Shown here: piece by piece, positions 1-35,456 of the stretch
Layout of the letters: the number at the start of each line of letters is the position of its first letter
Numbering within the stretch: position 1 is the first letter of the stretch
Assembly: GCA_013288745.1 (NCBI GenBank)
Contig: JABDBG010000021.1
Coordinates: 1-35,456 of the forward strand
Direction: 5' to 3'
Source of the DNA: Bacteroidota bacterium
Lineage (GTDB): Bacteria; Bacteroidota; Bacteroidia; Chitinophagales; Chitinophagaceae
DNA length: 35,456 nucleotides
Translations under genes and position numbers: made by a program
Notes under the pieces: generated by a model
Database searches by the model: none
What the model was told of the DNA's origin: nothing
The model's input: the letters and a program-made list of their open reading frames with translations, nothing else

Positions 1-1
1 A

Positions 2-691
2 TTAACGGAAGTGTTGGAAAAATTTGAAATCTTTTCTGAAAGTGATATTGTAAAAGATAATATTAATAACCGCGTTCAATGTTTTGTTTACAGAACTATC
101 TCTCAATTAAATAAACATTTCTTAGAAGGAAGTTTTTCTGAAGGATTAGAATTGGTTCCGGAGATCGAAATAAAATTGAAAGAATACGAATTGTATTTAG
201 ACAGGCACCGTATTTTGATTTTATATTACAAGATAGCCTGTATGTATTTTGGCAGCGGCGATTTTGAAAAAGCTGTTGATTATTTAAATAAGATCATCAA
301 CTGGAAAGTGGACCTACGAACGGATCTGCAGTGTTATTCAAGGTTATTGCATTTGATAACACATTACGAATTAGGCAACGAAGAGATACTGGATCACTTA
401 ATAAAATCTGTGTATCGCTTTATGGCGAAGATGCAGAACCTGAGTGTGGTGGAAGAAGAGATATTTAAATTCTTACGCAACTCATTCCATGTCTCTGTAA
501 AAAATATTAAACCTGAATTGGAAAAATTACTGGTGAAATTAAAAAAGCACCGCAACAATCATTTTGAAACGCGTGCATTTTTATATTTAGATATCATCTC
601 ATGGTTGGAAAGTAAATTGGAAAACATTCCTGTACAGGAGATTTTGAAAAGAAAATTTGCAAACAAAAGGAATCTAACTAATCATTCATAA
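2..691 (+). CDS. C-terminal part of a helical (possibly TPR-like) protein of unknown function, truncated at the window edge
   Basis: Frame is open from base 2 with no stop before 691; the tracked 'M' at 11 is a GTG codon. Helical content with repeat-like segments (FGSGDFEKAVDYLNKII). Confidence 0.6.
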   Translation, partial: LTEVLEKFEIFSESDIVKDNINNRVQCFVYRTISQLNKHFLEGSFSEGLELVPEIEIKLKEYELYLDRHRILILYYKIACMYFGSGDFEKAVDYLNKIINWKVDLRTDLQCYSRLLHLITHYELGNEEILDHLIKSVYRFMAKMQNLSVVEEEIFKFLRNSFHVSVKNIKPELEKLLVKLKKHRNNHFETRAFLYLDIISWLESKLENIPVQEILKRKFANKRNLTNHS

Positions 692-700
692 GATCATAAA

Positions 701-730
701 ATACGCGCCATTATTTCAAATGGCGCGTAT
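701..730. terminator. Bidirectional intrinsic-terminator-like hairpin
   Basis: ATACGCGCCATT-N6-AATGGCGCGTAT perfect 12-bp stem between convergent genes. Confidence 0.75.
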
Positions 731-732
731 AA

Positions 733-855
733 TTATTTGTTGAGCCATTGTTCTATCAACCATGAGCAAACGGTTAGTATGATCACCGGAATAAGGATGA
801 TCAAAATACTTATTACAATTTTCTTTGCAAGGATTACAAATTCGTTTAGTTTCAT
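733..855 (-). CDS. 40-aa single-TM mini-protein: MKLNEFVILAKKIVISILIILIPVIILTVCSWLIEQWLNK
   Basis: Hand-translated small ORF starting 13 nt after the FGE stop. Clearly similar to the mini-protein at 3823..3939. Confidence 0.65.
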   Translation of the reverse strand: MKLNEFVILAKKIVISILIILIPVIILTVCSWLIEQWLNK

Positions 856-867
856 TTTGATCCGGTG

Positions 868-1980
868 TTAGTTTTTAATATCCTTCACACACCTGAATCC
901 TAAATTATTTCCGGCACTATTAGTTTCCCCCTTACCGCGACTGCCGGCTTTATATCGAATGCAATACTGATCACTGCAAATAAATGAACCACCACGTTGC
1001 ACATGTTTAACCGTATTTGGTTCATCAGGGTCATAGCTGTCTGTTGGTCCTTGTGGATTATACTCAGGACTATGCTGATAATAATCAGGACGGTACAGGT
1101 CATTGCACCATTCCCAAACATTGCCATCCATATCATACAACCCGAAAGGATTTGGCGGAAAAGATTTTACGGGTGCAACACCGTCATAACCATCTTCTGC
1201 AGTATTATGATCGGGGAAATTTCCCTGGTAAATATTGGCTACCCATTTTCCATTTGGTTTTAATTCGTTGCCCCAATAATATTTAGTTGGTTGCCGATTG
1301 CCACGTGCGGCAAATTCCCATTCGGCTTCTGTTGGTAACCTTTTGCCTGCCCAGGTTGCATAGGCTACTGCATCTTCGTAACAAACTTGCACAACAGGTT
1401 CATTGTCTTTTCCCTTGATAGAGCTTGTTGGGCCTTTTGGATGTTTCCAGTTAGCACCTTTTACATATATCCACCAAACAAAAGGATCATCTAATGAAAC
1501 CGCATGCGCAGGCGGAGTAAATACTGCAGAGCCTGCTACTAATTTATCTGCGGCAACTCCGGGATAATCAACAGGATTCAATGGGCGTTCTGCAACTGTG
1601 ATATAATGTGTAGCATTTACAAATTTTTCAAACTGAGCATTCGTGACCTCATGTTCATCCATTAAAAATGGTTTTACCGTTATACGATGAATGGGTTTGC
1701 TATCGTCAAAATCATTGCTTCCCATTTCAAAAGTGCCACCGGGTATTGCTACCATTTCTGCTGAACTACTATCGCCTGTTATTATACTGGAAGATGTTCC
1801 TAACAATGCTACAGACCGAGAAGGCATCCTGCACACTGATTGACTTTTGCTACAAGCAGGGCATGAGGCCTTTTTCGCAATTGCGGTATCTGTTGTTGAG
1901 ACTGAAATTGTTGAATGCTGCTGATTGCAGGCAGCATTCAACAACATAAGACATATCGATATACTTATTATCTTCTTCAC
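868..1980 (-). CDS. Formylglycine-generating enzyme (SUMF1-like) with N-terminal export/lipoprotein-like signal
   Basis: MVAIPGGTFEMGS, RLPTEAEWEFAARG, GNVWEWCND, and GGSFICSDQYCIRYK...NLGFRC, with the C-x4-C active-site pair as in SUMF1. N-terminus MKKIISISICLMLLNAAC. Confidence 0.88.
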   Translation of the reverse strand: MKKIISISICLMLLNAACNQQHSTISVSTTDTAIAKKASCPACSKSQSVCRMPSRSVALLGTSSSIITGDSSSAEMVAIPGGTFEMGSNDFDDSKPIHRITVKPFLMDEHEVTNAQFEKFVNATHYITVAERPLNPVDYPGVAADKLVAGSAVFTPPAHAVSLDDPFVWWIYVKGANWKHPKGPTSSIKGKDNEPVVQVCYEDAVAYATWAGKRLPTEAEWEFAARGNRQPTKYYWGNELKPNGKWVANIYQGNFPDHNTAEDGYDGVAPVKSFPPNPFGLYDMDGNVWEWCNDLYRPDYYQHSPEYNPQGPTDSYDPDEPNTVKHVQRGGSFICSDQYCIRYKAGSRGKGETNSAGNNLGFRCVKDIKN

Positions 1981-1982
1981 AC

Positions 1983-2684
1983 TTATTTTGCTTTTGCTAT
2001 TTCAGTAGTGATATCATATTTATTAAAAGTTAATCCTGATCTTTTCCAAACTATCTGCCCGTCTTTATATAAAAGGATAGTTGGTACTGATGGTACTTCA
2101 CCTAACTGAGCTACTAATTGCGGATTATTATATAATTCCAGTTGAACTACTTTGTAAGAGCCGTCGTTTTGTAAAGAGTCAACGATCACTTTTGCCTTTG
2201 CGCATAAGCCACAATATTTTGTTCCTATTTCAACTAATACAATTTTATTATCTGTAAGTGTTTTGTTGTAATCAGCAACTGAAAGGTTATTTTTTACTGA
2301 TGTATAATATGCATTGCCACTTCCTATCCAGGCTGCAATGCCTCCTTTTAATTCATACACTTCTTTATATCCGTTTGTATGAAGTTCAGCAGCTAATATA
2401 TCCGGACGGCTATTTTGTATGGCATAAATAAATACAGGTTTTGTTTTATCAAAGCTTTTTATCGCATCTAAATGATTGTCCTCTTTCAGGTTCACATAGG
2501 TTGCGCCGTTGATATGGTTGATCGTGAATTCTTCAGGAGTTCTTACATCAACTATTTGTGGCGCTTGTTGCCTGTTTATTTTTGCTGCAAAAGAATCTAC
2601 AGAAATTAGATCGTGATTTACTTGCGCAAAAATCGCTGTTATACTTAGAAAGCTAACGGCTGTTAAAATGAATACTTTTTTCAT
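1983..2684 (-). CDS. Exported rhodanese-like plus thioredoxin-like fusion
   Basis: Signal peptide; rhodanese-type IVDVRTPEEFTINHINGATYVNL; thioredoxin-type CGLC and VPSVPTILLYKDG. Confidence 0.85.
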   Translation of the reverse strand: MKKVFILTAVSFLSITAIFAQVNHDLISVDSFAAKINRQQAPQIVDVRTPEEFTINHINGATYVNLKEDNHLDAIKSFDKTKPVFIYAIQNSRPDILAAELHTNGYKEVYELKGGIAAWIGSGNAYYTSVKNNLSVADYNKTLTDNKIVLVEIGTKYCGLCAKAKVIVDSLQNDGSYKVVQLELYNNPQLVAQLGEVPSVPTILLYKDGQIVWKRSGLTFNKYDITTEIAKAK

Positions 2685-2701
2685 GTTTGATATGTTTTTA
2701 A

Positions 2702-3790
2702 TTATGCTATTGAAAATTCTTCTTCTTTTATTTTTTGATGGACAACTTCGTGTTCCTGGATATCATCGCCAACTCTTGGTCCGTGTTTAGATAACTCACT
2801 TCCTTCAACTTTGGATTTGAAAATTGGCCATAGGAATTGTGCATACCATTCTTCTTGTTTATAAAAAGCAATACCGTAACCTTTAGGGAACTTACGAGTG
2901 ATAATACCTGTTCCAAAAATGATATCCCACAAAAAGAACATGTTGCCAAAATTGCCTTTGTAATAACCAACACCGTCATCAGATGAATCTGCGTGATGCG
3001 CGTGGTGCGTAGCAGGGGTGGAGATCAATCTTTCTAAAACCCACGCAACAGGATGTAATACTTTGTATTTATATAAAGGTTTATCCCATGCGATGCTTGA
3101 ATGCGCTGCTAATGTGATGATAGATTTAATTACTGTAACAAATAATGCAGCAGGTCCTAAACCTAAATAAACCAATGCTGCCACTAAATAAATTTGTGAA
3201 AAGAAAACAGTATATAAAAAGTTCTGGCGACTAGCCATTGCCATGCCCATATAAGGTGCAGAATGATGCGTACGATGGAAGCGCCATAGTAAAGGTAATT
3301 GATGGTGCAAACGATGGTACCAATATTGAGTAAGGTCATCTGCTACGGCAATTAAAAAAACGCCGCCCCAAAATGGAACCCATGAAAATACATTATCCAA
3401 ATGTGGTAATGCGAATGGTAATAGTTTTAAAGCAAAGAATGCAGTGACAGGCGCTAATAAAACCTTAGGTGCTACAAAGCAAACAAGATCAACGATGCGT
3501 TCGTGCTTTGTCCATTTGTTGTCGTACAATCCTAATCCGAATTCAGCGATGCCTAATACGATCGCGATAGCGAAAAATCCCCATGAACGTAAATGTGTGA
3601 ACACCGGCTGAACAAAATTAAAAATACGCGGTGTTTTAATTACGAATGGCGTGTGCGTGTTATTGATCCATGGTGTTTCTCCTGTATGGTGAAACCATAG
3701 TACTAATGCCAGTACCGGCAATGCGTAAATAAAAAGACTGATAACAATATCTCTTGTTATTCTTTGTGGTGTGGTGTTAGTGAGTGCCAT
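2702..3790 (-). CDS. Sterol desaturase / fatty acid hydroxylase superfamily membrane protein
   Basis: Histidine boxes HRLHH, HRTHH and HHAHH; multiple TM segments. Confidence 0.85.
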   Translation of the reverse strand: MALTNTTPQRITRDIVISLFIYALPVLALVLWFHHTGETPWINNTHTPFVIKTPRIFNFVQPVFTHLRSWGFFAIAIVLGIAEFGLGLYDNKWTKHERIVDLVCFVAPKVLLAPVTAFFALKLLPFALPHLDNVFSWVPFWGGVFLIAVADDLTQYWYHRLHHQLPLLWRFHRTHHSAPYMGMAMASRQNFLYTVFFSQIYLVAALVYLGLGPAALFVTVIKSIITLAAHSSIAWDKPLYKYKVLHPVAWVLERLISTPATHHAHHADSSDDGVGYYKGNFGNMFFLWDIIFGTGIITRKFPKGYGIAFYKQEEWYAQFLWPIFKSKVEGSELSKHGPRVGDDIQEHEVVHQKIKEEEFSIA

Positions 3791-3822
3791 AATGGTATTT
3801 TTTTAATGATTAATATTATAGA

Positions 3823-3939
3823 TTAACTGTGGTGTTGAATGAACCATAATCCTCCTGCCAGTATAATTAGTGGGACGAGGAAAATGACAATACCGATAAT
3901 GATCTTCTTAGTCAGAATTTTTACATCTAGTAATTGCAT
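3823..3939 (-). CDS. 38-aa single-TM mini-protein: MQLLDVKILTKKIIIGIVIFLVPLIILAGGLWFIQHHS
   Basis: Hand-translated small ORF between sulfatase and sterol desaturase genes. About half the residues match the mini-protein at 733..855. Confidence 0.65.
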   Translation of the reverse strand: MQLLDVKILTKKIIIGIVIFLVPLIILAGGLWFIQHHS

Positions 3940-4014
3940 AGTCTATTATTTTAATAGAGTAATTGGTTATAAAATATCCTCCGAAGAAATTTTATCTCTG
4001 GAGGAATGATTTGT

Positions 4015-5865
4015 TTATTTTATTGGCGCTTGTATATTGTTTCCGTTTGGATGATGTATTTTTTTATTGTTTACATCATACCAATCGATCAGCGGATATA
4101 AATGATTGGTGGTAGCTTGTTCATCAAATACTTTTTTTAACTCAGCTAATTTTTCAGGGTATTTTTTTGCAAGATCATTTCTCTCATTAAAATCTTCGTC
4201 AATGTTGTATAATTTCCAAACATCGTCATCGAAGCTCTTATCAGCAATGGGTGCTCCCTGAGAAAAATCATAGTCAACATTATCCGGACGGTGAGGAGAT
4301 TCTGCTTTCCATCCATTGGAATAAATAGAACGATTGCCAAAAATATAATAGTACTGTATTGCATGCCTTGATTTCGCGTTAGCGCTATCAATAGAATAGG
4401 CTAGTGATGTTCCTTCAATACTATCTTGTTTAACATCTCTGATGTATTCAGGTTTTTGAATTCCGGTTAATTCTAACGTCGTTGGCAAAATGTCGATTAC
4501 ATGTCCGTATTGATTACGGATACCTCTTTGTTTAATGCCTTTCGGATAAAAAATGATCAAAGGGTTATGCGTACCACCTTCTGCGTCAGCATTTGTTTTC
4601 CATTCTTTAAATGGCGTATTAGCTGCCTGTGCCCAGCCTAATGGATAATTAGTTTGAGCATTAGGTGTACCAATAGAATCAATATCAGCCAGATTTACTT
4701 TTAAATAATCTGCTTCAGATGTAGTTCTTGCAGGGTTTGTTTTAGGTTCTATTGTTCCTTCCTGCGTACCTTCTTTGCTTGCACCATTGTCACCGATTAT
4801 TACATAAACGATCGTATTGTCCAATAAATTATTTTCTCTCAGGTAATTGATTACTCTGCCAATTTGATAATCGGTGTAAGAAAAGTAACCTGCATATACT
4901 TCCATGAATCTTTCAAATAATTTTTTCTGGTCTGCTGTTAATGAATTCCAAGCTGGTACACGAGGATTGCGAGGAGGTAATTGTGCGTTTGCAGGAACGA
5001 CGCCTAGTCTTTTCTGATTAGCTAATACTTGTTCACGAAATACATCCCATCCCTGATCAAATTTTCCTTTGTATTGATCACTCCAATATTTATCTACCTG
5101 GTGAGGTGCGTGAGTGGCGCCCGGTGCATAATATAAAAAGAAAGGCTTGTTGGGTGCAACTTTTTCCTGGCGTGATAAATAAGCAATTGCTTTATCAGTG
5201 ATCTGCTCATTTAAATGTCTTCCATCAGGAGTAACATGCGCCTGGTCTTCTACAAGATCAGGTTTGTATTGATCGGTTGCAGAACCGAGAAACCCAAAAA
5301 AATGATCAAAGCCTTTTTGTGTTGGCCAGTGATCGAAAGGTCCGGCATCTGTTGCTTCTTCATCGGGCGTTAAGCCGTATTTACCTACAGCAAAAGTGTT
5401 GTATCCATTGGCTCTTAATATTTCAGCCAATGTTCCATCGCTAGAAGGTATTCTTCCATCCCATCCAGGAAATCCTGCGGATAAAGCTATATGAGAAAAC
5501 CCGCTTTCATGCACAAAAGCACTATTACGGCCTGTTAATAAAGCAGAGCGTGTAGGCGCACAAATTGCGCAGGTGTGAAAGTTCGTATAGCGGAGACCGT
5601 TATTGGCTAAACTATCAAGTGTAGGCGTATGTATCAATCCGCCAAAAGCGCTTGATGCACCAAATCCTACATCATCTAGTATGATCAATAGAACATTAGG
5701 TGCTCCTGTGGGAGCTTTAACAACGGGTGCCCACCATTCTTTTGAATCGCCTAATGTTTTACCGACAGTTCCCTGATATATTTGTTGGTCCTGCGCATAA
5801 GAATGTTGTGTCGACAAGCTACCTATCAATATTGCGATGGAAGCAAGTATGTTTTTCTTATTCAT
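4015..5865 (-). CDS. Cys-type arylsulfatase, exported
   Basis: Signal peptide; sulfatase signature CAPTRSALLTGRN (C-x-P-x-R); NVLLIILDDVGFG; GDNGAS. Confidence 0.93.
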   Translation of the reverse strand: MNKKNILASIAILIGSLSTQHSYAQDQQIYQGTVGKTLGDSKEWWAPVVKAPTGAPNVLLIILDDVGFGASSAFGGLIHTPTLDSLANNGLRYTNFHTCAICAPTRSALLTGRNSAFVHESGFSHIALSAGFPGWDGRIPSSDGTLAEILRANGYNTFAVGKYGLTPDEEATDAGPFDHWPTQKGFDHFFGFLGSATDQYKPDLVEDQAHVTPDGRHLNEQITDKAIAYLSRQEKVAPNKPFFLYYAPGATHAPHQVDKYWSDQYKGKFDQGWDVFREQVLANQKRLGVVPANAQLPPRNPRVPAWNSLTADQKKLFERFMEVYAGYFSYTDYQIGRVINYLRENNLLDNTIVYVIIGDNGASKEGTQEGTIEPKTNPARTTSEADYLKVNLADIDSIGTPNAQTNYPLGWAQAANTPFKEWKTNADAEGGTHNPLIIFYPKGIKQRGIRNQYGHVIDILPTTLELTGIQKPEYIRDVKQDSIEGTSLAYSIDSANAKSRHAIQYYYIFGNRSIYSNGWKAESPHRPDNVDYDFSQGAPIADKSFDDDVWKLYNIDEDFNERNDLAKKYPEKLAELKKVFDEQATTNHLYPLIDWYDVNNKKIHHPNGNNIQAPIK

Positions 5866-5913
5866 TTTTTCTTATTTTTTTGTTATGAAATGATTTATTT
5901 TTTTTATGATTGA

Positions 5914-7503
5914 TTACCATCCGGGGTTTTGGTAAAAGTTTGGATTTTGTCCTGCGTAGAGATCAATTTCTGTTTGTGGTATTGGGAACAATGTATCTTT
6001 CAATGTTGCAGCAGCTTTAGGATTGTTAAGCATGCCATGAACCGCATTCAGATAATATTGCCCTGCCGGTAAACCATCTTGTCCTGATCTTCTTACCAGA
6101 TCAAACCAGCGTTGCGATTCTTGTATGAACTCTTTTCTTCTTTCTAAATAAACAGAATCACGAAAATCTGCCTGGTTCAAACCCGGTGTGAGATCGTGTG
6201 TATGATCAGCATAAGTTCCACCACTGCTGTATACACCATAAGCTCTTGCTCTTACGATATTGATAGCAGTATATGCATCAGCCGTAGGACCCGCATTTAA
6301 TTCATTTAAGGTCTCAGCTTGTAAAAGCAAAATTTCTGCATAACGGATAATAGGAAAATTAACGCCGCTTAATGTTTGTGATGTGATAGGCGATACGGAA
6401 GAGTCAATGTATTTAGCGAAATTGAAGTAGGGCCATTTTACTGTTTTAGTGCCATTCTTTAAAGAGTCGAAAAACGTAACATTTCTTCTTTGATCTGCGA
6501 TAGCAAATAAATTAACGATCGTACTATCAGCCGGTATATCGCCCGTGTAGGTTGAAGTGGTAAATGTGCTGAAGTCGCCATTGCTTAAATTTTGCTGGCT
6601 GTTAACTGCACCTCCATTGTATTTGAATTGCGCAGAGAAAATATGTTCAATGCCATTTTTATAAGGCGTTTGAAAAATATGAGAGAACAAAGGGAATAGG
6701 TCATAGCCATAAGTACCGGTTGCTCCTGTGACAGTTCCCGCAGTTAGTGTTTTTAATAATTGAGTTTCTGCATTCGTCCAATCGTGCCGGGTTGCATATA
6801 CTTTAGCTAACAATGCGTGTGCTGCTCCTGCTGTAACGCGGCCTATATCAGCAGGATCGGTAACAGGGGAGTATGTCCCGGGCAAATTGGTAGCATCGGT
6901 TAGATCTGAAATTATTTGTGCATACACAGAATCTTTTGGTGCGCGGCTAACCAATGCGTTAGCAGTGTTTACATCACCCGCATCATGCAATACTAAAGGA
7001 ACAGGACCGAATAAACGAACCAGATTAAAATAATATAGCGCTCTAATAAACTTAGCTTCTCTTATTAAATTGATCGCAGGATGTGTAATGTCAACAAATT
7101 GAGAAGACGGAATATTTGGAATATTATCTATTGCTACATTGGCCTTATCAATCCCCCAATACAACTGCGCATATATTTTGTGCACACGGTCATTTGAAGA
7201 AATATAAGTAGCTGTACCAAGTGCCCTTACGTCGGGGTTTGTATTCGACGGACTATACACCTGGTTATCGCTTGTATTGTCTATTATTAAATTCAGGTTG
7301 CGTCCGTAGATAGGGAAATCTGCATTGATATCTGTAGACAGTGTACTATAAGCCGCTGTTACTGCAGCCACAGCATCTGATTGCGTTTTGTAAAAAGTTG
7401 TTGACGCAATACTTGTCTTTGGATTTTCATTCAATTTGCTGCAGGATGCTAAAGAACTTCCTATCAATATAAATGCGGCAGTGGTTATTAATATATTTTT
7501 CAT
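5914..7503 (-). CDS. SusD/RagB-family outer-membrane lipoprotein
   Basis: Lipoprotein signal ending SSLASC; SusD features (IREAKFIRALYYFNLVRLFGPVPLV; RRKEFIQESQRWFDLVR; FPIPQTEIDLYAGQNPNFYQNPGW). Confidence 0.95.
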   Translation of the reverse strand: MKNILITTAAFILIGSSLASCSKLNENPKTSIASTTFYKTQSDAVAAVTAAYSTLSTDINADFPIYGRNLNLIIDNTSDNQVYSPSNTNPDVRALGTATYISSNDRVHKIYAQLYWGIDKANVAIDNIPNIPSSQFVDITHPAINLIREAKFIRALYYFNLVRLFGPVPLVLHDAGDVNTANALVSRAPKDSVYAQIISDLTDATNLPGTYSPVTDPADIGRVTAGAAHALLAKVYATRHDWTNAETQLLKTLTAGTVTGATGTYGYDLFPLFSHIFQTPYKNGIEHIFSAQFKYNGGAVNSQQNLSNGDFSTFTTSTYTGDIPADSTIVNLFAIADQRRNVTFFDSLKNGTKTVKWPYFNFAKYIDSSVSPITSQTLSGVNFPIIRYAEILLLQAETLNELNAGPTADAYTAINIVRARAYGVYSSGGTYADHTHDLTPGLNQADFRDSVYLERRKEFIQESQRWFDLVRRSGQDGLPAGQYYLNAVHGMLNNPKAAATLKDTLFPIPQTEIDLYAGQNPNFYQNPGW

Positions 7504-7522
7504 TGTTGTCTTTTTTATGTTT

Positions 7523-10500
7523 CTAAAAAGTAATATTTAGTCCTGCTAAGAATGTTTTGTAATGTGGATAGACTCCTGCATCAATTCCAGGTAACAGGTT
7601 ATTCTGATCATAGAAATTTGCTTCAGGATCTAATCCGGAATAATGCGTGATCGTTAATAGGTTTTGCGCAGAGATGTATAGCCTGATCTGCTTCGCAAGA
7701 ATTTTTGAAGCGATGTTTTTTGGAAAAGTGTAACCGAGTGTCACATTCTTTAACCTGATGTATGAACCATCTTCAACATAAGTATCCTGCACTTGAGCAA
7801 CGGGAGCATTTACCGCTTTAGGATACCTGCCGGTAGGATTATTAACAGAATCAAACCTGTCTAACAAGACTGCTGAAGCATTGGTGGTAGTTTTAGTTAT
7901 CTCTAATTGTTGTTGTTCAAGGTTAAATAACTTATTGCCAAATGATCCCTGAAAGAAAATTGACAGATCGAATCCTTTATAGGTGAAAGTATTCGTCATG
8001 CTTGCCGTAAACTTCGCTTGTGCATTCCCTAAATTGTGTTTATCATTTGGATCAACTTTTCCATCCCCGTTTGTATCAATATATTTTCTATCTCCTGTTT
8101 GTTGCGATACGCCTGCTAATTTCGGTGCCGGATGCGCCCCGTAAACATCAGCGGTAGTTAACAATCCATCTGTACTATAGCCCCAGAATGTGCCTATCGG
8201 TAGTCCAACCTTTAAAATTTCAGGAGATACCTGGCCTGTAGCAGCTACCGGTTGAAAAGATTGACTTGGGCCAAGACTTAATATTTTATTGGCATTAGTG
8301 GCGTAGATCAATGTTGTTTTCCAATCAAAATCTCCTGCTTTGATATTATCTGTATTCAAAGAAAGTTCCACACCTTTATTTTGTATGCTGCCGATATTTT
8401 CAGCGACAGAAGCATAGCCTGTTGATAAAGGAACAAGTCCGCCGGCACTTACAAATAAATTGGTTGTCTTTTTATAATAAGCATCTGCTGTTAAAATGAT
8501 ACGGTTGCTTAAGAATGAAACATCGATACCTCCATCATACTGCGTGGTTGTTTCCCATGTTAAATTTGGATTGGCCAATTGTATTTGCGAAAGTCCTTGG
8601 GCAATATTATTTCCAAAGAAATATGTGTAAGGCCCTCCGGCTAAAGCAGGCGAGGTATAAGAAGGAATGTTCGCGTTACCTGTTTGTCCTGCAGTAGCCC
8701 TAAGTTTTAAACTGTTGGCTACATTCGTAAATTTCTTAAAGAAATTCTCATCAGACATATTCCATGAAACACCAATGGAAGGGAAGAAGCCATATTTTTT
8801 ATCCGGACCTAAAACGGAGGCACCATCGTATCTGCCCGATACGCTAACATTATATTTATGTTCGAATGAGTAATTAATTCTTCCCAGCCAGGATTGAATA
8901 GTGTTTGGTGCTTCTGCTGATGAACCTACAACCGGTGAACCATAAGACAGGTTGTTGAATGAAAATAAGTTGGTTGGAAAATTCTGCGCGTTCGATACAA
9001 CTGATTCTACATTTTGTTGTTGAATGGTATAACCTGCCAGTAAGTCTACATAATGTTTCTCATTAAATATATGGCTATACGATAACGTGTTTTCATTTAA
9101 CCAGCTAACAGAATGGCTTACGCCAACAGACGCATACCCATTTACACCAGCACCTGTAGAAAGTCCCCCTGCACCGCCTGGTGATGCAGTAAAGTTTGGC
9201 GCATAATAATTTTGTTTAGCATTTAGGAAATCTGCGCCACCAGTAATTTTTAAAAGTAAATCCTTAGTTAGTTTGTATTCAGCAGAAAAATTTCCTAAGA
9301 AGCGTGTGAGAATAGTTCTGTTGATAGTTGCTGTAATATCCTGTAAGGGATTTGTAGTATATGGCTGTGTTGTATTATTGATCACTGAAAAGAAAGGATC
9401 AGCTGTAGTATAGTAAGTTCCGTTTGCATTTCTTATCGGATGTAAAGGGCTTACCGTTAATAAAGTTGTAAAAGCGTTCCCAGAATTTAAAGCATTGAAA
9501 GGCCCTGTTAATTTATCTTCGGTTGAACTGCTTCCAAAAATACTAGTGGATACTTTTAATTTATCTGTAGCATTTTTTTCATAGTTAACTCGACCTGAGT
9601 ATCTTTCAAAACCGGTATTTAATAATGTTCCCTGTTGATTAAAATAATTTCCTGAAATAGAATACCTTGATTTTTCATCACCACCATAAATGGTTAACTG
9701 GTGATTTTGTATCGGCGCATTTCTGATAGCAGCTTTTTGCCAGTCGGCCGTTTGCCCTGTTCCACCCAAAGAATCTATTTTAGCTTTTGTTGCAGGTCCC
9801 GATCCTGTTTGTAATGTAGGCGTGGCTTTATAAATATCATCGTACAATTTTGCCCATTGCGGGCCATTCATTAATGATAATGTTTTATCAACCTGTTGTG
9901 TACCGTAATAACCACCGTAAGAAATATTGTTGCTGCCCTTTGTTCCTCTTTTTGTTGTGATGATCACAACTCCGTTTGCGCCACGTGAACCGTAAATAGC
10001 TGTGGCGGCAGCATCTTTCAACACGTCGATCGATTCAATATCACTTGGGTTAATAGTAGCTAGTGCGTTTACAGTTACGCCCGGAGAAGAACCGGTATTA
10101 GCTGCGCTGTTATTATTGTAATAAATAAATCCATCAATAACATACAATGGATCATTACCAAAACTTAACGAGTTTCCGCCACGAATTCTTATACTCGATC
10201 CTGCACCCGGCTGACCGGAACTTTGCGTAACTGTAACACCCGATACGGCACCTTGTAATAAGTTATCGGCAGAAGTTACGGGACGACTTAAATTTTCTTT
10301 TGAGACAGATGATACAGAACCCGAAACATCTTTTCTTCTTTGAGTGCCATAGCCAACTACCACTACATCTGATAATTGATTGGGCGCATCTTTTAACCGC
10401 ACATCTACAAATCCGTTATTAGTGCTATCTACTGTTACCAATTGCGTTTGATAACCGATAAAGCTGATAAATAAAGTGATTGGTAATTTTTTATAAGTGG

Positions 10501-10717
10501 TTAATTGAAACCCTCCTTTATTATCGGTGATAGCTGTATTGGTAGAACCTTCAATATGTATGGTAGCGCCTGCAATTGAATTTTTTGTTTTAACATCTGT
10601 AACCGTACCTGTTATGGTAGTATTTTCTTGTGCTTTTGCAGATAAAAAGCCGATGGCGAGAAAGAAACCGGTAAAGGCAAAAAGTTTCGCCGTTTTGTAA
10701 GCATTGATTTTACTCAT
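7523..10717 (-). CDS. SusC/RagA-family TonB-dependent outer-membrane transporter
   Basis: Carboxypeptidase-like N-domain, plug motif VVVGYGTQRRKDVSGSVSSV, ATAIYGSRGANGVVIITTKRG, C-terminal beta-barrel ending in F. Confidence 0.97.
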   Translation of the reverse strand: MSKINAYKTAKLFAFTGFFLAIGFLSAKAQENTTITGTVTDVKTKNSIAGATIHIEGSTNTAITDNKGGFQLTTYKKLPITLFISFIGYQTQLVTVDSTNNGFVDVRLKDAPNQLSDVVVVGYGTQRRKDVSGSVSSVSKENLSRPVTSADNLLQGAVSGVTVTQSSGQPGAGSSIRIRGGNSLSFGNDPLYVIDGFIYYNNNSAANTGSSPGVTVNALATINPSDIESIDVLKDAAATAIYGSRGANGVVIITTKRGTKGSNNISYGGYYGTQQVDKTLSLMNGPQWAKLYDDIYKATPTLQTGSGPATKAKIDSLGGTGQTADWQKAAIRNAPIQNHQLTIYGGDEKSRYSISGNYFNQQGTLLNTGFERYSGRVNYEKNATDKLKVSTSIFGSSSTEDKLTGPFNALNSGNAFTTLLTVSPLHPIRNANGTYYTTADPFFSVINNTTQPYTTNPLQDITATINRTILTRFLGNFSAEYKLTKDLLLKITGGADFLNAKQNYYAPNFTASPGGAGGLSTGAGVNGYASVGVSHSVSWLNENTLSYSHIFNEKHYVDLLAGYTIQQQNVESVVSNAQNFPTNLFSFNNLSYGSPVVGSSAEAPNTIQSWLGRINYSFEHKYNVSVSGRYDGASVLGPDKKYGFFPSIGVSWNMSDENFFKKFTNVANSLKLRATAGQTGNANIPSYTSPALAGGPYTYFFGNNIAQGLSQIQLANPNLTWETTTQYDGGIDVSFLSNRIILTADAYYKKTTNLFVSAGGLVPLSTGYASVAENIGSIQNKGVELSLNTDNIKAGDFDWKTTLIYATNANKILSLGPSQSFQPVAATGQVSPEILKVGLPIGTFWGYSTDGLLTTADVYGAHPAPKLAGVSQQTGDRKYIDTNGDGKVDPNDKHNLGNAQAKFTASMTNTFTYKGFDLSIFFQGSFGNKLFNLEQQQLEITKTTTNASAVLLDRFDSVNNPTGRYPKAVNAPVAQVQDTYVEDGSYIRLKNVTLGYTFPKNIASKILAKQIRLYISAQNLLTITHYSGLDPEANFYDQNNLLPGIDAGVYPHYKTFLAGLNITF

Positions 10718-10807
10718 AGTTTGATTTAGTTTGTTAATTATCTAATCAGCCTATTGTGTAAAAAAATCTCAAAAAACGCTTAATGCTTTTCTCTTATATT
10801 TGCTTAC

Positions 10808-10908
10808 ACAATAAGGCCGACAGTAAGCGCTTAATGCACTTACTGTTTTCCCAAGCCTCTTTGTTACCGGCCAGAACTGCTCCAACAGTTTCTGGCCATT
10901 TTTTTATT
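10808..10908 (+). ncRNA. Candidate small RNA divergent from susC, or antisense to its leader
   Basis: TATATTTG (10795-10802) fits the Bacteroidota -7 element, though no good -33 was seen. Two hairpins follow, the second (GGCCAGAA...TTCTGGCC + T7) a + strand terminator. No + strand CDS lies upstream to need it. Confidence 0.4.
10869..10908 (+). terminator. Intrinsic terminator on the + strand
   Basis: GGCCAGAA-CTG...CAG-TTTCTGGCC stem followed by ATTTTTTTATTT. Confidence 0.7.
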
Positions 10909-11098
10909 TAGTTTTCATAAGTTATATGTTACGGGCCGGCACGATCGTTTGATAATAAACCATTCGTAATTATAAACCGATCATAAAGATCATAGGCTGT
11001 TGCAGCTTCGCCGCGAAAAGATTGTATTAGGTATAAGTGCATTTTAAGTAGAATAAAGTCAGAGAAAAAGAATAAAGAAGAACCTTGCTAATAAAGTA

Positions 11099-11182
11099 TT
11101 AGCAGCAACAACAGCAACATGGAAATGTAATTGCCTTTATGCAATTAAGTGCTGTGTAAGTATATCGTAAAGATGATAACAT
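11099..11182 (-). CDS. Candidate cysteine leader peptide: MLSSLRYTYTALNCIKAITFPCCCCCC*
   Basis: ATG at 11182-11180; six consecutive Cys codons (TGT TGC TGT TGT TGC TGC, + strand 11102-11119) directly before TAA (11101-11099). Located in the susC operon leader. Confidence 0.7.
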   Translation of the reverse strand: MLSSLRYTYTALNCIKAITFPCCCCCC

Positions 11183-11286
11183 AAATGTCGGTTTATTACT
11201 TTTCCTTCCGTTTAGATGAACTATACAACTTTCCAACAGGTCGATTGTATAGTTCAAAAAAACAAAATGAAATTCGTAATGAATAG

Positions 11287-11329
11287 CAAACGTAGTGTTA
11301 ATTTATTAGTCTACCAAAATTATAGACTA
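11287..11329 (-). promoter_or_regulatory. Promoter of susC operon with overlapping palindromic operator
   Basis: -7 TACGTTTG (11294-11287), N20, -33 TTTG (11318-11315). Operator TAGTCTA-CCAAAATTA-TAGACTA (11307-11329), perfect 7-bp arms. Confidence 0.65.
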
Positions 11330-11346
11330 TATTTTTTAAAATAAAA

Positions 11347-11372
11347 AATGCCGACTGATTAGAGCCGGCATT
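11347..11372 (-). terminator. Terminator of the sulfhydrylase gene
   Basis: AATGCCG...CGGCATT stem; minus-strand tail TTTTTTATTTT. Confidence 0.7.
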
Positions 11373-11404
11373 ATAAAAAATAGTTATATTTTATAAAATT
11401 GGGG

Positions 11405-12574
11405 TTAGCACTTATCTAACGCTTGCAAGATGTCGTTTAGTATGTCATCTACATATTCTAATCCAACAGAAATACGAATCAATCCCGGTGTTATATTAAC
11501 GGCAGTTCTTTCAGCATCTGTTAATTTAGCATGTGTGGTACTAGCCGGATGAGAAGCAATGCTTCTGCTGTCTCCTAAATTAGCAGTTAGCGTAAGCATT
11601 TCTAAGCTGTCTAAAAATTTTATTCCGCTTGCTAAACCGCCTTTTAATTCGAACGCAACTAATGCACCGCCATTTTTCATTTGTTTTTTTGCAATAACAT
11701 ATTGCGGATGGCTCGGTAAAAAAGGATATTTAGTAAAACTTATTTTTGAATGATTCTCTAAAGCTTTCGCGATATGAAACGCGTTGGAAGAATGGCGCTC
11801 CATACGCACATCCAATGTTTCTAAACTTCTGCTTAGTACCCATGCATTAAATGGCGACATTGCGGGCCCTGTGCTTCTGCAGAATAAATAAATATTATGG
11901 ATCAGTTCTTTTTTACCTACGATCACTCCACCTAATACTCTTCCTTGGCCGTCCATCCATTTGGTAGCAGAGTGTACAACCAGATCTGCTCCATATTGAA
12001 TCGGAGTTTGATTAACCGGAGTTGCAAAACAATTATCTACATTTAAAATAACATTGTGCTTTTTTGCAAGTTTGCCTGCAAATTCAAGATCAATTATATC
12101 CAGCGCCGGGTTAGTGGGCGTTTCCAGGTAGATCATTTTTGTATTAGGCCTGATTGCGGCTTCCCATTCTTCAGGCTTTGCAGCACTTACATAGGTCACT
12201 TCAATTCCATAATTAGGAAGGAATTTATTTAAGATAGTAACCGTACTGCCAAAAATAGAATTGCATGCAACAAGGTGATCGCCTTTTTTGAGTAATGCCA
12301 TGAATGATGCAAACACTGCACTCATGCCCGATGAGGTAGCGTATCCTGCTTCAGCACCTTCAAGTATTACAACCCTGTCTGTAAATTCTTTTACTGTAGG
12401 GTTACTAAAACGGCTATAAATATTTGCATCTGTTTCATCCGCAAAAGCCGCACGCATATCTTCCGCATTATCAAAACTGAAACTGCTGGTAAGAAATAAC
12501 GGAGAAGAATGTTCCATCTCGTTCGTTTGCTCCGTTCTTGCACGGATGGCTTTTGTAATTGGATGTTGTTCCAT
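11405..12574 (-). CDS. metZ: O-succinyl/O-acetylhomoserine sulfhydrylase (MetZ/MetB-type PLP enzyme)
   Basis: Cys/Met metabolism PLP family; lysine motif HSATKWMDGQGRVLGG; YSRFSNPT; N-terminus typical of MetZ. Confidence 0.85.
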   Translation of the reverse strand: MEQHPITKAIRARTEQTNEMEHSSPLFLTSSFSFDNAEDMRAAFADETDANIYSRFSNPTVKEFTDRVVILEGAEAGYATSSGMSAVFASFMALLKKGDHLVACNSIFGSTVTILNKFLPNYGIEVTYVSAAKPEEWEAAIRPNTKMIYLETPTNPALDIIDLEFAGKLAKKHNVILNVDNCFATPVNQTPIQYGADLVVHSATKWMDGQGRVLGGVIVGKKELIHNIYLFCRSTGPAMSPFNAWVLSRSLETLDVRMERHSSNAFHIAKALENHSKISFTKYPFLPSHPQYVIAKKQMKNGGALVAFELKGGLASGIKFLDSLEMLTLTANLGDSRSIASHPASTTHAKLTDAERTAVNITPGLIRISVGLEYVDDILNDILQALDKC

Positions 12575-12613
12575 TATTGTAGGTTTTAAAATTCTTGATC
12601 TATATTTTATTAT

Positions 12614-13036
12614 TTATTTTTCCTTCACTACCAACCCCCAGGTAATAATAGCACCTGCTCTGCGTAATGTTTCTGCAACAGAACAATATTTATTGATCGA
12701 TAATTCACATGCTCTTCTTGCTTTATCCTCATCAGGCCCTGATAAGGTAAAGATCATATGAATATTTGTCCATAAAGAAGGTTCCTTTCCTTTTTCTCTT
12801 TCACCTTCAATATGGATGGAAAAAGCCTTGATCTCCTGTCTTTGCTTCTTTAGTATAGAAACAATATCAATACCACTGCAGGCGCCCAAGCTTATTAATA
12901 ACCCCTGCATCGGACGGATGCCAAAATTAACGCCTCCCGTTTCAGGACTTGTATCTAAACGTACGATATGGCCGTTTGCATCTGTGGCTTCGAAGCCGGC
13001 ATCGCCTTCGACCCTGTTTAAATTTATTTTTATCAT
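12614..13036 (-). CDS. OsmC-like family protein
   Basis: GLLISLGACSGIDIVSILKKQRQ and ACELSINKYCSVAETLRRAGAI with conserved Cys residues. Confidence 0.85.
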   Translation of the reverse strand: MIKINLNRVEGDAGFEATDANGHIVRLDTSPETGGVNFGIRPMQGLLISLGACSGIDIVSILKKQRQEIKAFSIHIEGEREKGKEPSLWTNIHMIFTLSGPDEDKARRACELSINKYCSVAETLRRAGAIITWGLVVKEK

Positions 13037-13103
13037 TTCTTACTTTTTTTGCAAATGTAATTCATGCAAGCCTTTACTTTGCAATTTCAACAGATTCTCA
13101 TTG

Positions 13104-14150
13104 ATGGATTATTTTCATTACGAACATAGGTTTGAGCTGGAAAGTGGAGAAACGCTACCCGAAGTTACGATAGCTTACCATACTTACGGTACCTTAAATG
13201 CCGATAAAAACAACGTTGTATGGGTTTGTCATGCCCTGACAGCCAATGCAGACGCGGCTACATGGTGGGAAGGTGTTGTTGGCAACGACCACGTTATCGA
13301 CCCCAAAAAATACTTTATTGTCTGCGCCAACATACTGGGTTCCTGTTACGGAAGCAGTGGGCCTTTGAGTATTGATCCTGCAACTAAGAAGCCTTACTAC
13401 AGTACTTTTCCGCAAATTACCATTCGGGACATGGTAAAAGCACATATTTTGCTTCGCGATCACTTACGAATTGAGAAAATATTTTTGATCATGGGGGGTA
13501 GCATGGGTGGTTACCAGGCGCTGGAATGGAGTGTAATGGAAAAAAGCAGGATCGAAAATTTGTTCATTTTGGCTACTTCACCGACAGAGAGCGCCTGGGG
13601 TATTGCAACACATACCGCACAGCGTTTATCAATTGAAGCTGATAGTACATGGAAGGATATGTCTCCTGAAGCCGGCAAAAAAGGACTGAAAGCTGCGCGC
13701 GCAATAGGGATGCTTACTTACCGCAACTACGGTATTATGGTAAAGCATCAAACAGATCCGGATACAGAAAAGTTAGATAATTATAAAGCTTCATCCTATA
13801 TCAATTACCAGGGAGATAAATTAGTACAGCGTTTCAATGCATACACTTATTGGTTGTTGACGAAAAGTATGGATAGCCATCATTTGGGCCGTGGCCGTGG
13901 TGGAAAATTAGAACCCGTATTAAACAGTATTACACAAAGAACTTTGATCATCGGTATCAGCAGTGATATTCTTTGTCCTTTGATCGAACAAAAGTTCATT
14001 GCCAATAATTTGCCGGATGCAACATTGATCGAAATAGATTCAACTTATGGACATGATGGTTTTATGGTTGAATCAAAAATAATTTCTCAACACTTAGCCG
14101 AGTGGCTGGGTAATCCGCCTTTTGTGCTTGGTTATGGCGCAACTATCTAA
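13104..14150 (+). CDS. metX: Homoserine O-acetyltransferase (start corrected from the 12816 ORF)
   Basis: ATG at 13104 gives MDYFHYEHRFELESGETLPEVTIAYHTYGTL; GGSMGGYQALEW nucleophile elbow; GHDGF. Upstream extension overlaps osmC antisense. Confidence 0.9.
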   Translation: MDYFHYEHRFELESGETLPEVTIAYHTYGTLNADKNNVVWVCHALTANADAATWWEGVVGNDHVIDPKKYFIVCANILGSCYGSSGPLSIDPATKKPYYSTFPQITIRDMVKAHILLRDHLRIEKIFLIMGGSMGGYQALEWSVMEKSRIENLFILATSPTESAWGIATHTAQRLSIEADSTWKDMSPEAGKKGLKAARAIGMLTYRNYGIMVKHQTDPDTEKLDNYKASSYINYQGDKLVQRFNAYTYWLLTKSMDSHHLGRGRGGKLEPVLNSITQRTLIIGISSDILCPLIEQKFIANNLPDATLIEIDSTYGHDGFMVESKIISQHLAEWLGNPPFVLGYGATI

Positions 14151-14152
14151 AT

Positions 14153-14192
14153 AAAAAAAGTCAGACCATTATTTATGAATCTGACTTTTTTA
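14153..14192. terminator. Bidirectional terminator
   Basis: AAAAAAGTCAGA...TCTGACTTTTTT. Confidence 0.8.
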
Positions 14193-14212
14193 TTATAGAA
14201 ATATATCTGAAA

Positions 14213-14746
14213 TTAATCAGGGAAAATAGACGCTATAAATTTACCATTGGTAACTGTCTTCGAAAGTTTGGTTGTATCTCCATCATCGTACATTATACCC
14301 TGAAACGTACCACTAATTGAAGTGGCAGAAATAGCTGTAATTGTTGTAGTACTTGGGTTTGCAGGATTGCCTGCAGTATAATAATTTATGAACGAGTTAT
14401 GGGGATCAAAATCTGAACCAATCTCAAAATCAGTATACCTTCCGACAGTTGATGTATCCGAATAAACTGTGCCAAGAGTAAAAGGACTGTTATAGCTTTG
14501 AAGATCAACTTCAAAATAGCTTGCTAGATTAGCGTTTGTATTATCGTAAAAATAAATGTACATATGTACTGTACTATCCGGACCAGAATAATCTGTATAT
14601 GTAAATGCACCACCTACAACATTATAAACCTTAGCCTTACCAGCTAAAGTTACTTGCAGGCCGTTGGTCCCTATGCCAGGGCTGCTAGATTTTTTACAAG
14701 AGATAAGCGTTAAGCTTATTAGCGCGACAGCGAATATTTTTTTCAT
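14213..14746 (-). CDS. Small lipoprotein of unknown function
   Basis: Lipoprotein signal LISLTLISCKKSSS; YSDTST motif shared with the next ORF. Confidence 0.75.
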   Translation of the reverse strand: MKKIFAVALISLTLISCKKSSSPGIGTNGLQVTLAGKAKVYNVVGGAFTYTDYSGPDSTVHMYIYFYDNTNANLASYFEVDLQSYNSPFTLGTVYSDTSTVGRYTDFEIGSDFDPHNSFINYYTAGNPANPSTTTITAISATSISGTFQGIMYDDGDTTKLSKTVTNGKFIASIFPD

Positions 14747-14793
14747 AATTTATAGTTTAATAGTTTTAATTAGAATGTTAAATAGGGTAAATA

Positions 14794-15330
14794 TTAATTC
14801 TCTTGTTCAAGTGTACTGTTTATATTTCCTGTTACTACTTTAAAATTACCCGGAGTTGTAGAAGAATCACTATATGCATATATAGTACCATTGACAGTAG
14901 CTTGTATTGATGTTTGTGTAATTGACGTTATCGTTACCGTGAAAGGTTTTGTAACTAAACCTGCAGTTTCAAAATAGCTGATAGTACCAGGAATAGTATA
15001 GTAAGTAGGATCATACTCAAAATAATCCAAAGCTTTATATACCGTAGGAAGGGAAGGATAGGTGCTTGTATCAGAATAAACACCCGGTGTTATAGCCAGG
15101 TTTGATTCAAGTCTAAAGTCTATATAATGCGATTTTGTAACATCACTGTTGGAATAAGCTTCGAAATAAATTTCCTTGCCGCCATTATAAGCTTCAGCAT
15201 AGCTTAAAACTGAAAAATTGTAAGCAGTGTCATTCAATTTTAATTGCGCTGAACTGCTGGCGCCTGAACTGCTTTTTTTACATGAGGCTAGCGCTAAGCC
15301 AAGTACTGCAATTGCGAATAATTTTTTCAT
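14794..15330 (-). CDS. Small lipoprotein of unknown function, paralogue of its neighbour
   Basis: MKKLFAIAVLGLALASCKKSSS; same length and layout as the preceding ORF. Confidence 0.75.
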   Translation of the reverse strand: MKKLFAIAVLGLALASCKKSSSGASSSAQLKLNDTAYNFSVLSYAEAYNGGKEIYFEAYSNSDVTKSHYIDFRLESNLAITPGVYSDTSTYPSLPTVYKALDYFEYDPTYYTIPGTISYFETAGLVTKPFTVTITSITQTSIQATVNGTIYAYSDSSTTPGNFKVVTGNINSTLEQEN

Positions 15331-15592
15331 AATTTAGAAATTTTGGTGTTTTTTTTGTTTTGATAAAGATTTTGTGTTGTATAATAATGTTGAATTTAAG
15401 CCCGAAAAAGCTAGTTATTCGTTATATATTTTAAAAAATGCTTAAAATTATCTATAAAATATTGATTCTTTAATCAAATTTAGGTACAGTTATGGATTAT
15501 TTTCATATTATAAGGATATATTATATAGGATATAATCTGTAACGAAAATAGGGGATATTCTTTTATATGCCAAAAATATTATAAAAACTTGT

Positions 15593-17110
15593 TTAATGTA
15601 TTACTATCTGAACAGCTTTCCAAAGTGTATTCGTACTTGTTAAAATAACTAAAATACCCACCAGGATAAACATTGTTTTTAAAGGAAGTTTACCAACTAA
15701 CCTGGCTGCAATGGGAGCAGCGATCAACCCACCAACAATAAGTCCTGCTACTTCTAATAGTGGAATATTTTTTAATAAGATAAAAAATGTAATAGAGCTG
15801 GTGAGTACTACAAAAAATTCAGCCAGGCATACGGAGCCGATCACATACCGTGGACTTTTTCTTTTGGCCATTAATGTACTTGTAACCAATGTTCCCCAGC
15901 CACCACCTGCAAATGCATCCATAAATCCTCCGATAGAAGCGAGCCAGCCTGCATTCTTTACTTTATCTGTATTTTTTCTTTTTGAAAATGCTTTACGCAT
16001 TATATAATAACCCAGGTAAATAGTATAAATGGAAAGGGGAATCTTAACATAAGTAGAATATTTTTGACCGTAATAAGCCAGTGCAGCGCCGATCAAAGCT
16101 CCGATAGCACCGGGGATCACTAATGCCATAAATAATTTTTTATTGATATTGCCAAAACGGTGATGACTATACCCCGATACACCACTGGAGAAAACCCTTG
16201 CTGAATGTACCCTGCTGCTAACGATAGCCGGCGGTACACCGTTGGCCAATAAAAATGTGGTAGAGATAGTGCCGTACCCCATGCCCAATGATCCATCCAC
16301 CATTTGCGCAATGAAACCTGTCAATAACATTATTAAAAATCCATTGATCGTATGTTGTGGCAGGTTTTTAATTTCTGCTGTAACATCAGCAAAAGAAAAA
16401 TATGATGCCAGCCCATATCCTACAAGTAAAATAGTAAAGGCCAGCAAGCACCACAATACGATCTTGGTCCATTTTTTTTCGTGTTGTTCGTGATCGTCTT
16501 TTAAATTGGTCTGTTTAGCAACCAATACTTTAGTTAAGTCGTTCAATTGTTTTACTTTTTCGTTGAAGTCACCCTTCATGCCTTGTCTTATTGTTTGAAT
16601 GTTATCTAATACATTTTCCATTTCATCCGGTATCATTTCATCGATCACCTGTTTTAACCGTTTAGCGATGGTAGGAGATTTCCCATTAGTAGAAATGGCA
16701 ATTTTAATATTCCCTTTTTTTACAATAGAGCTCAAATAGAAATCACATAGTTCAGGTTTATCTGCTACGTTGACTAATTTATTTTTTTGCCTGCAGTCTT
16801 TGCTGATCTGTTCGCTTATAGAAATATCGTTCACTGCAGCTATTACAATATCAACCCTATCAAGGTCACTGATGTGATATGCTTTTTGTTGTAATGAAAT
16901 GTTGGGATATTGCTTAGCTAGCTCCTGAATTTTATCACTGATGGAAAGCGATATCAATTGAATAGAAGTGGCAGGAGAATTTTGTAATACAGCAGTTAAT
17001 TTTTCCAATGCAATATTTCCTCCGCCGATGATCAGCAGGCGGAAATTTTGCAATTTCAGAAAAAGAGGAAATAAGGTGTTTCCACCTGATATGGTATTGT
17101 CCTGCGCCAT
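15593..17110 (-). CDS. Fusion: N-terminal siroheme synthase (precorrin-2 dehydrogenase/ferrochelatase-like) + C-terminal TauE/SafE (TSUP) transporter
   Basis: N-terminal LLIIGGGNIALEKLTAVL, NVADKPELCDFYLSSIV and ISTNGKSPTIAKRLK; C-terminal GFIAQMVDGSLGMGYGTISTTFLL and AFAGGGWGTLVTSTLMA. Confidence 0.9.
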   Translation of the reverse strand: MAQDNTISGGNTLFPLFLKLQNFRLLIIGGGNIALEKLTAVLQNSPATSIQLISLSISDKIQELAKQYPNISLQQKAYHISDLDRVDIVIAAVNDISISEQISKDCRQKNKLVNVADKPELCDFYLSSIVKKGNIKIAISTNGKSPTIAKRLKQVIDEMIPDEMENVLDNIQTIRQGMKGDFNEKVKQLNDLTKVLVAKQTNLKDDHEQHEKKWTKIVLWCLLAFTILLVGYGLASYFSFADVTAEIKNLPQHTINGFLIMLLTGFIAQMVDGSLGMGYGTISTTFLLANGVPPAIVSSRVHSARVFSSGVSGYSHHRFGNINKKLFMALVIPGAIGALIGAALAYYGQKYSTYVKIPLSIYTIYLGYYIMRKAFSKRKNTDKVKNAGWLASIGGFMDAFAGGGWGTLVTSTLMAKRKSPRYVIGSVCLAEFFVVLTSSITFFILLKNIPLLEVAGLIVGGLIAAPIAARLVGKLPLKTMFILVGILVILTSTNTLWKAVQIVIH

Positions 17111-17124
17111 TTTAATTGATGGCG

Positions 17125-17170
17125 CAAAGGTAAAATATTATTGGTTAAAGCCCATTAAAAGTATAGACTA
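17125..17170 (-). promoter_or_regulatory. Promoter of the CysG/TauE gene with half-conserved operator
   Basis: -7 TACCTTTG (17132-17125); AAGCCCA-TTAAAAGTA-TAGACTA (17148-17170), one arm perfect. Confidence 0.5.
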
Positions 17171-17207
17171 ATGGTTTTAAGGCTTAAAATCGTTGGTAAA
17201 GCCAGTG

Positions 17208-17972
17208 TTAGCTTATGTATCCCTTTACATATTCCTGGGTTAATTTTTCTTTTGGCCTTAATAAAATATCCTCGGTTGGGCCGAATTCTATGATCTCTCC
17301 CATGTATAAAAAAGCGATATAATCAGATAAGCGGCGTGCTTGTCTTAGGATATGCGTAACCAATACCAATGTATATTTATCTTTTAGCTGTAAAAAAAGT
17401 TCTTCGATCTTTTGTGTTGAGATCGGATCGAGTGCAGAGGTAGGTTCGTCGCCTAAAATAATTTCAGGTTCAACCGCTAAACCGCGTGCCAGGCATAAAC
17501 GTTGTTGCTGACCGATAGATAATCTTGCGGCAGAACCATTTAGACGGTCCTTTACTTCATCCCATAAACCTGTTGCGGTAAGATAATGTTCAACAAGAAC
17601 ATCCAATTCTTTTTTCTTTGTTGTACCATGCAATCTTGGGCCGTAGGCGATATTATCATAGATACTCATTGGTAATGGAAAAGGGCGTTGAGATAGCAAT
17701 CCCATCTTTTGGCGCATGCTGGTCACTTCAATATCTTTTCCATAAATATTTTCTCCATCCACTAAAACCTGTCCGTCGATCTGTACATCTTTATTACGAT
17801 CTAATAAACGATTAAATGTTTTTAGCAAAGTAGTTTTTCCGCAACCAGATGGGCCGATAAAAGAAGTTAATTTTTTATCAGGAATATCGATGTTGATATT
17901 TTTTAAAATATGATTGCCCCCAATGTGAACATTCAGGTCCTTTACACGTATATGCGGCGATTCAAAAGTCAT
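17208..17972 (-). CDS. pstB: PstB-like ABC transporter ATPase
   Basis: Walker A GPSGCGKTT; signature LSIGQQQRLCLARGLA; Walker B IILGDEPTSALDP. Start at MTFESPHIRV avoids overlap with pstA. Confidence 0.88.
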   Translation of the reverse strand: MTFESPHIRVKDLNVHIGGNHILKNINIDIPDKKLTSFIGPSGCGKTTLLKTFNRLLDRNKDVQIDGQVLVDGENIYGKDIEVTSMRQKMGLLSQRPFPLPMSIYDNIAYGPRLHGTTKKKELDVLVEHYLTATGLWDEVKDRLNGSAARLSIGQQQRLCLARGLAVEPEIILGDEPTSALDPISTQKIEELFLQLKDKYTLVLVTHILRQARRLSDYIAFLYMGEIIEFGPTEDILLRPKEKLTQEYVKGYIS

Positions 17973-17973
17973 G

Positions 17974-18822
17974 TTATATTTTATGCTTTGATAATTTTTT
18001 ACTGAAATATTTTGCACTTAAACTTATTATTAAAACGATGAAAGTTAATATTAATGCCGCTGCATAAGCGCGGTTCTGTACTTCTTCGATCGGACTGCTC
18101 AATTGAAAAAATATGGCCAGCGGTAAGGTCGCTGTTGGCTGTCCCAATGAAGTTGGAATACTATCCGTATACCCTGCTGTAAATAAAACGGTAGCAGCAT
18201 CGCCGATCGCTCTGCCGAATGATAATAAAATCGCTGTGATGATACCGGGGATCGCTTGCCTTAAAAATATCAAAGAAGTTTCCCAGCGTGTTGCACCTAA
18301 TGCGTAAGTAGCATCAGATAATTCTGTTGGTGCTAAACGGATCACTTCATCAATAGCACGCGCTAAAATTGGTATCACTAATAAAGTAACGGTAATGATA
18401 CCTGCTAACAAAGAAGCCCTTAACCCAAAATAAACCATGATGGTAAAACCAAATGCGCCATACACAATAGATGGAATACCAAATAATACATCGAAGGTTA
18501 AGCGTGTAATATTTGCCAGCCATGAATTTCTTTTGGCATAAATATTTACGTATAGTACAACAGGTATGCTAATAACCAAACCCAATACGGTAGCTCCAAT
18601 GCTGATATATAGTGATCCGATGATGGCATTTAAGATACCACCGCCTTTGCCGATATAATAACCGCCTTCGGGAACTTTGCTGATAATATCCCAGGTTAAA
18701 GATTGCATGCCTTTTGATGCGATCGTATATAATATCATCAATAAAGATCCGGCAATAATTAATGTTGCCAGTATCATTAGCATTTTAAAAAATCCAGATT
18801 CTATTCTTCTTCTCAATTGCAT
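17974..18822 (-). CDS. pstA: PstA-like permease
   Basis: Polytopic permease; ALGATRWETSLIFLRQAIPGIITAILLSFGRAIGDAATVLF. Confidence 0.88.
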   Translation of the reverse strand: MQLRRRIESGFFKMLMILATLIIAGSLLMILYTIASKGMQSLTWDIISKVPEGGYYIGKGGGILNAIIGSLYISIGATVLGLVISIPVVLYVNIYAKRNSWLANITRLTFDVLFGIPSIVYGAFGFTIMVYFGLRASLLAGIITVTLLVIPILARAIDEVIRLAPTELSDATYALGATRWETSLIFLRQAIPGIITAILLSFGRAIGDAATVLFTAGYTDSIPTSLGQPTATLPLAIFFQLSSPIEEVQNRAYAAALILTFIVLIISLSAKYFSKKLSKHKI

Positions 18823-18823
18823 A

Positions 18824-19717
18824 CTAACTTCTATTTTCTATTCTATATAATATCAATCTTGAGATCGCATTGAATATAAAAATGATAACAAATAATATTA
18901 AGGCTGATAACATCAGTGCAGATTCATACATTGGTATCGACATCATATCACCATAATTATTAGCGATCAATGCCGGTAATGGATAAACAGAATCAAATAA
19001 TGAATGTGGTATCATCGGTAAATTACCGCAGACCATCAGCACGGCTAATGTTTCACCGATCGCTCTTGATATACCTAATACAGTTGCTGCAATAATGCCT
19101 GGTACCGATTTTTTTAGGACTACCTTTCTTGTTGTTTCCCATTCAGTCGCACCTAATGATAAAGAAGCTTCTTTCAATTCTTTAGGAACGGTATCAAACA
19201 CTTCCAATAAAATACTAACGATCAAAGGAAATACCATAACCGCTAACACGATACCACCTGCCAATGCACAATACCCCGAAGAGTAATCTACAAAATGTGG
19301 AGCGATATGATCGCCGATATAAGGAACAATTGTCAGTACACCCCATACCCCATATACAACGGGAGGTATACCCGATAAAAGATCGATCAATGGAACTAAT
19401 ATTTGTCTTATTCTATGCGGCGCATATTCTGCAATATAGATGGCGCATAATAAAGAAAGAGGTAAGGCTATTATGATGGCAATACCAGTAACTGCCAACG
19501 ATCCTATGATGTAGGAAAAGAAGCCGAATTCATTTTTGAATGGTTTCCATTCTGTCGAAGATAATAAATGCCAGAGCGTATCTTGTTGTAGTATTGGCGA
19601 AGATTTATAATACAACCCATAGCCGATAAGCACTACCGTTAAAATAGAGAACAGGCTAAGCTCAAGAAATATATTTGCGCTTAACCTATCCTTTAACAAT
19701 CTTATTTTATAACTCAT
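18824..19717 (-). CDS. pstC: PstC-like permease
   Basis: SLGATEWETTRKVVLKKSVPGIIAATVLGISRAIGETLAVLMVCG. Confidence 0.88.
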   Translation of the reverse strand: MSYKIRLLKDRLSANIFLELSLFSILTVVLIGYGLYYKSSPILQQDTLWHLLSSTEWKPFKNEFGFFSYIIGSLAVTGIAIIIALPLSLLCAIYIAEYAPHRIRQILVPLIDLLSGIPPVVYGVWGVLTIVPYIGDHIAPHFVDYSSGYCALAGGIVLAVMVFPLIVSILLEVFDTVPKELKEASLSLGATEWETTRKVVLKKSVPGIIAATVLGISRAIGETLAVLMVCGNLPMIPHSLFDSVYPLPALIANNYGDMMSIPMYESALMLSALILFVIIFIFNAISRLILYRIENRS

Positions 19718-20667
19718 TTAAGCTTGTTTAATCCTGCAGTTATTTTCGCAGGAGAAAGTGTGATATAACCTTGTTCCGGTATAAATTTTTGTCCGTCCGT
19801 TAAAACGTATTTGATAAATTCTTTAACAGCTTCAGTTTTAGGAGCTCCTTTTGTTACAAAGTAAAGATCTCTTGCGGGAGGCGAAGGATATTTACCTGTA
19901 GTAATAGCTGCAACGATCTGGTCAATAGTGCCGTAAAAATTTTCATCAGCATCTATTTTGCCATTATTGTTTAGGTCGATCGGTAGAGGTATTACACCAT
20001 TAGTAGCTTGTTTTGTATTTTGGTCATAGACGTAAACAATATTATTGAATCCAATTCCTACGGGATCTTTTTTTACGGCTTGTGCTAAACCCGGATCTCC
20101 GTATACTGCTACTCCTTGCAAGTCGTCTTGTTTCTTGCCAAAATAATTTGCCCATGTTTCAGCAGCACCTGCTGCATCAGAACGGGTATACACGTGAATA
20201 GGCGCATTACTTTTTTCACCCGCTTGAGCCCATACTCTTGCATTACCTGTGATAAAGATATCATTCAATGCACTTTTTTTAATTCCTTTTGCTAACAGGT
20301 CTTTAAGGAAAGGATTATTAGCACTAACAACAGGAACTACTGCATCTTTTGTTACAGCAAAAGGGTTAGCGCCTTTTTTACTTTCTTCCGGAGTTAAATT
20401 ACGCGATACCAATCCGATATCTGTAATGCTTGATAACACATCCGTAATGCCTTTTCCTGCACCACCTGCAGAAACATCGATCTTTACATCTGGGTGTAAT
20501 TTTCTAAATTCTTCTGCCCATTTTACAGTGATGGGGTATAGTGCAAATGCACCCGAAATACTGATCGTTCCTGATAATTGATCAGGCCGAGTTGGCGAAT
20601 CTTTGTATGAGCTGAATGTTACCCAACCTAAAGCAAGAAATACTGCCAATAATATTGTCTTCTTCAT
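19714..20667 (-). CDS. PstS-like periplasmic substrate-binding protein; substrate uncertain
   Basis: SGAFALYPITVKWAEEFRKLHPDVKIDVSAGGAGKGITDV; overlaps pstC start by 4 bp. Confidence 0.85.
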   Translation of the reverse strand: MKKTILLAVFLALGWVTFSSYKDSPTRPDQLSGTISISGAFALYPITVKWAEEFRKLHPDVKIDVSAGGAGKGITDVLSSITDIGLVSRNLTPEESKKGANPFAVTKDAVVPVVSANNPFLKDLLAKGIKKSALNDIFITGNARVWAQAGEKSNAPIHVYTRSDAAGAAETWANYFGKKQDDLQGVAVYGDPGLAQAVKKDPVGIGFNNIVYVYDQNTKQATNGVIPLPIDLNNNGKIDADENFYGTIDQIVAAITTGKYPSPPARDLYFVTKGAPKTEAVKEFIKYVLTDGQKFIPEQGYITLSPAKITAGLNKLK

Positions 20668-20685
20668 AATAGTTGTTTTAAGTAT

Positions 20686-20724
20686 AAATGCTGAATGTCA
20701 TTTTAATAATAGCATTCAGCATTT
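20686..20724. promoter_or_regulatory. Intercistronic hairpin between porin and pstS
   Basis: AAATGCTGAATG-N15-CATTCAGCATTT perfect 12-bp stem without a strong T-tract on the minus strand. Confidence 0.6.
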
Positions 20725-20731
20725 AAATAAT

Positions 20732-21991
20732 TTAGAATGCAATTTGTAATTGCGCTGTTGCTACATCATTATATTGTACAGCAGGGATATTTCCTTGTTC
20801 TGTTCTCCATGAATAATCAAGCTGCAATTTTGCCCAATTATTGAAGAAGATATTAGCTCCAAAAATTAAATAAGTATTGGCATCGCTTATCTTATTCAAG
20901 CCAGGACTTTTAGGATTAACAACAGGGCTGTAAGTATCATACTTAACAACAAACTGGAATTTTTTAGGAATGAAGAAGTATGCAGCTTGTGCATACCAAC
21001 CTTGATGAATTGCCGGAACAGGTTGAGAAGCATAGTGCCTGTCATTACCATCTTGTCCGCGCAAGAATTCACTTCTTAAGGAGAAGGCTTTGTAGTTTAC
21101 AGCTAATTCAGTTCCCCAGCGTGTGCGCAATTGATCTTTAGTGGGTGTTTTAGCAAATCTATCGTAACCATTATAATAGGATCCGCCAACAGTTAAGAAA
21201 TCAAACGGGTGAATTAATAAACGACCGGAGAAATCTTTCGATTCGTTGTTATCTGCCACATTAATACCTGCACCATTAAATAGGCCTGCGTAATAATCAA
21301 TTAAAGATCTTGTGTCGTTGATCTTGAAAAAACTACCGCTTATTTGCACACCAAGGTCACGGCCATTCTGATTACCGATAGAATCGATAATGCCGTTTGA
21401 GCCATCACCTTTTCTTGCTACCAATGCATTTACAACCTGTGATCGATCTACGGTTTCAAGATTTCTATCTTGCACATTGTTTTCCAAAGAAAAGGGCAAT
21501 GTAAATTGACCTGCAGTTATTTTTAAATAACTCGCAGCCTTATAAGCGATATATGCATCTAGTAATGTTGGTGATATTACCGCGTTTGTTGTAGTTGTTG
21601 ATGTTCCTGCGGGTACTGAAGATGTTCCCCCGACAAAATCAACCAATAAGCGGTATTGCCATTTGGAAGTAATATCTCCATTGATATCCAATCTTGCTCT
21701 TCTTATATCAATACCGTCTGCTTTGTTAGCTTTTGGATATGCCTGGTACCTTACTTGAGTGTAGCCACCTATCTGGAATGCACGACTTGCATTAATAGGG
21801 AATACTTTTTGCTTTGCTTTTTCATCTTGCTTCGCGATGGCAGAAACTGCGCGGATCGAATCTGCTTCTTGTTGCGTAATAGTTCCCTTTGCGATCAGGA
21901 TATTTAATACATCATCCGATGTCTGTGCCGATGCCTTTACAGCAAATAGTATTGTAAAAATGGCGATCGATAATAATTTAATAAGTCTCAT
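20732..21991 (-). CDS. OprP/OprO-like porin (phosphate-selective porin family)
   Basis: Signal peptide; N-terminal coiled coil (LIAKGTITQQEADSIRA); FQIGGYTQVRYQAYP; DIRRARLDINGDITSKWQYRLLVDF; C-terminal F. Confidence 0.85.
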   Translation of the reverse strand: MRLIKLLSIAIFTILFAVKASAQTSDDVLNILIAKGTITQQEADSIRAVSAIAKQDEKAKQKVFPINASRAFQIGGYTQVRYQAYPKANKADGIDIRRARLDINGDITSKWQYRLLVDFVGGTSSVPAGTSTTTTNAVISPTLLDAYIAYKAASYLKITAGQFTLPFSLENNVQDRNLETVDRSQVVNALVARKGDGSNGIIDSIGNQNGRDLGVQISGSFFKINDTRSLIDYYAGLFNGAGINVADNNESKDFSGRLLIHPFDFLTVGGSYYNGYDRFAKTPTKDQLRTRWGTELAVNYKAFSLRSEFLRGQDGNDRHYASQPVPAIHQGWYAQAAYFFIPKKFQFVVKYDTYSPVVNPKSPGLNKISDANTYLIFGANIFFNNWAKLQLDYSWRTEQGNIPAVQYNDVATAQLQIAF

Positions 21992-22052
21992 CAGTCTAGT
22001 AATTTAGTAGAGTTTTAAAATAAAAAAAGTAATAATTGTTTTATGTAAAATC

Positions 22053-22181
22053 TTAAATGTCCCCATTGGGACAGCAACAGCTGTTGATAATTGCAACCAT
22101 TTGTCCTTTGTGCAAAGACAATATAGCAGTATGACTAATAGTAGCCTGTGCGTTGTTTGGTTTAATTAATTGTGATGCCAT
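22053..22181 (-). CDS. Candidate cysteine leader peptide: MASQLIKPNNAQATISHTAILSLHKGQMVAIINSCCCPNGDI*
   Basis: ATG at 22181-22179, open for 42 codons, stop 22055-22053; three consecutive Cys codons TGT TGC TGT. Sits between promoter and porin start. A downstream in-frame ATG (22100) would give MVAIINSCCCPNGDI. Confidence 0.65.
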   Translation of the reverse strand: MASQLIKPNNAQATISHTAILSLHKGQMVAIINSCCCPNGDI

Positions 22182-22194
22182 TGTTAGTTGTATT

Positions 22195-22217
22195 TAGCCT
22201 ACTAATATGGTAGACTT
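22195..22217. promoter_or_regulatory. Second operator copy, just downstream of the -7 element
   Basis: TAGCCTA-CTAATATGG-TAGACTT, N9 spacer, near-perfect dyad. Confidence 0.55.
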
Positions 22218-22230
22218 TTGTTTGATGAGG

Positions 22231-22273
22231 CAAAAATAGGAGGTTTGTATTACCCCACCAAATTAATAGACTA
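22231..22273 (-). promoter_or_regulatory. Promoter of the porin/Pst-like operon with overlapping operator
   Basis: -7 TATTTTTG (22238-22231), N20, -33 TTTG (22262-22259); TACCCCA-CCAAATTAA-TAGACTA (22251-22273). Confidence 0.65.
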
Positions 22274-22296
22274 TTTTTTTAAAAAGATAAAAAAAT

Positions 22297-22322
22297 AAGC
22301 CCTGATCAGTTGATCAGGGCTT
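22297..22322 (-). terminator. Terminator of the RND efflux operon
   Basis: AAGCCCTGATCA/TGATCAGGGCTT stem followed on the minus strand by ATTTTTTTATC. Confidence 0.8.
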
Positions 22323-22353
22323 TGTCAGTATTTAGATAGAGAGGGGGATGTAT

Positions 22354-23427
22354 TTATTTTGCTGTTTCTTCTATTTCATCATTCGCATTAATTATTACGC
22401 TATCTCCTGACTGGAGAGAGCCATATACTTCAATATTATCAACGGTTTCGTTTCCTGTACTTACATCTGCTTTAGTAATTGCACCGTTGTGCATTACTAA
22501 TACATATTTTCTTTCAGTAGAAGTAACAACAGCCGATTTTGGAACAGATAACGCGTTATCATTACCCTTCGATTGTAATACCACATCTGCGTACATACCC
22601 GGTGCTAAAGAACCGTCTTTATTTGGTACGTCTATTTCTATTCTTTCCGAACGATATTGTTCATTGATATTATCAGATTTACGACTGATTATACCGCTCA
22701 TCTTTTTGCCCGGGAATGCACTAGTGTAAAATGAAACTGAATCTTTATCTTTTAATGTTCCTGCAACACCCTCAGGGATATCTACCTGTAATCGTAAATG
22801 ATCCACTTGTTTTAATTCAAGCATAGGAATATTTTTTTCTTCTGCACTCACTAATGCTCCGGGATGAACATTACGTTCTGTTATTACACCCGTGAATGGA
22901 GCAGTCACTTGTAAATAGCCCATCATTGTTTGTTGCATTTGCCAATCATCTTTTTCAGCATTGCATAAAGCATTATCAGCTTCCATTTTTGCTTTAATGG
23001 TGGATAGATCTAAAGGTGAAATAGCGCCGGGTGTTTTAGATGCTTCTAACAGACGGTTGTAATGTTCCTGATCGATCGAATAATCTGCTTTAGCCTTTTC
23101 ATATTTTTCTTTTGCTTCTAATGATGCCTGTTCCAATTCAGGCGCTTCCAACAACATTAATAATTGTCCTTTAGAAACTTTAGAGCCAATATCAACTAGT
23201 ACAGTTTTTACATAGCCATTTACTTTAGGAAAAATACTTACCTCTTCATACGCTACTAATTGTGCAGGTAATTTTATAATAGTGGCCACACCTGCTTTTT
23301 TAACAACTGTCAGTTGGTATTGAGGGATTGAGGTTTTATTTTCAGCAGGTTTGTTATCGGCTGCTTTATTTTCTGAGCATGATGCAAAAGCAAATGTAGA
23401 AAAAATTAAAATGATATAATATTTCAT
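22354..23427 (-). CDS. RND efflux periplasmic adaptor (MFP), lipoprotein
   Basis: Lipoprotein signal; VNGYVKTVLVDIGSKVSKGQLLMLLEAPELEQA; VTAPFTGVITERNVHPGALV. Confidence 0.92.
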   Translation of the reverse strand: MKYYIILIFSTFAFASCSENKAADNKPAENKTSIPQYQLTVVKKAGVATIIKLPAQLVAYEEVSIFPKVNGYVKTVLVDIGSKVSKGQLLMLLEAPELEQASLEAKEKYEKAKADYSIDQEHYNRLLEASKTPGAISPLDLSTIKAKMEADNALCNAEKDDWQMQQTMMGYLQVTAPFTGVITERNVHPGALVSAEEKNIPMLELKQVDHLRLQVDIPEGVAGTLKDKDSVSFYTSAFPGKKMSGIISRKSDNINEQYRSERIEIDVPNKDGSLAPGMYADVVLQSKGNDNALSVPKSAVVTSTERKYVLVMHNGAITKADVSTGNETVDNIEVYGSLQSGDSVIINANDEIEETAK

Positions 23428-23437
23428 GGTATAAAAT

Positions 23438-26400
23438 TTAGTTGTTTGAATCTTCCGGTAATAAAGAGATAGATTTTAGTGAAGCTTTTTGTTGGATCCA
23501 TCCATATACAAGCGGTACAATAAATAGTGCCGCAAAAGTGGATGCAAATAATCCACCGATCACTGCGCGGCCAAGCGGTGCGGATTGATCGCCGGATTCA
23601 CCAAGGCCACTTGCCATTGGTATCATACCCGCTATCATCGCAAGACTTGTCATTAATATAGGACGTAAACGCACACTTGCCGCTACAGTTGCTGCTTTAA
23701 ACGGATCTTTATATTCTAATTTTAATGCCTCGGCATTGGTTACAATTAATATAGCATTAGCAACAGATACGCCTACTGCCATAATAATGCCCATATAAGA
23801 TTGCAGGTTCAATGTCGCACCGGTTGCTAATAACAATAACATCGAACCCAATAATACCGCAGGTACAGTTGCCAAGACAGAAATGGCTACGCCAAAAGAT
23901 TGGTAATTTGCAGCGAGTAATAAAAGTATTACTATGATGGCAGCTATCAAACCGCTTTGCAAAGAATCTAATGTTTCTGTTAATAAAGACGACATCCCTT
24001 TTATTTCAGGAACTAATCCTGCAGGTGGCGTACCTAATTCATCAATTGATTTTTGTACGGCTGTTGTTGCACTACCCAGATCCTTTTTATAAATATTTGC
24101 ACTAACCGTAACAAAACGCCTTGGTCCGCTACGGTCATATTCTCCCGGAACAGTAGTAAGAGACAGTGTGGCAACATCAGACAATACAGGACGAGGTTGA
24201 CCTTTTACCAACGGTATAGATTGCAATTCTTCAACAGAATTCATATCATATTCGGGTATCTGCACCTGTGTCTGATAAGTGTATGCACTCTTCTCATCTA
24301 ACCATAAATTTTTATTGGTATAACGACTTGAAGAAGTAGCATCTGTTATACTTTTAGAAACATTGTCGAGCGATAGTCCCATCAGCGCCAGTTTATTTCG
24401 ATCGATAGTAATATTGACCGTAGGGAAATCCAAGGGTTGCGCTATTTGCACGTCTCTTAAAAAAGAAATATTCTTTAATTTATCAACCAATTTTCCTGCA
24501 TAGTTTTTAATTTCTGCCATATTTTTCCCTGCAACCCTCACTTCAATTGGTGTGGAAGATCCTTGAGCCATTATTTTTTCTGTAAGTTCAATGGGCTCAA
24601 ATGAAATTTTTATATTGGGATATGCTTGTGCAATACTTTTTCGTAACTGCTCTTTCAGTTCTTCCATATTCACTTTGTAATCTTTATCAAGATTAATTTG
24701 TATAATGGATTCATGCGTGCCGCTATTAAAAATGTATAAATTACTAACACCGAAATTACTAGGCACTACACCAACAAAAGCCGATGAAATAGCAATATGA
24801 TGATTCACGGTTGAATCCATAATACTCAATACAGCTTTTGTAGTAGCTTCTGTAATTTCTAATCTTGTTCCATCAGGCTCACGTATCCTCAATTGTAATT
24901 GCCCATTATTTGTTTTTGGCAAGAGGTCTTTTCCTATAAAAACATAACAGAGGCCGGCTGCCGCAATAGCAAGAATGAGATAGATACTTACAATTATTTT
25001 TCTATTCGGCATCCAGTTATCAAGTCTTGTTGCTAAACCTACTTTTAGCTTTTGAAAAAATCCATCATCTGTGTGATGATCTCTATCTTCCTGATCATGA
25101 TGAGCTATTTGTTCACTTTCACTTTTATTCAGGTCTAATCCTGCATGTGCATGAATTCCTTTGTGATGGTATTGAAACATTTCAGCTTTTAATACCCATA
25201 CAGAAATAACAGGCACCAATGTTTGTGCAGCAAAAAATGAAACGATCATCGCAAAAGCGATTGATAATGACAAAGGAAGGAACATTGCTTTTGGTACGCC
25301 GCTCATCACAAATGCTGGCGCAAATACGGCAAGGATACACAATAATATCAGCAATAAAGGAAAGGATATTTCAGCGCAGGCATCCAGCACAGCTTGCTTT
25401 TTATCTTTACCCATTTCCAGATGCTGGTGTATATTTTCTATCGTCACTGTGGCCTGATCAACCAACACGCCGATAGCAAGTGATAATCCACTTAACGTCA
25501 TTATATTAATTGTTTGCCCGGCTAACTTAAGAAAAAAAACGGCGCTTAATATGGCAACAGGTATGGTAATGATCACGACTAAACTACTTCTCCAATCACG
25601 GAGAAATAATAATACCATCAATCCTGTTAAGATCGCTCCAAGAATTCCTTCTGTCATTAAACTCTTGGCAGAGTTCATAACAAATACCGATTGATCGAAT
25701 TCGTAACTAATGTCAACGTCATCCGGCAATAAGCTTTTCATTTCAGGGATTTTCTTGCGCAATGTTTGTACAACATCCCAGGTAGATGCATCAGCCGTTT
25801 TAACTACAGGTATGTAAACAGATCGTTTGCCATTTACCAATGCATAATCAATAGTGATATCTGCACCATCAGAAACTGTTGCGATATCTCTAACATATAC
25901 GGCGCCCGTTCCATTACTTTTTATCGGGATGTTTTCAAATGCTGATACTTTATTCTCTAATGAATTAATAGAAGTGATATACATTAAACTGTCCACCCGC
26001 AAATTTCCAGATGGCGTGATGGTATTGTTTTTTACAATAGCATCAACTACTTCATCAGCAGATAGATTGTATGTGCGCAATTTTTCCGGCGTAACATTGA
26101 TCAATACTGTTCTAGCATTCGATCCAAACGGTGGCGCAGATGACATGCCGGGCACTGTCGCAAATAAAGGGCGAACCCTTGTAATAGCAAGATCAAAAAT
26201 GTCTTTTAGTGATTTTGTCTTGCTGCTAAAAACCAATTCACCCACAGGTAATGAAGATGCATCAAAGCGGATCACCTGTGGCGGAAGTGAGCCCGGTGGG
26301 AAAAATGCCGATACCCTATTCACCTGCAGTGCTACCTGTGCAGATGCTTCGGCCATATCTGTATTTTCGTAAAAGCTTAATTTGATAAGGGATAATCCTT

Positions 26401-26650
26401 GTATATTTTTACTCTCAACATTTTTGATACCGTTGATATATAAAAACTGGTCCTGCATACGTGTAGAAAAAAAACCTTCCATTTGTTGGGCAGACATACC
26501 TCCATATTGTTCAATAACATAAATGGTAGGAGAGTTTAATTTCGGAAATATATCAATGGGTATTGTGCGTATTGCCATTATTGAGAATAACAAAAGACTG
26601 ATAAACAATACTAATATCGTTATGGGCCTTTTTAATGCGAAACGTACCAT
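23438..26650 (-). CDS. RND efflux permease (AcrB/HAE1-like) with His-rich insertion
   Basis: MVRFALKRPITILVLF; GLSLAIGVLVDQATVTIENI; SYMGIIMAVGVSVANAILIV. Confidence 0.95.
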   Translation of the reverse strand: MVRFALKRPITILVLFISLLLFSIMAIRTIPIDIFPKLNSPTIYVIEQYGGMSAQQMEGFFSTRMQDQFLYINGIKNVESKNIQGLSLIKLSFYENTDMAEASAQVALQVNRVSAFFPPGSLPPQVIRFDASSLPVGELVFSSKTKSLKDIFDLAITRVRPLFATVPGMSSAPPFGSNARTVLINVTPEKLRTYNLSADEVVDAIVKNNTITPSGNLRVDSLMYITSINSLENKVSAFENIPIKSNGTGAVYVRDIATVSDGADITIDYALVNGKRSVYIPVVKTADASTWDVVQTLRKKIPEMKSLLPDDVDISYEFDQSVFVMNSAKSLMTEGILGAILTGLMVLLFLRDWRSSLVVIITIPVAILSAVFFLKLAGQTINIMTLSGLSLAIGVLVDQATVTIENIHQHLEMGKDKKQAVLDACAEISFPLLLILLCILAVFAPAFVMSGVPKAMFLPLSLSIAFAMIVSFFAAQTLVPVISVWVLKAEMFQYHHKGIHAHAGLDLNKSESEQIAHHDQEDRDHHTDDGFFQKLKVGLATRLDNWMPNRKIIVSIYLILAIAAAGLCYVFIGKDLLPKTNNGQLQLRIREPDGTRLEITEATTKAVLSIMDSTVNHHIAISSAFVGVVPSNFGVSNLYIFNSGTHESIIQINLDKDYKVNMEELKEQLRKSIAQAYPNIKISFEPIELTEKIMAQGSSTPIEVRVAGKNMAEIKNYAGKLVDKLKNISFLRDVQIAQPLDFPTVNITIDRNKLALMGLSLDNVSKSITDATSSSRYTNKNLWLDEKSAYTYQTQVQIPEYDMNSVEELQSIPLVKGQPRPVLSDVATLSLTTVPGEYDRSGPRRFVTVSANIYKKDLGSATTAVQKSIDELGTPPAGLVPEIKGMSSLLTETLDSLQSGLIAAIIVILLLLAANYQSFGVAISVLATVPAVLLGSMLLLLATGATLNLQSYMGIIMAVGVSVANAILIVTNAEALKLEYKDPFKAATVAASVRLRPILMTSLAMIAGMIPMASGLGESGDQSAPLGRAVIGGLFASTFAALFIVPLVYGWIQQKASLKSISLLPEDSNN

Positions 26651-26655
26651 AATAA

Positions 26656-28047
26656 TTATTTTATTGTTTGAATAAATTGAGTCAGGTTTCCTGTTGAGGC
26701 GGCTTTATCTAATTGCGCCAAATACCAATCGCTCATTGTTTCTATATAATCTGTTTGTGAACGATACAATACAAAGGAAGCATTGGTAAGATCTATTAGT
26801 GAAATAAGTCCTGCTTTGTATTGTGCAACTTTTTGTTGGTAGGTATCTTGTGCTGATCGTAATTGAATAGGCAACTCTAATAAATTAGCTCTTGTACTTT
26901 GTAAAGCATCATCTGCTTGTAAGGATGCAGAGGCTAACGCGAGTTTTTGCTGTTGTAATTCATCATCGCTTGCTTTTAATTCATAATTATTAATGTTCAA
27001 CCTGTCTTTTCTGTAAAGTCCGTTGAATAAATTATAAGTAAGATTTAGGCCAACCAGGTAGTTATATCGTTGATAACCCAGGCCATTATCCAATGATTGA
27101 TAATCATTATTGTATCCAATGCTCGAACCTCTTGCCCAGGTAGTAGCAGCCAATGATATTTTAGGTAAAAAACTTTTGCGGATCAATTTGTCATTTGCTA
27201 CATAAATATTCTTCTGCTTTGCATAATAATCTATCAAAGGATTATTGATACTATCTGTTGCAAATTGCACAGAATCTACTTTAATATTTGTGAAACTATT
27301 GCTTGATGTATCAATATTCAATTTCTCTATCGGGATACCTGTAAAGTAGGAGAGCTGTTGTTTTAACTGATTAACACTTCCTAAAGTTTGATTATAGGTA
27401 ATTCTTGTTTTAGATAATTCGGCTTTAGCTAAGGAAGAATCAGAACCCGCTTTGATTCCGCTAGAAGTAAGTGCCTGTATGACACTAAAAATATTTTGGT
27501 ACCTGTCCACATTTTCTTTATCTGCATTCAGTGTGTACTGGCTTTTTAAAATATTAAAATACAATTTGGCAATATTTAATTCAATATAGTATTGTTCTTT
27601 TTGAAGGTCAGCTTCCTGTAAGCCAACATAAGCTTCAGCATTTTTGATTTTGGCGCTGTTTAATCCAAAATTCACCAGGTCGTATTGTCCATAGATTATG
27701 GCAATATTTCCACTTGCCGCATTCATATTGTTTTCGGCATTTACTCCGGAAGAAGTTGAAGGAACAATACCCAATGGGAAATAGCTTCCTGCCATAGAAT
27801 TGTCCGTTCCTACATTTACCTGATCGCTTAAATTTAACTGTGGTAAAAATGAATGTCGCACTTCATTTACTTCTGCTCTAGAAGCATTGATCAATTCTTT
27901 CTTTTGTAACAAGACAGGCAAATGATCATCAGCACTTGCGATCAGATCTGACAGGGTATTTTTTTGTTGTGCAAAAACAGAAAGTGTTGGCAGAAGCAGT
28001 AAGAAGCTTACTAACCAGCTGCACTTTCGTTTACAGAAAGTAGCCAT
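26656..28047 (-). CDS. TolC-like outer-membrane efflux protein
   Basis: Signal peptide; VGLNLTYNLFNGLYRKDRLNI; DLTNASFVLYRSQTDYIETMSDWYLAQLDK. Confidence 0.9.
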   Translation of the reverse strand: MATFCKRKCSWLVSFLLLLPTLSVFAQQKNTLSDLIASADDHLPVLLQKKELINASRAEVNEVRHSFLPQLNLSDQVNVGTDNSMAGSYFPLGIVPSTSSGVNAENNMNAASGNIAIIYGQYDLVNFGLNSAKIKNAEAYVGLQEADLQKEQYYIELNIAKLYFNILKSQYTLNADKENVDRYQNIFSVIQALTSSGIKAGSDSSLAKAELSKTRITYNQTLGSVNQLKQQLSYFTGIPIEKLNIDTSSNSFTNIKVDSVQFATDSINNPLIDYYAKQKNIYVANDKLIRKSFLPKISLAATTWARGSSIGYNNDYQSLDNGLGYQRYNYLVGLNLTYNLFNGLYRKDRLNINNYELKASDDELQQQKLALASASLQADDALQSTRANLLELPIQLRSAQDTYQQKVAQYKAGLISLIDLTNASFVLYRSQTDYIETMSDWYLAQLDKAASTGNLTQFIQTIK

Positions 28048-28087
28048 AAAAAATATTTAAAATAAAAAATGTTGTTGCGGAAGAATC

Positions 28088-28474
28088 TTATGCAACAACA
28101 GGAGGCCCGCGTAAAGAGTGGACGAGCTTATTTGAAGTAGGGATATATTGATCAAACGGTAAATACTTAATTGCAGTTCCGATATAACAAACTGGTGTTT
28201 GTATCGAAATCGTATTCATTACAAGAATACTTTCCGGTTGAAATCTTTTATTTAAAAGAACGGTAGCATGGTTACCGTTTTTCTTATTATTTTGTTTTAT
28301 CCCTAAAGGAGAATTGCTCTGTTGCGTAGTGTAACTATAAGAGCGTATAGTGGTTGCCGGTCCTTTGCCTGTATCAAAATTGAAGAATAACTGCACACCC
28401 AAAAAGGAAATATACAATACCAAAGCAAAAGCCTTGGTTAAAATGGATGATATGTGTTGTTTATTTTTAGACAC
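28088..28474 (-). CDS. Small membrane-anchored protein at the head of the RND operon, unknown function
   Basis: GTG start; one N-terminal TM; C-terminus HSLRGPPVVA; co-directional with the RND genes. Confidence 0.65.
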   Translation of the reverse strand: MSKNKQHISSILTKAFALVLYISFLGVQLFFNFDTGKGPATTIRSYSYTTQQSNSPLGIKQNNKKNGNHATVLLNKRFQPESILVMNTISIQTPVCYIGTAIKYLPFDQYIPTSNKLVHSLRGPPVVA

Positions 28475-28557
28475 TTGTAAAGCAAATTTACTGTTTAATC
28501 ACACTAAATATGGGTTTAATAGAATAAATGACTTGTTAATTTACAGTTACCAATACA

Positions 28558-28585
28558 AAAGGCCTCCCGATAATAGCAGGCCTTT
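28558..28585 (-). terminator. Terminator-like hairpin after thrC
   Basis: AAAGGCCT-N12-AGGCCTTT. Confidence 0.6.
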
Positions 28586-28603
28586 GATTTTTAGCTATTT
28601 ATT

Positions 28604-29902
28604 TTACATACCCAATAAAAAATCTTTTAGTAATTCGCCATCAGCATTGATCACCATGCTCTTCTTTTCAAGCTTTAATTGCTGTTGAACAGTAGGAGGG
28701 ATAGGAATTGTTTCGCCTATAACAGGTTCCACAACATCGTAAAACTTTACAGGATGGGCGGTTTCCAATACAAGTCCTTTTTGTCCGGGATGACTTTGTT
28801 GATATTCTTCTAAAGCCAAATAACCAACCGCACCATGAGGATCCAATAAGTATTTAGTTTTTTGATAAACAGATTTTAAAGTAGTTTTTGTCTGGTCGTC
28901 AGAAATACTAACGCTGCTTAATACTTTTTTCAGGTCGAGGAACTTATTATGGAACAATTCCAGTATACGAACAAAATTGCTCGGATTACCAACATCCATC
29001 GCATTGGATATCGTAGCTACCGCTTTTTTTGGCTGGTAGATTTCCGTCTTCATAAACTCAGGTACAATATCATTGGCATTGCAGGCTGCAATAAAATGTG
29101 TTGCAGGCAAGCCTGTGATGTGCGCTAAGATGCCCGCACAGATATTTCCAAAATTTCCGCTCGGTACTGAAATTACCGGAGGATGCTGTTTATCCGCCCA
29201 TTGTTTGTAGGCAAAGAAATAATAGAACTGTTGTGGTAACCAGCGAGCTACATTGATCGAATTAGCAGAAGTTAAAAATAATTTAAAAGTCAATGATTCA
29301 TCCATGAAAGCAGCCTTCACCATTTGCTGACAATCATCAAATGTTCCTTTCACTTCTAATGCATGAATATTTTTCCCGAGTGTGGTGAGTTGTTTTTCCT
29401 GTACGGAACTTACTTTTCCCGAAGGATATAATATGACTACTTCAACACCGGGCACATCGTAAAAACCATTGGCAACTGCACCGCCTGTATCGCCGGATGT
29501 TGCTACCAATACAATTACTTTTTCTTTTCTATCCTTAACAAAATAACCAAGGCAACGGCTCATGAACCTTGCGCCAATATCTTTGAACGCCAGTGTTGGT
29601 CCGTGATATAATTCCAATGCTGAAATATCATCCGTAATTTTTACAACAGGAATATCAAAGTTGACTGTCTCGCTAACAATGCGGCGCAACTCAGCTTCGG
29701 GGATCGCGTCACCAACATACGGTTTGATCACCTGGTAAGCGATCTCTTCGTTAGAATATTTGGTTATGTTCTCTATCAGATCTTTTGGTACTGTAGGAAT
29801 TGTTTCTGGAAAATATAATCCTTTATCCGGCGCTTGTCCGTTGATGGTAGCTTCTTTAAAATCTACTTTGGGTGATTTTCCGTTAGTGCTGTAATACTGC
29901 AT
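28604..29902 (-). CDS. thrC: Threonine synthase
   Basis: ALELYHGPTLAFKDIGARFMSR; VLVATSGDTGGAVANGF; PSGNFGNICAG. Confidence 0.95.
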   Translation of the reverse strand: MQYYSTNGKSPKVDFKEATINGQAPDKGLYFPETIPTVPKDLIENITKYSNEEIAYQVIKPYVGDAIPEAELRRIVSETVNFDIPVVKITDDISALELYHGPTLAFKDIGARFMSRCLGYFVKDRKEKVIVLVATSGDTGGAVANGFYDVPGVEVVILYPSGKVSSVQEKQLTTLGKNIHALEVKGTFDDCQQMVKAAFMDESLTFKLFLTSANSINVARWLPQQFYYFFAYKQWADKQHPPVISVPSGNFGNICAGILAHITGLPATHFIAACNANDIVPEFMKTEIYQPKKAVATISNAMDVGNPSNFVRILELFHNKFLDLKKVLSSVSISDDQTKTTLKSVYQKTKYLLDPHGAVGYLALEEYQQSHPGQKGLVLETAHPVKFYDVVEPVIGETIPIPPTVQQQLKLEKKSMVINADGELLKDFLLGM

Positions 29903-29947
29903 TGTTCTTAATTGTTAATTGATCTATTGTCGTATTGTTATTTGATA

Positions 29948-30016
29948 GAACGCAGATTTTCAAGATTATTATGATCTATCATGATTTTATCCTGACGATC
30001 ATGATAATCAGCGTTC
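29948..30016. repeat. Palindromic intergenic element between thrB and thrC
   Basis: GAACGCAGATT...ATTATTATGATC ... GATCATGATAATCAGCGTTC imperfect inverted repeat; REP/MITE-like. Confidence 0.5.
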
Positions 30017-30022
30017 CATATT

Positions 30023-30946
30023 TTAATCAATGATGGTAACGCCTGATTTATTGATCGTGGTTACATAAGTATAATAAGGCAAACCGATATTATCATAAAT
30101 ATCTTTCATCACTTTTTCGACTATTTCTGCTGTTGCTTTGTCTTTGCTCAGCATAAAAATGGATGGTCCTGATCCGGAAATACCGCCGCCCAATGCGCCG
30201 GCTTCTTTGCATTTGCTTTTTACGGCGTCGAAGCCCGGGATCAAAATACTTCTAACCGGCTCTATAATTACATCTTCTAATGAGCGGCCAATAAGGTCCA
30301 GATCATTTTGCATAAAGCCTGCTACCAGGCCTGCAATATTGCCCCATTGACGGATAGCATCTTTCAATAAAACTTCTTTGCGTAAGATCTGACGGGCGTC
30401 TGCCGTACGTACTTCGATCTGTGGATGAACGATTGTTACAAACAGATCCGGACAAGGAATACTAACAATATCCAACGGATGGATACTGCGAATCAAAGTA
30501 ACGCCACCATAAATGCAAGGTGCTACATTATCAGCGTGCTTAACGCCTGATGCAACTTTTTCGCCATACATCGCGAAGCGTACAAGATCTTGGTTAGAAA
30601 AAATATTCCCTAATAAATGATTGGCTGCGACAGTAGCGCCCGCAGCACTTGCAGCACTTGAGCCTAAGCCACTACCGGGTTTTATTTTTTTATGGATCGT
30701 AATTTCGAAACCGATATTCTTATTAAGCTCATTGATCATTTCGATCAACGGTGCACCTGCAGTATTTTGTGTTGGATCAGACGGTAAAGGATAACCATCT
30801 GCACTGTGTATAATAACTTCTCTTTTATCAAGTAGCTTCACTTCCATGATATCATTGGGTTCGTGTAAACACAGACCCAATACATCGAACCCGCAAACCA
30901 AATTGGCTACAGTTCCCGGTGCTAAAACTTTTACTTCTTTTTTCAT
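30023..30946 (-). CDS. thrB: Homoserine kinase
   Basis: GHMP kinase motif KPGSGLGSSAASAAGATVAAN; GGGISGSGPSIFML. Confidence 0.95.
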   Translation of the reverse strand: MKKEVKVLAPGTVANLVCGFDVLGLCLHEPNDIMEVKLLDKREVIIHSADGYPLPSDPTQNTAGAPLIEMINELNKNIGFEITIHKKIKPGSGLGSSAASAAGATVAANHLLGNIFSNQDLVRFAMYGEKVASGVKHADNVAPCIYGGVTLIRSIHPLDIVSIPCPDLFVTIVHPQIEVRTADARQILRKEVLLKDAIRQWGNIAGLVAGFMQNDLDLIGRSLEDVIIEPVRSILIPGFDAVKSKCKEAGALGGGISGSGPSIFMLSKDKATAEIVEKVMKDIYDNIGLPYYTYVTTINKSGVTIID

Positions 30947-30947
30947 T

Positions 30948-33392
30948 TTATGCTCTTGACGCTCTTATAATATCAGCAAATACACCAGACGCAGTTACTT
31001 CCGCACCCGCACCCGCACCTTTCACAACCAATGGTTGATCTTTGTATCTGTCAGTAAAGAATAACACTACATTATCTTTTCCATACAAATGATATAGATC
31101 CTGTTGTGGGGTGATATGTTGTAATCCAACAGATGCTTTACCGTTTTCATATTTAGCGACAAATTTTAATTTACTGTCGTCTTTTACTGCGGCATCATAT
31201 ATCTTCTTGAAATGCGCTTCGTTCTTTTCCATCGATTTGTAAAAATCAGCTACGGAACCTGTCATACATTCAGCAGGCATAAAGGTATTGTTCGTGATAT
31301 CATCCATTTCAATTTGTTCACCGGACTCACGTACCAGTATCATTATTTTACGCATTACATCTTTACCACTCAAATCTAAACGCGGGTCAGGCTCTGTATA
31401 ACCTTCATCCTGCGCTTGTTTTACAACAGATGCAAAAGATTTTGTTCCATCATAATTATTGAAAACAAAATTTAATGTGCCGCTTAATACTGCTTCGATC
31501 TTATTTACTTTATCGCCGCTGCGTAACAGGTCATTCAATGTGCCGATGATCGGTAAACTTGCTCCAACATTTGTTTCAAACAAAAAGCTTGTGTTAAATT
31601 CGGTAGCCAGGTTTTTCAATTTTTTATAATAGCCATAAGAAGATGAACAGGCTATTTTATTGCACGCAACAACTGAAATACTTTTCTGTAATAGCTGATC
31701 GTAATAAGTGGCTACTTCTTCATTTGCTGTAACATCAGCAAAGATGGAGTTACGTAAATTTTTAGATTGGATCGTTTGTACAAAACTTGCCATATTCATT
31801 GGTTCGCCAGCATCTAATAATTCTTTCCAGTTGTTTAGATCGATACCATCATTGTTGAACAACATTTTTTTGCTGTTCGCCAATCCTGCAATATTTATTT
31901 TTAAACGAAGGTTATCCAACAAATATTTATGCTGATGCGCCAATTGCGCTACCAGCTTGCTTCCTACATTACCAACGCCGGCGATGAAAAGATGTACTTC
32001 TTTATACACTGTTTCAAAAAACTCTTCATGTAAAACATTGATCGCTTTTTTTACATCATGTACAGATATAACTGCGGAAATATTTCTTTCGGAAGAACCC
32101 TGTGCAATTACGCGAACGTTAACACCGTTACGTCCTAATGTGCCAAACATTTTACCACTGATGCCCGGATGGCTCTTCATATTATCACCCACCAATGCAA
32201 TGATCGACACTTCTTTTTCAACGATCAATGGGTTTACTTTTTTTGTTTCTATTTCGTAAGCAAAAGTATCATCGATCGCTTTCTTTGCTTCATCACCGTT
32301 TGCTTCATCAACACCCACACAAATAGAATGCTCAGAAGAACTTTGCGTGATGATGATCACATTTATTTTTTTGCTCGCTAAAGCTTCGAATAATCTTTTT
32401 GAGAAACCCGGAATACCTACCATACCGCTGCCTTCCAGCATTAGTAAAGCAACTTTATTGATGCTGGAGATACCACGAATGCTTGTGCCATTCTGTGTAG
32501 CGTCCTGTTGAATTACAGTGCCGGCATCTTGCGGAGCAAAAGTATTTTTTACCCAAACAGGGATGCCTTTGCTCATTACCGGTTGTATCGTTGGCGGATA
32601 AATCACTTTAGCACCAAAGTGAGAAAGCTCCATCGCTTCCTGGTAAGATATCTGCGGGATTATTTTTACATTTTTTACAATGCGCGGATCAGCTGTCATC
32701 ATGCCTGATACATCTGTCCATATTTCTAACACATCCGCATTCAATGCGCCGGCTAAAATAGCTGCAGTATAATCAGATCCGCCTCTGCCAAGTGTTGTGC
32801 CTATACCGTTGGCATCTGCAGAAATAAAACCCGGCAAAATAAACAGGTTTGCTTTCGATGCCTTAAAGTAATCGGCTATTTTTTTATTGGTAACAGCAAA
32901 GTCTACCGATGCTGAACCAAAATTTGAATTTGTTGTAATAATTTGTCTTGCATCCACCCATTCGCAAGCGCCTAATTCAGCTTTTAATTTTGCCGCAATT
33001 ATTTGAGATGATAACAGTTCTCCGTAGCTAACGATTCTATCTTTAGTACGTTCCGATAATTCTCCCAGTAAAAAAATACCATTACAGATATCTTCTATTT
33101 CGTTACAAGTAGTTTTAACCCAGCTTAAAACACTGCTTTGTTGTGTAATGGGAATGAGTTCTTTTACAGTCTGCAAGTGCCGTTGCTCTGCTTCCTGTAA
33201 TTTTTGTTTGTATGTCTCATCACCTTTTGCAGCAAGAGAACTGCACAATAATAATGTATCTGTGATACCACCTAAAGCCGAAACGACTACGATGGTTTTT
33301 GTTGCTGTAGATTTATCCTTTACAATTTCTGCTACCTTACTGATGTTTATTGCATTTGCGACTGAACTGCCCCCGAACTTTAAAACCTGCAT
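30948..33392 (-). CDS. thrA: Bifunctional aspartokinase / homoserine dehydrogenase
   Basis: MQVLKFGGSSVANA; GRGGSDYTAAILAGAL; ACT domains; C-terminal VLSGTLNFVFN...YTEPDPRLDLSGKDVMRK. Confidence 0.95.
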   Translation of the reverse strand: MQVLKFGGSSVANAINISKVAEIVKDKSTATKTIVVVSALGGITDTLLLCSSLAAKGDETYKQKLQEAEQRHLQTVKELIPITQQSSVLSWVKTTCNEIEDICNGIFLLGELSERTKDRIVSYGELLSSQIIAAKLKAELGACEWVDARQIITTNSNFGSASVDFAVTNKKIADYFKASKANLFILPGFISADANGIGTTLGRGGSDYTAAILAGALNADVLEIWTDVSGMMTADPRIVKNVKIIPQISYQEAMELSHFGAKVIYPPTIQPVMSKGIPVWVKNTFAPQDAGTVIQQDATQNGTSIRGISSINKVALLMLEGSGMVGIPGFSKRLFEALASKKINVIIITQSSSEHSICVGVDEANGDEAKKAIDDTFAYEIETKKVNPLIVEKEVSIIALVGDNMKSHPGISGKMFGTLGRNGVNVRVIAQGSSERNISAVISVHDVKKAINVLHEEFFETVYKEVHLFIAGVGNVGSKLVAQLAHQHKYLLDNLRLKINIAGLANSKKMLFNNDGIDLNNWKELLDAGEPMNMASFVQTIQSKNLRNSIFADVTANEEVATYYDQLLQKSISVVACNKIACSSSYGYYKKLKNLATEFNTSFLFETNVGASLPIIGTLNDLLRSGDKVNKIEAVLSGTLNFVFNNYDGTKSFASVVKQAQDEGYTEPDPRLDLSGKDVMRKIMILVRESGEQIEMDDITNNTFMPAECMTGSVADFYKSMEKNEAHFKKIYDAAVKDDSKLKFVAKYENGKASVGLQHITPQQDLYHLYGKDNVVLFFTDRYKDQPLVVKGAGAGAEVTASGVFADIIRASRA

Positions 33393-33491
33393 GATCGTTA
33401 TATTTGAATGTATTTATTTAATGTGTTGACAAAGATATTCATTTGATGAAAATAGCTGTACGCCCAATGGTGATATGACTTTTTTTAACCC

Positions 33492-33590
33492 TTAACGGGT
33501 TGCAATAATAGTAATAATAGTGGTAGCTTTTGCAGTCGCAATCGAACTTACAATCGTTGGAATGATATATGGTTTTTTTAGATGTGCCAC
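33492..33590 (-). CDS. thrL: Candidate thr operon leader peptide: (GTG)MAHLKKPYIIPTIVSSIATAKATTIITIIATR*
   Basis: GTG at 33590-33588; Thr/Ile codon run ACC ACT ATT ATT ACT ATT ATT GCA ACC; stop 33494-33492; 99 nt upstream of thrA. In-frame TAG upstream leaves GTG as the likely start. Confidence 0.65.
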   Translation of the reverse strand: MAHLKKPYIIPTIVSSIATAKATTIITIIATR

Positions 33591-33724
33591 TTTTTGGGAT
33601 TCTGAGCGCTAAATTATGTAAATAACTTCTAATCGTGGGAAATTATTCAACATTTTTGAAGTATTTTTGGCCGCATTGACTATTGCAGCCAATTTATCAC
33701 TCTTTTTTAAAAATTTACCTAAAT

Positions 33725-35456
33725 ATGGATCACCAGTCTTCCCGTGGGTTGCAACAATTTAAAAATTCTGTTGGTATAAAATTTCAATTGTATAACAGTT
33801 TATTTACCTCTTTGCCTTTTCACAGAATTGAAAAAACAGGTATTTTATTATCCTTATTGCTGAACATTTGTGAAGATGGATATAGCCAGAAGCAAAGCCC
33901 TACGCAGATCATCGAAGAATTTTTTGTAAAACATACTTCTTATACCGATCAAAAAGAGAAGCTTGATCTGCTGTTTCGTTTTATTCAATTCGTAGAAAGA
34001 CAGATCGTATTATTTGATGCATTGGAAGATGCAGCCTTTAAAGATGTACAGGACCTCGGTGGTGTTGGTTCTTTAAAACAATTAGAAAACGATATTATTT
34101 TATACGATAAAGGCGATGAGCTGACTGCAAAGCTGAAAGATTTTGCGGTACGTTTAGTATTAACGGCACATCCTACACAATTTTATCCGGGTTCTGTTTT
34201 AGGTATCATCAATGATCTGTCTAAAGCGTTGGCAGAAAATAATGCTACGCTGATCAACATGTATTTATTACAGTTGGGTAAAACGCCTTTTTTCAAAAAG
34301 ATCAAACCAACGCCTTATGATGAGGCCGTTAACTTAATATGGTATTTGGAAAATGTATTTTATCCTGCCGCAGGCAGAATAACAACCTTTCTTAAAAAAC
34401 AATTTACCGAAGCGATCAATCCAAATAACCCGATCATGTTCATGGGCTTTTGGCCCGGTGGCGATAGAGATGGAAATCCTTTTGTTACTTCTGAAACCAC
34501 ATTGAAAGTTGCCGAAGCATTACGTGGTGGAATTTTAAAATGTTATTATTTAGAGATACGCCGTATCAGGCGCAGGTTAACATTTAAAGTTGTTGAAACA
34601 ATTTTAAATGACCTGGAACATGAATTATACAACGATGTATTTATTCCGGGTGAACGTACGCATTTAACAAAAGAAGATATCGTATCTAAATTGTTGAAAG
34701 CAAGAGAGGCGCTGATCTACCAGACAAATGGTTTGTTCCTTGACCTGATCGACGGCCTGATCAATAAAGTAGAATTGTTCGGTTTGTACTTTGCTACGCT
34801 AGATGTTAGACAAGAAAGTACCGTTCACGGAAATATCTTAAATGATATTGCGGCTAACTCTGATTTTTTACCGAAAGGATATGCAGACTTTGATGCAGAT
34901 AAAAAGATAGCAGCTTTAACGAGTGTTACAAAACCAGTAAGCGGACTAACATTGAAAGAACCATTATTCAACGACGGATTAGAAACGATCAAAGCGATCA
35001 AAACGATCCAGGGATATAATGGTGAATTAGGTTGTAACCGATATATTATTAGTCAGAATAATAGTGCATTGAATGTATTGGAAGTGTATGGCTTATTTTT
35101 ATTGTGTGGATGGAAACCGGAAGAATTAACTGTTGATATCATTCCTTTATTTGAAACGGTGGATGATCTGCAGAATGCTGCGGAGATAATGAAAACATTG
35201 TACACGAATAAAGCATACGCGGCGCATTTACAAAGAAGAGGAAAACGCCAGACGATCATGTTAGGTTTTTCTGATGGTACAAAAGATGGCGGTTACTTAA
35301 TGGCCAACTGGGGAATTTACAAAGCGAAAGAAGAGCTGACAACAATTTCCAAAGAATATAATATTGATGTCGTATTCTTCGATGGCCGTGGCGGTCCGCC
35401 TGCAAGAGGTGGTGGTAAAACGCATAAGTTCTACTCATCGATGGGTAAAAATATTT
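33725..35456 (+). CDS. ppc: Phosphoenolpyruvate carboxylase, 5' part, runs off the window (absent from the ORF track)
   Basis: ATG at 33725 gives MDHQSSRGLQQF; LTAHPTQFYPGSV, FWPGGDRDGNPFVT, GFSDGTKDGGYLMANW and FFDGRGGPPARGGGKT. Confidence 0.93.
   Translation, partial: MDHQSSRGLQQFKNSVGIKFQLYNSLFTSLPFHRIEKTGILLSLLLNICEDGYSQKQSPTQIIEEFFVKHTSYTDQKEKLDLLFRFIQFVERQIVLFDALEDAAFKDVQDLGGVGSLKQLENDIILYDKGDELTAKLKDFAVRLVLTAHPTQFYPGSVLGIINDLSKALAENNATLINMYLLQLGKTPFFKKIKPTPYDEAVNLIWYLENVFYPAAGRITTFLKKQFTEAINPNNPIMFMGFWPGGDRDGNPFVTSETTLKVAEALRGGILKCYYLEIRRIRRRLTFKVVETILNDLEHELYNDVFIPGERTHLTKEDIVSKLLKAREALIYQTNGLFLDLIDGLINKVELFGLYFATLDVRQESTVHGNILNDIAANSDFLPKGYADFDADKKIAALTSVTKPVSGLTLKEPLFNDGLETIKAIKTIQGYNGELGCNRYIISQNNSALNVLEVYGLFLLCGWKPEELTVDIIPLFETVDDLQNAAEIMKTLYTNKAYAAHLQRRGKRQTIMLGFSDGTKDGGYLMANWGIYKAKEELTTISKEYNIDVVFFDGRGGPPARGGGKTHKFYSSMGKNI

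Follow-up and report, generated by a model that had tools for sequence, protein, structure and literature searches.

A candidate cysteine-sensing leader peptide upstream of a SusCD-sulfatase operon in Chitinophagaceae

The window, a stretch of 35,456 nucleotides from the genome of a soil/water bacterium of the Chitinophagaceae, carries on its minus strand a cluster of genes encoding a SusC/RagA TonB-dependent receptor, SusD, and a sulfatase, probably continued by genes for a fatty acid (FA)-hydroxylase family protein, a rhodanese-thioredoxin protein, and a formylglycine-generating enzyme (FGE)-domain protein (Table 1). The tandem susC-susD pair accompanied by a degradative enzyme identifies it as a SusCD polysaccharide utilization-type operon, and its sulfatase, SusCD, rhodanese, and sulfhydrylase neighbors fit a context of cysteine and sulfur metabolism. 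The susC-susD pair was present in all 12 of the orthologous regions that were read, and the sulfatase and FA-hydroxylase genes were present in nearly all of them. The upstream gene, which is similar to those encoding O-succinylhomoserine sulfhydrylase, has its own terminator, and the leader of susC therefore probably begins a transcription unit. The proposed promoter contains TACGTTTG, which we take to be a -7 box of the Bacteroidota TAnnTTTG type. A first-pass annotation of the sequence had placed this box and the susC start codon, and between them a minus-strand open reading frame (ORF) with six mixed TGT and TGC codons before its stop; box and start codon were both found, and the translation of the ORF was reproduced exactly. 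The stop codon, TAA at 11101-11099 (-), follows the sixth Cys codon immediately. The leader peptide had no match in NCBIfam or Pfam.

Table 1. Features of the SusCD-sulfatase locus (positions in the window)
Feature	Position	Strand	Basis or remark
FA-hydroxylase family, rhodanese-thioredoxin, and FGE-domain genes	868..3790	-	probable operon continuation
Sulfatase gene	4015..5865	-	PF00884
susD	5914..7503	-	PF07980/PF14322
susC (SusC/RagA TonB-dependent receptor)	7523..10717	-	TIGR04056
Hairpin H3 (long; approximate arms GGCCUUAUUGUGUAAGC and UUACACAAUAGGC)	10748..10818	-	fold; window only
Hairpin H2, CAGUAAGUGCAUUAAGCGCUUACUG	10821..10845	-	fold; type-B comparison
Hairpin H1, GGCCAGAAACUGUUGGAGCAGUUCUGGCC, A-run before it	10869..10897	-	equivalent hairpin with other stem sequence in type-B relatives
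CGCGGCGAAGCTGCAACAG, complementary to Cys-codon run, candidate switch partner	10997..11015	-	predicted duplex, -21 kcal/mol
8-bp hairpin TGCTAATA-CTT-TATTAGCA over last Cys codon and stop	11086..11104	-	sequence
Leader ORF, MLSSLRYTYTALNCIKAITFPCCCCCC	11099..11182	-	translation; between promoter and susC
Six-Cys codon run, TGT TGC TGT TGT TGC TGC	11102..11119	-	sequence, translation
5' leader hairpin GAACUAUACAA/UUGUAUAGUUC, 16-nt loop	11218..11255	-	11-bp stem; in whole-leader fold
Promoter -7 box, TACGTTTG	11287..11294	-	sequence; similar boxes at same place in other type-B leaders
Operator AGTCTATAATTTTGGTAGACTA, overlapping -33 TTGG	11307..11328	-	palindrome search
Upstream gene, O-succinylhomoserine sulfhydrylase-like	11405..12574	-	own terminator at 11372-11347

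The promoters of most orthologous leaders have in common a palindrome, AGTCTAC-N7-GTAGACT, and the copy in the window, AGTCTATAATTTTGGTAGACTA, is the top match in its genome to AKWCTAYN7GTAGACTA. This operator, which also occurs at other sulfur genes and at an Rrf2/CymR-like regulator gene, had been overlooked by the first-pass annotation. All four of the same-genus genomes tested have it 62 to 65 nt upstream of an Rrf2-family gene, a position from which it was absent in the other genera examined. One such gene (G000:C4:39785-40258; L052, L170), for which the distance from operator to start is 62 nt, adjoins a peroxiredoxin gene. The Rrf2 protein matches the superfamily model TIGR00738, and its top equivalog matches are to CymR and IscR, both below cutoff (for CymR, NCBIfam NF047409, 57.3 bits compared with a cutoff of 195). 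The placement of the operator suggests that this CymR-like protein regulates the SusCD-sulfatase operon.

Orthologues of susC were gathered without regard to their leaders (48 to 64% identity, compared with about 46% or less for paralogues in genomes of the family), and counts are based on the leaders of the 29 family orthologues with usable upstream sequence; the orthologues L086 and L087, near contig ends, were excluded. A run of at least three Cys codons near the stop was present in 26 of the 29, compared with 1.7% of dinucleotide shuffles per leader, although these leaders come from relatives that share descent and do not represent independent events. L084 and L085 have no Cys run, L094 has only scattered cysteines, and the leader ORF of L099 is without an ATG. 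Among 12 leaders of paralogous susC genes, a Cys run was found once, and in that case it lay within upstream coding sequence. The 26 ORFs use both codons (80 TGT and 32 TGC), so that the conservation of an ORF ending in Cys codons with synonymous changes, which the first-pass annotation had named as a check of its proposal, was borne out. In the window itself, 20,000 dinucleotide shuffles of its 600-nt leader never produced six Cys codons followed by a stop, and the source genome (72% complete) contained only two other matches to four TGY codons and a stop, both within coding genes and in other frames. Scanning for that pattern alone, in the genome or in 60 relatives, was rejected as a detector, as it returned mostly matches inside genes. 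Judged from these comparisons, the Cys-run ORF of the window is not due to chance.

A contig scan for the operator together with four Cys codons recovered 21 stretches. Three look like chance occurrences; the other 18 are leaders of the present type, with Chitinophagaceae (Ferruginibacter, Puia, Niabella, Flavitalea, and Deminuibacter) contributing nearly all of them. The combination of operator and Cys ORF also precedes a gene for a siroheme-type uroporphyrinogen methyltransferase (SUMT; L153 and L154), an FA-hydroxylase operon (L134 and L195), and PhyH-SDR genes (L124, L128, and L150), all named here from reading the sequences and not from profile searches. In two further families of the class, orthologues (L166 to L168) have the Cys-rich ends MMCCASTCICC, TSCCCMCFCC, and ICYMCFCC, each directly before the stop. 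One record titled Beijerinckiaceae (L126) encodes the same leader peptide as L104 of the Chitinophagaceae and is probably a misassigned contig. The window contains a second Cys ORF, MASQLIKPNNAQATISHTAILSLHKGQMVAIINSCCCPNGDI, at 22052-22180 (-), upstream of genes for a porin, a PstS-like ABC transporter, and siroheme-TauE proteins, with operators of the same type, one at 22216-22195 and a degenerate second at 22272-22251. In orthologues of this ORF the run dwindles (to the ends CCPSGT, YCPAGHLTD, and CLFGDYYGTK), and the hairpin TGTCCC-NNN-GGGACA is retained. Separately, an unlisted small membrane-protein ORF, MQLLDVKILTKKIIIGIVIFLVPLIILAGGLWFIQHHS, lies at 3939-3823 (-), between the sulfatase and FA-hydroxylase genes, with an operator at 3960-3939 overlapping its start; L134 and L195 have small ORFs resembling it in the corresponding position.

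Outside the Cys run, the leader peptides could be aligned among close relatives only, and even in the close pairs L100/L101, L034/L115, and L106/L107 the codon run is kept while the remaining peptide varies. The run could be retained for the sake of the peptide itself, either as a metal- or thiol-binding product or as a nascent chain sensed via its thiols (redox or persulfide), in which case tRNA supply would not be the signal. Cysteine is the sole conserved residue and stands at the C terminus, directly before the stop in all 26 Cys-run leaders, and the promoter-proximal place of the ORF would permit its independent expression. However, the peptides range from 12 to 60 amino acids with otherwise unconstrained sequence and from one to six terminal cysteines, and the ORF is always found in cis before the same operon, within a structured leader RNA. 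With so little constraint on length, sequence, and number of cysteines, a function of the peptide as such is unlikely.

The reading frame bears on a further possibility, that the (TGY)n run acts as untranslated RNA or DNA by pairing with downstream GCAACAG or CAGCAG segments or by binding a protein. Complementarity between the run and downstream RNA was in weak excess over 27 leaders (Stouffer z of -2.7), and the duplex with CGCGGCGAAGCTGCAACAG in the window had a shuffle p of 0.04; with an excess this weak, such pairing was set aside as a universal switch. An untranslated repeat is contradicted by the frame evidence and is very improbable: a stop within two codons after the run was found for 25 of the 26 in the Cys frame, compared with 0 and 3 in the two alternative frames, an in-frame ATG is present in 25 of the 26, the run is interrupted in frame (CCCSC and CCCCMCC), and the stop codons are interchangeable (9 TAA, 11 TGA, and 6 TAG). 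Least probable of all is regulation by the Rrf2/CymR-like repressor alone with the Cys ORF as a passive relic. The operator is indeed conserved, both at most of the leaders and, within the genus, ahead of the Rrf2 gene, but an ORF without a function would have lost its Cys run along with the rest of a freely drifting peptide, and 26 of 29 leaders have kept it. The comparisons thus favor a leader ORF that is read by the ribosome for its Cys codons.

The RNA around the ORF is strongly structured in the window, with a fold z score relative to shuffles of -5.5 for the whole leader and of -7.1 for the H1-H3 region (10905-10740). The leader of the window and those of most other relatives, referred to here as type B, have an A-run, the strong hairpin H1, and a second hairpin, the stems of which vary between relatives with pairing retained. 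Alignment with MAFFT ignored structure, and the hairpins were instead folded individually. These conserved downstream structures were missing from the first-pass annotation, which had pointed to the 8-bp hairpin over the stop codon. That hairpin is present in the window, but its sequence is not common to other leaders, and hairpins better than -3 kcal/mol that pair the stop codon were predicted in only 11 of the 26; it was rejected as the switch because it is not conserved. The earlier proposal of ribosome-mediated attenuation is not supported in its classical form with an intrinsic terminator: searches of the interval from the leader stop to susC found none in the window and none in nearly all relatives. 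No Rfam family matched the leader RNAs above its gathering score. Among other observations on these leaders, a near-invariant loop, GUAACGSCAAUCAC, is carried on varying stems shortly upstream of susC in nine loci (L092, L096, L103, L104, L117, L119, L120, L129, and L166). A tiny ORF, MKTK, lies directly before H1 in the window at 10918-10904 (-), and ORFs preceding H1 in L167 to L169 encode MKKMHNHCCK, MKTMQTCCFK, and MKRSCC; a second Cys-codon site by H1 may exist outside the family.

A different architecture, type A, is found in another set of relatives. The type-A transcript is predicted to begin with a hairpin bearing a 7-nt loop (AACCACC, UACCACC, or AAUCGCC), and a downstream hairpin, 69 to 175 nt past the leader stop, has a loop with the exactly complementary sequence (GGUGGUU, GGUGGUA, or GGCGAUU). 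An exact complementary 7-mer was found in 15 of 17 type-A loci, compared with 0.24 expected, on stems that differ in sequence, and the loops form the compensatory pairs AACCACC/GGUGGUU, UACCACC/GGUGGUA, and AAUCGCC/GGCGAUU. In addition, a 5-nt copy of the complement lies within the ORF in 15 of the 17 loci (0.55 expected), 31 to 40 nt before the Cys run, most often at 37 or 40, and invariably in the same frame. One loop with two partners is the layout that would be expected if a ribosome positioned at the Cys codons operated a switch. This loop-loop arrangement does not occur in the leader of the window. The paired, covarying 7-nt loops that flank the Cys ORF may represent a new RNA motif, in most cases with the complement present once more inside the ORF; the loop-pair loci are L034, L035, L040, L081, L082, L088, L089, L091, L098, L108, L116, L138, L142, L144, and L195.

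Taken together, the comparative sequence data make it very likely that the ORF in the window serves as a leader peptide sensing cysteine, by way of Cys-tRNA, for a sulfate ester-scavenging operon, probably alongside a repressor of the cysteine regulon. Conservation of the leader thus supports the central proposal of the first-pass annotation, which had linked a Cys-codon leader peptide to sulfate ester-scavenging genes. The sensing ORF is well supported, while the RNA output step and the direction of the response are what we infer. When Cys-tRNA is scarce, the ribosome would stall at the Cys codons, and different leader RNA structures would form. In type-A relatives, the loop of the 5' hairpin would pair with either the ORF or the downstream hairpin loop; in the window, the structures affected would be H1 to H3 and the segment complementary to the Cys run. 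The altered structure would allow the sulfate ester uptake operon to be expressed, and with plentiful cysteine the ribosome would complete the ORF and expression would fall. Expression at low cysteine is proposed by analogy with the logic of known leader peptides. Given that there is no intrinsic terminator, the output is more likely to be Rho-dependent termination, RNA stability, or translation of susC than classical attenuation. The CymR-like Rrf2 protein on the promoter palindrome would probably add a second, transcriptional layer. It is quite possible, though short of probable, that these leaders form a new class of terminator-less, ribosome-read leaders in Bacteroidota, in which the poly-Cys ORF is kept and the RNA output module has been exchanged at least once, one form being a long-range loop-loop switch whose 5' loop pairs with either the site in the ORF or the loop downstream of it, coupled to a cysteine regulon repressor at the same promoter.

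Several known systems resemble parts of this arrangement. In the CymR/Rrf2 cysteine regulon of Firmicutes, a palindromic site precedes sulfur genes and the regulator's own gene. The Chitinophagaceae likewise have an Rrf2-family gene and a palindrome before sulfur genes and before that gene, but the protein scores below the CymR cutoff, the operator is another one, and it is combined with a leader peptide. Some type-A leaders have a GGGUGGUA-like loop that is reminiscent of the T-box sequence, whereas there was no Rfam match, and the type-A loop pairs with the loop of the 5' hairpin, the two changing together. The attenuators of trp, his, and other operons place their control codons late in a short leader ORF, and structured RNA follows. 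Leader peptide attenuation has been described before amino acid biosynthesis operons in Flavobacterium psychrophilum (PMC9723704). The leaders described here share with the trp, his, and F. psychrophilum attenuators the late position of the control codons in a short ORF and the structured RNA that follows; they differ in having no intrinsic terminator that could be found, in preceding an operon for nutrient uptake and not for biosynthesis, and in their use of Cys codons.

The closest parallel is with the polycysteine upstream ORFs of mycobacteria, which have been reported to be cysteine-responsive attenuators (Canestrari et al. 2020, doi 10.1111/mmi.14498, as cited in PMC13236596 and PMC9094748). 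As those citing papers present them, they have in common with the window ORF a short reading frame with consecutive Cys codons upstream of genes and a proposed response to cysteine. The Chitinophagaceae leaders belong to another phylum, have a SusCD-sulfatase operon as their target, and add an Rrf2-type operator and RNA modules of their own; the mycobacterial ORF is reported to be leaderless, whereas the window ORF is not, lying about 100 nt, including a hairpin, downstream of the predicted -7 box and hence behind a long structured 5' leader. A search of the open-access literature turned up no description of Cys leaders from Bacteroidota.

Cysteine-sensing leader peptides are known from mycobacteria, and the sequence comparisons presented here provide evidence that a second phylum uses the same logic. 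Here the Cys leader would control nutrient uptake through a SusCD-sulfatase operon and not amino acid synthesis, providing a concrete link between the need for sulfur and the use of sulfated organic matter. The leaders, roughly 40 in number and of at least two RNA architectures, offer material for the study of ribosome-controlled regulation that operates without intrinsic terminators.

Follow-up and report, generated by a model that had tools for sequence, protein, structure and literature searches.

What do a sulfatase-linked susCD operon, a porin/Pst-like transporter operon and a siroheme/TauE gene share, that the same palindrome should recur ahead of them? The stretch of DNA analyzed here (the window) is a whole contig of 35,456 nt from a genome that is 72% complete and close to Ferruginibacter (Chitinophagaceae), its Rrf2 protein being 85-88% identical to Ferruginibacter records. 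A first-pass annotation, made from the sequence alone, had described four palindromes in it and inferred that one factor co-regulates sulfur functions. Our analysis indicates that the palindromes belong to a sulfur regulon, and that several sulfur-scavenging gene clusters share a site that very probably serves one Rrf2-type repressor, DNA binding being inferred.

Sequence inspection and a mismatch scan confirmed all four palindromes at the positions first given for them (Table 1). The scan returned six matches to TAGTCTA-N9-TAGACTA with no more than three mismatches in the window, compared with 1.45 expected from dinucleotide shuffles, and none of 100 shuffles reached six; the sites with three mismatches are therefore unconvincing by that count alone. 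Plain mismatch counting being insufficient as proof of weak sites, it was replaced by a position weight matrix (PWM) of 23 positions, trained on 31 sites. All of these came from other genomes because TAG and CTA words are rare, and for the same reason a reversed-pattern control (180 versus 46) is not a matched null, so that permuted matrices were used in its place. Six sites of at least 15 bits are observed in the window against 0.04 expected from symmetric column-permuted matrices, and under the external matrix the three-mismatch sites become convincing. The PWM also adds two operators, at 3939 and 21992, which had been overlooked in the first pass together with the cysteine leader peptides and the sulfur (not phosphate) link of the Pst-like operon described below. 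The final base of the 3939 operator is the A of the ATG of an ORF for a 38-residue membrane peptide, MQLLDVKILTKKIIIGIVIFLVPLIILAGGLWFIQHHS, which lies between the sulfatase and FA_hydroxylase genes.

Table 1. Features of the window, with the cysH leader found elsewhere in the genome. Mismatches are to TAGTCTA-N9-TAGACTA (window mismatch scan).
Feature	Position	Strand	Mismatches	PWM (bits)	Remarks
Operator, susC/susD/sulfatase promoter	11307..11329	-	0	26.0	Over -33 element; perfect 7+7 palindrome
Operator	3939..3961	-	1	25.1	Precedes 38-residue membrane ORF, FA_hydroxylase, rhodanese/thioredoxin and FGE sulfatase-maturation genes (Pfam)
Operator O1, porin/Pst-like operon promoter	22251..22273	-	3	24.9	Over -33 element
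Second operator	22195..22217	-	2	23.6	Just 3' of expected transcription start (~22227)
Operator O2	21992..22014	-		17.0	Directly 5' of porin start codon
Weak operator	17148..17170	-	3	15.5	38 nt upstream of CysG-N/TauE fusion gene
susC operon promoter	11287..11318	-			TTTG-N20-TACGTTTG; pattern scan
Porin/Pst-like operon promoter	at 22262	-			TTTG-N20-TATTTTTG; pattern scan
susC operon	4015..10717	-			susC 7523-10717, susD 5914-7503, sulfatase 4015-5865 (ORFs)
Porin/Pst-like operon	17208..21991	-			Porin_O_P 20732-21991, PstS-like 19714-20667, PstC, PstA, PstB (Pfam)
CysG-N/TauE fusion gene	15593..17110
38-residue membrane-peptide ORF	3823..3939	-			MQLLDVKILTKKIIIGIVIFLVPLIILAGGLWFIQHHS
susC leader ORF	11099..11182	-			MLSSLRYTYTALNCIKAITFPCCCCCC, ends TFPCCCCCC; six Cys codons directly before stop
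Porin leader ORF	22053..22181	-			MASQLIKPNNAQATISHTAILSLHKGQMVAIINSCCCPNGDI, ends INSCCCPNGDI; between promoter and porin
cysH leader ORF	outside window				MLFTASIMGMCNCCSIKVYCC; 5' of cysH
Hairpin between leader and susC	10870..10900 (approximate)	-			GGCCAGAAACTGTTGGAGCAGTTCTGGCC; no T run; -18.7 kcal/mol

Identical promoter geometry had been claimed for two operons, and this held for the promoters at 11318 and 22262 and not for all sites. On the minus strand TTTG-N20-TAnnTTTG occurs only at these two positions, both inside operators; with spacings of N19-N21 the window contains no further match on either strand, and widening the range to N18-N21 adds a single plus-strand match, TTTG-N18-TAnnTTTG at 2555. 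At the 17148 site a TAnnTTTG box (17132-17125) can be read by eye, but 20 nt before it no TTTG stands out. Going by the -33/-7 consensus of Bacteroidota, we infer that transcription of the susC operon would start at ~11283. The susC promoter of another genus (L301) has the same geometry, an operator covering the -33 element of TTTG-N20-TAnnTTTG. That such a position suggests repression, as first proposed, is still an inference from the placement of the operator.

We rescored a whole-genome mismatch list with the PWM and obtained 11 sites above 15 bits, the next best reaching 10.4. Six are on the window contig, cysH, rrf2/prx and a DUF4395 gene account for three more, and two (C18:4588 and C44:2029) are not evidently sulfur-linked. 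A motif scattered without enrichment for sulfur genes would have refuted the proposal of a single co-regulating factor; by this test it was not refuted, and the proposal is well supported. The operator at C18:4588 (L019:4588), between M20 peptidase and recQ-like helicase genes, is the strongest in the genome at 28.3 bits.

The targets in the window include a sulfatase (Pfam Sulfatase, 2.7e-64), and the cysH cluster, cysH-cysD-cysN-cysE-cysK-cobA-cysJ, lies on another contig with an operator copy inside cysH. In same-genus relatives the cysH promoter carries an operator at -7/+1; a Cys-rich leader of ~21 codons comes next, and another operator lies within the start of the cysH coding sequence. 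In this genome the promoter operator looks decayed and the intragenic copy alone remains. At the same-genus loci the intragenic operator forces the Leu codons CTC and CTA, which make up 3% and 7% of Leu codons in the window. At the same-genus loci the paired operators are 171-195 bp apart, with no single helical phase. Across Bacteroidota the motif is found in or before cysH and before rrf2/prx, TauE, TonB/SusC receptor, sulfite-reductase-like and sulfatase genes, and PWM sites occur at TauE or CysG-TauE genes in Chryseobacterium and L124 also. The fusion protein of the window joins an N-terminal CysG (siroheme-synthase) part to a TauE/SafE transporter; in relatives, related sequences, often TauE-like, lie beside rrf2 or cys genes. 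An unexpected regulon member was seen in six Chryseobacterium loci (L101, L102, L106, L107, L110 and L113), where an operator precedes a kbl-like (glycine C-acetyltransferase) gene.

Which protein binds these sites? The window had been said to encode no regulator, and for Rrf2 at least this is correct, since the genome's single Rrf2 lies on a different contig. Both Rrf2- and LysR-type candidates had been suggested for testing; Rrf2 is the one that the evidence picks out, LysR not having been specifically sought. The protein matches Pfam Rrf2 at 3.4e-31, and its profile matches CymR (2y75) at 5.5e-18. Its gene has the operator in its promoter, between rrf2 and a divergent peroxiredoxin gene, and the same-genus rrf2 loci have an operator in 13/14 cases, three of them with the operator between divergent rrf2 and cysH. 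Among 81 Bacteroidota rrf2 copies, an operator is near 41/45 of those that are sulfur-linked compared with 0/36 in other contexts, many of the latter adjoining dapB. In 80 named public-genome loci rrf2 adjoins cysHDN, cobA, prx or TauE in Chitinophagaceae, Chryseobacterium, Kaistella, Niabella and Terrimonas, and in a set of 59 relatives cysH and the close Rrf2 orthologue are mostly found together within the genus (Fisher 4e-5, uncorrected for kinship). Two caveats apply: the motif near rrf2 partly reflects common ancestry, and another regulator may be missing because the genome is only 72% complete. In L096, L100, L114, L122, L134, L136 and L151 another set of closely similar Rrf2 genes lies near dapB; ParAB genes often accompany these copies, which have no operator. 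Variant operators, with TTCCTA/TAGGAA-type arms round the same CTA...TAG core, were also seen (L303:7872, L207:10714, L205:9308 and L047:2094); they lie at susC, rrf2, pstS or cysH of other genomes and suggest that Rrf2 specificity has shifted there.

Alternatively, the palindromes could bind another factor (LysR/CysB-like or other), with rrf2 merely one more target. In favor of this are the lack of binding data, the incompleteness of the genome and the existence of pst-linked rrf2 loci without a PWM site (L197 and L203). We nevertheless consider it very unlikely: the sites track the rrf2 gene itself, in genomes where the arms have changed (L205, L207 and L303) the variant sites lie at rrf2, pstS or susC, and the symmetry of the sites about a CTA...TAG core suits a dimeric winged-helix protein such as Rrf2. 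A different possibility, which cannot be dismissed, is that Rrf2 senses redox, peroxide or Fe-S status and that sulfur control is secondary. The divergent peroxiredoxin neighbor and four invariant cysteines (C91, C100, C103 and C108; spacing x8, x2, x4) speak for it. Against it, most of the other clearly annotated targets concern sulfur acquisition, and redox sensing and sulfur control are not mutually exclusive.

The porin/Pst-like operon is a predicted target that resembles, in its architecture, a Pst phosphate transporter. Pfam detects PBP_like_2 (124.7 bits) and Porin_O_P, and in relatives pstS is followed by pstC, pstA and pstB homologues, which meets the PBP/PstCAB architecture; the PstS-like protein, present in 18/396 genomes of the order, scores below the curated PstS-family cut-off (132 versus 206.6 bits). 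In L193 and L209 the operon comes after cysDN-cobA-cysJ and before CysG/TauE, which one of the two genomes has on a different contig, and it clusters with rrf2 in at least nine relatives (L197-L200, L202-L205 and L207). The context is thus one of cys genes and rrf2 and not of phosphate, within a neighborhood survey that sought only the sulfur-related genes of this genome and rrf2. Given that the operon lies beside cysDN-cobA-cysJ or rrf2 in relatives, it probably encodes a transporter for sulfate or another sulfur source, the substrate being inferred from gene context. Operator pairs precede it in L193, L194, L201, L202, L208 and L209, and in L193, L194 and L209 the second operator is just before the porin ATG, as in the window. 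Between paired operators 5' of the Pst-like genes, intrinsic-terminator-like hairpins with a T run were noticed at L201:6199-6455, L208:9613-9743 and L194:6524-6605, the last of which would fall right at the start of the transcript.

Beyond the operators, three operons of this genome, susC and porin in the window and cysH elsewhere, start with a Cys-rich leader ORF. The Cys content of the susC leader exceeds that of dinucleotide shuffles (p <= 0.0005); the porin leader has only three Cys codons. The predicted distance from transcription start to leader ATG is 20-100 nt in this genome, compared with 1 nt in L193 and L209 and a start near the ATG in L301. The porin leader is not a conserved protein, its peptide having no homologue in 396 genomes. 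What recurs is cysteine: the leader peptides diverge in all but Cys, which is retained at the cysH of Chitinophagaceae and some further families and, in two other genera, at susC. Same-genus cysH leaders end, for example, SNKCCCC, RGQLCCC and TRKQCCC; when 79 regions upstream of cysH were surveyed phylum-wide, 7/11 Chitinophagaceae had poly-Cys leaders. The survey also showed such leaders in a second family of the same order (ending NNPCCCCCCC) and in a different class (MIFAISCCCCCCSKSLCSLM), and the genomes counted beyond the seven are L125 (with two copies; Saprospiraceae), L261 and L293. Chryseobacterium and other Flavobacteriia-type genomes have the operator alone or neither, with no leader in the regions read.

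At the sulfatase-susCD orthologues, L301 has a leader ending KQCCYSNMADSCCC, and L303 one ending KSRCCC after a related palindrome, AATTCCTACTAAATTAGTAGGAATT, without the TAGYCTA-type operator form of the window. In L302, from a third genus, fge and susC diverge with two operators between them, and no leader was found there. The porin leader has counterparts at the same place, between two operators, in L209 (ending NETKCCPSGT) and in L193 (ending KHYCPAGHLTD, with a single Cys). Leader Cys content exceeded that of shuffles in 13/14 cases (p 0.0005-0.03), the exception being L193 (p about 0.1). In an unbiased control, only 5 of 1,380 upstream regions had at least five Cys codons; two of these precede cysH-type genes in L125, a Saprospiraceae MAG, and are followed by strong terminators, and a third, in L133 (Flavipsychrobacter), is a leader that has a terminator and lies beside a 29-bit operator next to rrf2.

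How such leaders might act is less clear. A GC hairpin and T run follow the leader in L125, L133 and L293, whereas no intrinsic terminator was found at the window leaders or the same-genus cysH leaders. Intrinsic-terminator attenuation at the cysH of this genome was rejected: the fold z is 0.6, and the one terminator-like match is weak and implausible. The folding of cysH leader RNAs is not significant (z about 0). In models, stalling did not expose the cysH start codon consistently across orthologues. An antiterminator seen by eye in L125 (CCGAAG pairing with CTTCGG) had a probability of 0 at equilibrium in partition-function folding and was unsupported in any ribosome state. The hairpin between leader and susC in the window is conserved in L301, where GGCCGGAACTG...CAGTTTCCGGCC occupies the corresponding place (-18.8 kcal/mol) and differs from it by a paired change, A-U to G-C.

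These observations bear on a further alternative, in which Rrf2 control of the operons alone is real and the Cys-rich ORFs are chance or small functional thiol or metal peptides. The cysH leaders do lack a conserved RNA fold, the Flavobacteriia-type genomes read lack a leader and the porin leader of this genome is poor in Cys. Set against this are the leaders that recur independently, at cysH in numerous genomes and in three genera at susC, with a peptide free to change except at Cys, as well as the shuffle tests and the terminators behind several leaders (L125 and L133); moreover, it would be wasteful for genes switched on by a lack of sulfur to yield functional peptides rich in Cys. We regard this alternative as unlikely.

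Our preferred reading is therefore of two layers, a CymR-like Rrf2 repressor and Cys-responsive leader peptides, each of which would release sulfur acquisition from repression when cysteine runs short. The motif, its co-location and linkage with rrf2, its conservation, and the leader ORFs and their recurrence are shown by sequence; binding, ligand, stalling and relief of attenuation are inferred, which leaves the whole likely rather than proven. The absence of experimental support stands against it, as do the incompleteness of the genome, the shared ancestry of motif and rrf2, the decayed cysH promoter operator, the lack of folding support at cysH and in L125, the few Cys codons of the porin leader and its L193 counterpart, the operators without leaders in Flavobacteriia, the L303 leader without this operator form and the strong site before recQ. 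With cysteine or a related signal sufficient, the Rrf2 repressor would cover the -33, -7/+1 or start-codon region and block transcription of cysH-DN..., the Pst-like transporter, the siroheme/TauE gene, the sulfatase-SusCD operon and rrf2 itself. At three operons the second layer would come from a short leader ORF in which Cys codons are clustered: ribosomes would stall on it when Cys-tRNA is scarce, and the downstream genes would be expressed, whereas plentiful Cys-tRNA would attenuate expression. Because there is no intrinsic terminator at its own cysH, Rho- or translation-level control is probably a better guess for this genome than a trp-type terminator, again by inference. A bolder reading, which we would neither press nor discard, is that paired Rrf2 operators flanking a poly-Cys leader ORF combine looping or a roadblock with cysteine sensing by the ribosome in a way unlike described systems, covering cysH, SusCD-sulfatase and porin-ABC uptake, with leaders that arose repeatedly.

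Bacteroidota are major degraders of sulfated polysaccharides. In the open-access literature searched, which left most subscription papers outside its scope, we found no account of sulfur or cysteine sensing in the phylum and neither layer reported for it. The analysis supplies a named candidate regulator, a 23-bp operator, a target list and a set of short leader ORFs. If the proposal is true, some SusCD-sulfatase loci run for sulfur and not for carbon, a "phosphate" Pst/porin operon is re-assigned to sulfur, and cysteine-codon attenuation reaches beyond Actinobacteria, coupled to a repressor.

Among known regulators the closest comparison is with CymR, the Rrf2 master repressor of cysteine metabolism in Bacillus and Staphylococcus. 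The regulator described here is of the same family, has a sulfur/cysteine acquisition gene set and counts CymR 2y75 among its nearest solved structures. It differs in scoring 57.3 bits against a CymR equivalog cut-off of 195, in having its four invariant cysteines in a segment missing from the aligned 3lwf homologue, and in belonging to another phylum with another target set (sulfatase-SusCD and the Pst-like transporter). We conclude that it is related to CymR and CymR-like in its inferred role, and is not CymR itself. It also falls below all equivalog cut-offs for IscR, NsrR and RirA, and its cysteine spacing is not the one known for IscR.

For the leaders, the trp/his-type attenuators offer a leader peptide rich in the regulated amino acid, and the hairpin and T run of L125, L133 and L293 resemble them; they differ from the window and genus cysH leaders, which have no terminator, and the L125 antiterminator lacks support from folding. 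Leader-peptide attenuation has been noted at other amino-acid operons in flavobacteria (PMC9723704). Also close are the polycysteine leader ORFs described in mycobacteria (Canestrari 2020 as summarised in PMC9031893; PMC9094748), where cys operons have polycysteine leaders without conserved terminator hairpins and Rho has been proposed (PMC1262725). These mycobacterial and actinobacterial leaders share with ours a run of Cys codons ending a short ORF before sulfur genes with no need of a terminator. Judged by predicted starts alone, some Bacteroidota leaders (L193, L209 and L301) may be leaderless or nearly so, against the 20-100 nt predicted in this genome. Those described here differ in lying in another phylum, in encoding unrelated peptides flanked by Rrf2 operators, in including terminator-bearing forms (L125 and L133) and in standing also before outer-membrane sulfatase/SusCD genes.
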